A stretch of DNA of 64,000 nucleotides from Halocatena salina. GTDB taxonomy: Archaea; Halobacteriota; Halobacteria; Halobacteriales; Haloarculaceae. Both the position numbers and the translations under genes were made by a program. Where the stretch lies: assembly GCF_023115355.1 (NCBI RefSeq), contig NZ_CP096022.1, forward strand, positions 1 through 64,000, in the 5' to 3' direction. Shown here piece after piece: positions 1 to 64,000 of this stretch. The notes under the pieces were generated by a model. That model was not told the origin of the DNA. It saw only the letters and a list, made by a program, of their open reading frames with translations, and did not search any database. How positions within the stretch are numbered: position 1 is the first letter of the stretch; each line of letters starts with the position of its first letter.

Positions 1-30
1 CAAGCTACTAACTAGAAGGTGAATGCAACG

Positions 31-930
31 ATGACTGCTACAGACACCACGCCAGAAGTGATCGCCGTCTCGTTCCAAAAGGGCGGAACTGGAAAGACGT
101 TCACGTCGATGAACCTCGCTGGGGGACTCGCGGCTCGTGGCTTCGATGTCCTCTTAGTCGATTTCGATCCACAGGGAACACTAACCGCGAACCTTGGAAA
201 ACGAGAACAGTACTTCGATATAGATGCGCTATCGCTCGATGAAATCCTACTGGATCCGAAAAAATGGGAGCAGGTGACCGATCTCATCCAGACTGATCAC
301 GAGGAATTCGATTTCATTCCATCGAACCAATCATTTAATGGCAACAAAACGCCATTGGATTCAGCTGACGCTGGTGAGCATCGCTTCGGGCGACTTCTCA
401 AGCACATCGAACGGGACTATCATTACGTCGTGTGTGATTGCCCTCCTGATTTCTCACCTTATGCGAAAAATCCAGTGACAGCGGGGGAGAAAGTGGTCGT
501 ACCGATGATTCCAGAGACAGAAATGCCACACTCGGTCGACCTGCTGTTCGATCAGTACGATGTTCTCGAAATGATGCACGATTTGAACATCGAATATCCG
601 GCGTTTCTCATGACGTACACCTCAACCAAGATGACCAACGAAAACAAGCGTATCATCGAATGGTTCGAAGAGTCGTTCGACGAGAAGGGTATTATCACCG
701 ATCATCGAGCAGCGTTCGCGCGTGCGAAAAAAAGCCAAAACTCTGTTTACGCACATAGTGAATCGCTGCGAAACGACGAACTCGTACAGTACGACGAGCT
801 CGTACAACTCGTTTTAGAGCAGACATCACCACCATCTCTCGGGATCGATGTCGAAGCGGCAAAGAACACGTCCGTAGATGAGATTCGTCGCCAGCCGGAT
901 GAGGCCCACGAACAGCCAGCAAACGCATGA
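31..930 (+). CDS. parA: ParA/Soj-family partition ATPase
   Basis: Cytoplasmic ATPase of the ParA/MinD family that drives segregation of plasmids or chromosomes. A deviant Walker A motif (KGGTGKT, residues 17-23) lies near the N terminus, followed by LLVDFDPQG (about 41-49) and a Walker B-like VVCDCPPDF stretch near residue 135. About 300 residues is normal for the family. I chose the ATG at 31 over an upstream GTG at 19 because AAGGTGA sits 8 bases before it as a ribosome-binding site. The next gene overlaps by an ATGA, so the two are co-translated. With the nearby Orc1/Cdc6 origin this fits a replicon maintenance region. Family assignment is firm; which replicon it partitions is inferred. 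Confidence 0.93.
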   Translation: MTATDTTPEVIAVSFQKGGTGKTFTSMNLAGGLAARGFDVLLVDFDPQGTLTANLGKREQYFDIDALSLDEILLDPKKWEQVTDLIQTDHEEFDFIPSNQSFNGNKTPLDSADAGEHRFGRLLKHIERDYHYVVCDCPPDFSPYAKNPVTAGEKVVVPMIPETEMPHSVDLLFDQYDVLEMMHDLNIEYPAFLMTYTSTKMTNENKRIIEWFEESFDEKGIITDHRAAFARAKKSQNSVYAHSESLRNDELVQYDELVQLVLEQTSPPSLGIDVEAAKNTSVDEIRRQPDEAHEQPANA

Positions 931-1382
931 GTGACAGCGAGCCAGAAGACGAGTTCGAGAGCCAGCTCTCGAACGTCGGAAGCAGAACCAAAGAGAAACT
1001 CTCGGAAGCCGAGCGCAGAAAGGCCGAGAAACTCGGCGTATCGCCCGCAACGACCACCAGCGACGAGACCACTGAGACGAACGAGCAAAAGCCAGCGACG
1101 GGACCGACCAGCCAAGCTGGTGCTGTCGATCACCACGAATACCCGAATCCAGACAAAAAACAGGGATCGCTCTCGGACGTGTATGAGAAGACCAACGTGT
1201 TCTGGTCGCCACCTGTGAAAGCGGCGATGAACGAGCTCTGGACTGATATCGACTATGAATGGAAAAAATCCCACGATTCAGAGATAGAGAAACACTGGGA
1301 CTTCTATCTGGCATGCTTTCGTGTGCTCCTCGAAAACGAAGACCTCATTCGTGAGGAACTCGGAATGGATACTGAAAAGTAA
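927..1382 (+). CDS. Small acidic protein coupled to parA
   Basis: A 151-residue charged protein whose ATG overlaps the parA stop codon (ATGA), the arrangement typical of a partition partner. Residues 1-80 are low-complexity and rich in Glu, Ser, Lys and Thr. The C-terminal half (from about residue 90, VYEKTNVFWSPPVKAAMNELW) looks folded, with aromatic residues and predicted helices. I see no ParB nuclease-like or HTH motif, so I do not call it ParB. Function is unknown; a role as ParA accessory or centromere-binding protein is inferred from position alone. Confidence 0.75.
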   Translation: MSDSEPEDEFESQLSNVGSRTKEKLSEAERRKAEKLGVSPATTTSDETTETNEQKPATGPTSQAGAVDHHEYPNPDKKQGSLSDVYEKTNVFWSPPVKAAMNELWTDIDYEWKKSHDSEIEKHWDFYLACFRVLLENEDLIREELGMDTEK

Positions 1383-1433
1383 TCTGTGAGATCAGACTAA
1401 ATCACAATATTTTCATTAATTTGAGGCACTTAG

Positions 1434-1577
1434 TTAGGCTGTCTCGCGTAGTCCACAGTCCCACATCAGGCGCGGGACCGGATAGCTCGCGTTACGGCCT
1501 GCGACCTGCACGTTCACCTCCTGTAAATCCGAAAACAGCACCCAGAAGTCGTCAATGCCTGAGACGGCGCAGCCGAT
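1434..1577 (-). pseudogene. Short coding remnant, unrecognised
   Basis: Between stop codons on the minus strand there are 47 sense codons with protein-like composition, containing DFWVLFSDLQEVNVQV and ending PRLMWDCGLRETA. There is no start codon and no match I recognise. It may be the 3' end of a lost gene or chance. Low confidence. Confidence 0.25.
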
Positions 1578-1607
1578 TTATCGATCGATCCCCTCAATAT
1601 CAGTGTC

Positions 1608-2729
1608 CTAACAGTCACTGTCAGAGCTGTCAGCATTAGTATCATCCACCTCAGCCCACTCCGGCGTGTACTGGTACCAGACACCGTCGTCACGGACCAC
1701 GTACACACCAGTCGCGGCATCTTCAATGACGCGATGATTGGAATCGAACGCGATATCGACGAGTCCTTCTAAAGACTCCACCTCGATCGTTGATCGGTCC
1801 GTGTCTGGGATCGTCCCTGTCGTAACCCAATCTTCGAACTCGGATCTGACCCTTTCATATCTGATATCTGTACGATCTGCCTCCGAAACGTCGAACCAGT
1901 CTTCTTCTCGTCCGTAGATGAGTCCGAGAAGAGCAAGGAGGGAAACGAGTAGCACAGCAGTCGATCCCACCTGTGTGAGTGTTTCAGGCTGGGTGGATAC
2001 CTCCACAGGTTGAATGATCGGCACCTCTTCCCTAGGGGTTCGAGTGGGTGAGACCACGACGTAATCCATCGTGCTGTTGATCGGAAGCGTGTAGTTGAAC
2101 GTCCGATTGACAGGGTACCCGTCGATCGTACCCGAAACTTCAGTCGTGACGAACACTTGCGTCCGAATATCTGCTATTTGATAGAGGGATTTGTGTTCTT
2201 GATGAAGATCCCGTTTGCGGTCGCGGAGTCGGTCTGCATCGATGGAGAACGATGTGTTCTTCATTTCCCCTGCTTGGAGTTCGGTCACGTCGGCAGCGAT
2301 CGGACGTTTGTTCTGCCAAATGCGTCGTTGGATAACATCTTCTGTTTTGTCATCTTTCTCTTCGTAGTGAGCGAAATCGACGATTCGTGCTTCCGTCGAC
2401 ACCGTTGCGTTTCCGGATGCTCCACCAAGTTGGAACCAAAACGTCCCGTTGAGTGTCGGCGTTGAGTTCGTTATATAAAACATTCTATCATTACGGACGT
2501 CACCCTTGTCGAACACTAGGGAATCGTTGATGACTGTACCGCTGTGATTGAATCCACCATTGACTCCCCACGAGTCGACAGGACGGTGTTCGACGTGTGA
2601 GCCAGGAGAGAGTACTGTCGAGTACGTTGCCCAAGCACCTCCAGCTGCGATGATGGCAAGGACGATCGCAACCACGAAAAAGTAATCGTCGATCAGTACC
2701 TTGAGCCGTGTTTGTCGATTCGAATCCAT
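1608..2729 (-). CDS. DUF5305 membrane protein
   Basis: A 373-residue protein with an N-terminal membrane helix (about 16-38), a long extracellular region with many Asn-X-Ser/Thr sites, a second membrane helix near 245-268, and a cytoplasmic tail. This is the layout of haloarchaeal DUF5305 proteins, which recur next to SipW-type signal peptidases and DUF1102-like secreted proteins. It lies 30 bases after the signal peptidase gene on the same strand and is probably the last gene of that operon. No catalytic motif is visible. A role in handling or anchoring the secreted proteins is inferred from context only. Confidence 0.8.
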   Translation of the reverse strand: MDSNRQTRLKVLIDDYFFVVAIVLAIIAAGGAWATYSTVLSPGSHVEHRPVDSWGVNGGFNHSGTVINDSLVFDKGDVRNDRMFYITNSTPTLNGTFWFQLGGASGNATVSTEARIVDFAHYEEKDDKTEDVIQRRIWQNKRPIAADVTELQAGEMKNTSFSIDADRLRDRKRDLHQEHKSLYQIADIRTQVFVTTEVSGTIDGYPVNRTFNYTLPINSTMDYVVVSPTRTPREEVPIIQPVEVSTQPETLTQVGSTAVLLVSLLALLGLIYGREEDWFDVSEADRTDIRYERVRSEFEDWVTTGTIPDTDRSTIEVESLEGLVDIAFDSNHRVIEDAATGVYVVRDDGVWYQYTPEWAEVDDTNADSSDSDC

Positions 2730-2759
2730 CGTTTTAAATTTCCATTAGATGGTGCATGT

Positions 2760-3925
2760 TCAGAATTTCAGTCGTCGTTTGATGCTCCGTAGGAGTGAAT
2801 TCCGACTCTGACGTGGCCGGAGATAGCCACGTCCGAGAAGTGGTATCGCTACAGCCAGAAACGCTCCGAGTACAACCGCGTCGATGACGATCACCGGTAG
2901 CCATGGATGCAGACGATACAGAACGTCGATCCACGACGGAGGCAAGATAGCCAAATACCGGCGTTCGTTGACATACCGGGGTAATATCCTATTTCTTCTG
3001 GGGCTGAGAGCTCGATACTAACCGTTTGTCGATCACCTGGTCCTACGATCACGTTCTCATCTGGGGTTTTGACACCCTCACTAGCCGGATCAAGGTAAGT
3101 CACGACCGGTACGATCCCCCCATTTGGAACACTGTAATTGAGCTGTTCGGTCTGGCCACTAGCGATGACAGAGGGACCACTGGAGTCTTGATCGACACTG
3201 ACAACATCGAATTCCTGTATACCACCAGGAACGATCATCGTAGCCGTCAACGAAGCGATGAGTACGCCGCCGAGAGCGAGCGCGATTGCTAATTTCGGTA
3301 TCCGACGGGTACGTTTGCGTTTACGCTTTCGTTTCCGTCGTCGCGCTCTCGATCCCTCACCCTCAGCGAACACACTCACGATGTAAAGGAGGATACCAGC
3401 ACCGAACAGCAGGTACGAGAGTCCTTGCGTGCCCAATAACGATCGCGTTCCTAACGCGATCGCTATCGAACGCTGCATATTCGTGACTGTGTCTCGGATA
3501 GCGGTGAACGCTGTCCCGAGCTGTGGGATCACGATCGGGTTATTACCGATGAGGATCGCTTTGCCGACGATCTGATGGCTCTTGACGAGAGGTTCACCAC
3601 CTTCCTGATCGGTGAACGGGTTGTTATCACCTCGAGTAACCACCCCACGGCCCGTCTTCTCAACAACCCGATGTGTCGTGAGACCTCCGTTATCATCGTT
3701 GAGCGTTTTGGCATTGAAGACGACGATGTCGCCTTCCTCAACGGAGCCAGTGACCATAGAAGGGAGTACGAGGTACCCATCACCAGTCGACAACGTTGAT
3801 TCCATGCTGTCACTAGTGACGTACGCCAGTAACACCGGCTGTCCGATGAACTGTCCCACCGCAATAGCGACGACGGCGAGAACGAGAACGATCTGTAGTG
3901 CCGACCCAACCTTGTTCCGAACCAT
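2760..3925 (-). CDS. SipW-type signal peptidase I, frameshifted near 2978-2981
   Basis: Membrane signal peptidase of the archaeal/ER type. The catalytic Ser is in SDSM (Ser40), with THRVV (His85) and RGDNN (Asp100) as the His and Asp sites. Membrane helices lie at about 8-33 and 163-186, then a very basic linker and another helix, then an extracellular segment. The frame beginning at 3925 runs off after GYYP into unrelated sequence. Adding one C at the CCCC run (2978-2981, minus strand) restores RYVNERRYLAILPP and a final membrane helix (PWLPVIVIDAVV) ending at 2760, as expected for haloarchaeal homologues. The break is a real mutation or a homopolymer sequencing error. It probably processes the adjacent DUF1102-like proteins. 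Confidence 0.85.
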
Positions 3926-3993
3926 TCTATGCTACGAATATATCATATTTTCCATAGTATGCTGTCCGAGATGGCTACTACGGAACCTGTCAC

Positions 3994-4593
3994 TCATGGT
4001 CGTAAGGGCTGTGTCGTTGTGTTTATCGATCCGGTTTGGGAGGTACCACCTGCACACGTGACCGGGACCGAGTGCTCGGTCGAGGCGGAGAGTCCCGACC
4101 CTGTTGCCTCGATTGAGACGTTAACCGTCTCTGTCTCACCCGTTAGAGAGTTACATTCGACGGTAGCCATCAACTGACTAGAATCTCCTGAAGGGATCGA
4201 CTCGTCTGGAACAGTCGGATTTCGAACTGTAACATCCCCTGTATGATTCTCAGAAACAGAGACCTCGATTGACGTGAGTGATGTGGAAAAACGATTCGTA
4301 ATCGTTCCAAGAACGACTTGTGTATTATTACTACTGTTTCCCATACTGTTCCCTAACATCCTGTTCTGTCCGATCAGAGGAAGCTGTCCAAGCGAATAAT
4401 CGACTCCGGTTTGGGACACCGTCGGATCTGCAGCTTCGATCTCGAGGTATGCTGATTCGTCCGCAACATCGACGGACGTCTGTTGTTCTGTGGTTACACT
4501 GGTGAATGCTCCCGTTCCAGTTATCACGAGAATGAGACTACCAACGACTAGAGCTACACTGAAATATCTGAGTCTGGAACTGTTTCGTCTCAT
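3994..4593 (-). CDS. DUF1102-like secreted protein
   Basis: A 199-residue exported protein. The signal sequence (residues 9-30, ending in GTGAF) is followed by TSVTTEQQTSVDVADESAYLEI, the start typical of haloarchaeal DUF1102 proteins that resemble TasA/camelysin substrates of SipW peptidases. The rest is Ser/Thr/Asn-rich with several possible N-glycosylation sites and a predicted beta-sandwich. Its ATG overlaps the end of the upstream HTH gene (ATGA) and the signal peptidase follows, so the cleaving enzyme is encoded alongside its likely substrate. Fibre or surface-matrix function is inference. Confidence 0.8.
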   Translation of the reverse strand: MRRNSSRLRYFSVALVVGSLILVITGTGAFTSVTTEQQTSVDVADESAYLEIEAADPTVSQTGVDYSLGQLPLIGQNRMLGNSMGNSSNNTQVVLGTITNRFSTSLTSIEVSVSENHTGDVTVRNPTVPDESIPSGDSSQLMATVECNSLTGETETVNVSIEATGSGLSASTEHSVPVTCAGGTSQTGSINTTTQPLRP

Positions 4594-5152
4594 GGGTTGT
4601 ACTTCACCTCCGGAGGTGTTCTATGACTACCGAGATGCATCGTCCGGCTTCGGTAAGTGTGGATGAGACCGGATATCGTGATCACGAAGCTGAACAACAG
4701 TGACCATCCCTGAACAGAGATAGCAGTCAACGGCCATGCATTGATCATCGTTATCGCCAATAGTACCACACAACTAACCAGTCCGATGCCGAGATAATAC
4801 ATACTCCACGGGATGGTACGCTCGGGACGACCTCAAGGTAGATATCTAGCGTCTCCAGCCGTTCAGTTACCTCGATATCGCCACTGGTAACGGAAAAGTC
4901 GATAACATCGGCTTCATCAAGCGCCGGGAGATGTGTCTGTTGAAGCGATGTGTACGCACGCTTTCTCTGTCGTGCTGTCACTTGTTCAACTGGAATTCCA
5001 GCTTCCCATGCAGCGATCTGTTCGGCAAGCTCACTCAGTTGAGTACATTTGTTGTGAGTAAGATATCTGATTGCCCACCGTCGTCGACGATTTCCGAGGA
5101 GTTGAAACAGCGTATCCTTTGTGAACGATGTGTCTGCCGGTTTGATATTCAT
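4590..5152 (-). CDS. DUF7344-type winged-helix membrane regulator, frameshifted near 4824-4826
   Basis: The N-terminal part (LFQLLGNRRRRWAIRYL, then RQRKRAYTSLQQTHLPALDEADVI) is the winged-helix domain of haloarchaeal DUF7344 regulators. The frame then runs into unrelated sequence after YLEVVP. Restoring one C at the CCC run (4824-4826) continues as PERTIPWSMYYLGIG and two membrane helices ending at 4590, the normal layout for this family. I start at the ATG at 5152; ATGs at 5185 and 5206 are alternatives. It is the first gene of the signal peptidase operon and is coupled to the next gene by ATGA, so it probably regulates the cluster. Frameshift status needs read-level confirmation. Confidence 0.75.
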
Positions 5153-5526
5153 ACCTTCTCGTGCCTGCGAGTATCCTTGATTCATGCATGACTGCGTGAG
5201 CAACAACTGACCGACGTAGGTCAGCCGTCTAGAGGGCGACTCATCGGATATGATGGTTCAACCCCAATGATATTTAAGGCTATCGATAGTTCATTCGGTT
5301 TCTAGTTTAGTTCTATTACGTTACTATATACTCACGGATAGATATGATGTCCATAAGGTACAGAATCGGCTGTGAACTATCGTAAACTGAATAGAATCCG
5401 TTTTCAAGCAATGCTTGAAAATCTTCAAGCACACCAATACAAAGTATCCCCCAGCCTTGGGGTTACGTAGGATCCCACACTGATACACATCTGACTGTGG
5501 GTGACAACAGGTAACTAAAACGATTC
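5153..5526. promoter_or_regulatory. Divergent intergenic region with two inverted repeats
   Basis: No gene seen. It separates the minus-strand export operon from the plus-strand DUF1102-like gene. Two dyads stand out: CGATAGTTCA at 5284-5293 pairs with TGAACTATCG at 5373-5382, and TTTTCAAGC / GCTTGAAAA at 5401-5421 with a 3-base centre, followed by another TTCAAGC at 5424-5430. The latter looks like an operator for a dimeric regulator, possibly the HTH protein of the operon. This is inference. Confidence 0.45.
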
Positions 5527-6090
5527 ATGTACGTACCACGAGGAAAATTCTTGGCGTTGGTTATGATCGTCGTTGCGGCGTCTCTGGTTACAGCCACGGG
5601 CGCCTTCTCAAGTGTGCAAGCCGAACGGACGGCCGAAGTCAATGTGGTAGGTGACGAAAACGCGTATCTCGGTCTCACGGGAACCAGTCCGTTCGCAGAA
5701 GAGAACGAGCAAACCGGAGAGTTGGAGATCAACTTTGACGCGGATCATAAGACAGACAAAGGTGGTAAGGGCGTCAATCCCAGATCCGTCACTGCCTTCG
5801 ACAACGTCTTTACCATCACCAATCAGGGTACAAAAGAGGTAGATGTCACAGTGAAAGGCGGCACTGAGGAAGACATCTCCATCTACGATGGTGAGACTGG
5901 TAAGGCTATCGAAGGGAAGAGAATCATCCCCGGAGAAAGCATTCAGGTCGGTCTCGAGATCGATGCCTCCGATAAAACGAAGTCGGATGACACGTTCACC
6001 GAAGAGATCACGATTTCGGCAAACAGTCCGAATGCTAATAATACCGTGAGCCTTCCGAACGCAAGTTCGAGCAACCCCGGTACAAACTAA
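5527..6090 (+). CDS. DUF1102-like secreted protein
   Basis: A 187-residue exported protein with a signal segment (MYVPRGKFLALVMIVVAASL, ending near ATGAFSSVQA) followed by RTAEVNVVGDENAYLGL, the hallmark start of DUF1102/TasA-like haloarchaeal proteins. The remainder reads as beta-strands (FDNVFTITNQGTKEVDVTVKG). It lies divergently from the signal peptidase operon and is a plausible second substrate of that peptidase. A hairpin-plus-T-run follows the stop codon. Surface-filament or matrix function is inferred. Confidence 0.8.
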   Translation: MYVPRGKFLALVMIVVAASLVTATGAFSSVQAERTAEVNVVGDENAYLGLTGTSPFAEENEQTGELEINFDADHKTDKGGKGVNPRSVTAFDNVFTITNQGTKEVDVTVKGGTEEDISIYDGETGKAIEGKRIIPGESIQVGLEIDASDKTKSDDTFTEEITISANSPNANNTVSLPNASSSNPGTN

Positions 6091-6107
6091 TCTAAAGCGT
6101 AAGAAAG

Positions 6108-6127
6108 CTGTTCTATAACAGTTTTTT
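6108..6127 (+). terminator. Hairpin and T-run after the DUF1102-like gene
   Basis: Stem CTGTT (6108-6112) pairs with AACAG (6117-6121) across a 4-base loop, followed directly by six Ts. It sits 17 bases after the stop codon at 6090. Confidence 0.5.
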
Positions 6128-6272
6128 CGGGTTTTATGGACGAATCCGCTCGGATGACGAGACTGCTGTATTTTATTCGATGCCAGTGACCACCCCTCGT
6201 TTTGACGGTGACCAGTAGACCCTTTCGACGAGCCCGTCTCTGACGTGCTCGTTAGGACCACGAAACCCACGA

Positions 6273-6299
6273 CTCCCACACCCCTCTATCGATGTGTTC
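6273..6299 (+). repeat. Origin recognition box 1
   Basis: Right-facing copy reading CTCCCACACCCCTCTATCGA then TGTGTTC. Identical over 27 bases to the copy 62 bases downstream. Confidence 0.85.
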
Positions 6300-6334
6300 A
6301 CGGCTTGAATCGTACCGTACTCCTACCGCTTCCA

Positions 6335-6361
6335 CTCCCACACCCCTCTATCGATGTGTTC
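6335..6361 (+). repeat. Origin recognition box 2
   Basis: Right-facing, identical over 27 bases to box 1. Confidence 0.85.
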
Positions 6362-6539
6362 GACCGACCGAGAGAGGGGCGTGAGAAAACAGAGACCACG
6401 CACACCGACGATCTAAGACGGGGGAACACGGTGAAAACAGTGGATTCAAGCGGTATAACCAGCGATTCTGCTAGTTAGTTCGAAGTCAACGTCATAACTA
6501 GCAGTGACTGCAGCGAACTCGATGTTGCTAGTAACACTA

Positions 6540-6690
6540 TCACTTAGAATTATCCTAACTACTACTCTACTAGGTTATTTTATATTTTATCTATTCTGTT
6601 CTTTATCGTCTATATTTTACCTATTATATACTTATATTTGTTAATTATCATTGTAATATTATTAACATATTCTAGGGGTGGCGTAATATA
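6540..6690. other. AT-rich candidate DNA unwinding element
   Basis: Almost entirely A and T between the right-facing and left-facing origin boxes. A second such stretch lies at 6725-6870 between boxes 3 and 4. No coding sequence is seen in either. Confidence 0.6.
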
Positions 6691-6694
6691 CGCA

Positions 6695-6721
6695 GAACAC
6701 ATCGATAGAGGGGTGTGGGAG
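6695..6721 (-). repeat. Origin recognition box 3
   Basis: Left-facing and the exact reverse complement of boxes 1 and 2 over 27 bases. Preceded by TACGCA, as is box 4. Confidence 0.85.
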
Positions 6722-6910
6722 TGGTAGATAAATACGATGTGGATAACAGCAATAATATCTACTACAATATAATATTTCATATATTATTTATTGTAGTATG
6801 TGTTGTACTATGTAATATAATATATTTACATAATATAAATTATAATTATAATGATATGGACTATTATACTGATTGATACACCGTTCTTCCCTCCCCCCAC
6901 TCAGTACGCA

Positions 6911-6932
6911 GAACACATCGATAGAGGGGTGT
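6911..6932 (-). repeat. Origin recognition box 4
   Basis: Left-facing. Matches the core from GAACAC through GGGGTGT but lacks the G-run extension (GGGAG) seen in boxes 1-3. Confidence 0.85.
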
Positions 6933-7083
6933 CTCTCACTAGCTTTCAACGCTAACACTTCGTTAGTCGTTGGCATTAGCTCATACAGTTCCTATTCAAA
7001 CTTCCAAGAGAGGAGGCGAGTATCGATTCATCCAGCAAATCACACTTCGATAAAGGTGAGGAACCTTTTTGATCACTCCCTGT

Positions 7084-8508
7084 ATGGTTCCTCACATGGA
7101 TTCTGATGACTCCCAGATACCCACTGAGACGGAATCATCTGAGAACGAGTTACCCACTGACACTAACCATTCGACAGCCGAAGTGGCAACGTCCACAGAT
7201 ACCTCGGAGCAGTCATCACAGTCCATCGAAGAGATGCTACTTGAATTCGACGAACAGGATGGATTGATTCGTGACCGATCTCTTCTCGACCCAAACTACG
7301 TGGTCGAAGAAGACCGAATCGTCGGCCGTGATAAGCAACTTCAGGAAGTAACGAAAATGCTCCGTGTCGCTCTTGGAAACAACCGTCCACCTAATCTCTT
7401 TCTTTATGGTCCATCCGGAACAGGAAAGTCGCTTATAATGAAAGCTGTCTGCAAAAATATTCACAAAATATGTGAATCACGGGATATAAAATTTGGAACG
7501 GTAGAAGTGAATTGCCAAGATTTGGATACATTGAACATTGCAGTTTATGAACTGGCGGAGCAATCCGCGAACGAGGCGGGTGTAGATGTCGAAGTCCCAA
7601 AGCACGGTGTGGCAACGAAAGAAAAATGGGATGAACTCTACCGCATCGTCAACGAGAATTTCGATTCGGTGGTGTTCGTACTCGATGAACTCGATATGCT
7701 CGTCGGTCGTCGGGACAAGCAGGATCCCGCCTTTTCTCGACTCCTGTATCAACTCTCCCGGGCAGGAGCCAACGATGATCTGACCGCTTACATCTCCGTC
7801 GTTGCAATATCGAACGACACGAAGATGATGGAATCGGTTGGAAGCCGCGCTCTGAGCTCGTTTACTCCCGAAGATGTGCACTTCGATGACTACGATGCGA
7901 GACAGCTGCAGGCGATTCTTCGTCGACGGCAAGATGCGTTTCATGAGGGAGTGGTCGACAGTGGTGTGATACCCCTTGCAGCAGCGGTCGCGGCCCAAAC
8001 CCACGGCGATGCAAGGAAGGCGATCGATCTAATGCGTGTTGCTGGTGAGCTCGCAGAGCGCGAGGGAGATGATGGTATCCGCGAGGAACACGTCCGACAG
8101 GCCCAAGATAAAGTGGAAAAGAATCGTGTTTTGGAAGTCGTCCGTGGTATCAGTACCCAGAAGAAGATCTGCTTGTACGCGACGGCAGCTGTCGCAGCAC
8201 AAACCGCTGACGGGGCTGCTCGGAGTACGACGGGATATCGTGTGTATCAGTATCTGACGGACGCGATCGATGTCGATCAATATTACCAGGAAACATACGT
8301 AAATAAAATGAAAGAGTTGACTACGTATTCTCTTCTCGACTTCGAACGACGGAGTCACGGTCCCAGCTCCGGGATGTTTCTCGAATTCCAGTTCGGTGAG
8401 CAGCCGGAAACGATTTTGGAAACGCTTCGTGAAGATTCACGAATCGATATGATTTCGAATCATGAAGTTGAGTCAGTTGTCAAAGCACAGATCCAGAACG
8501 AAACGTAG
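7084..8508 (+). CDS. orc1/cdc6: Orc1/Cdc6 replication initiator
   Basis: AAA+ ATPase that binds origin boxes and recruits the MCM helicase. Walker A GPSGTGKS is at about residues 109-116 and Walker B VLDELD at about 199-204. A sensor-2 type motif (HGDARKAIDLM) follows, and the C-terminal winged-helix DNA-binding domain is near 365-474. The N-terminal 60 residues are an acidic Ser/Thr-rich extension. ATG at 7084 or 7096 are both plausible starts; the TTG at 7069 is less likely. Being bracketed by ORB clusters on both sides indicates it serves its own origin. Confidence 0.93.
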   Translation: MVPHMDSDDSQIPTETESSENELPTDTNHSTAEVATSTDTSEQSSQSIEEMLLEFDEQDGLIRDRSLLDPNYVVEEDRIVGRDKQLQEVTKMLRVALGNNRPPNLFLYGPSGTGKSLIMKAVCKNIHKICESRDIKFGTVEVNCQDLDTLNIAVYELAEQSANEAGVDVEVPKHGVATKEKWDELYRIVNENFDSVVFVLDELDMLVGRRDKQDPAFSRLLYQLSRAGANDDLTAYISVVAISNDTKMMESVGSRALSSFTPEDVHFDDYDARQLQAILRRRQDAFHEGVVDSGVIPLAAAVAAQTHGDARKAIDLMRVAGELAEREGDDGIREEHVRQAQDKVEKNRVLEVVRGISTQKKICLYATAAVAAQTADGAARSTTGYRVYQYLTDAIDVDQYYQETYVNKMKELTTYSLLDFERRSHGPSSGMFLEFQFGEQPETILETLREDSRIDMISNHEVESVVKAQIQNET

Positions 8509-8535
8509 ACGATATATTATTGAGAGTCATCTAAA

Positions 8536-8560
8536 GACACCCCTCTATCGATGTGTGTCC
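8536..8560 (+). repeat. Origin recognition box 5
   Basis: Right-facing core GACACCCCTCTATCGATGTG followed by TGTCC, 28 bases after the cdc6 stop codon. Confidence 0.8.
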
Positions 8561-8569
8561 TTTCCTATG

Positions 8570-8590
8570 GACACCCCCTTATCGATCTGT
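8570..8590 (+). repeat. Degenerate origin box 6
   Basis: Right-facing and imperfect: GACACCCCCTTATCGATCTG then T, 9 bases after box 5. It keeps the ATCGAT centre but has substitutions on both sides. Confidence 0.5.
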
Positions 8591-8697
8591 AAACGGTTGT
8601 TTATCCGCTTTTTTATTTTATAGAATGAAGTAATAATTTCCTAAAGCACATGAATGATTCCTTGTCGCGAGAACTGTGGTCGGTTTCTGTTCCGTTC

Positions 8698-8722
8698 ACA
8701 CATCGATAGAGGTGTGTGGGAG
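8698..8722 (-). repeat. Origin recognition box 7
   Basis: Left-facing ACACATCGATAGAGG with TGTGTGGGAG. One G of the GGGG core is replaced by T. Confidence 0.75.
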
Positions 8723-8758
8723 TATGCTCAGATAGGGTGGGGACATCCGAACAGGGTT

Positions 8759-8780
8759 ACACATCGATAGAGGGGTGTCT
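8759..8780 (-). repeat. Origin recognition box 8
   Basis: Left-facing full core ACACATCGATAGAGGGGTGT, closing the downstream cluster. Confidence 0.8.
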
Positions 8781-9574
8781 ATCTTCGTTTGAGTGCCGAT
8801 GGTGAAACTTCGATAAACGATATCTCGTAAGAACTCTGAGAAAACAAGGTCAGGTGTGAAATACGGGAATCGGAAACAGAGACCGAACGGTTGTCCGATT
8901 CGTATCATCGTACCTCAAGCGACTAATGTTGCCTTCCATAGGCGAAGTTCTGATGTGACCGACTTCCTACTCGATCGTGATTACTGATGGTCATCCCCCT
9001 GTGCACGTAACCCCGTCGGATGAAACGATCTCAGAAATCGACGACGATACAGTTACTATTGGGACATATAATATAAGGTATGAAAATAATAAGAAATAAA
9101 AATAATCTCAATATTTATCGATACGACGTGTTCAAGGGAATCAGCGCTGTTACTACGGTAAACGTCTATAACTGATACACCGCTACGTAACGATTGTACC
9201 AGGTTTCGATATAGAATTTAAGATTATTTTACTTATTTATATCTGTATAACATAGTATATGTGAATATTATCATCGATAATGCAACACTGCTACTTCGAG
9301 GAGAGAGATCTTCTTCGTTCAGTTTTGGTTGTACCCGGTGGGAATGATCGATTTTCCATTACAAGAGTACACCTGTAATATAACTCTATCGCTCACATCT
9401 GACCGGTGACTTTAATCGATCTCTATCACAGAACAGGAAGTTCGCATCGGTGACTCCGTTTCTGTTCCCTTCTCGGGAACGGCATTAATCACTCTTAGTA
9501 GCATTCCTCGGGATCGAACGGTCCTATTTTTGATGACTGCTAGCAGCGAATGAGACCGGCATTCTTACTAATGA
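8781..9574. other. Non-coding stretch after the origin
   Basis: No convincing gene. It contains AT-rich tracts (9060-9130, 9210-9290) and, near 8967-9100 on the plus strand, a short open frame (SIVITDGHPPVHVTPSDETI and onward) without a clear start, which may be a gene remnant. I cannot identify it. Confidence 0.4.
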
Positions 9575-9723
9575 TAATTGTTACTAGAATAAATTTATTA
9601 TCTTGTTTGTGTATTGTGATGTTGGTGTCTAGTGATGGCACATGACAGACGCACGTTTTTACGTGCGATCGCAGCAGGCAGTATCGGAACCGTTGTACTC
9701 GGAGGCACGGCCACGGCAGCCTC
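9575..9723 (+). repeat. Direct repeat copy A: promoter and signal peptide
   Basis: About 149 bases nearly identical to 12003-12151. It covers an AT-rich promoter (GAATAAATTTATTAT), the start codon and the Tat signal peptide region of the first pectate lyase. Only scattered single-base differences are seen between copies. Confidence 0.85.
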
Positions 9724-11776
9724 TGACGTTATGATCGAGGGAGCTGGTACGGACATCTGGGACGAGGCCGATGAAGGCCACTACTACTTTACGGAGGTCA
9801 GCGGCGACTTCGATGTTATCGTCCGAGTAGACGAGATAACGAATACCGATGAATACGCCAAAGGTGGATTGATGTTCCGTGAGTCGCTGGAAGCCGAATC
9901 GAAGAACGTGATGATTAGGAACACGCCGGGTCACGATACGTCGGTCCAGTGGCGATCCGAGATGGGCGGCGAATCGACGAGTTTGACCGCCGATGCAGGC
10001 GAAAGCGAAAGTGAAATCTCAGAAGGCACGATGTCGGCTGATTGGCAACGTCTAGTTCGCAGTGAAAATACGATTCTCGCGTACGGTTCGACCGACGGGA
10101 ATTCCTGGACACTCATGGCGGAACTCACGGAGGACGTGATCGATCCCTCGGAGAGTGGGTATCTCGGGTTAGCCGTTACAAGCCACGATTCAGGCACACT
10201 CTGTACCGTCGGGTTCTCGAACCTTACGGGGGTTACCCCGAGCAACAACCGGGATATCGGTGCTGTCGAGGTAGCGGGTAGTGTCTCTACTGAGAATGGA
10301 GGAGACACGAATCCGATCGTCTCGACGCGATCGGTCTCGAACGTAACCCCTACGTCGGCGACCCTGAATGGAGTTCTTGAGACGTTAGGTGATGCCTCCT
10401 CGGCCACCGTGTACTTCGAGTACCGCACGTCAGGGACGGATGCGTGGATCAGAACCACTGAAGAGACGCTCACCACGACGGCTTCGTTCAGTCAGGACGT
10501 GTCTGGATTATCTTCGGGCGTCGAATACGAGTTTCGAGCTGTGTCGGACGCTAGTGACGGCGATTCCGATACTGGCTCCAGGAACACGTTTACAGCCCCA
10601 GAAGACGGTGATGAACGCCCGGACGGATCGTATTTCGACGGGAGTGATGGGTTCGCCTCGATAGGATCGTGGCTTGATGACAGTACCCGCGTCATTACGG
10701 TCACGGAGCCGACCCGGAGCGCTGTCGAAAGTGCGTTCCACACCAGCGGTTCACGGGTAATCGTTTTCGAAACCAGCGGTACCATCGATCTGGGTGGAAA
10801 CACGCTACAGATTACGGAAAACAACTGTTGGGTAGCAGGGCAGACCGCCCCTTCACCCGGAATCACGTTCATCAATGGCATGGTACAGGTGAATGCCGAC
10901 AACTGCGTCGTCCAGCACATTCGATCTCGTATCGGTCCGGGTTCGGACGGGAATATTCAGGGCAACGACGCTTTGAACACGCAAGATGAGACGGTTAACA
11001 ACGTCATCGATCACTGTACAGCATCGTGGGGTGTCGACGAATGCATGTCTGTCGGCTATGATACCGACAGGACGACGTACTCGAACAACCTGATCTACGA
11101 AGGCCTGTACGATCCATACGGTGACGGCTCCGATCACAACTACTGTACCCTGATCGGTGATGGCGCCGATCATGTCGCATTGCTCGGTAACGTGTGGGCG
11201 AAAGCCCGCAATCGAATCCCTCGGCTCAAAAGCGATACACGAACTGTCGTTGCCAACAACTTCTGTTATTTCTTCGATGAAGCGTCGAACACCGACAGCT
11301 CGGCAGAAACGACCTGGGTTGGAAACAAGTACACGGGCGTGACTGCCACCGGCGAATCGATCGTCGAAGGCAGTGGCACGGTGTACAGTGAAGACAACGT
11401 CACGGCCGATCCACCCATCGATTCAGACGTTTCGTTCGTCGAACCCGGTACGACAGGCTCGAAACCGCTTTGGCCGGATGGCTTGACAGCCATGCCGTCG
11501 GATGATGTCGAGAGCCACAACCTCGCTTACGCCGGTGCACGGCCGGTTGATCGAACCGAAAACGACCAGCGCATCGTTCGAGAAATCACCGATCGAGCGG
11601 GCAACGACCGTCTCGACTCGGAGTATGAATACTGGCTCCCTGATCACGAGGCCGTTGGGGGCTATCCGGATCTTCCGGAGAACACTCACTCGCTGTCGGT
11701 ACCAAACAGTGGTCTCCGTAACTGGCTCGAACAGTGGGCGCTTTCCGTCGAAGAGACGAGTGTGAGCCCGCCCTGA
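9635..11776 (+). CDS. Tat-exported pectate lyase (PL1-like) with accessory domains
   Basis: An extracellular enzyme likely to cleave pectin-type polygalacturonate by beta-elimination. A twin-arginine signal (DRRTFLRAIAAG) ends near residue 30. A DUF1349-like beta-sandwich domain follows (about 35-195), then a fibronectin-III-like domain (about 225-320). The C-terminal 370 residues form a parallel beta-helix with NCWVAGQTAPSPGITF, VVQHIRSRIGPG and IDHCTASWGVDECMSVGYD, motifs of the PL1 pectate lyase superfamily. ATG at 9635 is preferred over GTG at 9632. The neighbouring gene 12063-14474 is a paralogue with the same promoter block. Exact substrate is not determined by sequence. Confidence 0.88.
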   Translation: MAHDRRTFLRAIAAGSIGTVVLGGTATAASDVMIEGAGTDIWDEADEGHYYFTEVSGDFDVIVRVDEITNTDEYAKGGLMFRESLEAESKNVMIRNTPGHDTSVQWRSEMGGESTSLTADAGESESEISEGTMSADWQRLVRSENTILAYGSTDGNSWTLMAELTEDVIDPSESGYLGLAVTSHDSGTLCTVGFSNLTGVTPSNNRDIGAVEVAGSVSTENGGDTNPIVSTRSVSNVTPTSATLNGVLETLGDASSATVYFEYRTSGTDAWIRTTEETLTTTASFSQDVSGLSSGVEYEFRAVSDASDGDSDTGSRNTFTAPEDGDERPDGSYFDGSDGFASIGSWLDDSTRVITVTEPTRSAVESAFHTSGSRVIVFETSGTIDLGGNTLQITENNCWVAGQTAPSPGITFINGMVQVNADNCVVQHIRSRIGPGSDGNIQGNDALNTQDETVNNVIDHCTASWGVDECMSVGYDTDRTTYSNNLIYEGLYDPYGDGSDHNYCTLIGDGADHVALLGNVWAKARNRIPRLKSDTRTVVANNFCYFFDEASNTDSSAETTWVGNKYTGVTATGESIVEGSGTVYSEDNVTADPPIDSDVSFVEPGTTGSKPLWPDGLTAMPSDDVESHNLAYAGARPVDRTENDQRIVREITDRAGNDRLDSEYEYWLPDHEAVGGYPDLPENTHSLSVPNSGLRNWLEQWALSVEETSVSPP

Positions 11777-12002
11777 TCCGGTGGGGATACCGACTCGTTC
11801 ACAGTGCATTTACTGAGGACTCCTGCGTTCCTGAGGCGCAAACGGTTTCGAGTGGTAGTCAACCGAAGTGGGTAATTGTGTGATTCACTCGGGAGGGTGG
11901 ACTGTCTGATCTCTGATCGGAGAGCTACCGCCTATTCCACCCATATTACCGGGAACGTTCCTCGCTCGGGAAAAACGTTACCAACCAATAGATAGATAAT
12001 AG

Positions 12003-12151
12003 TAATTGTTACTAGAATAAATTTATTATCTTGTTTGTGTATTGTGGTGTTGGTGTTTAGTGATGGCACATGACAGACGCACGTTTTTACGTGCAATCGC
12101 AGCAGGCAGTATTGGAACCGTTGTACTCGGTGGCACGGCCACGGCAGCCTC
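12003..12151 (+). repeat. Direct repeat copy B: promoter and signal peptide
   Basis: Second copy of the block at 9575-9723, offset by exactly 2428 bases. Similarity drops sharply right after the signal peptide, although the mature proteins remain recognisable paralogues. Confidence 0.85.
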
Positions 12152-14474
12152 TACGCTCACCGTTAAAGGTAGTGGTACGGATATCTGGAACGAGGCCGAC
12201 GAGGGACACTACTATTTCACCGATGTCCGGGGAGATTTCGACGTGACGGTTCACGTCACGAACGTCGAAGACACTGATGGATGGGCTAAAGCCGGGTTGT
12301 TGTTCCGCGAATCTCTCGCATCCGACGCCAAAAACGCAATGGTTCGGACGACGCCGGGGAACGAGTCGTCGTTCTCGTGGCGCGCGAACACGGGTGATTT
12401 TACGGAGAGTACGACCTCTGACGGTGGGGATGTCATCCGGAACGGTGGACAGATGGATGCCAACTGGCAGCGTCTGATCCGGACGGACGATACACTCCGT
12501 GCGTATCTCTCGACGGATGGCAGCGATTGGACGCTGATCGCCGAGTTGTCTTCGGTGGACTTCACGACTGACGGCTATTTAGGACTCGGTGTGACGAGTG
12601 CGAACAGTGGGACGTTGTGTACGAGTGAGTTCACCGATCTCGCGGGTATCACTCTGACGAACAACCGGGACTTGGGTTCTCCCGAGATATCCGGAAGCGT
12701 CTCCGGTGGAACAGGAGGGAACGATCCGTTGCCGCTCGTCTCGACCGGATCTGTATCGAACGTTGGAGCGACCAGCGTCACGTTGTCGGCCTCACTCGCT
12801 TCGCTCGGGAACGCATCCACAGCCGATGTCTCCTTCGAGTACCGGGAATCGGATGCCACTTCGTGGAACAGTTCCGAGACACAGACGCTCTCTTCGAGTG
12901 GATCGTTCGAAATCGAGGTTTCGAAACTCACGAACGAGACGGACTACGAGTACCGTGCGGTTGCGAACGCCAGCGACGGCGATACGGACACCGGTTTCGT
13001 CGAGACGGTGACGACGCGACCGCCGGACACACAGCCGATCGTCTCGACGGAAACGGCATCAGACGTCTCTTCTACAGCGGCAACGCTATCAGGATCCCTC
13101 GACGACCTCGGGGGTGCGTTCGACGCGGACGTTTTCTTCGAATATCGGCAAGCCGGTAGCTCTTCGTGGACCGCGACGACGCCACAGAATCTGTCCGAGA
13201 CTGGCCCGTTCGAGCAAACCGAATTCGGACTGGTGAACGATACTGACTACGAGTTCCGAGCAGCACTCGACGCCGAAGACGGTGATACGGCCTTGGGAGA
13301 GATAGCGACGTTCGTGACAGCCGAAGGAGTCAGCGGTGGATCCTACGTTGACTACGAGGACGGCTTTGCAGACGTGTCGTGGTTCGATGACAGCGTTCAG
13401 GTCATCAAAATCCAGAGTCTTTCTGTAAGTGATATTCAAGCTGCACTGGATACAGCTGGGCCCCGCGTGGTCGTTTTTGAGGAGAGCGGTGTCCTCGACT
13501 TGGAAAACCAAACACTTGAGATCACCGAGCCGAACTGCTGGGTCGCAGGTCAGACAGCTCCAGCTCCGGGCATCACATTCACGAACGGCTTTTTCCAGGT
13601 CGACGCTGACGACTGCATCGTCCAACACGTCCGTGTCTTCCGCGGTGACGAAAGTGGTGGAGAGGGTACCGATCCGATGAACAGCGCTGATGGTACTCAA
13701 AACGTCATTTTCGACCATTGCACGGCGTTTTGGGGCCGCGATGAAAACCTCTCGGTGGGTTACGACAGCACCGACACGACGTTGTCCAACTGTTTCATTG
13801 CTGAAGGACTAGAGGATCCCGAAGAAAACTCCAACGGGACCCTCATCGGCGACGGGGCGACGAACGTCGCTATCATGGGGTCCCTTTATGCGAAGAACAA
13901 CGATCGCAACCCTCGCCACAAAGACGACACCGACGCCGTTCTCGCCAACAATCTCACGTACTACTTCGATAAGGCCTCTTGGATGTCCAGTGGCGCGACG
14001 GCTGCGATTGTCGGCTGTGGGTACATCGGCCGATTCGATTGGTCAGACGCCGTCGTCTGGGGCGACGGAAGCGCTTACTTTGAGGACAACTTCGTGACCG
14101 ATCCGGGGTTAGACGGGCGAGCCTTCCAGAACGTCGCCACTGAACTCTCATCGCCACCGCAGTGGCCAAACGGGTTCGAAGCGATGCCTGCTGGCGATGT
14201 CGAGAGTCACAACGTCACCTACGCCGGAGCTTGGCCGGCCGAACGGATCGATACGGAAAAACGCGTCCTCGACGAACTCCGAAACCGGTCGTTGGACACG
14301 GATGTTCCTCCGGATGATTCAGCCGCGGACTCCGACATCCCCGACAGCGTGAGCGAAGCCGGTGGCTATCCAGATCACGGCGGAGCCACCCACTCGCTGA
14401 CGATCCCTGATTCGGGCCTGCAAGATTGGCTCGACCAGCAAGCGATAGGCGCCGAAACCGGCAGCGGCAACTGA
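12063..14474 (+). CDS. Tat-exported pectate lyase (PL1-like), paralogue with two FN3-like domains
   Basis: About 803 residues. The N terminus MAHDRRTFLRAIAAG is identical to the upstream paralogue. The DUF1349-like domain is followed by two fibronectin-III-like repeats (each with FEYR and DYEYRA or DYEFRA motifs) instead of one, which explains the extra length. The C-terminal beta-helix has NCWVAGQTAPAPGITF, IVQHVRVFRGDE and FDHCTAFWGRDENLSVGYD. ATG at 12063 aligns with the start of the first copy. The catalytic region is diverged from its neighbour, so the two may prefer different pectin structures; that is inference. Probably each gene is transcribed from its own copy of the repeated promoter. 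Confidence 0.88.
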   Translation: MAHDRRTFLRAIAAGSIGTVVLGGTATAASTLTVKGSGTDIWNEADEGHYYFTDVRGDFDVTVHVTNVEDTDGWAKAGLLFRESLASDAKNAMVRTTPGNESSFSWRANTGDFTESTTSDGGDVIRNGGQMDANWQRLIRTDDTLRAYLSTDGSDWTLIAELSSVDFTTDGYLGLGVTSANSGTLCTSEFTDLAGITLTNNRDLGSPEISGSVSGGTGGNDPLPLVSTGSVSNVGATSVTLSASLASLGNASTADVSFEYRESDATSWNSSETQTLSSSGSFEIEVSKLTNETDYEYRAVANASDGDTDTGFVETVTTRPPDTQPIVSTETASDVSSTAATLSGSLDDLGGAFDADVFFEYRQAGSSSWTATTPQNLSETGPFEQTEFGLVNDTDYEFRAALDAEDGDTALGEIATFVTAEGVSGGSYVDYEDGFADVSWFDDSVQVIKIQSLSVSDIQAALDTAGPRVVVFEESGVLDLENQTLEITEPNCWVAGQTAPAPGITFTNGFFQVDADDCIVQHVRVFRGDESGGEGTDPMNSADGTQNVIFDHCTAFWGRDENLSVGYDSTDTTLSNCFIAEGLEDPEENSNGTLIGDGATNVAIMGSLYAKNNDRNPRHKDDTDAVLANNLTYYFDKASWMSSGATAAIVGCGYIGRFDWSDAVVWGDGSAYFEDNFVTDPGLDGRAFQNVATELSSPPQWPNGFEAMPAGDVESHNVTYAGAWPAERIDTEKRVLDELRNRSLDTDVPPDDSAADSDIPDSVSEAGGYPDHGGATHSLTIPDSGLQDWLDQQAIGAETGSGN

Positions 14475-14608
14475 CGATGGATCGGTACTCCCTCGACAGC
14501 TAGCCACAACGCTATTTCGGATGCGATCGAACTGCGGTATCCGATCCGTCTGATCAGCAGCGATCCACCCACGGAACGGTAGTAGATGTGAAATATGTAT
14601 CAGATATA

Positions 14609-15757
14609 CTATCCCCTTTTCATCATATTCGTCTCGGACACGTCGTCCTTTTCTGCTGAGATGTCCGTCGCTGTTAGAGAGGCACCGGTCGAATTCACGG
14701 TGGTCACCTGTACGTCCCGCTGGGGGAACGGAATCTCGATGTCGTTGGCATTCAGTCGCTTATAGATCGTCCGGTTGAGTTCGTGGCGGGCTTTGACGAC
14801 TCGAGTCGGTGAATGCACCCAACAGAAGAGTTCGTATTCGAGTGCCGAGTCGCCGAACCGACGAAATCGCATCCGTGGTTTCGGCGTGTCGAGGACGAGT
14901 GATTCCTCGCTTGCGATGTCCACGACCATTTCTTCGAATGCGTCGATATCGGTGCCGTATCCGACTCCGATCGGGACACGGAGGCGCTTTCTGGTTTGGG
15001 GTGCCGATTGGTTGATCACTTTCGCGGCGTTGAGAACAGAGTTCGGAACGGTGATGACAACTTCATCGCGCGTCATGAGTGTCGTGGAACGCACGCCCAC
15101 CTTGACGACAGTCCCCGCTTCCCCGGAGTCCAGTTCGATGTAATCGCCCAGCTTGTACGTGTCGTCGAAGTACAGCGCGATACCACCGAAGAAATTGGCG
15201 ACGGTGTCCCGAGCGGCGAAACCGACAGCGATGCCGGCGACCCCCGCAGCACCCAACAGCGGCGAGATACTGTACTCCCAGATGGAGAGCAACAACACAG
15301 TGGTGCCGACAACGACGACGAGTGTCCAGATATTTGAAAAAATGGGTGCGAAATCGAATCGTGAATCCTTGCCTTTCACCTCCTCAACGGCCCGATTGAC
15401 GATGCGGTTGGCCGCCAACGCCCACGTAAGTATAATGATCGACAGCGATGGCTTCCCGAAGAATATTTCCAGCTGTTCGGATGTCAATAGCACGTTTTCG
15501 ACCACGGATCGAATCTGTGTCAACAGATACACCCCCGTTAACGCAGCCGTGAGGACGATCGGCACCCGAAGCTCACCGACCAGAATGTGATCATACTGTG
15601 TTTCGGTGCGTTTCGTGTACTGTAACAACGATCTGAGTACGACGAACTCCAGTACTACTGCCACACTGATGGAAACTCCAAGCAGCAGTACGGTCGCTTG
15701 CCACACACCGATCCCATCGAGCAACTGGGTCAGATACCCACTAACTACCTCGTTCAC
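14609..15757 (-). CDS. mscS: MscS-family mechanosensitive channel
   Basis: Membrane channel that releases solutes on osmotic downshift. Four hydrophobic segments (about 18-42, 68-90, 104-122, 147-172) precede the pore helix and beta domain, where GVAGIAVGFAARDTVANFFGGIALYFDD and the following KLGDYIEL carry the family signature. The C-terminal domain (about 235-350) has the usual alpha/beta fold, with a short polar tail. At 382 residues it is slightly longer than E. coli MscS because of extra N-terminal helices, as in many archaeal homologues. It stands alone, convergent with the pectate lyase genes. Confidence 0.9.
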   Translation of the reverse strand: MNEVVSGYLTQLLDGIGVWQATVLLLGVSISVAVVLEFVVLRSLLQYTKRTETQYDHILVGELRVPIVLTAALTGVYLLTQIRSVVENVLLTSEQLEIFFGKPSLSIIILTWALAANRIVNRAVEEVKGKDSRFDFAPIFSNIWTLVVVVGTTVLLLSIWEYSISPLLGAAGVAGIAVGFAARDTVANFFGGIALYFDDTYKLGDYIELDSGEAGTVVKVGVRSTTLMTRDEVVITVPNSVLNAAKVINQSAPQTRKRLRVPIGVGYGTDIDAFEEMVVDIASEESLVLDTPKPRMRFRRFGDSALEYELFCWVHSPTRVVKARHELNRTIYKRLNANDIEIPFPQRDVQVTTVNSTGASLTATDISAEKDDVSETNMMKRG

Positions 15758-15918
15758 GTCTCCTACTGGACGAGGACGGAAGTAAGCGCGTCGAACCTGT
15801 AACCACAGGGAAATTCTATCCTGATCTAATCACGGATACTAATATAATATAAACGATAAATATGGGGATCGAATTCATATCAATCAAATCATGTAATGGT
15901 TGTTGGTATATTTATGTA

Positions 15919-16740
15919 TCATATCCTGACGTTGTGCATCCAGTCGTCGAGTGCGTCGTGGTAGCCGGACTTGTCGGGTGTGGGCAGCGCATCGAGCGCG
16001 TTGAACTGTTCGACGATGGCAGCTCTCGTCCGCTGTTCGAGCGCATCAGGAACGGTCGGTTCGTCGATCTCACGTTTGTGGTTGATCAGCTCTTCGACGA
16101 GCTCCGGATTGCCTCCGTCGACTGCCGTGGCTAACGTTTGGACGTTCGCTTCGATATCTTCGTGATCGAGGACGTACTTCGCGCCGAGAAGCCCTCGATA
16201 GACGTAGAGGAATTCCTTCGGCCGTGGATCGTATCCCACCGGTTTCTCGGGGTCGAGGTGTTTGTAGTAGTTCGATTTTGCCATCCCGAGATACGCGTGA
16301 GGCACGTTCATCGGAAGATGTTCTCGGATGAGCGCCTCCAATGCATCCATCTCCAACGGTAGTCCGTTCATTACCGTCGGTGCCTCGAACACCAACTCGA
16401 TCACGTTGTAGTTGGCTTTCGCCAGCAACGATCCGAACTTCTTCAACTCGTAACTCCGGAGATCGATATCGGCATACGTTTCGAATCCCTCGGTCGTCCC
16501 GTCCATGTTGATCGTTACTTCCTCGACCGGGGTCTGTAGATACGCGTATTCTTCGGCTGGAGCGACATGAATCCCACGAACGTCGATATCACTGTCGGAA
16601 CTGTCGAATCCGTACACGTGGCTGCCCGTCACCGCATAAAAGCGAGGCTGATACTGCGTCCCTTTTTGGGCGACGGCTTCTTCGATGAACGTCCGTATCT
16701 CTTCCTCGCTGTACGTCAAGCCGAGATCTTCACTCGTCAT
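15919..16740 (-). CDS. YcgL-type nucleotidyltransferase (COG3541)
   Basis: A 273-residue protein with the polymerase-beta nucleotidyltransferase signature GSHVYGFDSSDSDIDVRG (residues 39-56), where Asp51 and Asp53 would bind metal. It aligns with the COG3541 family (DNA polymerase beta superfamily, sometimes linked to RNA repair). The central part (FGSLLAKANYNVIELVFEAP, YLGMAKSNYYKHL) is characteristic of this family. Substrate is unknown. The gene appears single, with no operon partner. Confidence 0.85.
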   Translation of the reverse strand: MTSEDLGLTYSEEEIRTFIEEAVAQKGTQYQPRFYAVTGSHVYGFDSSDSDIDVRGIHVAPAEEYAYLQTPVEEVTINMDGTTEGFETYADIDLRSYELKKFGSLLAKANYNVIELVFEAPTVMNGLPLEMDALEALIREHLPMNVPHAYLGMAKSNYYKHLDPEKPVGYDPRPKEFLYVYRGLLGAKYVLDHEDIEANVQTLATAVDGGNPELVEELINHKREIDEPTVPDALEQRTRAAIVEQFNALDALPTPDKSGYHDALDDWMHNVRI

Positions 16741-16816
16741 TCGTTCCCTCCTCTTCGATACAGTCTCCTATTGATAATGAATCCCCGACGTGAGACTCTC
16801 ACACGCTACCGTGGCT

Positions 16817-17566
16817 TCATTCGTTCGGATCACCGTAGTCTTCTTCCTCGTCATCGTCGTCGTTATCGTTATCGTCATCGTCGTCGTTATCGTTATCCTC
16901 CCTGTTTCCGTCGAGATCATCTCCGACGTCATCACCGGCAATATGTCTCGCACGGTCGTTCATCGCGGGTGTGGTGAGGGAAAGGATCCGATCTCGAAGC
17001 GATTCGAACGTTTGCTCCGTGAGTCCGAACTCCGTTCGAAGAGCGGGTGGAAGTGGCTGTGTGGCTTGCTGGACGCGGTCGAGACGTTGTTCGAGCGTTC
17101 GGCTCTCTGCCACGAACGAGACCAACTGTGTACGGTTATCGCCGTCACTTTGCCGGATATCGGCTTTTCGTGTTTCCAACGTTTCCAGCATAGAACGTAT
17201 CTGTCTGGTTTCAGATTCGATGACTGCAGCCCGTGATTCATCGCTCGAGGAGCGAGTGAGTCGTTCTTCGAACGACCGAGTCATATATTCATCACGCAGT
17301 TCGACTTCCTGTGCACCGACGATCCCTGCGTAGTTGCTCTCCGCAGCATCCTCGGAACCGTTCACGGGTGGGGAATCCGCAAGATCCTCATCGATTTCAA
17401 AGAGGAAGATGCCAGCGCTCACCGCACACAGTACCGCGAGACCGATCAGTACCGTTGCAATCACGTTCGTCGAGTCTTTCACACGTGTCGTTAGCCGACC
17501 ATCACTCGTCCCGTTCGTAGTCACGGGTTCGTCTGATCGGTCGTCGATCGATTCGTTCGTCCTCAT
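16817..17566 (-). CDS. Membrane coiled-coil protein with Asp/Asn-rich tail
   Basis: Unrecognised 249-residue protein. A single membrane helix (about 35-57) anchors an extracellular region with a helical stretch (about 85-170) rich in Glu, Arg and Gln that could form coiled coil. The last 40 residues are almost entirely Asp, Asn and Glu, encoded by a GTC/GTT/ATC-rich low-complexity tract. Its ATG overlaps the stop of the upstream membrane HTH gene (ATGA), so the two are expected to work together. No enzymatic motif is seen. Confidence 0.7.
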   Translation of the reverse strand: MRTNESIDDRSDEPVTTNGTSDGRLTTRVKDSTNVIATVLIGLAVLCAVSAGIFLFEIDEDLADSPPVNGSEDAAESNYAGIVGAQEVELRDEYMTRSFEERLTRSSSDESRAAVIESETRQIRSMLETLETRKADIRQSDGDNRTQLVSFVAESRTLEQRLDRVQQATQPLPPALRTEFGLTEQTFESLRDRILSLTTPAMNDRARHIAGDDVGDDLDGNREDNDNDDDDDNDNDDDDEEEDYGDPNE

Positions 17567-18621
17567 GACTCTTCCTCGTGATCTTCGTCCGTAGACGCTG
17601 ATAGCACGTTTTGATTCCCGATCCTGAATCTCTCGATAGCATCACGCTCACGCAACGCACTCACGCTCCGACTGACTTTCGCATCACTCCAGTCCAATTC
17701 CGCAACGAGTTCCTGTTGTTTGACGCGCCCACCACGCCGGGTGATTTCCCAGAGGATCCGTTCCTCATTACTCATCAGTTCGGGATCCACCCCCGGTTTC
17801 TGGCTCGAATCGGACTGATCGCCGTCAGGATGTGTCGGTCGTGTCTCGTCGGCTGTCGGAGCCGATGGCTGTTCGTTTTCGCTTCGATCAACATGCCACC
17901 ACAATACTCCCCCACTTGCTGCGAACAGACCGCTCAACAGGAGTAACGCGGCTGGCACTGGATCGATACGGAACCCCTCTGGAACGAGTTTCATTCGTGG
18001 TCCCTCGCGGTCGAACCAGGTCGGTCCACTCCAGATCACTGCGTTCGCACGCTGTTCGCTGGCGCTATTGTCGACCGTTCGTGTCCGGTATCCATCGGGC
18101 CACGAGATCTGTAGTTGCATCGTCTTGTCGAGAAAGAGTCCCGCTAACGCGTCTCCGACCGTGAGCTTCCCTTGCTTTTCCGCTGCGAAGCCGTGCCACA
18201 CGAACGTGTACACCACAACGCTGTGGGGCTGTGGGAGTTGACGCGTCTCTGCGTGTATTGTGGTATTGGTTACATTCATCGATCGTCCGGTTCTGTTCTC
18301 CGCATTCTCCACGGTCTGAGCCACACGTCGCTCGAACCGATTCAAATACGCCGTTCGATTCGACGCGATATCGTCTCGGAACCGGGTGAACGCGCTTCCG
18401 TTCGCTTCGCGTGCGAATCGATATTCGACGCGTGCAACAGCAGCTCCGTCGTCTCGAACATCGAAACGGAGGAGAACGCGATCCACATCGAGCTCCGATC
18501 TCTGAAACTGGGTGTCTCTCGGAGAGTCGATGGTATCGGAAGCAACAGAGATCGTACCGAAAATGCCCAGTGACGCAGCGATAACGGCAAGTAAAACGGA
18601 AAGGTAGGTGACCAGTTGCAT
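17563..18621 (-). CDS. Membrane protein with C-terminal winged-helix domain
   Basis: A 352-residue protein with an N-terminal signal or membrane helix (1-26), an extracellular beta-rich domain of about 190 residues, a membrane helix near 222-244 (VPAALLLLSGLFAASGGVLW) and a cytoplasmic winged helix (about 282-340: EERILWEITRRGGRVKQQEL, KVSRSVSALRERDAIERFRI). This matches the haloarchaeal DUF7345/DUF7343-type architecture, a one-component transmembrane regulator. It is coupled to the coiled-coil protein downstream and is divergent from the beta-solenoid gene, which is a plausible target. Signal sensed is unknown. Confidence 0.8.
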   Translation of the reverse strand: MQLVTYLSVLLAVIAASLGIFGTISVASDTIDSPRDTQFQRSELDVDRVLLRFDVRDDGAAVARVEYRFAREANGSAFTRFRDDIASNRTAYLNRFERRVAQTVENAENRTGRSMNVTNTTIHAETRQLPQPHSVVVYTFVWHGFAAEKQGKLTVGDALAGLFLDKTMQLQISWPDGYRTRTVDNSASEQRANAVIWSGPTWFDREGPRMKLVPEGFRIDPVPAALLLLSGLFAASGGVLWWHVDRSENEQPSAPTADETRPTHPDGDQSDSSQKPGVDPELMSNEERILWEITRRGGRVKQQELVAELDWSDAKVSRSVSALRERDAIERFRIGNQNVLSASTDEDHEEES

Positions 18622-18796
18622 ACGCTTGTGATCTTAGTCATACAACAGAACGGGTAAAGGGCTATCGGCAGCCACCACGAATTGATCAACGCGGCAAAAC
18701 GCCGAAAACCGCTGTAAATGGCCGTAAAACCCACGAAAATGGCAGCAATGACGTCACCGTTTTTTGGCCCTTGCCCCCTTGCCCTCCGATGGAGCA

Positions 18797-19252
18797 ATGA
18801 AGCGAATACCACTCATACTCTTGCTCACTGCCGTGGTGATCGGCAGTGTTGCAGTCATCGGTGGAACCCCCACGCTCGCGGGGAACGTAAGCGACTGGAA
18901 TGACCACGATGATAACCACGACGACCACGACGAACGCGATGAGGAGAGCACTGAGAACAAGCTTTCCGTTTCATTTACTGATAGCCACTGGGATGTGGTC
19001 ATCGACGAGGACACCGACGATGTCCGCGCTGCTGGAAACGTCTCCATCAAGCCCGACGTCGAGATCGATGGTACCGTTGAAACCGACGGCAACGTCGACC
19101 TCGGTGACGACGCCGAAGTCGACGGCGATATCGTGACCGACGGCGATGTTACACTTCGGGATGACACCGAGGTCGATGGCACCGTGACCGGACGTTCCGT
19201 TTCGATCGCTACCGACGCCGAAGTCGACGGAGCTATCAGGGAAACGTCGTAG
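18797..19252 (+). CDS. Exported bactofilin-like beta-solenoid protein
   Basis: A 151-residue exported protein. The signal peptide MKRIPLILLLTAVVIGSVAV is followed by an Asp/His-rich linker (NDHDDNHDDHDERDEE) and then short repeats of about 6-12 residues such as DVEIDGTVETDGNVDL, AEVDGDIVTDGDVTL and TEVDGTVTGRSVSI. Each repeat has the hydrophobic-Asp-Gly pattern of bactofilin or polymer-forming beta-solenoids. The ATG at 18797 gives a clean signal peptide and is preceded by GGAG. Divergent from the membrane HTH operon. Surface scaffold function is inferred. Confidence 0.75.
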   Translation: MKRIPLILLLTAVVIGSVAVIGGTPTLAGNVSDWNDHDDNHDDHDERDEESTENKLSVSFTDSHWDVVIDEDTDDVRAAGNVSIKPDVEIDGTVETDGNVDLGDDAEVDGDIVTDGDVTLRDDTEVDGTVTGRSVSIATDAEVDGAIRETS

Positions 19253-19427
19253 CGGCTGGATCGGGTTGACAGTGTAGCTCGGAACAGTCGTTAAAGCGCG
19301 CCGCGTTTTCGTTCGCATCCGGGACTACTGATCCGAGAAGAGATTCATAAAACGAATTAAATACACTAACCACATCAAAATATACATATTTGCGGAAGTT
19401 TATACTGTCCGTCCCTCAATTCCTGCC

Positions 19428-20603
19428 ATGGTACCAACGATAACGCGAATAGAAAGCCGTGAGTTTCAGTATCCACTCGAAGACATCGGAACGGATCGAA
19501 ACGGATTCAATCTCATCTACGAACCGGGACAGACGACGTGGCGCAATCTATTCGGCATCAAAATTCATACCGACTGTGGGGTTACCGGGACGTACGTGGG
19601 TGGCAACTCTCCCGGCGCTGCCCAGATAAACATGTTTGCCGATTATCTCATCGGCAAGAATCCGCTCGAACGCGAGAAACATTGGAGCGAGATCAAACGG
19701 GCACTTCGGAAGTACGATCGGATGGGAATCGGTCCGATCGATATCGCGCTCTGGGATTTCGCAGGGAAGTACTACGATGCTCCGATTCACGAACTGCTCG
19801 GCACCTATCGTACATCGATCCCTGCGTACGCGTCGACGTATCACGGTGATGAAAACGGAGGCCTCGATTCACCGGAAGCTTTCGCCGATTTCGCTCAAGC
19901 GTGTTACGAACGTGGGTTTCCGGGGTACAAGATCCATGGCTGGGGTGGAAGCGATGCGAGCCGTGATATCGATCGTGAGATCGAGTCGATAACCGCCGTC
20001 GGTGAACGAGTGGGTGACGAGATGAATCTTATGTTCGATCCCGCCTGTGAGTACGAGACGTTCGCCGACGCCCTCACGGTCGGACGAGCACTTGATGAAC
20101 AAAACTTCTTCTGGTATGAAGATCCCTACCGCGATGGTGGCATTTCACAGCAGGGACACCGTCGGCTCCGTGACAAACTCCAGACACCGATCTTGCAGAC
20201 CGAACACGTTCGCGGGCTCGAATCACACGCGGATTTCGTCGTCAGCGAGGGAACTGATTTCGTTCGTGCCGATCCCGAGTACGACGCAGGGATCACGGGT
20301 GCGATGAAAATCGTTCATATGGCCGAATCGTTCGGTCTCGATGTCGAGTTCCATGCTCCGGGTCCAGCACAGCGACACTGTATCGCTGCAACACGGAACA
20401 CGAACTACTACGAATTGGCTTTGCTTCATCCCAACTGCCAGAACACCCAACCGCCAGTTTATAACGGTGACTACTCGGATATGATCGACACCGTCGACGA
20501 GAACGGCCACGTTACCGTTCCGGACGGGCCCGGTCTCGGCGTTGACTACGACTGGGAGTACATCGAGAACAACCAAACCGGTTCCCTCCACGTCTATGAG
20601 TGA
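19428..20603 (+). CDS. Mandelate racemase-type enolase-superfamily sugar-acid dehydratase
   Basis: Cytoplasmic TIM-barrel enzyme. The mandelate racemase subgroup residues are all visible: KIH (Lys168, His170) as one base pair, metal ligands Asp204, Glu231 (YEDP) and Glu259 (QTEH), and His309 in EFHAPGP. This subgroup commonly dehydrates sugar acids to 2-keto-3-deoxy sugar acids. About 391 residues is normal. It faces a GH95 glycosidase gene convergently, suggesting use of the sugar acid derived from the released sugar. Which acid (fuconate, rhamnonate, galactonate or other) cannot be decided from sequence. Confidence 0.88.
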   Translation: MVPTITRIESREFQYPLEDIGTDRNGFNLIYEPGQTTWRNLFGIKIHTDCGVTGTYVGGNSPGAAQINMFADYLIGKNPLEREKHWSEIKRALRKYDRMGIGPIDIALWDFAGKYYDAPIHELLGTYRTSIPAYASTYHGDENGGLDSPEAFADFAQACYERGFPGYKIHGWGGSDASRDIDREIESITAVGERVGDEMNLMFDPACEYETFADALTVGRALDEQNFFWYEDPYRDGGISQQGHRRLRDKLQTPILQTEHVRGLESHADFVVSEGTDFVRADPEYDAGITGAMKIVHMAESFGLDVEFHAPGPAQRHCIAATRNTNYYELALLHPNCQNTQPPVYNGDYSDMIDTVDENGHVTVPDGPGLGVDYDWEYIENNQTGSLHVYE

Positions 20604-20657
20604 GCATCGACGGCCTTCGAAGCCGGATCTATTTGACAGCAGTAGACGACGAACATC

Positions 20658-23519
20658 CTAGTTCGGAGAGTTCGTTTCGATCGTCCCCCCCGATTCGATG
20701 CGAACTGTTCCCACGGCTTCGACGGCAGCGTTTTGTTCCAGTTCGCCGATCGTCCGTTCCGGGTCGACCAGCGCCCAGAGCTGATTGTCGCCGCTCAGCA
20801 GCTTTTCTGTATAGAGCTCGGAGTCAACCACGGCGGTTTCATCGGCAGCGAGCGCTGGAATCGATAGATCACTCCCGATCGGTTTCCGCTCGTCACTCAC
20901 GTTTACGAGCCGAACGATGGTTGCTGCCGATCGCGCAGTCCCGATGTTACGTACACGGACGGTGACCCGGACGTGTTCCTCGTTCTGATCGAGTTCGATC
21001 TCGGACGAATCGATCGTAAGGGCGGCCACGGAGACGTGATCAGCTTCGAGCGAGATCGTCTGTCCCGGCTCAGTCGAGAACTCGACGACCCGCGCTGCTG
21101 GCCGGCGCACAGTGGGCTTGTTGCCGTGACTTACCGACGCGATCGAAAGCTGGACACCGTCGTGGGTGCGAACGCGACATTCCCCACCGGTCGCCGAGTG
21201 GATCGTCGCCGTGTCGAGTTGTCCATCGGACCACTCCATATCGATCTCGAACACACCTCGGGCTCGTAATCCCTTCACTTCGCCCTCAGCCCACTGGTCA
21301 GGGAGAGCGGGAAGAAGACTCAGCTCTCCCGCATGGTCGTGTAACAGCATTTCAGCGATACCGGCGGTACCACCGAAGTTACCGTCGATCTGAAACGGCG
21401 GATGCGTATCGAAGAGGTTGGATAAGGTCGACTGCCTGAACAACGCCAAGAGGTTTTCGTGGGCGCTCTCTCCGTCTTCGAACCGTGCCCACTGATTTAT
21501 GAGCCATGCCCGACTCCAGCCCGTATGACCGCTTCCGTGTTCGAGTCGGCGTTCGAGTGCGTTTCGCACGGCGTGGCTCAAAACGGGTGTCTCACGGAGC
21601 GTAAACTGGTCTCCTGGATGGAACGCGAACAGATGTGAGAAGTGTCGATGTCCCGGATTCGCTTCCTCGTAATCGTGTATCCACTCCTGTAATGTTCCGT
21701 CCGTTCCGATCTGATACGGTGGGAGTCGCATCACTGCCTCCGAAAGCTCCTCGCTCAACGATGTATCGATGTCGAGCGTCTCCGCGGCCGCTATACAGTG
21801 ACCGAACAGGTCGTGGATGAGTTGAATGTCCATCGTCGGGGCAACGTCATAGAGCGCCGTATACCCGTCATCGTTGATGAACGAATTCTCCGGTGAGTTC
21901 GACGGAGCGGTAACGAGTCTTCCCTGATCATCCTCGATGAGGAAATCGAGGACGAACCGGGCAGCGTCCTTCATGATTGGATAACCCGTTTCTCGAAGGA
22001 ACTCCCGATCACCGGTTTTCGCGTAGTGCTCCCAGAGCAACCGACATTGCCAGACGGCTCCCATGGGCCAAACCGCCCCGAACCATCCTTCCGGTGGCGT
22101 ACTTCCCCATACGTCACTCGACACGTGGTCGACGAAGCCATCACAGCCATAATGGATTGATGCCGTTTTTCGACCCGGTTCTCGCTGTGTATCGAGCCAG
22201 TCGACCAAGGGTTGGACGCATTCTGAAAGGTTACAGACGTCCGCCAGCCAGTAGTTCATCTGGAGGTTGATGTTCATATGGTAATCACTCTGCCACGGAG
22301 GATACATCTCCTTGTTCCAAATCCCCTGTAAATTCGCCGGCAGTCTGCCGTTTGGACGAGAACTACTCATCAACAAGTACCGTCCGTAGTGGAAATACAG
22401 CTCCGTCAACGTTGGATCGATATCTCCGTCTTGAACGGCTGCGAGCCGTTCGTCAGTAGGGAGTGGCGTTTCAGTTCCGCCGAGATCGAGTTCTACCCGC
22501 CGGAACAACGCTCGGTGATCCGTGACATGAGTGCTCCGCAACTGCTCGTACGGCTTGGCTGCTGCCGCTTCGAGCAGGTGTTCGACGGTGTCTTCGGGAT
22601 CTCTCGTCGTTCGAAACCCCGTTGCTCCCGTAAAGAGCAGCGTGATCCCCACTCTATCTTCGATATCCATCCGGTCATCGGTCGTCGAAACAGATCCAGT
22701 CGTCTGTGGTATCGCCCGGAGCCGTCCCTCGAATTCGACCCCCGGACCGTCGAAGCCGATCGATGGGTCCTCTTGGATCTGCCCCCGAAGAACGAGATCG
22801 TCGCCGTCGGCCACGGTTTCGGCGTCTTGTTCGCGTGTCAGCGAAACGGAAACTGAAACCGGATCCGGCCCTCGTGCTGTGAGCCGGACCACTAAAACGT
22901 CGTCCGGAGCGGATACGAACGCTTCCCGTTCGTATTTCGTTCGACCGGTTCGGTAGCGGACTCGTGCAATGCCCGCATCGAGATCGAGCTCGCGGTGATA
23001 GTCTACAACGTCCGTGTGACCGACATTGATGAACAGATCGCCAAACGATTGATACGGTCGTATCAGGGTCTCGTAATCAGGAGGATCGCCCAACATGTGG
23101 GGATCGATGAGTGTTTCGGCTTGTTCGTGTTCGCCTTTCAGTAGATGTTCCCGAACAGCGGACAGTACCTCGGCCGCCATCGGATCGTTTCCGTCCGGTT
23201 CGTGTTGGCTTCCTGCCCAGAGGCTTTCCTCATTGAGTTGTATCCGCTCTTGGTCTGTTCGACCGAAAACCATCGCACCCATCCGTCCGTTGCCGAGCGG
23301 GAGCGCCTCCGATTCCCAGTCTTCGGCAGGATCAGTATACCACAGCTTCGGCGTCTCGTCCCCGTCGTCCGTCTTGTGACCCTTCGTTGAACTGGCTACT
23401 CTATCCGCGAACAGAAGCGCTCCTATGCCAGCCAGCATCGTTCGCCGGGAGAACTCGGAGCCGCTCCCAACGCACCTGTTTGACTGTGCCGCTGTCTCTG
23501 CCGATTGGTCGATCACCAT
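20658..23519 (-). CDS. Tat-exported GH95 glycoside hydrolase (alpha-L-fucosidase type) with CARDB-like tail
   Basis: Large exported hydrolase of family GH95, whose members remove alpha-L-fucose or alpha-L-galactose from plant glycans. The Tat signal is [14 protein letters not shown] (about 24-37). The family start [20 protein letters not shown] is at about residues 68-87. Active-site candidates are Asn416 and Asn418 ([10 protein letters not shown]), Glu544 (NSPENSF) and Asp712 (FQIDGNFGG), matching the known Asn/Asn/Glu/Asp set. The last 130 residues ([20 protein letters not shown] and onward) look like a CARDB adhesion-type domain. At 953 residues it is longer than usual because of this tail. 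An AT-rich promoter lies just upstream. Confidence 0.92.
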
Positions 23520-24122
23520 CTGTGTTCTGTGCGAGTATTCTCGTACAAGTATAAACTTTTAATGATAAAATTATTATAATAGTAGGCAGGTATAAATGAT
23601 TGATTCCGACGGTTACAGAACTCGATGCACTCTGCGATGGCACCGTGATCGGCGTCCCTACGGATCTCACTTAATCTACAGATATCGATTGAGCACTGAG
23701 CCGAAGACATCACTGTTCTCGTCAACAACGCTCCCGTCTCGGTGATCCGAGGACATCGCCACGGTTCTGTATTCCTGCGACGACCTCACTAACGACAATA
23801 CAAAATTTTATAATCTACAGACACACGGGTATCTTTGGGTAAGACGATCGTTGATGAATAGTAATCTATTTCCACGTCGAAAGGATTATTATTCTAGTAG
23901 TTGTATTAAAAACAACCAGTGAATACAGCACGACAATCCCTAATCTGGCGACAAGACGATAGCAGTAATTTCGAACGCTGCAACTGTTTATCAGAAGATG
24001 TACTGTATGAATACCGGGGAGATATCGGCTGTCCGGTTACGAGGCAGTCGAATGATTCCCACGATCCGAAGGAACGATATCCACTGTCTCGGTACTGGAA
24101 CACGTCCCAGAGGTGAACTGAG
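23520..24122. other. Intergenic region, no supported gene
   Basis: It contains the AT-rich promoter of the GH95 gene (about 23540-23590) and further AT-rich DNA at 23800-23900. A minus-strand phrase near 23600-23700 (DADHGAIAECIEFCNRRNQS) has protein-like composition but is interrupted and unidentified. Confidence 0.4.
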
Positions 24123-24884
24123 ATGATGGAGATTCGCCCGTATCTGACTCGAATCGGTATGTCTCCGGACTCCAACATCACTCCAAATCTCGAGCATCTC
24201 CGGAAGCTACAGCGTTCCCACTTGCTTTCAGTACCGTTTGAGACTCTCGACATCGCACGCGACGAGCCGATCGTCCTTGATCGGCCGTCTCTCTATACGA
24301 AGATCGTCGAGCGGAAGCGGGGTGGCTTCTGCTATGAACTCAACTCACTGTTCGGTTGGCTTCTCGATCAGCTCGGATACGATGTGCGCCTCATTGAGGG
24401 TCGGGTTCGCCACGAGGGGGGGAACTTCGGACCTCCGTTTGATCATATGGCCCTCCTCATCAATCTCGATCGATCGTATGTCGTCGACGTCGGGTATGGT
24501 CGTTTCTGTCGGGTCCCGCTGCCTCTCTCTGGCGATTCACGTACTGGGTTGGAAGGAACGTACGAGATCGTTCCTGCTGATGACACGAATCACTACTTCG
24601 CTATGGAACTGGCTGCGGATGAAGGTTGGAAACCGACCTACCGGTTCACGACTGCAGCGCGGGAACTCTCTGATTTCAATGAGATGTGTGAGTATCAACA
24701 AACCGCCCAGGATTCACCATTCACTGGCCGGACTCTTTGTACGATTGCGACTACAACAGGTCGGATCACTCTTTCGAACGATAGCTTGACTGTCACGGAG
24801 AAGGGACACGAACAGACGACACAGATCGAATCTAAGCGTGAACGAGATCGGATTCTCAACGATCGTTTCGGTATCTCTTTCTGA
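24123..24884 (+). CDS. nat: Arylamine N-acetyltransferase
   Basis: Transfers acetyl groups from acetyl-CoA to arylamines or related acceptors. The catalytic triad is visible: Cys70 in RGGFCYELN, His108 in FDHMALL and Asp122 in VVDVGYG. RGGFCYE is the classic NAT signature. About 253 residues is the normal size. The second ATG at 24126 is also possible. The HD phosphohydrolase follows 93 bases downstream on the same strand but with its own upstream gap. Confidence 0.92.
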   Translation: MMEIRPYLTRIGMSPDSNITPNLEHLRKLQRSHLLSVPFETLDIARDEPIVLDRPSLYTKIVERKRGGFCYELNSLFGWLLDQLGYDVRLIEGRVRHEGGNFGPPFDHMALLINLDRSYVVDVGYGRFCRVPLPLSGDSRTGLEGTYEIVPADDTNHYFAMELAADEGWKPTYRFTTAARELSDFNEMCEYQQTAQDSPFTGRTLCTIATTTGRITLSNDSLTVTEKGHEQTTQIESKRERDRILNDRFGISF

Positions 24885-24977
24885 GTCTCGGTACGGCTTC
24901 TGTCGGGAGTGGTGTTCTTGTGAGAACTTCAAACGTATCCTCAACAAGCGTAAACTGCTTCGGACCCCACCTTCTGT

Positions 24978-25604
24978 ATGACGGATTCACCGTCCACAGC
25001 ACAACTCGATACGCTCCTAGAGGTTTACGAACTGAAAGACGAACTCCGGACGGGGTGGGAGCTTCGCGGGATCGAAAACCCGGAGTCAGTCGCTGCACAC
25101 ACGTGGGGCACCGCGGTTCTCTGTCTGCTGTTCGCTGACGAAGCTGACCTCGATCCGAACAAGGCCGTTTCGATGGCGCTCGTTCACGATCTCGCCGAGG
25201 CTCGCACCGGTGATGTGGCCACGCGCGCTGAGCCCGAATCTCAGAATATCGAACGAGAACAGAAAGAACAACGAGAGCGCGAAGTGATGACTGACTTCGT
25301 AGCTTCGTTCGATGCCCCTCATTTCATGGCGTTGTGGGAGTCCTACGAAACGAGAGAGTCCCCCCTTGCCCGCTTTGTGAAGGATATGGATCTGATCGAC
25401 AACTGCCTCCAAGCACTCAAATATGAACGCCAACAGAGATACGATAAAAATGAAGATAACGAACATTTCGCGGAGTACGATCGCTTAGACGAGTTCTTTG
25501 CTACGGCCCAACCTCGATTACGGACGGAGATCGGGAACGATCTGTTCGATGTGATTCACGCTCGGTACGAACACCGACTGAACCACTCGGATCCCCCCGA
25601 GTAG
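24978..25604 (+). CDS. HD-domain phosphohydrolase (YfbR/HDDC2-like)
   Basis: A 208-residue metal-dependent phosphohydrolase. HD-domain ligands are His41 (HTWG), His70-Asp71 (VHDLAEARTGD) and a later Asp in KDMDLIDNCLQAL. This pattern fits the YfbR/HDDC2 group of 5'-deoxynucleotidases that dephosphorylate dNMPs. The ATG at 24978 gives a normal N terminus. Substrate is inferred from family. Confidence 0.85.
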   Translation: MTDSPSTAQLDTLLEVYELKDELRTGWELRGIENPESVAAHTWGTAVLCLLFADEADLDPNKAVSMALVHDLAEARTGDVATRAEPESQNIEREQKEQREREVMTDFVASFDAPHFMALWESYETRESPLARFVKDMDLIDNCLQALKYERQQRYDKNEDNEHFAEYDRLDEFFATAQPRLRTEIGNDLFDVIHARYEHRLNHSDPPE

Positions 25605-25678
25605 AATCCCCTCGATCAGGCGTTCCGTTACCCCGAGTGCCAGGTGATTCTATTCGTGAATTCTGCGAGTAATATGTC

Positions 25679-27037
25679 TCATATCTGAAGGTGGTTTTCG
25701 AGAGCAGTATGAACGATGTGGCTGGGAGATTCGTACGGACTATCGTCGATTTGAATGAGCCGTTCAATAACGAACGAATACCGGGTGTAGTTCGGAATGG
25801 GTATCTCATTCGCACTAGTCTCAATATCGAGATAGTCAAGTAACGTATGTTGTACAAATTCGTGATATGAATCGAATTCTCCATGGATTTTGACTATCTC
25901 TCGTAATAGATGTTTGAGTACAGGATCGGTTTCGATATCGAAGCGGCGACTGGTGGTAATCTGATTTTCGAAACTCATCTGATCGTCCGTGATTACTGAT
26001 CCAAGAAACTCTTCGAGAGCTGTATCAAGAAGATCAGTTCGTGAATCGTACTCAGTAGCTTCCTTCTCGACTACGCGGTCGACGAGAGCTAAAAGTACAC
26101 CGTCGATCTTTACTGTCTTTTCGTCTACTGTCTCCTCTATAGTAGTTGCCACTTTATCGATCTTTCCATCCTTTGTATAATTATCATTTTCTATTGTTTT
26201 ATGATCGTAGTCGATGACAGCTGTGGGATACTGTTTTTCTGGTTCCGCTTCGTCGTCAGACGAACCGTTTCCATCCATCTCCGGTGGAGATGTCTCTACA
26301 TCGTTCGATACGTTTTCGTTTTCTTCTTTCATTGTTCTCGATGGGGCGTAACGTTCCTGCTTTGCGGTCGTCTTCGATTCGTTCGGATCGAGTGAACCAT
26401 TTGGTTCCGATCGTTTTTTCCCGCCGAAAGCGACTGCTTCGTTTGTATCCTCAATGAGTTCAGTCAGCGGTGGAATCGTGGGAATAACAGTTCCGTTTCT
26501 ATTAAACGGGACGAGCAAGGGCCTTTGGGGCTGTCTGCCATCGGCTCGGTGGAGATCTTCGTCGAACGATCCTCTGTCGCCATTGATGTGTTCTATGTAG
26601 TTATCGATCAGATAAAATTTCTCCCCACACCATCGACAGAGAGGATGGAAATGCACGTTTGTACGCAGTTCGTCCGGCAACGCAACCTGCATAGTTCCCT
26701 CTTTGAGTACAGGTGCACTGGCGGGATGAAACCCTTCAGGAACACTTCCTAACGAACCGTGCGATTCATCCTCCGAGTAAGCAACGTGTTTGAGCAACCC
26801 CGTAGCGTCGTGACTTGTATCACAAAATTCACACAAGAGACGGGGTTCAGTGTGCTCGCCAGTCCTCTCAACATCGTCTTTTGAAGATTCCTGAGCGATA
26901 TCGTTTTCGTCAGATGTCATGGGGGAGCGTTCGATGGATTCTTCATCCGAATCAGGGGATGTATCCCGTACATTCATTTCGTTTTCTATATTGATTCCAT
27001 ATGTATCCGCGTATCGCTTGGTCGTGTTTCCGACCAC
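25679..27037 (-). CDS. Protein with two zinc-finger-like motifs and ribbon-helix-helix-like C terminus
   Basis: Unrecognised 452-residue protein. After an acidic N terminus (1-65) there are two C2H2-like motifs: LLCEFCDTSHDATGLLKH (Cys69, Cys72, His84, possibly His93) and LCRWCGEKFYLIDNYIEH (Cys134, Cys137, His150, possibly His163). A long charged linker (about 200-300) follows. The C-terminal 150 residues carry three similar helical units ending in RTDLLDTALEEFLGSV, YHEFVQHTLLDYLDIE and PSHIVHTALENHLQI, resembling ribbon-helix-helix dimer helices. The layout suggests a DNA- or RNA-binding protein. It lies just after the RiPP-like operon on the same strand with a 67-base gap. Confidence 0.65.
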   Translation of the reverse strand: MVGNTTKRYADTYGINIENEMNVRDTSPDSDEESIERSPMTSDENDIAQESSKDDVERTGEHTEPRLLCEFCDTSHDATGLLKHVAYSEDESHGSLGSVPEGFHPASAPVLKEGTMQVALPDELRTNVHFHPLCRWCGEKFYLIDNYIEHINGDRGSFDEDLHRADGRQPQRPLLVPFNRNGTVIPTIPPLTELIEDTNEAVAFGGKKRSEPNGSLDPNESKTTAKQERYAPSRTMKEENENVSNDVETSPPEMDGNGSSDDEAEPEKQYPTAVIDYDHKTIENDNYTKDGKIDKVATTIEETVDEKTVKIDGVLLALVDRVVEKEATEYDSRTDLLDTALEEFLGSVITDDQMSFENQITTSRRFDIETDPVLKHLLREIVKIHGEFDSYHEFVQHTLLDYLDIETSANEIPIPNYTRYSFVIERLIQIDDSPYESPSHIVHTALENHLQI

Positions 27038-27104
27038 TCCGAACAGCGCCGATCGTCGGTAGCTGCTCGTTACATGGGCCCTCTTCGATACGATGATGCT
27101 CGAA

Positions 27105-27998
27105 TTATTTTCCGAGGTTGAGCGATGTTATACCGACGAACAAGACCACACCGATACTCAGCACTGTAAACGAGAGCGATCCGAGGGCAAAGCACGCATG
27201 AACCGTCAGTTGGCCGGCTTTGAGATCGGCCATCCCTCTCGATCGGAGATTTACCGAATCCCACCAGTCGACAAGGATCCAGTATCCATCGCCTCGTACC
27301 AAGGGATTGAGCGAGCAGAGGATTCGGACGTATCCGAACAGTACGACCACACTTACCACGGACCCTCCGGGTATGAGGAGTGAGATCCCGGCCAGAACCA
27401 GACATTGACAGAGATCGATCAACGGCCCAGCGATGCTGATCCAGATGCGGACGCTCTTGGGACAGCGCCAAGCCCCGTTGGTGGTCGTGACGAGCGCCGG
27501 GAACACGCCATTGAGCCTCCGTAACCGGATCGAGGGATCGAAGTACGGCCGCGCAGCGAGATAATGGCCTGCTTCGTGGATCACTGCCATCACACCGAAC
27601 ACCGGGATGGACAGTAGAAGCTGTTCGATCGTTCCCCCCGTCTCGAGCGCCGGGACGGTCTCAGGAGCGTCAATCAACCGATATCCGACGTAGACGGTTA
27701 CTAGGGTGAACACGATCCCGAACGCTAGCAAGCGCGGCCAGAGAGTGATCCCTGCTGGCGTTGGAAGCTCCTTGACTGGCGTTTCGTCCCGAATATACTC
27801 CTGCTCGTGGAGCACAGAGAGCGCCCTCTGTTCGCCTTCTGTGAGTGTCTCGATCCCTCGATCGCCCCGGGCGACGGTCTTGAGTGTCTCCAGGAAGGTT
27901 GGGTCGATCCGCTTGTAGTCGCCGTTTTCGGTACGGAGCCAGTACAGGTTCTCCGTGCTTCCCCACGTGAATCCGATGTTCGAACGATCACCACTCAT
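27105..27998 (-). CDS. Membrane M50 peptidase with PqqD-like N-terminal domain (YydH-like)
   Basis: Multi-pass membrane zinc peptidase. HEAGH (His141, Glu142, His145) lies in a membrane helix, and NPLVRGDGYW (Asp237) supplies the third ligand region typical of 'putative peptide zinc metalloprotease' proteins such as YydH. Residues 18-72 (YWLRTENGDYKRIDPTFLET through LHEQEYI) resemble a PqqD/RRE-type peptide-recognition domain. The gene overlaps the ATP-grasp gene by ATGA, so both are co-translated. In known RiPP loci such proteins cleave or export modified peptides. Assignment of protease family is strong; the RRE-like reading is inference. Confidence 0.82.
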   Translation of the reverse strand: MSGDRSNIGFTWGSTENLYWLRTENGDYKRIDPTFLETLKTVARGDRGIETLTEGEQRALSVLHEQEYIRDETPVKELPTPAGITLWPRLLAFGIVFTLVTVYVGYRLIDAPETVPALETGGTIEQLLLSIPVFGVMAVIHEAGHYLAARPYFDPSIRLRRLNGVFPALVTTTNGAWRCPKSVRIWISIAGPLIDLCQCLVLAGISLLIPGGSVVSVVVLFGYVRILCSLNPLVRGDGYWILVDWWDSVNLRSRGMADLKAGQLTVHACFALGSLSFTVLSIGVVLFVGITSLNLGK

Positions 27999-28909
27999 TC
28001 GAGGAACTCAGCGAGGTGACCTGCAACGTTCGTTCCTGCCCGCTCGTCGAATGTCGCGAACATCGGCGACGGGTTGGCTTCGAGGATCCGAAAGCTATCC
28101 TCCGTGACGATGATGTCGACGCCGGCGAAAGCGAGTCCTAAACAGTCCGCTGCACGACTGGCAGCCGCTGCAACGGGGGCAGGCGGATCGATCGTCTCGA
28201 CCTCGTGAGGACCCATCCGATAATCGAGATTATCGCTTAGGATGTGAGCTGTTGCGACGATGTCCCCATCGACGACGAACAGCCTGTAGTTCGTCCCGTC
28301 GAGGCGCCGTTGGAATTGGACGGGAGCGTTGCTCAGTCGCTCCAAACGGTCCGGTTCGAGGTCTTCGGCAGTTACGATCCGAGCGTGGCCACCACCAGCG
28401 ACTGGTTTGTATATCACCTCATCCACCTCCTCGACGAATTCCATGGCTGCCGTGGGGTCGTTCGTCGTCAGCGTCTTTGGAACGGGTAACCCAGCGTCTG
28501 CGAATCGTGCGAGCTGGTACGGTTTCAACCTGTGAACCGCCATCGTCTGAGGAGCGTTTACGATAGGGATACCTCGGTCGTCCAGATATCTCAACACCGA
28601 CCCGAGGAGTCCCCGATACTCGGTGAGTTGATTGACCAACGAATACGGACGCGTATCGAGTTCGTCGGCGAAGTCAGAATTTCGGAGATCGAATCCGATC
28701 CGTCGGACGTAGACTGCTGACAGCGAATCAGGCTGGATCGGCTCCGAAACTGTCGTACGGATCCCTGATGCGACGTCGAATGAAAGAGGAACTTCCCCCG
28801 GCCAGTGGTCCGTGTCCCAGACGGCCCATTCAGTTCCCCGTGCATCGAGTTCCGTGGCTACTGCGCGGAGTTCCCGGTCCTCGGATGGTCCGATGAGCGC
28901 AACTGTCAT
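27995..28909 (-). CDS. ATP-grasp ligase resembling graspetide (MvdD-type) maturases
   Basis: A 304-residue ATP-grasp enzyme. The N-terminal domain has AVYVRRIG (65-72) and NQLTEYRGLLGSVLRYLDDR, matching the xWYRR and following helix of graspetide ligases. ATP-binding residues are visible: Lys168 (VIYKPVAGGG), Gln200/Arg201 and Arg209 (VQFQRRLDGTNYRLFVVDGD), Asp265 (AGVDIIV), and Glu277/Asn279 (ILEANPSP). Graspetide ligases link Ser/Thr or Lys side chains to Asp/Glu within a precursor peptide. A RimK-like ligase of another pathway is the main alternative. The small peptide gene upstream and the coupled M50 peptidase support the RiPP reading. Confidence 0.82.
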   Translation of the reverse strand: MTVALIGPSEDRELRAVATELDARGTEWAVWDTDHWPGEVPLSFDVASGIRTTVSEPIQPDSLSAVYVRRIGFDLRNSDFADELDTRPYSLVNQLTEYRGLLGSVLRYLDDRGIPIVNAPQTMAVHRLKPYQLARFADAGLPVPKTLTTNDPTAAMEFVEEVDEVIYKPVAGGGHARIVTAEDLEPDRLERLSNAPVQFQRRLDGTNYRLFVVDGDIVATAHILSDNLDYRMGPHEVETIDPPAPVAAAASRAADCLGLAFAGVDIIVTEDSFRILEANPSPMFATFDERAGTNVAGHLAEFLE

Positions 28910-28977
28910 TTATAATGAATTTGATATATACTGCATCATATAATTAATGCAACGGTGAATATGACAGTTTAGTAGAT

Positions 28978-29097
28978 CTAAATAAGAGGGAGAGACAGAT
29001 CACCGACTTCTTCTCCCATCGCCATCGTTGTCACTCCTATAGGTGTCGCATTTTCTCTTTCCTCTAGCTCTTCGATGAAGTGTACGTCTTCAGTCAT
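28978..29097 (-). CDS. Candidate RiPP (graspetide-like) precursor peptide
   Basis: A 39-residue peptide beginning MTEDVHFIEELEERENATPI and ending with GVTTMAMGEEVGDLSLPLI. The N-terminal half is acidic and helical, like a leader. The C-terminal half offers Thr18, Thr23, Thr24 and Ser36 as possible hydroxyl donors and Glu29, Glu30 and Asp33 as carboxyl acceptors. A TATA-like box 24-39 bases upstream fits a leaderless start at 29097, so a longer in-frame opening upstream (to 29343) is rejected. The gene lies 68 bases before the ATP-grasp ligase on the same strand. Identification as precursor is inference from position and composition. Confidence 0.6.
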   Translation of the reverse strand: MTEDVHFIEELEERENATPIGVTTMAMGEEVGDLSLPLI

Positions 29098-29120
29098 CGG
29101 CAGTACAATCGAATAGTTGA

Positions 29121-29136
29121 TATTATATAATATTTT
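29121..29136 (-). promoter_or_regulatory. TATA-like promoter of the RiPP-like operon
   Basis: On the minus strand the AT block AAAATATTATATAATA lies 24-39 bases upstream of the peptide ATG at 29097, the usual spacing for a leaderless haloarchaeal transcript. The divergent regulator gene begins 300 bases further on. Confidence 0.5.
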
Positions 29137-29433
29137 CTGTTTTATTCGGGGTATAGACTCACTATGAAAATAATATTTGTTACCATTCGATAATATATGG
29201 GGATATACGAAATCTTCGACAGGTTGTTGATTTTCGTTAGCTGTGTTCGTCACAGGTCGTGATCGATCCCCGTGTCGACTCGTGTGAATGATCTCTGTAT
29301 ATTGTATATTTCTGATTTGCATGTGTAAATATACTGGTGGCAAATATAAGAGAACGGGAGGTACAAGGTTATTCTAGCCCATTAACCGATAATTGACGAC
29401 AAGAGATTTCTTTCTTGACCGCTTTCCATATTT

Positions 29434-30099
29434 ATGACATCGATTGCGGAGTTTACGATTCCTGCCGAAGAGTTCGCGTTGTGGACGACACTCAAACGCC
29501 TACCAGACATCGAAATCGAAGTTGATCGCGTCGTCGCTCACGATATGTCCCATGTTCTTCCGTTCGTCTGGGTGTCGTACGAGGAGAACGAGGAACTATC
29601 AACGGTTCTTGAAGACGATCCTAGCGTAGCGGAGTGTGAACTGCTTGCCGAATACGAAGACGAGCAGTTTTATCACATGACGTGGGCTGCTGACGTTCAG
29701 GTTGTAGGATACATGATCGTCGAGCAGAAGGCAACTGTCCAGCGGGCCATCGCACGTGATCGGGCGTGGCATCTACAGGTGTTGTTTCCCGATCGCAACG
29801 GAATTTCAGCGGTGAACGATTACGCCCAAGAACACGATCTCTCGTACGATCTTAGACGCCTCTACGATGTTGACGCGGTTCGTCGCGTTCGCTATGATCT
29901 CACGAGTAATCAACACGAAGCACTCATTAAAGGACTCGAATCCGGGTATTACGACATTCCACGGGAGGCCCAATTGGCGGATATTGCCGACGATCTCGGT
30001 ATCTCTCATCAGGCACTCTCCGAACGCTTTCGTCGAGCGACCCGGCGTCTCATCGAGAACGCTCTTTTGGTCGAGGACGATAACAGTCCCCGACACTGA
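29434..30099 (+). CDS. Bacterio-opsin activator-type HTH regulator
   Basis: A 221-residue regulator. The C-terminal domain (SNQHEALIKGLESGYYDIPR, then LADIADDLGISHQALSERFRRATRRLIENAL) is the HTH_10 DNA-binding domain found in haloarchaeal bacterio-opsin activator proteins. The N-terminal 150 residues form the usual ligand or protein interaction domain without a PAS or GAF signature. It is divergent from the RiPP-like operon across a 336-base region and is a plausible regulator of it, though this is only positional. ATG at 29434. Confidence 0.88.
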   Translation: MTSIAEFTIPAEEFALWTTLKRLPDIEIEVDRVVAHDMSHVLPFVWVSYEENEELSTVLEDDPSVAECELLAEYEDEQFYHMTWAADVQVVGYMIVEQKATVQRAIARDRAWHLQVLFPDRNGISAVNDYAQEHDLSYDLRRLYDVDAVRRVRYDLTSNQHEALIKGLESGYYDIPREAQLADIADDLGISHQALSERFRRATRRLIENALLVEDDNSPRH

Positions 30100-30225
30100 A
30101 CACACTCTCGCGGTCGAAGAGGAGATTCCCAAAGCCGACACCATGGCCAGTCCCACAGACTAACTACGTGGGACGCGAGTAATACGAGATCGTGTCGAGA
30201 ACGGGTGGTGCCCCGTGTTCCCTGT

Positions 30226-31404
30226 TTACGGTTCAAGGAGTACCTTCGTAACGCCTTCCTCTCGGTTGTCGAACGCCTCGTACATCTCGGGGGCGTCTTC
30301 TATATTCACGCGGTGAGAAACGAGGAAGCTTGGATCAGCGCGCCCCTCGATGATCATATCGCGCAGCCGTCGGTTGTACCGTTTCACGTCGCATTGACCA
30401 GTGCCGAGGCGCTGACCCTTCTCGAAGAGCTTGCCGAAGTCGATCCCTAACCGACCCGCTGCACTCATCTCGTCGGGTGCACCTGGATCCGAGGGGACGT
30501 ACAACCCGACGATGCCGAGTCGGCCAGTGGGTCGCACGGTATCGATGAGTTGGTTGAGTACCACTGCCGGATTCTCGCGGGCAGGTGAGTACTCGTCTTT
30601 GTCCTGTGCCTCGGTCGCTGGGTCGATGGCCTGATAGCCAACAGCGTCGACCCCCTTGTCCACTTCTCCACCGTGTGCGTTCCTAACTTGTTCGGCAGGA
30701 TCCCCTTCCTCGAAGTTGATCGGCGTCGCATCGCAGTATTCACTAGCGAGATCGAGTCGGCTCGGTACTCGATCTACCGAGTATATCTCGGCGGCACCCT
30801 GTAACTTCGCGCTGTAAGCGGCCATCAGTCCGACTGGTCCCGCACCGAAAACCACGACCGACTCGCCGGGTTGGAGATCCGCGAGCCGTGTGCCGTGCCA
30901 CCCCGTCGGGAAGATGTCTGCCAACAGGGCAAAGGAATTCTCGTGTTCGTCGCCCTCTGGGAGTTGTAACGCGTTGAAGTCCGCGAACGGAACGCGTAGC
31001 TTTTCGGCCTGCCCGCCCTGATAGGGTCCCATTCCCACGTATCCATACGCGCCGCCGGCGGGGACGCTCCCCGTCTTGTTGACGTTGATACAGAACCCGG
31101 TGTAGCCAGCCTCGCAGTTCCGACAGAATCCACAGGCCACGTTGAACGGAAGCACGATCCGGTCACCCTCCGAGAGCGTGGTGACGCCATCGCCGACTTC
31201 CTCGACGATGCCCATGTTCTCGTGACCGAAGACGATCCCCGGATCGGCGTCCGTCCGCCCCTCGTACATGTGTAGGTCCGACCCACAGATGGCCGTGGTC
31301 GTGATATCGATCACGGCATCGTTCGGGTTTTCGATCTTCGGTTCGTCGACCTCTTCGACGGCTACCTCGTGTTCGCCTTGGTAGACAACAGCTTTCATCG
31401 ACAT
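30226..31404 (-). CDS. Zinc-dependent alcohol dehydrogenase (formaldehyde dehydrogenase-like)
   Basis: Medium-chain dehydrogenase. Catalytic zinc ligands are in AICGSDLHMYEG and FGHENMG. The structural-zinc cluster is CGFCRNCEAGYTGFC. The NAD(P)-binding motif is VVFGAGPVGLMAAYSA (near 185). The long insert AYGYVGMGPYQGGQAEKLRVP and about 392 residues place it with glutathione-independent formaldehyde or related alcohol dehydrogenases. ATG at 31404 or 31398. The stop is convergent with the bat-type regulator. Substrate not fixed by sequence. Confidence 0.9.
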   Translation of the reverse strand: MSMKAVVYQGEHEVAVEEVDEPKIENPNDAVIDITTTAICGSDLHMYEGRTDADPGIVFGHENMGIVEEVGDGVTTLSEGDRIVLPFNVACGFCRNCEAGYTGFCINVNKTGSVPAGGAYGYVGMGPYQGGQAEKLRVPFADFNALQLPEGDEHENSFALLADIFPTGWHGTRLADLQPGESVVVFGAGPVGLMAAYSAKLQGAAEIYSVDRVPSRLDLASEYCDATPINFEEGDPAEQVRNAHGGEVDKGVDAVGYQAIDPATEAQDKDEYSPARENPAVVLNQLIDTVRPTGRLGIVGLYVPSDPGAPDEMSAAGRLGIDFGKLFEKGQRLGTGQCDVKRYNRRLRDMIIEGRADPSFLVSHRVNIEDAPEMYEAFDNREEGVTKVLLEP

Positions 31405-31512
31405 GTATCAACAACCTCTGACTATTATTTAATTAGCTTCGGGGTTAGAACTTTCTAAGGATGGATGAAATATATTGAAGTTCGTTTCTGGATTCCAGCG
31501 TATGGTCCCTAC

Positions 31513-32019
31513 TCACCCGGTGAGTTTTCCGAGCATCGACTTTATCTTCGATCCTTTCGAAAGTCCTTCAAGCTCTCGGAGTGTCGATTTCTCTTCGGAG
31601 AGACTGTCTTCGAGCAGGTCTGTGACCTCATCGGGATAGTCGAGCTTCCCTGCAAGCGTCAGTAGGCCTTGATACGCGGTGATTTCGATACGTTCAGTTT
31701 TCATTCCTGCCTGCATATCGTAGAGATCGTGGAGCTGCTCGTCGTCGGATTCTGTGACGAACGTCTCGTGTTCTTGGACGAGCGCATCGAGTACATGGCT
31801 CTGTTCTTTGGCGGGTTCGCGCCCGATCACATCAAAAACTCGCTCGATACGTTCGACGTGGGTTCTGGTCTCCTCCCGATGCTCTGAAAACCCCGATGTG
31901 AGTTTGTCATTGTTCGCATCCTCTACGAGGTCTCCTAGGACATCGACGAGTTTGGTCTCGATGTAGTACATCTGTTCGAGTTCGCGCACGAACATATCTT
32001 CGAGGTTGTTGATAGTCAT
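31513..32019 (-). CDS. YciE/DUF892 ferritin-like protein
   Basis: A 168-residue four-helix protein of the DUF892 family. Metal-ligand Glu and His residues appear at the expected places: ELEQMYYIETKLVDVL, SEHREETRTHVERIERVF, HETFV and MKTERIEITAYQGLLTLA. Members are stress-associated cytoplasmic proteins of uncertain reaction. The promoter side faces the epimerase gene. Confidence 0.88.
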   Translation of the reverse strand: MTINNLEDMFVRELEQMYYIETKLVDVLGDLVEDANNDKLTSGFSEHREETRTHVERIERVFDVIGREPAKEQSHVLDALVQEHETFVTESDDEQLHDLYDMQAGMKTERIEITAYQGLLTLAGKLDYPDEVTDLLEDSLSEEKSTLRELEGLSKGSKIKSMLGKLTG

Positions 32020-32186
32020 TGTCTCTCTTTCGTAGAATCGAGCGACGAGAGTCTAAGTACTGTGCCGACACTTGCAGGGTGGAACGACGACACCGTCGAT
32101 GAGGCGTGCACCTTCTCGACCGTCCATTCGCACGAACCTTCCGATGCACGCAGCGCCCTTACTGGCCCAGAGACGGTATCCATTTC

Positions 32187-33086
32187 ATGAACATCCTTGT
32201 GACCGGTGGCGACGGATTCGTCGGTCGACACCTGTGTGAGGTCCTCGCGGGTCGTGATCATGACCTCACTGTTCTTTCACGGACACCGGACCCCTCCGTG
32301 CTTCCCGAGCGTACGACGACCGTTTCCGGTGATGTGCGCTCGTACGATTCGATCGAGTCCGCGTTCGCCGATCAGGATGTCGTCGTCAATCTGGTGGCGT
32401 TATCACCGCTTTTTCAGCCACCGGACGGCACGACCCACACGGAGGTCCACGTGGACGGGACCCGAAACGTCGTCCGGGCTATGATGGACCACGATGTACC
32501 CAAACTCGTACAGATGAGTTCGGTGGGCACCAAGCCGGACGGCGCGACGGGATACGTCCGTGCGAAAGGACAGGCAGAATGGGTCGTTCTCACCGCAGAC
32601 ATCGACGCCGTTATTGTTCGACCGAACATCATGTTCGGTGAGAACGACGAGTTCACGAACTTCATCGACCGTACCACGTTACCGTACGTGACGGTGCTTC
32701 CCGATGGAGGGACGACGCCGTTTCAGCCGCTCTGGGTCGGTGATACGGCCGAGATGGTGGCTGATACCGCTGTGGATGACCGGTATTGCAACGAGATATA
32801 CGAACTCGCCGGTCCCGAAGAGCTGACGATCGCCGACGTAACGAGACGGATCCATCGGGCGCGCGGACAGTCAGTAACGATCCTTCCCCTACCGATGACA
32901 CTCGTCGATGGGGTGTTACGAGCGATCACACCGATATCGTCCGTTCCGTTCAGTGCCGATCAGGCCCGATTGTTACGTCTCGATCTGCGGAACGATCGAA
33001 ACGACGTTTCGGCGTTCGATTACAGCGAAGACGACCTTATGACGCTTGATACTTACCTTCAAAGCTCTGAGCTCTCTGCTGATTGA
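32187..33086 (+). CDS. NAD(P)-binding epimerase/NDUFA9-like protein
   Basis: Atypical short-chain dehydrogenase of the complex I NDUFA9-like group. The dinucleotide-binding motif VTGGDGFVGRHL starts at residue 5. Downstream hallmarks include VNLVAL, GTRNVVRAMMDHDV, QMSSVGTKPDGATGYVRAKGQAEWVV and VIVRPNIMFG. ATG at 32187 places the Rossmann motif immediately at the N terminus and is chosen over an upstream opening. About 300 residues is usual. It may be co-transcribed with the SRPBCC gene downstream. Confidence 0.88.
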   Translation: MNILVTGGDGFVGRHLCEVLAGRDHDLTVLSRTPDPSVLPERTTTVSGDVRSYDSIESAFADQDVVVNLVALSPLFQPPDGTTHTEVHVDGTRNVVRAMMDHDVPKLVQMSSVGTKPDGATGYVRAKGQAEWVVLTADIDAVIVRPNIMFGENDEFTNFIDRTTLPYVTVLPDGGTTPFQPLWVGDTAEMVADTAVDDRYCNEIYELAGPEELTIADVTRRIHRARGQSVTILPLPMTLVDGVLRAITPISSVPFSADQARLLRLDLRNDRNDVSAFDYSEDDLMTLDTYLQSSELSAD

Positions 33087-33182
33087 GGCTTGTCTTCCGA
33101 CATAATCGGTACTCCCATAACGGTTCGGCATTTGCGAGCCGATTTCCCATGTGGACGAGTGCCCAACTACGACCGTTCGAGG

Positions 33183-33716
33183 ATGGTGTTTGTCACAGCT
33201 GACGGTGGGACTCTGGAGGGTGCTACCCGTGCGACGGAGATCGAACGTTCCATCACCATCAGGGCATCCGAAGACGAACTCTATCGTCTCTGGCGCGATC
33301 CCCAGCATCTATCCCGCATCATGGACCATTTCGCTACGGTAACAGCGGTAGACGGGGGTCGCCACTACTGGGTCATCCCGCTTCCGATCGGCCAGATCGC
33401 ATGGAACACCCGAACCGTAGCAGAACATCCCAGCGAATCCCTTCGCTGGGAACCGCTGGCAGGACCACGGATCTTCGATGACGTCTCCGTCCACTTTCGG
33501 CCGGCTCCAGGCGATCGAGGGACAGAAGTGACGCTTCGGATCCGCTTTGCTCTCCCGAGCGGCATCGTCGGCTGCGTGGTGATGGGACGTATCGACACCG
33601 GTCTCGGTCTGCTCGTAAACACAGTGCTCCGGCGCTCGAAGAGCCTCGTCGAGACGGGGGAGATTCCGACGTTGGCACACAATCCCTCGGCTCGTGGATC
33701 AGGTGATACGATATGA
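33183..33716 (+). CDS. SRPBCC/polyketide cyclase-like protein
   Basis: About 178 residues with the START/Bet-v1-like fold pattern: ATEIERSITIRASEDELYRL, WRDPQHLSRIMDHFATVTAV, then SLRWEPLAGP and EVTLRIRF. Such proteins bind hydrophobic ligands. I prefer ATG at 33183 because the extension back to 33090 is not conserved-looking. It sits between an epimerase gene and a zinc dehydrogenase gene on the same strand, suggesting a stress or detoxification group. Ligand unknown. Confidence 0.78.
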   Translation: MVFVTADGGTLEGATRATEIERSITIRASEDELYRLWRDPQHLSRIMDHFATVTAVDGGRHYWVIPLPIGQIAWNTRTVAEHPSESLRWEPLAGPRIFDDVSVHFRPAPGDRGTEVTLRIRFALPSGIVGCVVMGRIDTGLGLLVNTVLRRSKSLVETGEIPTLAHNPSARGSGDTI

Positions 33717-33756
33717 CACGAACGAGTGCGATACGATGTAAAACGGTGATGTGAAC

Positions 33757-34926
33757 ATGAGGGCACTCTGTTGGAACGGAGTCAATGATCTACGGGTAGA
33801 AACCGTTCCCGATCCCGAGATCACCAGTCCGCGTGACGCCATCCTGCGGGTGAAGCTGTCTACAGCTTGTGGCTCCGATCTACATTTCATCGATGGATAC
33901 CTCCCTACGATGCGCGAAGGCGACGTGATCGGCCACGAGTTCATGGGCGAGATCACGGCGGTCGGCTCCGAGGTTCGATCAGTGGCGGTCGGTGACCGCG
34001 TGGTCGTCCCATCGTTCATCGGATGTGGTAACTGCGGTTACTGCCAGCAGGACCTCTGGTCGCTCTGTGACAACACGAATCCGAACGCCGAGCTACAAAC
34101 GCCAATACTGGGCTATCCGACCGCTGGAATCTACGGCTACACTCACGCATTCGGCGGATACGCCGGTGCACACGCTGGGTACGTACGGGTTCCCCACGCG
34201 GAGGAGAACTGCTTTCCAGTTCCCGACGAGGTGAGTGACGAACAAGCGTTGTTTGCCTCCGACGCATGGGCCACCGGCTACATGGGTGCTGACTTCTGTG
34301 ATATCCATCCTGACGATGTCGTCGCCGTCTGGGGCTGCGGTGGCGTGGGACTCATGGCCCAACAGAGCGCCTCCCTCATGGGTGCCGAGCGTGTCATCGG
34401 GATCGACCGATTTCCCGAACGATTGCGGTTGGCACGCGAGAAAGCGGGATCAGAAACGATCGATTACACCGCTGTCGAGAGCGTCGTCGACGTGCTACAA
34501 AGGATGACCGGTGGACGTGGTCCTGACGCCTGCATTGACGCGGTGGGAATGGAAGCACACGGAACGGGCATCGGATACGCCTACGACCGGGTGAAACAAG
34601 CGCTCCGGTTGCACACCGACCGCGGTGACGCGCTCCGTCAGGCGATCGTCGCCTGTCGCAAGGGCGGTACACTATCGATCCTCGGCGTCTACGGCGTACT
34701 GGATAAGTTTCCGATGGGAGTCGTAATGAACAAGGGCCTCACCGTACGCACTGCCCAGCAACACGGCCAACGATACGTACCACAACTGCTAGACCACGCC
34801 GCGCAAGGTCAGATGGATCCGTCATACCTGGCCACACACCGGTTCTCTCTCGAAGACGCACCACGCGGCTACGAGATGTTCAAACACAAAGAGGATGGCT
34901 GTGTCCGACCGGTGTTCGTCCCCTAA
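33757..34926 (+). CDS. Zinc-dependent alcohol dehydrogenase
   Basis: Medium-chain dehydrogenase of about 389 residues. Ligands are in TACGSDLHFIDG and GHEFMGEI. Structural zinc residues are CGNCGYCQQDLWSLC. The nucleotide-binding motif is VAVWGCGGVGLMAQQSA. MRALCWNG is the typical N terminus. ATG at 33757 has GGTGA seven bases before it and is chosen over GTG at 33751. It belongs to the same broad type as the 30226-31404 gene but is clearly diverged. Confidence 0.9.
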   Translation: MRALCWNGVNDLRVETVPDPEITSPRDAILRVKLSTACGSDLHFIDGYLPTMREGDVIGHEFMGEITAVGSEVRSVAVGDRVVVPSFIGCGNCGYCQQDLWSLCDNTNPNAELQTPILGYPTAGIYGYTHAFGGYAGAHAGYVRVPHAEENCFPVPDEVSDEQALFASDAWATGYMGADFCDIHPDDVVAVWGCGGVGLMAQQSASLMGAERVIGIDRFPERLRLAREKAGSETIDYTAVESVVDVLQRMTGGRGPDACIDAVGMEAHGTGIGYAYDRVKQALRLHTDRGDALRQAIVACRKGGTLSILGVYGVLDKFPMGVVMNKGLTVRTAQQHGQRYVPQLLDHAAQGQMDPSYLATHRFSLEDAPRGYEMFKHKEDGCVRPVFVP

Positions 34927-35012
34927 CTCTCGAAGTGTATCCGGACGGTACTGTTGCTCGCTAATTCCATTCGTCATCGAACTCCGAAGCGACCCGTCGT
35001 TATTATCGATAC

Positions 35013-35060
35013 TACCGGTAGTACTGCTACTACTTATCGTATGAATAGTACCGGTAGTAC
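35013..35060. repeat. Paired TACCGGTAGTAC motifs
   Basis: Two direct copies (35013-35024 and 35049-35060), each containing the palindrome TACCGGTA, straddle the stop codon of the HNH gene. Function unknown; they could be a binding site or a transcript-end structure. Confidence 0.3.
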
Positions 35061-35704
35061 CACCATGCGACCGCGAACAGTGCGGGGAGCCACGCGCTCA
35101 ACAACAGTGTGCTAGCGTTTTCACCACCCAGCTGTCCGACCGAAACTCCATAGCGGATCACGGTCCCTGTCACTGCTGTGACGGTGTACATCGCTGCGAC
35201 CGGTCTCGGCCGAACGACCAGCACAGCAGCGAGTGCGGCGAAACAAGTGATGCTGATCAATCCGAGCGGTGATCGGATCGGCTGCGTGAGAAGGAGATAC
35301 ACCATCCCCGTATGGATCGGAAGACAGATCCCTCCACCGACGAGCGATCGAACCAACTGCCGGACCCGCCCCCAAAGACCGGGGTCGGGCTGATAGTCGT
35401 CGAGTCCCTCCGTAATGTCGTGGTCGTGTCGGTCATTGTGACAGTCTACACACAGCGTTGTTAGGTTCGACAGCCGATTGGAGCCACCATCGGAAAGATG
35501 GGTGACGTGATGGATGTGGAGCTGTTTCCCGTCGCTACCTGCGTATGGACCGCTTTTCACACCACAATCCTGGCACGTCCAGTCGTCGCGTTTTTGAACG
35601 GCTTTCTTCCGAACATCCCAATCAGGTGGATATTTATCATCGGACTGATCGTACCCGTCTTGCTCGTCGTAAGTGGGATCGATCCCTCGTGTCGTCGAAC
35701 TCAT
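35030..35704 (-). CDS. HNH endonuclease domain fused to membrane helices
   Basis: A 224-residue protein. Residues 30-95 form an HNH nuclease domain: RDDWTCQDCG, HIHHVTHLSDGGSNRLSNLTTLCVDCHNDRH, with two CxxC pairs for structural zinc and the His-His of the active site. The C-terminal half (about 115-218) has several hydrophobic segments (GGICLPIHTGMVYLLLT, LGLISITCFAALAAVLVV, LSAWLPALFAVAWWYY), so the nuclease appears membrane-attached with the HNH domain inside. The role of membrane anchoring is unknown; defence against incoming DNA is one possibility. Confidence 0.82.
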   Translation of the reverse strand: MSSTTRGIDPTYDEQDGYDQSDDKYPPDWDVRKKAVQKRDDWTCQDCGVKSGPYAGSDGKQLHIHHVTHLSDGGSNRLSNLTTLCVDCHNDRHDHDITEGLDDYQPDPGLWGRVRQLVRSLVGGGICLPIHTGMVYLLLTQPIRSPLGLISITCFAALAAVLVVRPRPVAAMYTVTAVTGTVIRYGVSVGQLGGENASTLLLSAWLPALFAVAWWYYRYYSYDK

Positions 35705-35936
35705 CGATACTGTCGGGTTACTACCGGACTATACCCCATGATATAAAAATATCCCCTATCTCCTTGTGCGATCGAATCGTCGCTGGAACCTCAACTGTTG
35801 AACATCAGTCCCGATTCGACATCTTCGGATCGTCGTTTGAGATGAGTACCATCTCATCATACATGATTGTCCACATGAGAGTGTGTGATCGAAAGAGATC
35901 AGAATTCTTTAACGGGATGACAACCAACCGGACTGC

Positions 35937-36467
35937 GTGGAAACAGTAGAAGCAAGCACGTTGGTATACGTGTCGCCGGAAGAAATCTACGAGTTCCTCG
36001 TGGATTTCAGACAGTATGAGAGCTACACCAAATACGTCTCGGATATCGAGCGTCAAGGGGACGAAGACGCCGGTGCAGTGTACGATATCCCGTTGTCGTG
36101 GTGGAAAGTCACCTACACAGCGCGAGCGGAAGTCACCGACGTCGATCGCCCATCCCAGATCGAGTGGGAACTGGCTAAAGGCATCGACGCTCACGGTCGC
36201 TGGGAGATCGAACACGTACCCGAGGAGGCACCGGAGGACAAATCGGATGCCTGCAGGGTCCGGTTCTACTCGGAATTCGATCCGGATTCGGCGGACGGGG
36301 ATACGCTCAACCTCCCCAGCGTCATTCCAGTCAGCCGAATCATCGACCGAGTCAAACCGAAGATCCAAACAGCAGCTCGCGTCATCACCCGACGGATGAT
36401 CGCTGACCTAGAAGGTGAAGAGCGAGAGATCGATCTGAAGGTGCACGAAGCACCTGTTTCGGTGTAA
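35937..36467 (+). CDS. SRPBCC family protein
   Basis: A 176-residue protein starting at GTG (METVEASTLVYVSPEEIYEF) with the START-like pattern: VYVSPEEIYEFLVDFRQYES, IPLSWWKVTYTARAEVTDV, QIEWELAKG. The C-terminal part LPSVIPVSRIIDRVKPKIQT AARV is helical. Unlike the 33183 gene it is a single isolated cistron. Ligand unknown. No in-frame ATG gives a better start. Confidence 0.75.
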   Translation: METVEASTLVYVSPEEIYEFLVDFRQYESYTKYVSDIERQGDEDAGAVYDIPLSWWKVTYTARAEVTDVDRPSQIEWELAKGIDAHGRWEIEHVPEEAPEDKSDACRVRFYSEFDPDSADGDTLNLPSVIPVSRIIDRVKPKIQTAARVITRRMIADLEGEEREIDLKVHEAPVSV

Positions 36468-36572
36468 TACGGTCTCTCTTTCCCCGAGACAGCACAATCG
36501 GATCTCTGTGATCCACCGTTCGATACTACGGAATCCTCTCAATGACCGAGCGACGATTCCGTACCCTCTCGG

Positions 36573-36845
36573 TTAATCGGTGATGTGGAGTTCGTCGTCG
36601 ACAGCGTACAGGTAGCCCTTCGAGAGCAACCGATCGAGCACGTTGTGGGCAACGGCGGTTTCGAGATCGATTTCGACGAGGGCGTCGACGGCGACTTCCC
36701 GTGAAAAGCTGTCCACCACTGGTTCGTACTCCTCGCGGAGCCGTTCGAGTGCGTCTTTTTCTGTCGGCTCAAGGGGTGTCTGTTGGTTACGCATACAACT
36801 GTACACGGTGGCCAGCACTGAGACTGTTCGGGTATCGTCAGTCAT
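36573..36845 (-). CDS. Small helical hypothetical protein
   Basis: A 90-residue acidic protein whose C-terminal half (AVAHNVLDRLLSKGYLYAVDDELHITD) resembles the end of a winged-helix domain. The N-terminal part contains TEKDALERLREEYEP. Short, isolated, with no recognised family. A transcription-related role is possible. Confidence 0.55.
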   Translation of the reverse strand: MTDDTRTVSVLATVYSCMRNQQTPLEPTEKDALERLREEYEPVVDSFSREVAVDALVEIDLETAVAHNVLDRLLSKGYLYAVDDELHITD

Positions 36846-36904
36846 ACTGACGGAACGGATCTGACAGCAAGACGAGTAGCGATCTGAGCAAAACCACAGC
36901 TATC

Positions 36905-37381
36905 TCATCGTTCGGCTTCCCAGGCGAAATCCTCGTGAATCTGCCGTCCCTCCTCGTTCAGGAGTGGTCCCACGATATCGCTAACACCGTCGAGGATTTC
37001 CGCCGATCGGACCGATGGCTCGGTTCCCGTGAACTCCGAGATCTCATTGCCCCCGACGCTGTAGACGACTCGATCGAATCCGGCTGCAACCATACCTCCA
37101 GCACACATCGGGCACGGCTCCGTGCTCGTGTACATCACGGTTTCAGCACGTTTGTCCGGACCGAGCTCTCGACACGCGCGATACGCAAGGTGAAGCTCGG
37201 GATGACGCCGGATGTCTTCTTCCGTGATCTCTCGGTTCGAGTCAGCCATGATGACGTCGTCCTCGTAGACGAGTACGCTGCCGAACGGCTTGTCTCCGCG
37301 GTCGGCAGCCTCACGAGCAAGCTCGAAAGTCCTGCGGAGATGTGAATCGTGATCGAAATCATCGACGTTTACGCCAGCCAT
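36905..37381 (-). CDS. Nucleoside/guanine deaminase (CDA superfamily)
   Basis: Zinc-dependent deaminase of about 158 residues. Zinc ligands are in HPELHLAYRAC (His and catalytic Glu) and PCPMCAGGMV (two Cys). The N terminus SHLRRTFELAREAADRGDKPFGSVLV matches the guanine deaminase/tRNA adenosine deaminase group. I start at ATG 37381; an opening back to 37447 adds sequence that does not look conserved. Substrate (guanine, cytosine or other) is not certain. Confidence 0.85.
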   Translation of the reverse strand: MAGVNVDDFDHDSHLRRTFELAREAADRGDKPFGSVLVYEDDVIMADSNREITEEDIRRHPELHLAYRACRELGPDKRAETVMYTSTEPCPMCAGGMVAAGFDRVVYSVGGNEISEFTGTEPSVRSAEILDGVSDIVGPLLNEEGRQIHEDFAWEAER

Positions 37382-37499
37382 ACTTGTAATGCTCCGACCG
37401 ACCAGATAAATCATCGGACCAGACGGGAGGTCCGCTACGAAGCTCAACCGTCCAGAGTATCCACCCGAGGACAGAAACGATGTCCGAAATTGACGTCCG

Positions 37500-37862
37500 C
37501 TACTCCTGTGTGGCGCTGATGAGTTCGTTTATTTCTTCGGCTCTGCTATCGGATATGATGAATCGTGAGAACGTCCAAGCCAACTGGTTCACGATAGCGT
37601 CATGACCCGCTTCGGTTAGCGCGTACTCGTTCGTCCGGCGATCCAATTCACTCTTTTCGACAAGCCCCATCTCGACGAGATCATCGAGGTTCGGGTAGAG
37701 CCGTCCGTGATTGACGTCCGAACCGTAATACTCCTCAAGTTCGCTTTTGATCGCCAGCCCGTAACGCGCTTCCTCAGCGAGGATGGCGAGGATTCGCTGT
37801 TGAAAGGCTGTTAGTTCGTGGGCGATATCCAATTCACTGTCATCCGACACTGTCACCGACAT
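37500..37862 (-). CDS. PadR-family transcriptional regulator
   Basis: A 120-residue winged-helix protein: LTAFQQRILAILAEEARYGL, AIKSELEEYYGSDVNHGRLYPNLDDLVEMGLVEKSELDRRTNEYALTEAG. The GRLYPNLDDLVEMGL motif is diagnostic of PadR proteins. A perfect 8-base inverted repeat lies 15 bases upstream, suggesting autoregulation. Neighbours are a deaminase and a type IIG restriction enzyme; control of either is unproven. Confidence 0.9.
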   Translation of the reverse strand: MSVTVSDDSELDIAHELTAFQQRILAILAEEARYGLAIKSELEEYYGSDVNHGRLYPNLDDLVEMGLVEKSELDRRTNEYALTEAGHDAIVNQLAWTFSRFIISDSRAEEINELISATQE

Positions 37863-37876
37863 ACAATAGACCGATG

Positions 37877-37898
37877 ATAGTATTGCATGTAATACTAT
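37877..37898. promoter_or_regulatory. Inverted repeat, candidate PadR operator
   Basis: ATAGTATT and AATACTAT separated by GCATGT, centred about 25 bases upstream of the PadR start codon, overlapping the expected promoter. Autoregulation is inferred. Confidence 0.5.
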
Positions 37899-38017
37899 TC
37901 AACCATCATATGGTGATTTGATCCATCCTCGACGGCTGCATAACGGAGCCATCTCAATGCGCTGGGGAAAGACGCGACTGATCTCTTCTATCGGCAATGA
38001 GCGTATCAACCGCGAAC

Positions 38018-41000
38018 TCAGTCGTTCTCTTGGAGCACCGCTTTTTCGTCGCTTGTTAGACCGTACAGATCGTAAATGATCTCGTCGAGTAGCTTTTCAG
38101 CCGTCTCGATCCGTTCAGTCAGCCGTTTTGTCTCCTGCTGTCGTTCTCGATATCGATCGAGCTCCTCTCTCACATCGGAAACGTATGGGAGGGTTATGTT
38201 CTCCATCCGATCGATCAAGGAGTTCGTTTTGGTCGCGTTTTTTCGGAAGCCTGCGAACCCACCGGCCTTTTCGATGGCGTACGGAACGAATTCCCGAATC
38301 AAGAACCGTTCGATCTGCTCTAATCCGACGAACTCCATCGCGGGCAACAGATCGGTTTCGGTGTATCCCCACCGATCGGTTTCGACCTCGTCTTCCGGTT
38401 TGTATCGAGCTGAGATCGAGATGGTTAGCGTCTCTCCTTCGTCTGTGGCAGCAACTGAACCAACACGCAAGCCTTCGAGGGAGCTAGTGGTATGGGAGAG
38501 TAGGGAGCTCGACACTCCGGTGGGAGGCTGATATCCCGCTATCTCGGATACAGTTTTTCCACCGGAATACTCACCGAGCAGATCATCGATATTCGAATTC
38601 AACTCCCTTTTGTCGTTCTTTGCTTCCCGAATGATGTCAGTCACGTCTTCTATCCCAGCAACGGCCGATGAGACATCGATGTCGGAGTCGTACTCCATGA
38701 GGCGCTGTTCGTGCTCATCTGACAGCCCCGTCGGCTCGGGAATCGGAATGTCATAAGAGAACATGGGTTTGAACCGGAGGTAGTCGCCCCTGATGTGGGT
38801 TCCTCCGTACACTTGTCTGAAGTATCGATCAACGAACGCCGAGTTGAACACCGCCAGCAGGTATTTCAAGCTGTAATTCGAACACTCCTTTCTCGTGGCA
38901 CTGTACAGGGTGTTTAGTGCGAACAGCTGACTGTCATCGTAGGCGGCGACCGGCCGATAGCTAATATCACGAATGAACAACTTTTCGCTCGCCTCGAACA
39001 CGTCTCGGGTTCGTAGGTCTCCATACTCCCCGCTCTCGTCGTCGATCAAATCCGCATCGTATCGGATCCATTCTCCACTCCATTCTACGTGGTACCGATC
39101 GATCGAGGTTCCATCAGCCAGCTTTTCGCAACTGTCATCGATGTTTTCGTCTACGACTAGTTCATCCCTGACGTTGCCAGTGTGAATCGCTTCGGTCATC
39201 TCGATATGGTCGCCGAGCCGGGTGTGATTGGCGAGCGCTTTCTCGAGTATCGGTGCGAAATCGGGATCCATGTTCACCGGAATGATACGATTACCCAATC
39301 GATCGATGAGATCTCTGGACAACGGTGTCGGAGTCGTCCCATCGATGTCGTTGGGTTCCTCGACATGTCGGACGGTAAGTCCCTGTCTGTCGGCGTTTTC
39401 GCTGGATGCATAGGAGATGACGAGCGGATAGATGTCGGCGTCTGTGAACACGTCGAGACGGGAGACGTCCACTAACTCCCGGAGTCCGTACTCCTCCAAA
39501 AGGAGCTTACGGAGGCGCTTCCCGTAATCCGTCGTTGTCCATTTGTTGGGGATGATGAACGAGTTCCGATCGCCCAGCTCGGCGGCCCGCTCCAGAAACG
39601 GAATGTAGATGTCGTATGCCCCTTCGGCCGATCGATACCGATCCTTATAGAAACGTTTGTGTGTATCCGGGAGATTTCGACTTCTGATGTACGGTGGATT
39701 TCCGATAACGGCGTCGAACCCGGCATCTGGTCGTTCGGACCTATCGTCATAGAAGACCTCCGGATACTCCAGCTTCCAGTGGAAATACCCATCCTCTACC
39801 GCCCACGATTGAGCGTTCTGGAACCACTGCGTCCGTTTGATCTGTTTCCACTCTCGGTCGTCTTCGAGCGCCGCCATCCGTTCGTAGGCGTCGTTCGGCG
39901 GCTTTTCACGCCCGATCTTTTCGGCGGTATGAACGTTTGCCATCGCTGTGAGTCGTTTGCGACGCGTCTTTTTCTCGGCTCCGTTGTATTTGGCTATTCC
40001 CGTAATGTCGTCGGACTCTCGGAGCTCGGTGGTGATGGAACCGGCATCCTCATCCGCTGTGAGCCTCTCGATATCACACCCGATGAGGGCGTTTCCGGTC
40101 TTCAGACGGTGATCCAAACGCGCCGGTGGCTGTTCGGCGGCAAGCGTTCGTAGCCACAGCGACATCCGCGCTAACTCCACGGCCAGCGGGTTCAGATCGA
40201 CACCGTACATACAGCGTTGGGCGACCAGTCGACGCGCCCAGTTGATGTCGTGCTTTTCGGTGCCAGTTTCGATCTCCTGCCGACCGGGCTGCTCCGCGTG
40301 GGCGGCGATAATCTCCCGAGCAAGGTAGTCGACGGCACTCATGAGGAAATGTCCACTTCCCATCGCTGGATCGACCACGTTCAGGTCGAACACCCGTTCG
40401 GCAAACTCCACGGCGAAATCCCGATCGTTGTGGGTGCTCTGTGCCACCACATCCTCACGGATATCACTCAGAAGGGAGCCGAGAGTGTTCTCGACAATGT
40501 ACTTCACGACGTATTCAGGGGTGTAGTACGTGCCCGTAGCTTTCCGTTCACCGCTATCAGTCGTAAGATACACCTCCCCTTCCCGAACGACGATATCATC
40601 GCCCTCCTCGGCACGCACGTACTCGCCGTCGTCGAGAGCCAGGGGTTCATCGGCGATGTCGGGGTTGTACTCCAGCAGTCTCTCGTAGATCGTCCCGAGG
40701 TGGCGGACATCGAACGAGGAGTAGTCGATGAAGATCCGCTCACCGTTCTTCTGACTCCGGGTCAGGAGTTCGATGGCCCGCGCAAGATAAACGTCACCGA
40801 CGTCGTAATCCGAGAGAAAGCGTACTGCGCGGCTATCGTTTTCGGTTGGGTCGGTACGGAACAGCTCTCCCTCGTACGCTGGGATGTACAGTTCCTTTTC
40901 GGGAAACCCGTGGGATTTACTCCCCGTATCGAGGAGGCTGAACAACTCGTTCAGACGCGACTGGAGGCTGTGCTGCCAGTCGTGGTACGTCGGATTACCG

Positions 41001-41959
41001 GTGTCGAGGGCTGCTGTGACCGTTCGCTTGAGTGAATCTAGACTGTACGAGTGCTCGTAGATCGCGCTGTCAGTATCGAGTAGCTCCCGACTCTCTGCGT
41101 ATAGGACGAAGACGAGTCGGTACAGGTAAACGATGGATCCCTCGTGAATCAGACCGATATCGTCTTCGCCGAGATCGTTATCGGGATATCGCAGGAAACC
41201 CTCTGAGAGGACCGTGATCGCCTCGTAAACGTTGTCTTGGAGATCTTCTTTCAACTCCTGAACAAAAACGTTCGATTCGTCATACACGTCGTCGAGAAAA
41301 CAGTCCCCGTCAGCGTCTTCGAGAAACGCCTCATGCCGGAAAAAGAGATAAAAGTATTTGAACTCTTCCAGGTTATCTCTCTCCAGAACCGCCGGAAGAT
41401 CGATCTCGTAGTACGAATCAAGTCGGTGGCTAGTCGGGCCGTGGTAGAGTCGCCATCGCTTCCCGTTCGTCAGAACAGCCCAGCGAGCGGGCGTTTCTTG
41501 GAGGTACATGTGCATCTGATAACTCGGATTCTCGATTCGTCGGCCGTGTTCGTCGCTCCCGAACGTATCGAGTGGACAATCCCATCGTTTCGTGGATGCG
41601 ACGGCGACTACGTTCTCATAGCAATCTTGCTCTGAGCGTTCGAACACGGTAGCAGCGTCTTCGGTTGCGAAGAGTCCATAGTCGGGCCGACGCCGTGTGC
41701 GATCGCTGCACTCTTTGACGCCGAATGGAACACCTATCTTCCGGAATATGGGCCGAATGAGCCGCTCTTCGAGTTGCGACTCGTTGCACTCGGCTACTGT
41801 ACGGTTCTCGTGCTCCCACCACCTCCTGATGTCGTCGTACACGGCCCGTACTGTTTTTTCGTTGATGTCGTTCCATGCTCCGGTTTCGGGAAGATGTTCA
41901 TCGAGATAGTAGTTCGAAAATAGATCACGATTTGTCCGAAAGTCGGGCTCAGTTTTCAT
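38018..41959 (-). CDS. Type IIG (Eco57I-like) restriction-modification enzyme
   Basis: A single 1313-residue polypeptide combining nuclease and N6-adenine methyltransferase. The N-terminal nuclease region has RRPDYGLF (91-97) and then VVAVASTKRWDCPLD, followed by PSYQMHMYLQETPARWAVLTNGKRWRLY. The methyltransferase SAM motif DPAMGSGHFL is near residue 530, GVDLNPLAVELARMSLWL follows, and the catalytic NPPY is near 756. The C-terminal 450 residues would hold the target-recognition domain and coiled coil. Where relatives have Asp/Glu-X-Lys, this protein has Ser122-Thr-Lys124, so nuclease activity may be lost or altered. No separate specificity subunit is nearby. Confidence 0.88.
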   Translation of the reverse strand: MKTEPDFRTNRDLFSNYYLDEHLPETGAWNDINEKTVRAVYDDIRRWWEHENRTVAECNESQLEERLIRPIFRKIGVPFGVKECSDRTRRRPDYGLFATEDAATVFERSEQDCYENVVAVASTKRWDCPLDTFGSDEHGRRIENPSYQMHMYLQETPARWAVLTNGKRWRLYHGPTSHRLDSYYEIDLPAVLERDNLEEFKYFYLFFRHEAFLEDADGDCFLDDVYDESNVFVQELKEDLQDNVYEAITVLSEGFLRYPDNDLGEDDIGLIHEGSIVYLYRLVFVLYAESRELLDTDSAIYEHSYSLDSLKRTVTAALDTGNPTYHDWQHSLQSRLNELFSLLDTGSKSHGFPEKELYIPAYEGELFRTDPTENDSRAVRFLSDYDVGDVYLARAIELLTRSQKNGERIFIDYSSFDVRHLGTIYERLLEYNPDIADEPLALDDGEYVRAEEGDDIVVREGEVYLTTDSGERKATGTYYTPEYVVKYIVENTLGSLLSDIREDVVAQSTHNDRDFAVEFAERVFDLNVVDPAMGSGHFLMSAVDYLAREIIAAHAEQPGRQEIETGTEKHDINWARRLVAQRCMYGVDLNPLAVELARMSLWLRTLAAEQPPARLDHRLKTGNALIGCDIERLTADEDAGSITTELRESDDITGIAKYNGAEKKTRRKRLTAMANVHTAEKIGREKPPNDAYERMAALEDDREWKQIKRTQWFQNAQSWAVEDGYFHWKLEYPEVFYDDRSERPDAGFDAVIGNPPYIRSRNLPDTHKRFYKDRYRSAEGAYDIYIPFLERAAELGDRNSFIIPNKWTTTDYGKRLRKLLLEEYGLRELVDVSRLDVFTDADIYPLVISYASSENADRQGLTVRHVEEPNDIDGTTPTPLSRDLIDRLGNRIIPVNMDPDFAPILEKALANHTRLGDHIEMTEAIHTGNVRDELVVDENIDDSCEKLADGTSIDRYHVEWSGEWIRYDADLIDDESGEYGDLRTRDVFEASEKLFIRDISYRPVAAYDDSQLFALNTLYSATRKECSNYSLKYLLAVFNSAFVDRYFRQVYGGTHIRGDYLRFKPMFSYDIPIPEPTGLSDEHEQRLMEYDSDIDVSSAVAGIEDVTDIIREAKNDKRELNSNIDDLLGEYSGGKTVSEIAGYQPPTGVSSSLLSHTTSSLEGLRVGSVAATDEGETLTISISARYKPEDEVETDRWGYTETDLLPAMEFVGLEQIERFLIREFVPYAIEKAGGFAGFRKNATKTNSLIDRMENITLPYVSDVREELDRYRERQQETKRLTERIETAEKLLDEIIYDLYGLTSDEKAVLQEND

Positions 41960-42011
41960 ATGGCGAACTCCGAGTGAGGCTAACGCTGAGAACCGCTTTT
42001 ACGTCTGTATA

Positions 42012-42190
42012 GCATTGACATCCCCCCGCGCCTAAAGGCACAGGGATTTTCCTCTCCCTTTAGCTTAACCGAGGCGCTAATCCCCTTTCCTCAACGAGCA
42101 CCGAAGGCGCGAGCCGTCAGGCGAGCGATAGGGTGGGGTAGTTCACTGCCGATGACTCCATGATCCCAGTGGCGGCACTCCGAGCGTCTT
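42012..42190 (-). mobile_element. IS200/IS605-type right-end or PATE-like remnant
   Basis: TTGACATCC is followed by an imperfect C-rich/G-rich hairpin (CCGCGCC TAAA GGCACAGGG) and ATTTTCCTCTCC, the form of the palindromic right end of haloarchaeal IS200/IS605 elements. The inward sequence on the minus strand includes GTGAACTACCCCACC, which I associate with these elements. No transposase or TnpB coding sequence remains, so this is a solo end or a PATE-like non-coding element. Limits are approximate. Confidence 0.5.
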
Positions 42191-42295
42191 CGGGTCCGTT
42201 CGATCCGTGTCAGAGAGCTACCAAAGTACAGATGGGTACGGACATGCAAGTGCACGCCGAGATTTAACGTGTCTTTTCGTTGCTGGGAGTGTATG

Positions 42296-42394
42296 ATGAG
42301 TGATCAATACGAGGGTGCGATGTGCGACGAAACGTCCGATACGCAAGAAGAACTCCAAGGACACAACCAAAAGGGGCACGCTCAGCAGATGTGA
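42296..42394 (+). CDS. 32-residue degenerate zinc-finger miniprotein
   Basis: A short frame starting MSDQYEGAMCDETSDTQEEL and ending QGHNQKGHAQQM. It matches the pattern of single C2H2 haloarchaeal miniproteins (normally YECxxC...H...H) but has Gly in place of the first Cys. Two His residues at the expected spacing remain. ATG at 42293 is an alternative start. It lies upstream of the lipoate ligase genes on the same strand. May be a decaying or alternative zinc-binding peptide. Confidence 0.45.
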   Translation: MSDQYEGAMCDETSDTQEELQGHNQKGHAQQM

Positions 42395-42552
42395 TGACAC
42401 ACCACCTCCCAAACCGAGACGAACGAGCCTTGATTTTGGCCGGCCGAATGGCATCGGAGCATCACCCACAGTAGCGACGCTTGCTGCCATGGCTCTATCT
42501 CATCGAGGAGTTGCGACGAACCCTTATTTCGTTCCGTAGTCCACGTAGCGAT

Positions 42553-42825
42553 ATGGAAGGAACAGCAGCGCACAAGGTGTCGGACGGAAAACTCGTCGAG
42601 GTGCGTGTCACCTATGATGAGGCGTTCGAGAACGTGACTATCCGAGGTGATTTCTTTCTCGAACCTCCCACAGCCCTCGAAGAACTGGAAGCAGCCATCG
42701 AAGGGCTCCCAACGGACAGTGATCGCGCTCGGATCGTTGGGGCGATTCAGGGAGTGGAAGCACAACTCATCGGTTTTGACGCGGAGGCTCTCGCAACGGC
42801 CCTTGAGGAGGCAGTCCATCGATGA
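42553..42825 (+). CDS. lplB: Lipoate-protein ligase C-terminal-domain subunit
   Basis: A 90-residue protein (MEGTAAHKVSDGKLVEVRVT, then ITLRG-like VTIRGDFFLEPPTALEELE) matching the separate C-terminal domain of bipartite archaeal lipoate ligases. It is needed for lipoate activation by the catalytic subunit encoded next. ATG at 42553 fits the family start; the upstream opening is not conserved. The stop overlaps the next start (ATGA), so the two subunits are co-translated. Confidence 0.85.
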   Translation: MEGTAAHKVSDGKLVEVRVTYDEAFENVTIRGDFFLEPPTALEELEAAIEGLPTDSDRARIVGAIQGVEAQLIGFDAEALATALEEAVHR

Positions 42826-43562
42826 GGGTCATCCACGGAGATCCGTTTCCGGAGCCGATCCATCATGCGCTCGATCAAGTGTTACTCGATCGGATCGCAA
42901 CCGGTGAGCGTGAGCCGGTTCTCAGGTTCTGGTATCGGGCGGCTCCGGCCGTCCCGATAGGGCGGTTCCAATCGTACGAAAACGAGGTCGCTGTCGACTA
43001 CGTTAGCGAACACGATATCGATGTCGTCCGGCGAATCACCGGTGGTGGTGCGATGTACGTCGCCCCCGGCGACGTGATCACCTACTCCCTGTATCTCCCG
43101 CGGACGGACGTCCCCGACGACGTCGAAGCGAGTTATGAACTACTGGATGAGCCGATCGTCGAAGCGTTGAGAGGGGTCGGCGTGGCTGCACGACACGAAC
43201 CACTAAACGATATCGTTCATCCCGATGGGAAACTCGGAGGAGCTGCCCAACTCCGTGTCGACCACGGCGTCCTTCACCACGCAACGTTGAGTTATGCCCT
43301 CGATATCCGTGAAATGTTGCGAGTCCTTCGGATCGGCGAGGAGAAGCTTTCAGATAAGGCCGTACAGTCGGCGGAACAGCGTGTCGCGCGTATCGCCGAC
43401 CATACCGAGGCGACGCGAGAGACGATTATCCAAGCGATCGCGGACGCCTACGCGGAGCGGTACGGCGACGGAATCGCAAGCCTAGCGGACAAGGAGATAG
43501 AACGAGCCGAAGAACTCGCTGCAGCGCGATTCGACACGGACGACTGGAACAGACAGCGGTAA
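42822..43562 (+). CDS. lplA: Lipoate-protein ligase A catalytic subunit
   Basis: A 246-residue ligase that attaches lipoate to E2 or GcvH proteins. RRITGGGAMYVAPGDVITYSL (about 69-89) is the lipoate/biotin ligase signature and GKLGGAAQLRVDHGVLHHATL holds the lysine and following strands. It lacks the usual C-terminal domain, which is supplied by the preceding coupled gene. Together they form a bipartite enzyme as known in Thermoplasma and other archaea. Confidence 0.9.
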   Translation: MRVIHGDPFPEPIHHALDQVLLDRIATGEREPVLRFWYRAAPAVPIGRFQSYENEVAVDYVSEHDIDVVRRITGGGAMYVAPGDVITYSLYLPRTDVPDDVEASYELLDEPIVEALRGVGVAARHEPLNDIVHPDGKLGGAAQLRVDHGVLHHATLSYALDIREMLRVLRIGEEKLSDKAVQSAEQRVARIADHTEATRETIIQAIADAYAERYGDGIASLADKEIERAEELAAARFDTDDWNRQR

Positions 43563-43581
43563 CGACGCCGTGGCTCCGTGT

Positions 43582-44886
43582 TCACGGTGGTGCGTAAAAC
43601 ACCCAACCTTCGGGCGGGACGGACACCTCGACCTGCCCATCACCGTCGACGCTTACATCGTCTGCGTTACCGCTGTAATCGTGTAGCGTCGTGTCGGTCC
43701 AGGAGGTGTCAACGGATCTGCTCTGCCAATCGTTACTGTTGTTGTTTAACCCGACGAGAAGATTGTTGTATCGCTCATACACCGCGAGATCAGAGTCGGT
43801 GTGTCGCCAATGCGTCTCCCCACCACAGAAGTTCTTTCGTACCCAGACCATGTTGTTTATCGCGTCGTTATCGAGAATCCAGTCCGGATGGAGATTGTAC
43901 ACGACGGGACAACCTTCCACTGTCAGGAGATGTGCGTGTGCGAGTTCGTACTGGTCCGGACCGTTTTGGTCGTGGTTGTCGACGAACGGCCACGCGTGCC
44001 ATGGGTCCTGTGTTTTGACACCTGCACCCTGAAGGTTGCTCATATCGCCACCGCTGAAAACATCGGATATCGTATAGAATAAGGGATAGTCGAACGCGTT
44101 CATTCCGGTATCGATGTACTCCTGAACGTAGGAGACGCTACCGCTGTACACCTCAGCGACGCGTTCCATCCCGAATTCGTCGGCCCACGGGTTCGCATAG
44201 TCTCGGAAATAGCTGGGATACATGTGCTTTGCGGCATCGTACCGGTAGCCGTCCGCACCGACCGCAGCGATCTTCTGCATGTAGTCGTACAACTCGCCAC
44301 GAACGTAGTTCGACTCCTGTTTCAGATCGGGAAGTCCGAGCAGTTCACCGTTTTTGACCTCCTGTGGATCGTTCCAGTCGTCGATCCCGCCACAGCAGTG
44401 GTGGAAATCCGAATAACTGAATCGAGGGAACTCATATCCGTTCTCTGCCGCCATGTGGTTCATGACACAGTCCACGTAGACCTCGATACCGTGGTTGTGG
44501 GCTGTATCGATGAGCGTCCGAAGTTCAGATTCCGTTCCGAATTCGCTGTCGAAGCTCGTGAAATCGATCGGTTGATACCCCAACGGTGGATCGTTGCGTC
44601 CGTCCTGGTCCGTCCACGTCAACCCGCTTTTCTGTGGTGCCTGTATCCAAACAGCGTCATACCCACGGTCAGCAACGGTCGAAAGGTTGTTCGTAATGGT
44701 GTTCCACGTCTCGTGAAAATACTGGAATGCGACGGGATCTCCTGACGCAGCCCGCGCCGAATCGGCCACCGTCGCTGTCAAACCGACGGTTCCGACGACA
44801 CCGAGTCCCTTCAGCAACCACCGCCGTGATACGGTGTCAGTACGTGCCGAACCATTGCTGTTTTGGTGTGTGATATTATCAGCCAT
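43582..44886 (-). CDS. Tat-exported GH13 alpha-amylase
   Basis: Exported starch-degrading enzyme of about 434 residues. The Tat signal is SRRWLLKGLGVVGTVGL (about 20-36). GH13 regions I-IV are visible: DCVMNH, GYRYDAAKH (nucleophile Asp217), AEVYSG (acid/base Glu245) and FVDNHDQ (Asp306). A small C-terminal beta domain ends at VPPEGWVFYAPP. I start at ATG 44886 because the extension to 44973 precedes an otherwise normal Tat signal. An AT-rich promoter lies at 44890-44930. Numbering is from 44886. Confidence 0.92.
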   Translation of the reverse strand: MADNITHQNSNGSARTDTVSRRWLLKGLGVVGTVGLTATVADSARAASGDPVAFQYFHETWNTITNNLSTVADRGYDAVWIQAPQKSGLTWTDQDGRNDPPLGYQPIDFTSFDSEFGTESELRTLIDTAHNHGIEVYVDCVMNHMAAENGYEFPRFSYSDFHHCCGGIDDWNDPQEVKNGELLGLPDLKQESNYVRGELYDYMQKIAAVGADGYRYDAAKHMYPSYFRDYANPWADEFGMERVAEVYSGSVSYVQEYIDTGMNAFDYPLFYTISDVFSGGDMSNLQGAGVKTQDPWHAWPFVDNHDQNGPDQYELAHAHLLTVEGCPVVYNLHPDWILDNDAINNMVWVRKNFCGGETHWRHTDSDLAVYERYNNLLVGLNNNSNDWQSRSVDTSWTDTTLHDYSGNADDVSVDGDGQVEVSVPPEGWVFYAPP

Positions 44887-45133
44887 GATGTCTATGATGA
44901 AATTATTCATCATAAATCTTTCCCACATGTAATCATCACAGTGTACTGGCACGATAAAACGAATGACGGACAATTATTGCCGGAGTCTACAGTACAGTGG
45001 GGATTGTACTCCCTGTGAAGTGATCCGGTGAATCGAAAATCTCCGAGACGACACACGGGAGATATCGTCAGAGGCCAAGGCAGAAACTCCCCGTTCGACG
45101 TGGGTTAAGGCGTGTTAACTGTTATTCGGGACT

Positions 45134-46303
45134 GTGGATTCAACGCTACCTGTTGCAGCGATCGTCGGAATCGGACTCGGAGTATTCCTCCAAAAGGGTC
45201 GGTTCTGCTTTGTGAACGCCTTTCGGGATTTCTTTGCGTACAAAGATACCCGTGTCACGAAAGGTGTTCTCACCGCGATCATACTCACGATGGTTTTCTG
45301 GGGACTCACCTATCAACTGGGGTATCACCAGGAGCTCTGGACACCGAAGTGGGGAATGACTGGCCTCATCGGTGGGTTCGTCTTCGGCGTGGGAATGACC
45401 TACGCCGGTGGCTGTGCCAGTGGTACGCTTTATCGCGCCGGTGAAGGCTACTTGCAGTTTTGGCTCACCCTGCTGTTTATGGGTGGTGGGTACGCGTCGT
45501 TTACTGCCATCTTTCCGACGCTTCAGAGTACCTACTTCGCGCCGCTTACCATCGACAATGGGGTGAGTTTGTTCGCTATATCACCCATCCCGGCGGGGTT
45601 TTTGGCTGTGTTGATCGCAGGTGCCGTCGTCCTCGTCTATGCGGCGCTCACAGGATCGAAAGCAGCCAATAACGGTTCGCCTGAACGGGCAACGACGAAA
45701 ACAGGGCTGTTGACTGTCATCGCGCCCATCACTGGTCTTCAAACCTTCGTAAGCGACACCCGAACCTACTTGCGGGGGCTGGTACACGCGTTGCGTACCC
45801 CGGTTGCGTCGAGTAAGCGTCCGTGGGATCCACGAAGTGCTGCGCTCGGTATCACTGCCGTAGCGGTACTCTGGTTCGTCCAGGTGTCCATTGTCGGCAT
45901 CACTGGACCGGAGGCTCGCTGGACGGGGTATCTGATCTCACAGGTCGGGATAAACGCGGCATCCTTCGAGTATTGGGGCTCCATCCTCTTTCAGGGACAG
46001 GGAATCGGGATCACGGCCGACATGGTGATGATCGGGTTTGTCATCATCGGCTCGTTTCTCGCTTCTCTCTGGAGTGGTGATTTCTCGCTTCGCATCCCGA
46101 AGCGTCGCCGCCTCCCGAACGCCGTCGGTGGAGGATTTCTCATGGGGGCTGGGTCGCGTCTCGCTCCCGGCTGCAATATCGGAAACATCTACTCTGGCAT
46201 CGCGGAGCTGTCGATCCATTCGTTCATCGCGAGCGTCGGTATTATCGTCGGCGTCTACGTCATGACACACTGGATTTACCGGGAAGTTGGATGTGCCATC
46301 TGA
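45134..46303 (+). CDS. YeeE/YedE (TsuA-type) sulfur-compound transporter
   Basis: A 389-residue membrane protein with about nine to ten hydrophobic helices. Conserved Cys motifs are FLQKGRFCFVNAFRD, GMTYAGGCASGTLYRAGEG and GSRLAPGCNIGNIYSG, as in thiosulfate importer TsuA. GTG at 45134 is the best start because the first helix begins at once. TusA-like and rhodanese genes follow on the same strand within 36 and 3 bases, so this is an operon for uptake and handling of thiosulfate or sulfane sulfur. Substrate is inferred from family. Confidence 0.88.
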   Translation: MDSTLPVAAIVGIGLGVFLQKGRFCFVNAFRDFFAYKDTRVTKGVLTAIILTMVFWGLTYQLGYHQELWTPKWGMTGLIGGFVFGVGMTYAGGCASGTLYRAGEGYLQFWLTLLFMGGGYASFTAIFPTLQSTYFAPLTIDNGVSLFAISPIPAGFLAVLIAGAVVLVYAALTGSKAANNGSPERATTKTGLLTVIAPITGLQTFVSDTRTYLRGLVHALRTPVASSKRPWDPRSAALGITAVAVLWFVQVSIVGITGPEARWTGYLISQVGINAASFEYWGSILFQGQGIGITADMVMIGFVIIGSFLASLWSGDFSLRIPKRRRLPNAVGGGFLMGAGSRLAPGCNIGNIYSGIAELSIHSFIASVGIIVGVYVMTHWIYREVGCAI

Positions 46304-46338
46304 ATCGTTCATCAACCATCATACACACATACACGACA

Positions 46339-46632
46339 ATGCCATCGATCGACGACGTCACGAATACACCGGATGAATTGAGCGAGAAAGAAGCCGACAC
46401 GCTACTCGAAGAGGCCGATCTCGTCCAAGATATGAGGGGAGAGGTGTGTCCATATCCCCAAGTCGAAGCCAAGAAAGGATTACAGACGCTGAGCGCTGGT
46501 GAACTCCTCGTTCAGGAGACCGATCACGTCCCGAGTACGGAGAACGTACCCAAGGCAGTCGAAAACGACGCCGAGGCCTCCGTCTGGCGGGGCAGTGATG
46601 CGATCGACCGAATCTATCTCCGGAAACGATAA
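46339..46632 (+). CDS. TusA/SirA-family sulfur carrier protein
   Basis: A 97-residue protein with the TusA signature EVCPYPQVEAKKGLQTLSAGELLVQET, where the Cys of CPxP carries persulfide. The N-terminal 30 residues are an acidic extension beyond the usual 80-residue family size. ATG at 46339 is chosen over an upstream opening. It lies between transporter and rhodanese genes, consistent with passing sulfur between them. Confidence 0.88.
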   Translation: MPSIDDVTNTPDELSEKEADTLLEEADLVQDMRGEVCPYPQVEAKKGLQTLSAGELLVQETDHVPSTENVPKAVENDAEASVWRGSDAIDRIYLRKR

Positions 46633-46635
46633 TCG

Positions 46636-46953
46636 ATGATAGAGAAGATATCTCCGAAGACGGTCCGAAAGCGCCTCGAACGCGGTGAGGACTTCGATCT
46701 CATCGATATCCGTGATCGTGAATCCTACACTGATGGGCACCTCCCAGACGCCAAACATCTAACTGTCGAATCCCTCGAAAACACGGTTGCTGATCGTGAC
46801 TGGGCGGATGAAGTGATCATATACTGCTATGTCGGACAGACCTCAACGCAGGCTGCCAGACTCGTCACACGATACGGGAACACCCGAGACGTAAAGAGTA
46901 TGGCTGGTGGTTATGAGGCCTGGGAGTCTGCAGTGCTCTCGAACACTGACTGA
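46636..46953 (+). CDS. Single-domain rhodanese sulfurtransferase
   Basis: A 105-residue rhodanese domain. LIDIRDRESYTDGHLPDAKHL is the N-terminal motif and the active-site loop is IYCYVGQTS with Cys64 as the persulfide carrier. MAGGYEAWESAV is the C-terminal motif. Third gene of the YeeE-TusA-rhodanese operon, 3 bases after the TusA stop. Confidence 0.92.
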   Translation: MIEKISPKTVRKRLERGEDFDLIDIRDRESYTDGHLPDAKHLTVESLENTVADRDWADEVIIYCYVGQTSTQAARLVTRYGNTRDVKSMAGGYEAWESAVLSNTD

Positions 46954-47281
46954 TCCGTGATCACACCGAGGTTCGACTACGAGCTGTATGCGACCTCCAA
47001 TATTTAGTTTTATTTGTATTTATAGGAGAGGGTGAGTAATGAAAATATTATAATTTGATAGATACTGATGGTTTATCACTGCTTGTTGACCATAGCTAAT
47101 GCTATCGAATCCAAGCTTTTGAAAGTAGTCCGGCGATGGTTCGACCGGAGAGGTACTGTTTCTCAGTATCAGAGGATGATAGCTCAAAATGATATCTGAC
47201 TAGGTAATCACCTCCGCTCTGTGTATCCGTGTACTGTACAGTACCCATAACATATATATTACATACGTCTAATCATGAATT
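46954..47281. other. AT-rich intergenic region
   Basis: No gene seen. It contains AT-rich stretches near 46995-47060 and 47245-47280, the latter (ATAACATATATATTACATA) a likely promoter for the nuclease gene. Confidence 0.4.
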
Positions 47282-48604
47282 ATGACTGTCCTCGATGATC
47301 TGTCAGGACTTGAGTTCGAATCTCTCATGGTCGATGTATTTCGGAACTATGGGTACGAGAACGTCCGACAGACGCCCAAGACAGGTGATGAAGGTCGCGA
47401 TATTTTGATGACGGAGTCAGTCAACGGGCAGCGACAAGACGTCGTCGTCGAGTGTAAACACATGGAGCAGGTCGGACGGGAGATCGTCCAGAAACTACAT
47501 TCTGCAGTGATCACGTACGATTATTCGGGTCCCACTCGAGGGATGGTCGTCACCTCGGGAACGTACACGGCGCAAGCCCGAGAGTACGTTGAGAAAGTCA
47601 AAACGAACGGTGATGGGATCGAAATCGAGTTGGTCGACGGAAACACCCTCCTCGACATCGCTGATGAGACCGGCTTAGATCTTCAGAATGGGGCAGTCGA
47701 ACTCATCTGTCGTCGAACGCTACCTCCGGGTGATGTCGAATCACCGGTCACCGAACAGTTCGAAGCCATCAAGAACGTCGCTACGATCGATCTCGGTCGA
47801 ATCGAATCGACAGCCGAGTTCCGTCCGGTAGTAACGATCGAGACCCACACAGATGCGCAGTTCGAAACTTCTGTCGGGTGTATTCACCGTGTGAACGAGC
47901 GTGATACATTCCACATTCACGGTGATCACACGCCCCCACAGCCGATCGACAGTCCCCTGCGACAGCTCATCTCCGGGAACGCCTACCGAACGCTCGAGTT
48001 GGCCGACGCGAAAGAACAGGACGGGTTCGTCGATACAGGTGTTGTGCGGTTTCGACACGCCGAAAGCGACTTCGAAGCCTGGGCTGTCGATCAGCTTCAG
48101 AAAAAGTACACGACTACAGTTGAGTACACTGGCGACAACAACGTCGACTACGAAAAAGAGTGCGTGCCGACCGAATCACACGTCTCGATCAGTGAGCTTA
48201 GGTCTGTGTACGTCCCTCGCATCCGATCGGAAACACAGCTGAACGAGTACACCTATACGTTAGCATACGATGCTGTCGGACCCGATCGGCACATTGTCGA
48301 TAACGAGATCACACGGTGTGTCCACTGTGACTGGTCGTGGACGCCGTTGACCTACTGCGATAACTGTGGGAGTATCAACTGTTGGCGGCACATCCGAACC
48401 GAACGAGTCGACAACGAGCCGGTGTGTACCGACTGTGCAGTGACTGAGCGGTTTGCGCTCCGAAAGCGCTACTTCTACGACGAGGACAACCGTGGGCAGT
48501 TCCGCCACGAGTATGAGCAACGACCGCTACACCGCCAACTGCTCGAGAACAAGCCATTGATCGCGGGAGTTATACTCGTGATAGCGTTAGTGGCGCTGCT
48601 ATAA
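47282..48604 (+). CDS. Membrane-anchored Mrr-type restriction endonuclease-like protein
   Basis: A 440-residue protein. Residues 5-120 are an Mrr/PD-(D/E)XK nuclease domain: FESLMVDVFRNYGY, GDEGRDILM (Asp40) and VVVECKH (Glu57, Lys59), with a following QKLHSAV helix. A middle region of unknown fold follows. Residues about 345-395 contain Cys pairs (CVHCDW, CDNCGSINCWRH, CTDCA) forming one or two zinc knuckles. A single C-terminal membrane helix (LIAGVILVIALVAL) ends the protein. Mrr-type proteins cut modified DNA. Tail-anchoring to the membrane is unusual. The target is unknown. Confidence 0.8.
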   Translation: MTVLDDLSGLEFESLMVDVFRNYGYENVRQTPKTGDEGRDILMTESVNGQRQDVVVECKHMEQVGREIVQKLHSAVITYDYSGPTRGMVVTSGTYTAQAREYVEKVKTNGDGIEIELVDGNTLLDIADETGLDLQNGAVELICRRTLPPGDVESPVTEQFEAIKNVATIDLGRIESTAEFRPVVTIETHTDAQFETSVGCIHRVNERDTFHIHGDHTPPQPIDSPLRQLISGNAYRTLELADAKEQDGFVDTGVVRFRHAESDFEAWAVDQLQKKYTTTVEYTGDNNVDYEKECVPTESHVSISELRSVYVPRIRSETQLNEYTYTLAYDAVGPDRHIVDNEITRCVHCDWSWTPLTYCDNCGSINCWRHIRTERVDNEPVCTDCAVTERFALRKRYFYDEDNRGQFRHEYEQRPLHRQLLENKPLIAGVILVIALVALL

Positions 48605-48967
48605 CGCTACATTCGACGCGTTTCGATACGAACCAGATCTTTTCTGTGTCCGACCGGCGTTACACCCCAGTAGTTCGTCGACAACCCGCACGACGAACTC
48701 CCAGACGACCCTTCTGGGACATCGCTTGTTCGGTGATACCTGTCCGACGATCCCGAACCGCCTTTTGACGATCGTCCCACGTTAGTAATTGGATGATTCT
48801 GATAGACTCTGTCTATTCATCCTCGGGGAGGAGTAGTAATTACAACACAATTATATATAATATTAATATACTTAAAAATATAGATTATAGAGGCGTATTC
48901 AGTGGGATCGTCGCTATTGATCGATCGAGAGCGTTTTTTGCCTCGCTATACTATCTCCTCTATCAAT
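48605..48967. other. AT-rich promoter region
   Basis: No gene seen. 48830-48900 is nearly all A/T with runs such as TTATATATAATATTAATATA, a likely promoter for the metallo-hydrolase gene. Confidence 0.4.
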
Positions 48968-50608
48968 ATGAAGCTGAGCTATCAACATGCGAATCCTTAC
49001 TCCGGCTGCGAATCTGTTTTGCTTCGGATCGAGGGGCTTCTGTCCAACCAAACTGTTTGTATTCTCATCGATTCGGGTAACAGTGTGAACGTCGATGATC
49101 TTCTCGATGCGGACGAGTATCTGACCGCGATCTGTCTCACGCACGCCCACTATGATCACTACCAGTCTCTCGATTCGAATCTCCGGGATGGTGCTCCCGT
49201 GTATTCGACATCGGATACCAAAGAACTGTTAGAAGCGTCGTATCAGGTGGGAAAGCACCGTTCAGCTGTCGATCACGATAGTGTCCTTTCTGCCATGACG
49301 ACGATCGACGGCTGGACCTCGATCGTCGAGGGACTCCGCGTCCGAGCGTTGCCTGCGGGCCATGCGCCCGGCGCAGCGAGCTTGCTGTTTGCGATTGACG
49401 ACGGCGAACAGACACGAACCGTCCTTGCAACGGGAGATTTCACGCTGCGGCGAGCAGCGGGATATCCGGGGTTTGAGACGGATCTGCCGATCGATATCGA
49501 CGTGTGTTTGCTCTCAGCAACGGCGAGCGAGGATTTCGAATCGACTGCAACGCGTGCCCTGAAGACGATCTACGATCGGACGACCGCTGGCTCGACCGTC
49601 CTCATTACGGCCGGTGGACAAATGGGACTTCATCTCGGCTACCTACTCAGCCATATTGCCACCGAGCGCGGGAGGACCTTCCCGATCACGCTGGTCGGGC
49701 AGACGGCCATCCTGGCAGACCGCCTCGACTACGATCTCCCCGGCGTTTCGACGGTGTCCGAATTCGACGCGCCATCGACCGTTCTTACTCGAGGGGGGGT
49801 GACGATCGCTGGGCCGGACGTACCAACCGCTGATAGCGAAACGAGTGCAGCCCGCCTCTTCGAACAGATCCGGACCGACGGCGCGGCGACGCTCGTCCAA
49901 ATCCCGGCTGGTGGCGGCTCGCCCGTCAGGACGGCTACCTGTACCGTCCATTCGTTCCCGCTCAAAAACCATCCACGCCGAACCACGATCGATAGCGCCA
50001 TCAAATCGCTCGCACCGATTCACCTTATCATCTTACACGAGATCGGTCCGGAGGCCGATCAGTACAAGGACCACTACAGTAGTTATGTCTGGGCGACGAG
50101 CGACCAACTCTCTCACACGCTCTTGGACGAAACGGGCTGGACACCGCCACCGTGGGTCTCCGCGCAAGTCGAACGATACGTCACACAACAGAGGATCAAA
50201 TCCCGACAGCCGATCAGTGCTGACGTCTTCACGAGTGAAGCAGAGTTTCCCTCGATCGACCGCTATGCGTCCCCCGATCTCGAACGTGAGGGCATCACTC
50301 CACGAGTGATTTCGAGGGCAACTTCCGGAGAACAGGGGATTGAACTATCTGACAAAAAATACGGTGTCGAAGCCTCAGCGGCCGATGAAGAGGCACCGAC
50401 GGAATCCACGTCAGCGGTGACCGAGCGTCTCACAGCACTGAACGACCGCATTGCCGAACTCGAAACGATGATTGATCAACGGCTATCCGAACACGAACGT
50501 CGTTCCGCCCGTGTCATCGACGTACAAAACGGAGTGACGATTCTTCGCCTCGACGAGGAAATAAACGCCGAATCGGGTGACAACGTCGACATTCTTCCCC
50601 CGTCGTGA
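48968..50608 (+). CDS. MBL-fold metallo-hydrolase with coiled-coil C terminus
   Basis: A 546-residue metallo-beta-lactamase-fold hydrolase. The metal motif is THAHYDHYQSL (His59, His61, Asp63, His64), with later ligands in LPAGHAPGA and ATGDFTLRR. The middle region (TAGSTVLITAGGQMGLHLGY) resembles a beta-CASP-like insert, suggesting a nucleic-acid nuclease. The C-terminal 120 residues are disordered and then coiled coil (ERLTALNDRIAELETMIDQR). ATG at 48968 places the fold at the N terminus. It follows the Mrr-like gene but has its own promoter region. Substrate is uncertain. Confidence 0.8.
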   Translation: MKLSYQHANPYSGCESVLLRIEGLLSNQTVCILIDSGNSVNVDDLLDADEYLTAICLTHAHYDHYQSLDSNLRDGAPVYSTSDTKELLEASYQVGKHRSAVDHDSVLSAMTTIDGWTSIVEGLRVRALPAGHAPGAASLLFAIDDGEQTRTVLATGDFTLRRAAGYPGFETDLPIDIDVCLLSATASEDFESTATRALKTIYDRTTAGSTVLITAGGQMGLHLGYLLSHIATERGRTFPITLVGQTAILADRLDYDLPGVSTVSEFDAPSTVLTRGGVTIAGPDVPTADSETSAARLFEQIRTDGAATLVQIPAGGGSPVRTATCTVHSFPLKNHPRRTTIDSAIKSLAPIHLIILHEIGPEADQYKDHYSSYVWATSDQLSHTLLDETGWTPPPWVSAQVERYVTQQRIKSRQPISADVFTSEAEFPSIDRYASPDLEREGITPRVISRATSGEQGIELSDKKYGVEASAADEEAPTESTSAVTERLTALNDRIAELETMIDQRLSEHERRSARVIDVQNGVTILRLDEEINAESGDNVDILPPS

Positions 50609-50816
50609 ACGCATCTTCGAATAACCACGAACATCTATTATTTAGGATGAAAGGGAATGTGTTACGAACGGCTGGAGTGAATCACGGATATCCACACGTC
50701 TCTACGACGAGTAGATAACAATAACGTTAATTATATTGTACTGTTAGGAATCGATATAAAATAGTGTTACCGCCTCGTATCCCGATCGAAGTCGTTCATC
50801 GGAGCACGTGATCGAG

Positions 50817-52259
50817 ATGCTAGGGGATGGTAGTCGATTGAATCGACGCGAGTACATGAGGCTCACCAGTGCTGTCGTCGTCGGCTCTACAGTTCGTACG
50901 GCACAAATCGATACAGGCGGGACGACCAGCGAGATTCGGTTCGAGCGCGTCGTCGACGCGGTCACAGATCTCGGGTGTGATCCAACGGGCACCCAGGACG
51001 TGAGCAGCAAGATCGAATCAGCGCTCGATGGGGGGACGCTCATCGAATTCCCCACCGGCGAATATTATTGGGAACGATCTGTCTCGCTGAACACTGATCG
51101 CCTCGGCATCCGCGGGAAAGATGAGGACGTGTTGTTTACGTTTCCGGCCGGGTACAACGAGTTTTTCATCGACACCAGGTGCGATCGAGCGCTGTATGAG
51201 AACTTCAATGTCGATGTTCGTCCGGACAACACGGCCACGGGTATCCGGATCAACTCCGAGCACGGCTTTCACATCGAGAACATCGAGCACCTCGGACGCG
51301 GGACCGCTGACGCGAGCGACGTCACTCGGTGTTGGCAGCTTCGGGTGAACGATCCGGATTCCACTGGTGTCGTTAAGAACTTCGTCGCCAAGGAAGGCTC
51401 TGCATGGGCACACTATAAGGACGGCGACGGTCGTATCGGGATTTCCGTCTACGGCGGGGAAGGCACGATCAAGATCATCGATTGCCATCTTGAAGAGTTC
51501 GGTAACAACGGCATCTACGCGAGTCGTTCGCTCAGCGCAGTCCAAGTAGAAGGCGGCGTTTATCGCAATAACAACGTTGCAAGCATCCGGATCTCAGGCG
51601 ATGGAAGCTACGTTGATGGTGCAGTCGTTGAGGTTGATCGGAAAAAATACTCCGGTCCACACACCTTGGACGACGATGGGTTCGAAATGCGTGGCATCGT
51701 CATCGAACAAGGGAACGCCGATATCGGAACGTTCGATGCGACGGGCACGAAGATCTGTAACACTGACATCGTCATCCGCGACAATCCCACCTCGGGTTCG
51801 GCCATCTCCGTCTGGACCGGTGGTCGAACGCTTGACGTATTGAACACACGGATCGTTTACGATAATGACGGCTCACCCACGATCTATCGGGAGGGAAAAA
51901 CCGCTCAGGGCAACCACAGCCCGAGTTCGGGCGCGCGTTGGCTTCACATGGAACGAGTGCAGATCACCGGCACCGCTACGGAGGGTCCAACCGTACTCGC
52001 CGAAGAGGCCGACGCTTCTCGGATCCGGAACTGTTACATCGAACAGTCCGGCAACGGTCGTGCGGGCGTCGTGTTCTCGGATTCACAGGACACCTTTGTC
52101 GGGAACTGCATCATTGATGTGGGCGCGAAGGCCTTTTCCCTCGACTCGTCGTCAGGACGCTCGAAGAACGTTAGACACACAGGCCCCCCGTTGGCGAACT
52201 GTGTCGGTGCGTCTTCTCCAACTCCGATGAAGCGACCGTCCTCAGAACGTCGTCTCTGA
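50817..52259 (+). CDS. Exported right-handed parallel beta-helix protein
   Basis: About 480 residues with a twin-arginine-like start (RREYMRLTSAVVVGS). The body has pectate-lyase-superfamily beta-helix repeats: IEFPTGEYYW, LGIRGKDEDVLF, IRINSEHGFHIENIEHLG, NNGIYASRSLSAVQVEGGVY, RIRNCYIEQSGNGRAGVVFS. No clear catalytic signature is seen, so it may be a lyase, hydrolase or glycan-binding protein. GTG at 50808 is an alternative start. Fits with the other polysaccharide-acting enzymes in the window. Confidence 0.78.
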   Translation: MLGDGSRLNRREYMRLTSAVVVGSTVRTAQIDTGGTTSEIRFERVVDAVTDLGCDPTGTQDVSSKIESALDGGTLIEFPTGEYYWERSVSLNTDRLGIRGKDEDVLFTFPAGYNEFFIDTRCDRALYENFNVDVRPDNTATGIRINSEHGFHIENIEHLGRGTADASDVTRCWQLRVNDPDSTGVVKNFVAKEGSAWAHYKDGDGRIGISVYGGEGTIKIIDCHLEEFGNNGIYASRSLSAVQVEGGVYRNNNVASIRISGDGSYVDGAVVEVDRKKYSGPHTLDDDGFEMRGIVIEQGNADIGTFDATGTKICNTDIVIRDNPTSGSAISVWTGGRTLDVLNTRIVYDNDGSPTIYREGKTAQGNHSPSSGARWLHMERVQITGTATEGPTVLAEEADASRIRNCYIEQSGNGRAGVVFSDSQDTFVGNCIIDVGAKAFSLDSSSGRSKNVRHTGPPLANCVGASSPTPMKRPSSERRL

Positions 52260-52307
52260 AATGTGTTGCACTCGGAGTAAAGGTCTCGATGCAGTCCCTC
52301 GGCGGTT

Positions 52308-52541
52308 TTACTGGTCGACGAGACCGCGATACAGAGGGACTGTTCCGATGAGAAGTATTAACCACCCGATGGATGTGAACGCCACCCCTTCGATTTGATA
52401 CATCCAATGATGACAACAGTAGTATCCACCGTCCGTCGCTCGGAGAAACTCCCGCAGTCCATAGCTGATGCACAAACTCCCTCCTGTTCCTGCTGCTGCA
52501 CACGTCGCGATCTTCCTCCATGGATTAGTCATTCTAGACAC
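52308..52541 (-). CDS. Small two-helix membrane protein
   Basis: A 77-residue protein with two hydrophobic segments (about 11-29 and 55-72) separated by a His/Cys-rich loop (GGYYCCHHWMYQ) that might bind metal. ATG at 52541 or 52532. No recognised family. Confidence 0.5.
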   Translation of the reverse strand: MSRMTNPWRKIATCAAAGTGGSLCISYGLREFLRATDGGYYCCHHWMYQIEGVAFTSIGWLILLIGTVPLYRGLVDQ

Positions 52542-52707
52542 CTATCTCTACATATTGACGCCAACAATCTATTAATTTACTCATAAAGAACATCAATAGA
52601 AGTGCGTATAATGAGAGACATTTCTGATGCGTGTTTGGTCTGTATCGTCTCTTCTGCCCGATCAGTATCGATTAGTATTGATACGCCAGTTCGGGCGTCA
52701 GTGTGAA

Positions 52708-52968
52708 TTAGAGTTGCTTTTCGAGTACGACGCGTCCAGTCTCGGTAACGCAATACGTGCCACCGGGCTGTCGCTGGAGGAGTCCCTTCTGTTGGAGGTG
52801 TGTACACGCTCGATCGATTGGAACTGGATGAATGTTTAAAACTTTCGCGATCTCTATCACGCGACAAGGCCCTCGTTCGTTGAGAGTTGCAAGAACCCGG
52901 ATTGTGTGATCCGTTTCGCTCGAGTCATTGCGATCCGACATATCTTCATCGGTTCCCGTTCGCGTCAT
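52708..52968 (-). CDS. Small winged-helix protein overlapping the TFB gene
   Basis: About 86 residues. The core HTIRVLATLNERGPCRVIEI, AKVLNIHPVPIDRACTHLQQKGLLQRQPGGTYCVTETGRVVL is a winged-helix fold with a clear wing. The gene starts inside the 3' end of the TFB gene in another frame (ATG at 52968 or 52941), so the two are co-transcribed. It may be a cofactor or regulator acting with this TFB. This is inferred from overlap only. Confidence 0.7.
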   Translation of the reverse strand: MTRTGTDEDMSDRNDSSETDHTIRVLATLNERGPCRVIEIAKVLNIHPVPIDRACTHLQQKGLLQRQPGGTYCVTETGRVVLEKQL

Positions 52969-53929
52969 GCACCTTGATGAGTTCTTGGTACCGTTCACGA
53001 ATCGTTACTCGGCTCACCCCTGAGCATTCGCTCACTGCTGTTTGTGTGCGCGCATCGTTCGTAAGGCGTGATGCAGCGTACGCGGCCCCTGCTGCGAGCG
53101 CTGCTGGGCTTTTGCCACTGTGCAAGTTCTGTGTGGTGGCGGTTTCGATGAGATCGTGAGCGATCTGTTCGGTCTCTCCACCGAGATCGAGCGTCGAGAC
53201 GAATCGCTGTACATAGTCGTGGGGATCGATCGGTGCAATACCCAATTCGAGTTCGCGCGTCAGATAGCGGTACGCGCGTTGGATGCGAATCTGATCGACT
53301 CGGCTCACGGGAGTGAACTCACAGAGCCGACGCGGTATACCGGCCTGTCGTGTAGCAGCATACAGGCTGGCGGTGGTCATTGCTTCGATCGATCGTCCTG
53401 GCAACAACTCCATTTCGATTGCCTGCCGGTAGATGACGCTGGCCGTCTCCGGAACGGGACCGGGTAACCCGAGCGCCGACGCCATGCGCTCGATCTCACC
53501 TAACGCTTGTTTGAGATTTCTCTCTTGGCTGTTTTTCGTCCGATAGCGTTCGTCCCACGTCCGAAGTCGATGTATTCGTTTGCGTTGTCGTGCCGATAGC
53601 GATCGACCAGCTGCGTCGGTGTCGTCCCATCCTATCCACGTACTCAATCCCTTGTCGTGAAGAAGCGGCGTCATCGATGCGCCGACTCGACGTTTGTGGG
53701 CTGTTTCCTCGGCCGTGAATGCACGCCACTCCGGTCCGTGATCGATCTGATCGATGGCGACGACACACCCACACGCCTGACAGACGCGCTCGGCTCGTGA
53801 TTCATCTCGTATGATACGACCACCACACTCGGGACAACACGTTTCGATGGCGTCGGTTCGCTGCTCCTCGTTTCCGTCCTGTGTTGATCGATGATGCGAA
53901 CTGTCGTGTGTGTAAATGCTCTCGGTCAT
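52946..53929 (-). CDS. tfb: Transcription initiation factor IIB
   Basis: General transcription factor that links TBP to RNA polymerase and sets promoter choice. The zinc ribbon is at Cys32/Cys35 and Cys50/Cys53. The B-finger region (EWRAFTAEE, RRVGASMTPLLHDKGLSTWIG) follows. Two cyclin-like repeats span about 120-310, the second ending SVSRVTIRERYQELI-like (GVSRVTIRERYQEL). Haloarchaea carry multiple TFBs, often on extra replicons, used for condition-specific expression. The neighbouring overlapping winged-helix gene suggests a paired function. Confidence 0.93.
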   Translation of the reverse strand: MTESIYTHDSSHHRSTQDGNEEQRTDAIETCCPECGGRIIRDESRAERVCQACGCVVAIDQIDHGPEWRAFTAEETAHKRRVGASMTPLLHDKGLSTWIGWDDTDAAGRSLSARQRKRIHRLRTWDERYRTKNSQERNLKQALGEIERMASALGLPGPVPETASVIYRQAIEMELLPGRSIEAMTTASLYAATRQAGIPRRLCEFTPVSRVDQIRIQRAYRYLTRELELGIAPIDPHDYVQRFVSTLDLGGETEQIAHDLIETATTQNLHSGKSPAALAAGAAYAASRLTNDARTQTAVSECSGVSRVTIRERYQELIKVHDANGNR

Positions 53930-54118
53930 GGTGTTGTGGATGTTACGGAACGATACACAGATCGATTTCCCAATTCAGATTTTTGAATGAAAACAGTAAG
54001 TAGGGTGGGCTGATTCTCAGATCTTGGGAATCGACCGCACAGCGTATCTTGTCGTTGGACTATCACATGGACGTCGATCACGGCGTTGATGTCGTCTACG
54101 GAAGATATCCATGAGCGA

Positions 54119-55117
54119 TCACTCGGGATTCAAGACGTCCCGTGGGTTCTCGTACACGACCTGTCTGATCGTATCGAGATCGATCCCGAGCCGGTAGAGT
54201 TCGAAGATGGTCCGCTTGAACGCGAACACGTCACTCCGGAGGATTCCCGCGCTGTCGGTTTCGACTAGCACGCGATCCGGACCGTATTTTTCGATGACTG
54301 TGGCGACGTCCCGCGGTGTTACACCGAGCAGCCACGGATAGCTCACGGTGTAACTCAGATAGCAGTCCGTGCTCTCCATCACGTAGGAAGCTGCCGCCTG
54401 ATCGGCGTGTGAGAGGACGAGTTGATCGTCGGGAAGTCCTGCCTCGTCCTTACATTCGATGTCGAGTTCGATCGCGGCCCGGCGCTCGTCCGCCGCGTCG
54501 ATGACGGGTGGCTGTTGCAGTCCCATGTCGAGTTCGTAGCCGGGAATCATTCCCCGCTCGCGGAACGGAATTTCCACATCGCTGAGATCCGGCGGCGTGT
54601 GAGCGATCGCGGGGATGTCGTTGTCGTCGGCGATTTCCATCTGTCGCCGCGTCGCTTGCTTTTGCTCTTCGAGTGGCCAGCGTGCGACGTGCTGTGTGGA
54701 GGTGATTCCGATCTCGCCGACGGCGGCGACCGCATCGAGTGCGCAGTAAGCTGGCATCCGCTCCAACAGGACTTCGTAGTCATCGACCCGTGCACCGGTG
54801 TGAATCCCGACTCCGAGCTTCGCGTCGAAGACGTGCGCCTGTTTGATCTGGCTGAGGCGGTTGAGCGCATCGTCCCATAGGTACTGGACATCTTCGGGTT
54901 CGACCGGCTTGTACGGCGTCCAGTAGTAGGCAGCTGCCATCATCACCATCGATTCGCAGCCACTCAACGCGAATTTCTCGCGGTCGTTCCACGAGAGTGT
55001 GTGTGCGTGGTTGTGGATGTCGATCCACGGGATGTTCATCAACTCCGTTGGAAACGCCGATGTGCTCTCTGACTGTTCAGCGTCGATCGGTCGGTTCGTC
55101 GGATAATGGGGATCCAT
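54119..55117 (-). CDS. TatD-family metal-dependent hydrolase
   Basis: A 332-residue TIM-barrel hydrolase of the TatD/amidohydrolase group. Ligand motifs are WIDIHNHAH, AAVGEIGITS, IAHTPP, LSHAD and LVETDSAGIL. I start at ATG 55117 (MDPHYPTNRPID) because the extension to 55267 is Ser-rich and overlaps the upstream gene. It follows the VOC dioxygenase gene on the same strand with a 58-base gap and is probably in the same TetR-controlled unit. Substrate is unknown. Confidence 0.83.
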   Translation of the reverse strand: MDPHYPTNRPIDAEQSESTSAFPTELMNIPWIDIHNHAHTLSWNDREKFALSGCESMVMMAAAYYWTPYKPVEPEDVQYLWDDALNRLSQIKQAHVFDAKLGVGIHTGARVDDYEVLLERMPAYCALDAVAAVGEIGITSTQHVARWPLEEQKQATRRQMEIADDNDIPAIAHTPPDLSDVEIPFRERGMIPGYELDMGLQQPPVIDAADERRAAIELDIECKDEAGLPDDQLVLSHADQAAASYVMESTDCYLSYTVSYPWLLGVTPRDVATVIEKYGPDRVLVETDSAGILRSDVFAFKRTIFELYRLGIDLDTIRQVVYENPRDVLNPE

Positions 55118-55175
55118 CGTAACTTGAGTTCGCTCTTTGAGCTGTTCGATTGCCGATTCGATCCGGGAGCTGTCG

Positions 55176-56123
55176 TCAGTCGAGCGTGAGATCTGGAAGC
55201 TGTTCGTCGATGTACTCGACATCGACATCGAGCCAGTCCGGGACACGGAGGTGTTCGCCGAGTTCATCGACGTCCTCGTCGAGCGTCATGCCCGGTCCGG
55301 TCGTTGCGAACTCGAAGACCGATCCGCCGGGCTCCGTGAAGTACATCGACCAGAAGTAATCGCGGTCCTTCCGAGAGGTTGTGATCAGACCGGCATCCCT
55401 GAATCGGTCACTCCACTCTTTCTGTTCCTCTTTTTCGCCAGCGTCGAACGCGACGTGAAGGAACGTTCCGGTTCCCATGACGCCTTGGGGTGCGTTCGGT
55501 CGGATCAGAACGTCGATAAAATCGGCCCCTGTCCGAGCGCCGGGCGCTTCGAATCGAACGCGGTCACCCGTTTGTGGGTAGTCCTGTCGACCAATCCGTT
55601 CCCAGCCCATCGTCTTCAGTGCACGAAACGTCCCGGCGGGATCGTTCGAATGGACGGTGGCGCTATGAAGGCCCCGCACGCCGTGTTCGGTCGGTACGTC
55701 ACCGCCGTCCCACGGGTTGATCTCCGACGTTCCGGTCACGAGTTCGAACGGCGTTCCGTCGGGATCGGTAAACTCGATAGCGGTCTCATCGAACCGTTCA
55801 GTAGTTACGTGCTCGATACCGTGCTCCTCGAATCGATCTTCCCAGTAGTCGACGGATCCATCGGGAATGATCAGGCCACACCCGCTGATCTGCCCTTTGC
55901 CGACTTCTCCGTTCGGCATCCCCCTGATCGGGAAGAACGTGACGATCGAACCGGCAGTACCGACCCCGTCCCCATAGTAGAGGTGATAAATCTCCTCGGG
56001 AACGTCGAACCGAACGGTCCGTTTGATAAATCGCAGACCAAGCACGTTCCGAAAGAAGTCCAAGTTCTCCTGAGGATCGCTAGCGAACGCGGTTACGTGA
56101 TGCAGTCCGTTGATATCTCCCAT
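55176..56123 (-). CDS. VOC-family ring-cleaving dioxygenase-like protein (MhqO type)
   Basis: A 315-residue protein of two tandem vicinal-oxygen-chelate domains. GLHHVTAFASDPQENLDFFRNVLGLRFIKRTVRFD begins the first, VRGLHSATVHSND the second. Metal ligands are His8 or His9, a His in the second repeat and a Glu near the end (VFEFAT). This length and the start match MhqO-like ring-cleaving dioxygenases linked to quinone or aromatic stress. A palindrome (56136-56153) overlaps its promoter, and a TetR gene lies upstream. Confidence 0.88.
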   Translation of the reverse strand: MGDINGLHHVTAFASDPQENLDFFRNVLGLRFIKRTVRFDVPEEIYHLYYGDGVGTAGSIVTFFPIRGMPNGEVGKGQISGCGLIIPDGSVDYWEDRFEEHGIEHVTTERFDETAIEFTDPDGTPFELVTGTSEINPWDGGDVPTEHGVRGLHSATVHSNDPAGTFRALKTMGWERIGRQDYPQTGDRVRFEAPGARTGADFIDVLIRPNAPQGVMGTGTFLHVAFDAGEKEEQKEWSDRFRDAGLITTSRKDRDYFWSMYFTEPGGSVFEFATTGPGMTLDEDVDELGEHLRVPDWLDVDVEYIDEQLPDLTLD

Positions 56124-56135
56124 GGTATCACCACT

Positions 56136-56153
56136 ATTGACCAGATGGTCAAT
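56136..56153. promoter_or_regulatory. Perfect palindrome, candidate TetR operator
   Basis: ATTGACCA and TGGTCAAT separated by GA, 12 bases upstream of the VOC start and abutting the TATA-like ATATATAAA. A related 16-base site lies at 56332-56347. Likely bound by the upstream TetR protein. Confidence 0.6.
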
Positions 56154-56331
56154 ATATAAAAAACCATGGGCGATTTTGTTTCAGAACGGGAAATCGGTTT
56201 GGAGCACACGGCTAGTCATACGTTCGATCGGTTTACCGGAGCCATCGTCTATAGCCGGACGATAGCTGTCCCAGACGCACTCCGATGGTGAACGACGACA
56301 CCCATAAGCGAGCGATAATGCGAGTGCTGTC

Positions 56332-56347
56332 TTTACCGTCTGGTCAA
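56332..56347. promoter_or_regulatory. Second, degenerate TetR-type operator
   Basis: TTTACCG and TGGTCAA around a 2-base centre, matching the 56136 palindrome at 12 of 14 arm positions. It lies between the TetR gene and the VOC promoter. Confidence 0.4.
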
Positions 56348-56436
56348 CGTAAGGGTGGGTGAAACGCCGTCGCTAAGGGTTAAAAACGTCAGGGGATTCG
56401 ACGGGCGTGCACCGGCAGTATCCGTTCGTAACGATG

Positions 56437-57093
56437 CTAATTCGTCTCTCGGTTTGACTTCATCAAGGTGACGACGGACTCGGGATCGACGAGCGATGAG
56501 AGAACGAACGCATCAATTGCGTGTCGCATCTGTTCGGGAGCTTCATCTTGCCCAAGTGAAATTTTCCGTTCGCGGGCAACATGGATGCTGTCAGTGATAA
56601 GCTGGGCCATCTCCTCTGCGTCTACAGCGCGAAATATTCCGTCCTCGATCCCGCGCTCGATGACTTGTGTGATGCTTCCTCGGATCCGATCGTAATGCCT
56701 GTTGAATATCTCTTGGTGGCGTTCGTTGTGCTGTGCCTGCGAGAACAAGTCGTGATAGACGCGCATCCGTTCCCAATGACCGAATTCCTCGTCGAACCCG
56801 GGACCGAAAAGACACTGATCGATCCGCCGGTCGAGTTCCGACCATGGATCGGTCTCTTCGGTAACTTCGACGCTCCCTTCGTACTGATCGACGATGTACT
56901 CCAACAACGCTGAGATGAGATCGTGTTTACCCTCGTAGTGATAGTGGATGAGCGACCGACTCACGTCTAGTTCCTGTCCGATGTCGCGCATCCGAAGCTC
57001 AGAGTAGCCGTGTTTGCTGAGGGCGCGGAACGTGGCCTCCATGATCGCTACGCGGGTTTCCGCAGAAGAATCCGAACTATCCGAGGCGGTCAT
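56437..57093 (-). CDS. TetR-family regulator
   Basis: A 218-residue repressor. The N-terminal HTH (ETRVAIMEATFRALSKHGYS, ELRMRDIGQELDVSRSLIHYHYEGKHDLI) is the TetR signature. The C-terminal region is helical and ligand-binding. It is upstream of the VOC-TatD pair on the same strand, with palindromic operators between, so it probably represses those genes and responds to an aromatic or quinone-like ligand. Ligand is inferred. Confidence 0.92.
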   Translation of the reverse strand: MTASDSSDSSAETRVAIMEATFRALSKHGYSELRMRDIGQELDVSRSLIHYHYEGKHDLISALLEYIVDQYEGSVEVTEETDPWSELDRRIDQCLFGPGFDEEFGHWERMRVYHDLFSQAQHNERHQEIFNRHYDRIRGSITQVIERGIEDGIFRAVDAEEMAQLITDSIHVARERKISLGQDEAPEQMRHAIDAFVLSSLVDPESVVTLMKSNRETN

Positions 57094-57833
57094 ACCCTAC
57101 AGATCGGTTGCGTACCTGTTATACTGGCGGATGGCGTCGTAAGAACCGGGTCAGCTGAGGGCGAGATCGATTTGCATGGATACAGCGGCGCTTCGGTTCT
57201 TTCGTATCCGCAAGCAACGCGGTCCCTCCCTTTCCCAACCAGCCGAGAACTGCGTCGATGAACTGTACTGGTGGATGTCTTCCTCCTTATCGTCGAACGG
57301 GATGACCGGAGGTCTCAGCTGCGACTCCACAGACGAATCACCGTTTCGTACGGAGATGTCGGTAGCACTCGGCGAGACGGTTCACCGAAATCACCCTGAC
57401 TGGCTGTCCGTATGACCCAGTAGACCTGGATATTTTCATATGTATTTGTATTTTCCGTAGTACAGCTTGTATTTTTCATGCCTGTCGGACACGTAGCTGA
57501 CATCGACCCGACGTTGCGAGACACGGTAGTTACTGTCGGCGATCTCTACGACGATGATCGAGTTTTTGCCGGTGTGGTATCAATGTTTGCTTTCGACCTT
57601 CTATGTTTTTCATATGCTGAATGTACGGACTTTTCAGACCAGTCGACGGAGGGAAACACGTGACTGACGGTGTCGCCGTCCACAAGCGATGATCGCCGAC
57701 CGACGAGGTGATCTTCTGTATGTCGTTAAAATTATGTTATTCGGCATGTCTAATTACATTTGTGCAGAATGGCCAACGGTCCGGTTCACTGTGGAGACCG
57801 CTTCATTAATAATCCGGAGGCAGAAGTCATCCC
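57094..57833. other. Long intergenic region without a supported gene
   Basis: Two short plus-strand openings (57176-57415 and 57478-57663) have plausible composition but no recognisable family or promoter. AT-rich sequence at 57420-57480 and 57725-57760 probably includes the IclR promoter. It may hold gene remnants. Confidence 0.35.
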
Positions 57834-58616
57834 ATGGGCCATGAGAAAGTCGACGCTAAATCGAATAACCGAATCAAGTCCGTGGAGAACGCGTTCAACA
57901 TTGTTGAATCCATTCAGCGACTCGAACGCTGCGGCGTCTCGGCTCTCGCGGACTACCACGATATCCCGAAAAGTACAGCTCATGTCTACCTCAAGACGCT
58001 CCAAGACCTCGGATATGTAATCAACGAAGACGGAGAGTATCGTCTCAGTTTGCGGTTTCTCGAGCTTGGAGGATCCGTTCGGCATAACAAGAGCATCTAC
58101 TCAGTCGCACGCTCTGAGATCGATAGCGTGGCCCGGGCTACCGGTGAGGTTGGGACTATCGGATACGAAGAAAACGGGATGAGAGTGCTCGTTTATCGGT
58201 CGGAACCGGTCGAAGGCGTCTCGGACAATGCACCGACGGGCGAGTTCACTCGGATGCATTGGACCGCAGTCGGGAAGGTCCTCTTATCACAACACCCGAA
58301 CGTTGAGATCCGGGACATCATCGATCGGCACGGGTTACCCGCGGCAACTGAAAACACGGTTACGGATGTCGATGAACTCACCACGGAGATCGACGCGATA
58401 CGCTCGCAGGGCTATTCGATCGAGGATGAAGAACGGGTCCCCGGTGTCAAATCCGTCGCTGTCCCGATCACAGACGACGAAAACAGGGCGGGAAATTCCG
58501 CTATTTCCATCGCTGGACCGAAACACCGCTTCAGCGACGAACGGATCGAAGACGAACTACTGCCCGCCCTCCAGAACACGGCGAACGTGATCGAACTCCA
58601 ATACAAGCATTACTAG
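57834..58616 (+). CDS. IclR-family regulator
   Basis: A 260-residue regulator. The N-terminal winged helix (RIKSVENAFNIVESIQRLER, CGVSALADYHDIPKSTAHVYLKTLQDLGYV) is followed by the IclR effector domain (GKVLLSQHP, SQGYSIEDEERVPGVKSVAVPI). The start is ATG 57834 (ATGGGCCATGAG) or possibly 57840. It sits 123 bases upstream of the uronate isomerase gene on the same strand, so control of hexuronate use is likely. Confidence 0.92.
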   Translation: MGHEKVDAKSNNRIKSVENAFNIVESIQRLERCGVSALADYHDIPKSTAHVYLKTLQDLGYVINEDGEYRLSLRFLELGGSVRHNKSIYSVARSEIDSVARATGEVGTIGYEENGMRVLVYRSEPVEGVSDNAPTGEFTRMHWTAVGKVLLSQHPNVEIRDIIDRHGLPAATENTVTDVDELTTEIDAIRSQGYSIEDEERVPGVKSVAVPITDDENRAGNSAISIAGPKHRFSDERIEDELLPALQNTANVIELQYKHY

Positions 58617-58739
58617 TCCCGTGCACGCAATGAATCCGTCCGCATCGGCACGTGTCTCCTGACAGCGTTGATCTATCGCGGGTCCGGTGGTCGTGATTTC
58701 GACCACATGCTTAATGTCGGTTCCCCACAACCATTCTGT

Positions 58740-60104
58740 ATGAGTTTCCTCGATGAGGAGTATCTCCTCGGCTCGGAACCAGCACGACAGCTGTACGACG
58801 AGATTCGGGATCTCCCGATTCTCGACCCACACAGTCACCTCGACGTGCAAGCGGTCGCACGAAACGAAGGATGGGACGACATCTGGGAGGTAGAAGGTGC
58901 GACCGACCACTACGTCTGGCAGTTGATGCGAAAGCGCGGTGTTCCCGAGTACAAGATCACCGGCTCGGCCGCCAATCGGGAGAAGTGGATGGCTCTCGCA
59001 GAGGTTTTCCCCCAGCTTGCAGGTAATCCCACCTACGAATGGATCCACCTCGATCTCAAACGACGGTTCGGTATCGAAAAACACATCTCTGGTGACACAG
59101 CCGAGGAAATATGGACGGAAACGAAAGAGGCCCTCGATTCGCCCGAAATGCGACAACAGGCTCTCCTTGGGGAGATGAACGTCGAGGTCGTCTCTAGCAC
59201 CGACGATCCTACTTCGAAGCTCGAATACCACCGACAGCTCGCGGACGATCTCGAGGACATCACCGTCCGGCCGACGTGGCGACCCGATACCGCGATGAAG
59301 ATCGACGAAGCGGGCTGGTGTGAGTACGTCGAAACGTTCGGACGGGCAACCGACACCGACACCTCTGATCTCGAAGGCTTTCTCACAGCCATAGCAGTCA
59401 GCCACGAATATTTCGACGCCCACGGCTGTCGGGCGAGCGATCACGGTCTACGTGAGGTCGTTTCGAAACCCGTTAGCGACCGCAGAGCGGCCGATATCTA
59501 CCAACGAGCCTACGCCGGCGAAACGATTATGCCCGATGACGTGACCGATTTTCAGGCGTATATCCTCGAACGGATCGGCGAACTGAACCGCGATACCGGT
59601 TGGGTGACGCAGTTCCACATCGGTCCAGTTCGGGACTACCGCGACTCGCTGTACGACAACCTCGGTTCGGACGCTGGTGGCGACGTTTCTACACAACACA
59701 TCGAACTCACGGAGTCTCTCGAATATTTCCTCAACCGCTTCGACGAGGAACTTCAGACCGTTCTCTACACGATCGATCCAACACACTACCCGACCGTTGC
59801 AACGATCTCTCGTGCGTTTCCCAACGTCAGTGTTGGCGCGGCGTGGTGGTTCAACGACAGTCCCACCGGAATGCACAGACAACTGGAGTACGTCGGTACT
59901 GTCGATCTGCTAGCGAACTACGGTGGGATGGTCAGTGACTCCCGCAAACTACTGTCGTTCGGTTCCCGATTCGAGATGTTCCGGCGTTCTCTTGCCGACA
60001 CTGTCGGATCGATGGTCGAACAGGGACAAGTCCCCCACGATGTTGCCAAGGATCTGGTTCGTACTGTCGCATACGACCGTCCCGAGACGCTCTGGCGGTT
60101 CTGA
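58740..60104 (+). CDS. uxaC: Uronate isomerase
   Basis: Isomerises D-glucuronate to D-fructuronate or D-galacturonate to D-tagaturonate, the first intracellular step of hexuronate catabolism. Family motifs are LPILDPHSHLD (HxH metal ligands), TDHYVWQLMRKRGVPE, VVSSTDDPTSKLEYHRQL, RPTWRPD and the C-terminal LVRTVAYDRPETLWRF. 454 residues is normal. ATG at 58740 matches the family start (MSFLDEEYLL). Substrate could come from pectin degraded by the exported lyases. Confidence 0.93.
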   Translation: MSFLDEEYLLGSEPARQLYDEIRDLPILDPHSHLDVQAVARNEGWDDIWEVEGATDHYVWQLMRKRGVPEYKITGSAANREKWMALAEVFPQLAGNPTYEWIHLDLKRRFGIEKHISGDTAEEIWTETKEALDSPEMRQQALLGEMNVEVVSSTDDPTSKLEYHRQLADDLEDITVRPTWRPDTAMKIDEAGWCEYVETFGRATDTDTSDLEGFLTAIAVSHEYFDAHGCRASDHGLREVVSKPVSDRRAADIYQRAYAGETIMPDDVTDFQAYILERIGELNRDTGWVTQFHIGPVRDYRDSLYDNLGSDAGGDVSTQHIELTESLEYFLNRFDEELQTVLYTIDPTHYPTVATISRAFPNVSVGAAWWFNDSPTGMHRQLEYVGTVDLLANYGGMVSDSRKLLSFGSRFEMFRRSLADTVGSMVEQGQVPHDVAKDLVRTVAYDRPETLWRF

Positions 60105-60134
60105 GCACTGTCCGAACCGATTTGATTCTCTGCT

Positions 60135-60564
60135 TTACGGACGGTCGTCGATCAACAGATATCGGTTCTGTTCCGTGAGGAAGACCCCAGGGTGCGATCG
60201 CATTGACGCGGATGTCCGACGAATAATTCTGCGCCATATGAACCGCAAGCCACTCTGTCACGTTCGGCACGGCAGCCTTCGCGCCCGAATGCGCTGAGAT
60301 TTTGGTCGACGGCGTGAACGCGTTCATCGACGAAACGTTCGGAATAACGCCGTCTCGAAACCGTCTTTCGGAAGATCGAAAAAGGCGGTCTCTGTATCTG
60401 TCGTTGCTTCGGGACTGTCAGACGATCGATGTCCGAGCGAGGATGACGACAGTCCCGCCGTTCATATCGATCGCTTTCACCATTCCTGACCTGCCTCGAG
60501 ACTGCCTGAACCGCCCGTTATAACACACGCTTCCATCGATTTCGAATTCGTTAGGTACGTCCAT
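60135..60564 (-). pseudogene. Decayed UxuB-type SDR (D-mannonate oxidoreductase)
   Basis: Fragments of one short-chain dehydrogenase lie in different frames. MDVPNEFEIDGSV is followed in another frame by CVITGGSGSL, the Rossmann start, then GMVKAIDMNGGTVVILART. Later pieces are FFDLPKDGF and MNAFTPSTKISAHSGAKAAV, then NVTEWLAVHMAQNYSSDIRV with NAIAP, and after a one-base shift GVFLTEQNRYLLIDDRP and a stop. An inserted base at about 60189 causes the last shift. About half of a 280-residue protein is missing. It once sat between uxaC and uxuA, the position expected for the middle enzyme of the pathway. Confidence 0.8.
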
Positions 60565-60649
60565 CGTGACAGCTGTAGTGAAACTGTCGTGCACACAACA
60601 GTGTGAAGCTTTTGCGATTCTGGATGTACGTCCCTCGAAACACGTCGAC

Positions 60650-61612
60650 TCAGGCTGTCGTCGTTTGTTCGAGTAGCCCTCGCATGTAACCGATCGCGAA
60701 GAGACGTCCCTTGGTGTGATAGCCGGGATTGGAGTTGTCTTCACCCGCCATCGTCGGGACGTGGTCGGGACGCATCGGTCCCTCATACCCGATCTCCTCG
60801 TACGCGCGCATCGCAGCGAGCATGTCAGTCGGCCCATCGTCGTGCCAGGTCTCGACGAAACGGTTGGCATCGCCTTTGACATCCCGGAAGTGAACGAAAT
60901 TGATCCGATCGCCGAAGTGACGGATCGTTTCCGGTATATCGACACCCATCGCCGCGAAGTTACCTTGACAGAACGTAACGCCATTGTATTCACTATCGAC
61001 GATGTCGAGGATGCGATCGTAGGCGTCGACGCTTCGGGCGAGTCGGGGGATTCCCCGGACCGAATCGAGTGGCGGATCCGCGGGATGGAGACCGAGTTTT
61101 ACATCGGCTTCTTCTGCGACCGGCACGACCTCGTGCAAGAAATATTCGAGCGCGTTCCAGAGCTGTTCGTGGGTCATATCCACACCCTCAGTCTCTGATC
61201 TGCTGGACATTTTCCTGTCGTCGAATCCAGTTACGTACGATCCGCCGCGAGATTCGACGTGCGCCTCAGTTCGCGCCCAGCGGATTCCCGCCATCCAGTC
61301 GTAACAGACGACTGGGATTCCGACTGTCCCACAATCGCGTAGAAATCGCTTGAACCGTTCGATGTCCTCGTCCCGTCCGTCTCGTCCGAACCGAATTCTG
61401 TCTGTAAGTGGGACGGATCCCTCGATCACGGACACATCTATGCCGACCTCTTCGAACCAATTCACGATGCCGTTGAGTTCGTCGTACGTCCAGTCAGTTT
61501 GATCGTCACCGATTTCGAGCGGGTGGATGACTGCATCAGTCACGCCCATCTGCTTTGCGAGCTGCCAGCGTGAATCCGGCTCCGGCGGTAGGATCAACGA
61601 TAATCGTACCAT
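60650..61612 (-). CDS. uxuA: Mannonate dehydratase
   Basis: Dehydrates D-mannonate to 2-keto-3-deoxygluconate. A 320-residue TIM-barrel protein of the UxuA family. Metal and substrate residues appear in GIPVVCYDWMAGIRWART, VKLGLHPADPP, GVTFCQGNFAAMG, NFVHFRDVKGDANRFVETWHDDGPTDM and EGPMRPDHVPTMAGE. It is convergent with uxaC, with the decayed oxidoreductase between. 320 residues is slightly short of bacterial UxuA but usual for archaeal members. Confidence 0.93.
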   Translation of the reverse strand: MVRLSLILPPEPDSRWQLAKQMGVTDAVIHPLEIGDDQTDWTYDELNGIVNWFEEVGIDVSVIEGSVPLTDRIRFGRDGRDEDIERFKRFLRDCGTVGIPVVCYDWMAGIRWARTEAHVESRGGSYVTGFDDRKMSSRSETEGVDMTHEQLWNALEYFLHEVVPVAEEADVKLGLHPADPPLDSVRGIPRLARSVDAYDRILDIVDSEYNGVTFCQGNFAAMGVDIPETIRHFGDRINFVHFRDVKGDANRFVETWHDDGPTDMLAAMRAYEEIGYEGPMRPDHVPTMAGEDNSNPGYHTKGRLFAIGYMRGLLEQTTTA

Positions 61613-62589
61613 GTAGTCCCGCGTAGGTCGATTCGATTAAAATAATTTCTGTTTTTCCTCCTTGATCGCGCGGCTGGTTGTTCCGAAAACACCAGCACCG
61701 GATCGGTACGATGGTTTCGTTCAATGATGATGGATAGACAATCCGGATCACTGGCGGACGGTGATCCGAACGTAGACGATAGAAATGCGGTACGAGACTT
61801 GATACGCGTGATCCACTCGAACGTCCATTATCGTTGAATTCTGAACACGAAAACGCCGAACGACGACCTGAACCCTTTTCGCACTTCTGCTGTGTGGGCC
61901 GTACTGGTCACGAATACCATTACAAACGTACTGGTGTAAATGAATTCCGGAGGAAAAACAGCTGTTCCGACTCTACGGACACTCGGTTACAGGCACGTTC
62001 GAATGCTCGACAAAGAATTTTTCTTACTGTACATATATTTCGAATAATTATAATATTTTTGATATATTTTGCTTAAGCACTTCCTCTACCCTTGCTGGAT
62101 GACAGTGCGAATGATATATGTTTGAAATATGTCTTGAAACGATAGAAGGAATTCCGACGAACGAAGTATGGAAACAGCACACAGCTCCTACTTCAACAGG
62201 TATGTACGGATTTCTGTTCTTCGAATAACCAACACACTAGATCAGCCAAGGGTATCATTGTATTATCATTATTGCTTGGAAAAGATCTTTTGTCACCATT
62301 CATTAAATGATGGCAAGTTATGATATATGTCATATAAAAGGGAGTGAATCACCTACCCAAGAATTAAAATGCCTGATAGGAACGCTTTTTCCTTCCAGCC
62401 CAATGACGAAGACAGTCAACTATGAGATGTGATAGTTGTTCTTCGTGCACAGTGGTAACCCACAGCTCAGGTACGTACTGTTGTTCGGATCGGGTGGGAT
62501 CTACGTACAGCTCTTCGAGGATACATCGATCCGTGTTGTGCCCATCAGTGAACGTTCCCCGCGAGATAACGGCCGAACTCCGACCGGTC
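61613..62589. other. Intergenic region without a supported gene
   Basis: It is AT-rich at 62030-62080 and 62250-62340. No recognisable protein was seen on either strand. An opening at 61834-62076 on the plus strand has unlikely composition. Confidence 0.4.
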
Positions 62590-62995
62590 GCGTACTTTTA
62601 CTTCTATCTGTTCCTCCCATCGATGAGTCTAAAGCGAGCAAGCGCGCGTTCGATTACGCACTCAGCTTTCTAGTCGTCAGTATCCGACTCCTCACGGTGA
62701 TCAATCCGTTTGATGTCGATCCGCTCGCGCCTGAGCTTCAATCCCTGTGTGGGTGGGGCTGGAACACCGAGCTACTCTCAAAGTGGTACGAAGAAGCCGA
62801 ACGCGCTGCCAATCACGATATCACCATTCACAGCGAGATTCGTACGGTTCCCCTACCAAGCAAATCGTTAAATGTACAGAGGACCACGTCATCCTCGGAC
62901 GACACAACAAGGACCCACTTTCTTGCGTGCTTCTCGGCAGGGTTTCTGAAACGGTGGTTCGCCGAGCATCAGTGGTCGTCACCGTCGTTTCCTGA
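62590..62995 (+). pseudogene. Decayed universal stress protein (UspA-like)
   Basis: Plus-strand fragments of a UspA protein: VPPIDESKASKRAFDYALSF, LLTVINPFDVDPLAPELQSL, WYEEAERAANHDITIHSEIR in one frame, then after a frameshift near 62845 GSPTKQIVKCTEDHVILGRH, NKDPLSCVLLGRVSETVVRR and ASVVVTVV to the stop. Several codons before VILG are deleted relative to the family and there is no clean start codon. It ends exactly where the convergent HTH gene ends. Confidence 0.78.
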
Positions 62996-63397
62996 TCAGC
63001 GTTCGACGGTCGGAGTGTCGGGTTTGTTCCCGTATTTTTCGTTGAATTCTCCGATGAGTTGACCCATCTGTGCGTACCAATCGTTGAGCATCCGCTGCAT
63101 CTCGTGGGCGATCTCGTCGGCGTCTCGGGGGAGATAAACGTGATAGTACCCGCCCTGTTCGTAGTTGACCTGTTCTTTCCGGATAAATCCTGCTTGGATC
63201 AACCGCTGAACGGACCGGTAGGCGGTCGATCGCTCTCGATCGATCTCGTCGGCGATATCGTCGACGGTGAGTGGTTCATTCGTGTCGTTTAGGTGTCGAA
63301 ACACGTTTCTGTCGATCTCTTTGAGATCGTGGAAACACTCCAGTAAACCCTCACACTCCATGTCCTGCTGAAGCATTTCACTCATCGAGTCGGCCAT
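62996..63397 (-). CDS. Winged-helix (TrmB/MarR-like) regulator
   Basis: A 133-residue protein with a TrmB-type winged helix: LKEIDRNVFRHLNDTNEPLT, VDDIADEIDRERSTAYRSVQRLIQAGFIRKEQVNYEQGGYYHVY, followed by a helical C terminus (EIAHEMQRMLNDWYAQMGQL). No ligand domain. Such small HTH proteins in haloarchaea regulate neighbouring metabolic genes; the target here is unclear because the neighbours are degraded. Confidence 0.85.
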   Translation of the reverse strand: MADSMSEMLQQDMECEGLLECFHDLKEIDRNVFRHLNDTNEPLTVDDIADEIDRERSTAYRSVQRLIQAGFIRKEQVNYEQGGYYHVYLPRDADEIAHEMQRMLNDWYAQMGQLIGEFNEKYGNKPDTPTVER

Positions 63398-63856
63398 TCG
63401 TTGTCGGACATACGCACTGGTCTCTCAAAAGAATTTGCATAATCGTCACAATACTGCACGATCTATGACGAACCGGCATCCGGTGCAGTCCTATCGAAGT
63501 GGTGTACTAGTGTGCACGACTGCTGTTCTCACCATGAGCGTCGTTTGAGTAGGGATACGGACTCCGTGTCGTACGTGGCGAAGTCGCCCTTGATTCGTTT
63601 CGTCGCTCCGGCATCGACCCCGGTTACCAACTGTGCTCCGCTCGTGATGGCTCGGTGACGGAGTGCTAACAGCACCAGTCCGTACGTAATGAGCGCACGA
63701 TCGTCCCGATAATATTTCTGCTATCAGCAGTTCCACACGGAGAACGTGCTGTTTCTCCCAAAGCCGTCGGTGAACCGTTTTCCTGCATCGTAATGTATCT
63801 CAGCGGACAAAATACCTAATAACAGTGGTGTAGTATTGTATAGTACGCCCTATATT
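63398..63856. other. Region with an unidentified coding fragment
   Basis: Only a minus-strand fragment (63529-63719, described separately) and the promoter of the last gene (ATTGTATAGTA near 63836-63846) are seen. Confidence 0.35.
63529..63719 (-). pseudogene. Truncated minus-strand coding fragment, unrecognised
   Basis: About 63 codons between stop codons, containing YYRDDRALITYGLVLLALRH, RAITSGAQLVTGVDAGATKR and FATYDTESVSLLKRRSW. Composition is protein-like but no start codon or family is evident. It is probably the 3' remnant of a lost gene in this decaying segment. Confidence 0.3.
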
Positions 63857-64000
63857 ATGAACGAGAGAATACGAAGGTCCTCCGATGTACGCGGGGATCG
63901 GACAAGCGATGCTAAGCGGACGTTCGAAGAGGAACGCCACGGGAAGCCACCGGTTTCTGGTGACGAGACCGTCGCTGGAACGGGTGGCAGTAACGACGGG
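63857..64000 (+). CDS. N-terminal part of a hypothetical gene cut by the window end
   Basis: An open frame from ATG 63857 (MNERIRRSSDVRGDRTSDAK) continues for 48 codons to the window edge without a stop. The visible part is charged and probably disordered. A TATA-like ATTGTATAGTA ends 10 bases before a TATATT just upstream of the ATG. Product cannot be assigned. Confidence 0.5.
   Translation, partial: MNERIRRSSDVRGDRTSDAKRTFEEERHGKPPVSGDETVAGTGGSNDG

Follow-up and report, generated by a model that had tools for sequence, protein, structure and literature searches.

Gene sets for ring-locked peptides of the graspetide kind are known best from bacteria. The closest described system is plesiocin, the group 2 graspetide of Plesiocystis pacifica (precursor PsnA2, ligase PsnB), whose repeats each bear two esters (PMC12291112; PMC9484694), set in ring-within-ring hairpins (PMC13097080). 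Bacterial group 2 graspetides are usually accompanied by an NHLM-type transporter, often peptidase-bearing, a trait that is not a strict definition of the group (PMC13097080), and protease inhibition is the activity of every graspetide characterised up to 2022 (PMC8939145). Archaeal graspetides have been placed in group 36, found only in Thermoprotea with a chromosome-segregation-like partner and no M50 protease mentioned (PMC13097080). Nor are graspetides listed with the abundant classes in an antiSMASH survey that covered 11,644 genomes of archaea (PMC12144867).

The locus analysed here has in common with group 36 a graspetide synthetase in an archaeon, and differs from it in host lineage, partner and protease. 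With plesiocin it shares a single ligase, 35% identical over its full length and similar in fold; unlike plesiocin it is archaeal, has one core where plesiocin has four repeats (some relatives carry a second half-motif), belongs to a family with precursors of 39-50 aa, and has an RRE-M50 protease rather than an NHLM/C39 transporter. Its protease resembles those of the daptide (NF041824) and YydH/LiaK/EpeP (NF058609) families in being an M50 enzyme of a RiPP cluster with an HExxH motif, the similarity extending over residues 95-261, but it falls below both cut-offs, has an N-terminal RRE and is partnered by an ATP-grasp enzyme, in a cassette that, unlike theirs, lacks both radical SAM and daptide enzymes. 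The best NCBIfam model for the ligase, at full length, is that of actinobacterial tgmA/tgmB systems (TIGR04187, GRASP_SAV_5884; ATP-grasp ribosomal peptide maturase), though at 128.1 bits against a cut-off of 350; tgmB clusters carry the methyltransferase tgmC and no M50. A TTxxxGEE core shared with tgmA was considered and rejected, three tgmA peptides being wholly different in leader and core. None of graspetides, plesiocin, RiPP-cluster M50 proteases and RREs is in itself new; the literature that we searched described neither a haloarchaeal PsnB-type family nor a graspetide ligase with an RRE-M50 protease, though haloarchaeal graspetides may already be listed in supplementary tables.

A three-gene locus in Halocatena salina

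The window, a stretch of 64,000 nucleotides (NZ_CP096022.1, positions 1 to 64,000), holds three minus-strand genes, identified from the list of open reading frames and the sequence, with the following features:

27105..27998, minus strand: RRE + M50 intramembrane metalloprotease, 297 aa (profile scores; AlphaFold model, pLDDT 87)
27279..27308, minus strand: NPLVRGDGYW, protease residues 231-240, where M50 proteases have their second metal-ligand region (alignment)
27564..27578, minus strand: HEAGH zinc-binding motif, protease residues 141-145 (alignment; fold match to RseP/SpoIVFB/mjS2P)
27783..27986, minus strand: N-terminal RRE-like domain, about residues 5-72 of the protease (VIA-align 2 on the AlphaFold model)
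27995..27998, minus strand: ATGA overlap of ligase stop and protease start (sequence)
27995..28909, minus strand: PsnB-like ATP-grasp graspetide synthetase, 304 aa (PDB profile search, Foldseek, TIGR04187 below cut-off)
28978..29097, minus strand: graspetide precursor gene, 39 aa, ATG start (open reading frame; leave-one-out HMM; homologous precursors at 18 further loci)
29008..29031, minus strand: predicted core TTMAMGEE, precursor residues 23-30, with two Thr acceptors and two Glu donors (aligned to TTLAIGE of PsnA2, PDB 7drm chain E)
29056..29085, minus strand: conserved leader motif VHFIEELEER, precursor residues 5-14 (alignment, PsnA2 comparison)
29123..29132, minus strand: putative TATA-like element (tattatataa), at -35 to -26 relative to the precursor's ATG (sequence)
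27279..29348, no strand assigned: segment missing from the sister species G004, comprising most of the protease and all of the ligase and precursor (blastn/tblastn)

A preliminary description of this DNA had proposed three such genes on one strand, a 39-residue peptide behind a TATA box and coupling of ligase to protease through ATGA, and all of these are present, the TATA box in the form of a TATA-like element. AT-rich elements also precede the precursors of most relatives. The gap between precursor and ligase, checked for a terminator or attenuator, contains only a weak hairpin (z -1.5). Directly upstream of the precursor, and divergent from it, lies a gene for a Bat/HTH_10 regulator (29434-30099).

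Ligase, precursor and predicted product

A profile of eight haloarchaeal ligases, run against all PDB sequences, placed PsnB, the plesiocin macrocyclase (7drm-7drp), at the top with 250 bits, above PruB (84), AMdnB (76), CdnC (75), MdnC (73), RimK (63-70) and LysX (52 bits). PsnB is also the top Foldseek match to the predicted structure of the window's ligase (pLDDT 89; E 9.6e-30, TM 0.89). In a maximum-likelihood tree where PsnB is the sole sequence of its kind and the PDB reference sequences are partial, rebuilt from printed alignments, PsnB stays with the haloarchaeal ligases, though on a long branch, while 11 RimK-like haloarchaeal proteins form a group of their own (support 100/97), as do enzymes of the MdnC/TgmB type (100/100). 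Assignment of the ligase to the graspetide-synthetase lineage is supported, in agreement with the preliminary description, and can be narrowed to the PsnB/plesiocin type. That description had also pointed to a YVRR motif as a mark of graspetide maturases; the motif is there (residues 67-70), but it is not diagnostic, because at this position VYVDS or AYVHV is found in haloarchaeal ligases at a greater distance. The G-x-D-x-R of PsnB and most relatives reads G-T-N-Y-R in the window (28283-28297, residues 205-209), and this replacement of D by N is a clade trait, since N is common to the intact relatives L067 and L068, where the sequence is G-E-N-Y-R. Viral and phage collections yielded no close relative, phage matches being RimK-like at 25-27%, and anti-phage defence families yielded no match.

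The precursor, read from 29097 to 28978, is MTEDVHFIEELEERENATPIGVTTMAMGEEVGDLSLPLI. Searched as a bare peptide against NCBIfam and Pfam it gave nothing useful (triculamin, 13.4 bits). A leave-one-out profile, built on eleven precursors from elsewhere and without the window's peptide, picked out the peptide's frame at E=3e-13 when run on all 1,799 stop-to-stop segments in the window, with the next segment at E=1; the window's precursor is beyond chance. H6, F7, L11, E13 and R14 are invariant in the 12 clade-A precursors, which also have a TT..A.GE pattern that the distant clades do not. The window's TTMAMGEE provides the arrangement of Thr/Ser and Asp/Glu able to form side-chain rings, and, unlike the cores of relatives, is not followed by a further C-terminal segment (TxxxC.ETGC or CPEKCW).

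When the haloarchaeal precursor profile was searched against the PDB (177,635 distinct chains, E-value limit 10), the sole match was PsnA2(14-38), FIEDLGKVTGGKGGPYTTLAIGE, the peptide crystallised with PsnB. At E=1.4 the match is not significant alone, because a 25-residue chain is too short; it is telling, though, that the one PDB sequence matched should be the cognate substrate of PsnB, the enzyme closest to the window's ligase. The two peptides have in common a leader of the form FI/V-E-D/E-L and a TTxxxxEE-type core, reading FIEDL-x11-TTLAIGE in PsnA2 and FIEEL-x11-TTMAMGEE in the window, and the first T of TT stands 16 positions after the F of FIE[DE]L both in PsnA2 and in the window's FIEELEERENATPIGVTTMAMGEE. 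We infer that the precursor is modified. Links T23-E30 and T24-E29 are predicted because of the analogy with plesiocin, and would give a bis-lactone hairpin with a computed two-ester mass change of -36.02 Da, from 4315.06 to 4279.04 Da. Our leading guess, by the same analogy, is that the product would be a serine-protease inhibitor, acting for example against halolysin-type extracellular proteases.

The RRE-M50 protease and a proposed pathway

Both motifs that the preliminary description had read in the protease, HEAGH and NPLxxxDGYW, are present, and in 18 protease homologues H141, E142 and H145 of the one and P232, G236, D237 and G238 of the other are invariant. Its designation as YydH-like stood as to the M50 match but not as to the closest model, for the daptide_HExxH model scores slightly better (44.6 bits, cut-off 300) than YydH/LiaK (28 bits, cut-off 225), both far below cut-off; the Pfam M50 match, at 17.1 bits, is below its cut-off of 27.2. 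Weak matches to the daptide M50 model are seen in every one of the 18 homologues, and to the YydH/LiaK model in 14. Foldseek alone found nothing significant for the predicted structure of the protease, and VIA-align 2 applied to the Foldseek candidates gave matches: residues 118-295 of the AlphaFold model resemble the site-2 proteases RseP (Z 8.1), SpoIVFB (7.2) and mjS2P (6.6). The protein has the HExxH, the NPxxxxDG and the membrane helical core of an M50 site-2 protease.

RREs occur in RiPP enzymes. The PqqD-like N terminus proposed for the protease was not found by Pfam, which gave no match for a PqqD-like or RRE domain there, but it reappears in the AlphaFold model, where the N terminus models as an RRE, a winged fold of three strands and three helices like PqqD and lasso B1; it is closest to the lasso-peptide B1 RRE 6jx3 (Z 6.6, rmsd 2.1 over 66 residues), followed by TbiB1 (Z 5.3) and the PbtF RRE (Z 4.9). 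These Z values are moderate, and what speaks for the modelled architecture is that the best matches of its two halves are M50 proteases and RREs respectively.

Gene structure, homology, co-occurrence, co-divergence and predicted folds make it probable that the three genes produce a plesiocin-type graspetide by the following scheme, in which substrate relation, ring positions, cleavage, export and target are our proposals. The ligase would recognise the leader HFIEEL and, with ATP, activate the core Glu side chains and join them to Thr side chains, so that two nested esters, T23-E30 and T24-E29, would close a hairpin with loop MAMG. The RRE of the protease would hold the precursor while the M50 active site cuts it, the whole protein standing in for the C39 peptidase/transporter of bacterial group 2 graspetides and perhaps aiding the peptide's exit from the cell; a part in release, as for EpeP of epipeptides (PMC10885120), may thus fall to the RRE-M50 protease too. 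A search for the Peptidase_C39 domain found none in ten carrier genomes (G000 and nine others), the same search being positive in 8 of 14 control genomes. The M50 protease is likely to be the replacement for C39 as leader remover, because no C39 was found in the ten carriers and an RRE-M50 gene is present at nearly every complete locus.

Distribution, variation and alternative readings

The ligase is present in 14 of 391 haloarchaeal genomes and the protease subfamily in 13, all of them among the 14 and with the two genes adjoining (Fisher p=2e-23, a value overstated since the genomes are related). An intact M50 gene lies beside the ligase at 17 of the 21 loci examined. Elsewhere, the genome is in fragments and the M50 is on another contig (L034/L074), the M50 is at the genome's second locus (L035/L036), it is truncated to 170 aa with the catalytic part gone (L037, 7293-7805), or a distant ligase is without one (L073). 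Precursors with an HF[VI]E.L..ER-like leader were found at 19 of the 21 loci, those beside the distant ligases L036, L066 and L069-L072 having been recognised by eye and being less certain. A six-frame search of the 391 genomes for the precursor family gave seven strong matches, each beside a ligase of PsnB-like type, and a decayed remnant in G246; two weak matches in G126 and G116 were dismissed as lying inside unrelated ORFs. Precursor and ligase divergence are correlated (Mantel r=0.90, a value reached in 0 of 5,000 permutations), precursor similarity tracking ligase identity as expected of enzyme and substrate. Among the loci examined only the window has its precursor on the ligase's strand and upstream of it; the head-to-tail operon order is therefore the window's own, the precursor being divergent or convergent at most loci. 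At the single annotated locus that was inspected, the annotation omits the precursor gene. Thus neither of the outcomes that the preliminary description had set against a graspetide, ATP-grasp/M50 pairs consistently devoid of a small upstream peptide or a ligase within the RimK clade, was found.

In the sister species G004 the flanks are kept (Bat regulator 81% and downstream gene 70% identical) with only 511 bases between them. In this gap (L117, G004:C6:200000-206000) the M50 gene survives as its 3' end, 37 residues that are 68% identical (E 3e-11) and are followed by a frame break. The cassette was therefore once in G004 and has been deleted, since the M50 3' end remains between the same flanking genes. 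G246 has a decayed orphan precursor, DDVHSVEDLEERSNAPPMATVLAPAKKG (G246:C1:3839680-3839757; L102/L105), and no ligase or M50 match in its genome. Presence is patchy and losses are recurrent, as in other bacteriocin-like traits.

The wider family is varied. L034 (5210-6051) has three unlike precursors in a row: TTQACYETGC with a Gly-rich tail; CTTANHFEESDYDGW; and ITQACYETGC with TTFAIGEE, which suggests a single ligase serving several cores. Precursors at L035 (7234-7335) and L065 (4389-4490), HFVEDLNESDVE...TPITWFGG, have a short conserved core and no TTxxxxEE. At L070 (5688-6644; Halorussus salilacus plasmid NZ_CP099994.1) there is a second, divergent ATP-grasp copy in tandem, in which the conserved KP (VVYKPV) reads QP; because of this change the copy is probably inactive or a partner protein.

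Four other readings of the window's locus were weighed. That the ligase is a RimK-type amino-acid ligase, attaching glutamate or some other amino acid to a protein, with the small ORF incidental, is suggested by its best Pfam domain, RimK (48 bits), and by a rimK_fam score of 81 bits; TIGR04187 and PsnB score far higher, the tree sets RimK-like proteins apart, and the conserved leader and the Mantel correlation tie the ORF to the ligase, so that we give this reading hardly any weight. A modified signalling or self-sensing peptide, released by the M50 protease to act on the neighbouring Bat/HTH_10 regulator and not as an inhibitor, is unlikely but the least so of the four. M50 proteases release signals in other systems, and the regulator gene is divergent from the precursor; the same regulator is however present in G004, and because it is kept there without the cassette it is independent of the peptide.

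The M50 enzymes of pearlin clusters, TglG and TmoG, are carboxypeptidases (PMC10885120), and by this precedent the window's protease might trim a single C-terminal residue from a precursor serving as a reusable scaffold, not as a leader-core graspetide. The short and variable precursor C-termini of the wider family would suit such a role, but TTMAMGEE is internal to the peptide and matches PsnA2, the cassette has no other pearlin enzymes and the closest model is the daptide M50, which together leave it very improbable. Slightly less improbable, and still quite unlikely, is that the window's copy is decaying and its product no longer made: its core is without the relatives' C-terminal segment, its ligase has N at the DxR position, and losses or remnants are seen in G004 and G246, yet all three reading frames and the HExxH and NPLxxGDG residues are intact, and the N is shared with the intact L067 and L068. 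We retain the plesiocin-type graspetide as the reading of the locus.

One chemistry should not be assumed across the whole family, because the precursors of the distant ligases (L035, L036, L065, L066, L069-L072) are without TTxxxxEE; examples of their cores are TPITWFGG, TYYTGGCIAYC and CHGDFWRTTYFCLELA. We put forward tentatively, as somewhat doubtful, that haloarchaea have a separate graspetide lineage, with an RRE-fused intramembrane protease in exchange for the C39 transporter-peptidase and with ligases that have moved to cores other than TTxxxxEE; if true, this would imply ring types so far undescribed. Nearly all archaeal RiPPs characterised to date are lanthipeptides, for which expression in haloarchaea succeeded when E. 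coli did not serve (PMC12144867); the present family comprises at least 21 haloarchaeal loci and 21 precursors. It links PsnB, a macrocyclase understood at the structural level, to a membrane protease fused to an RRE, and makes testable both how a graspetide loses its leader in the absence of a C39 peptidase and what role ring-locked protease inhibitors may have in brines, where secreted serine proteases are common.
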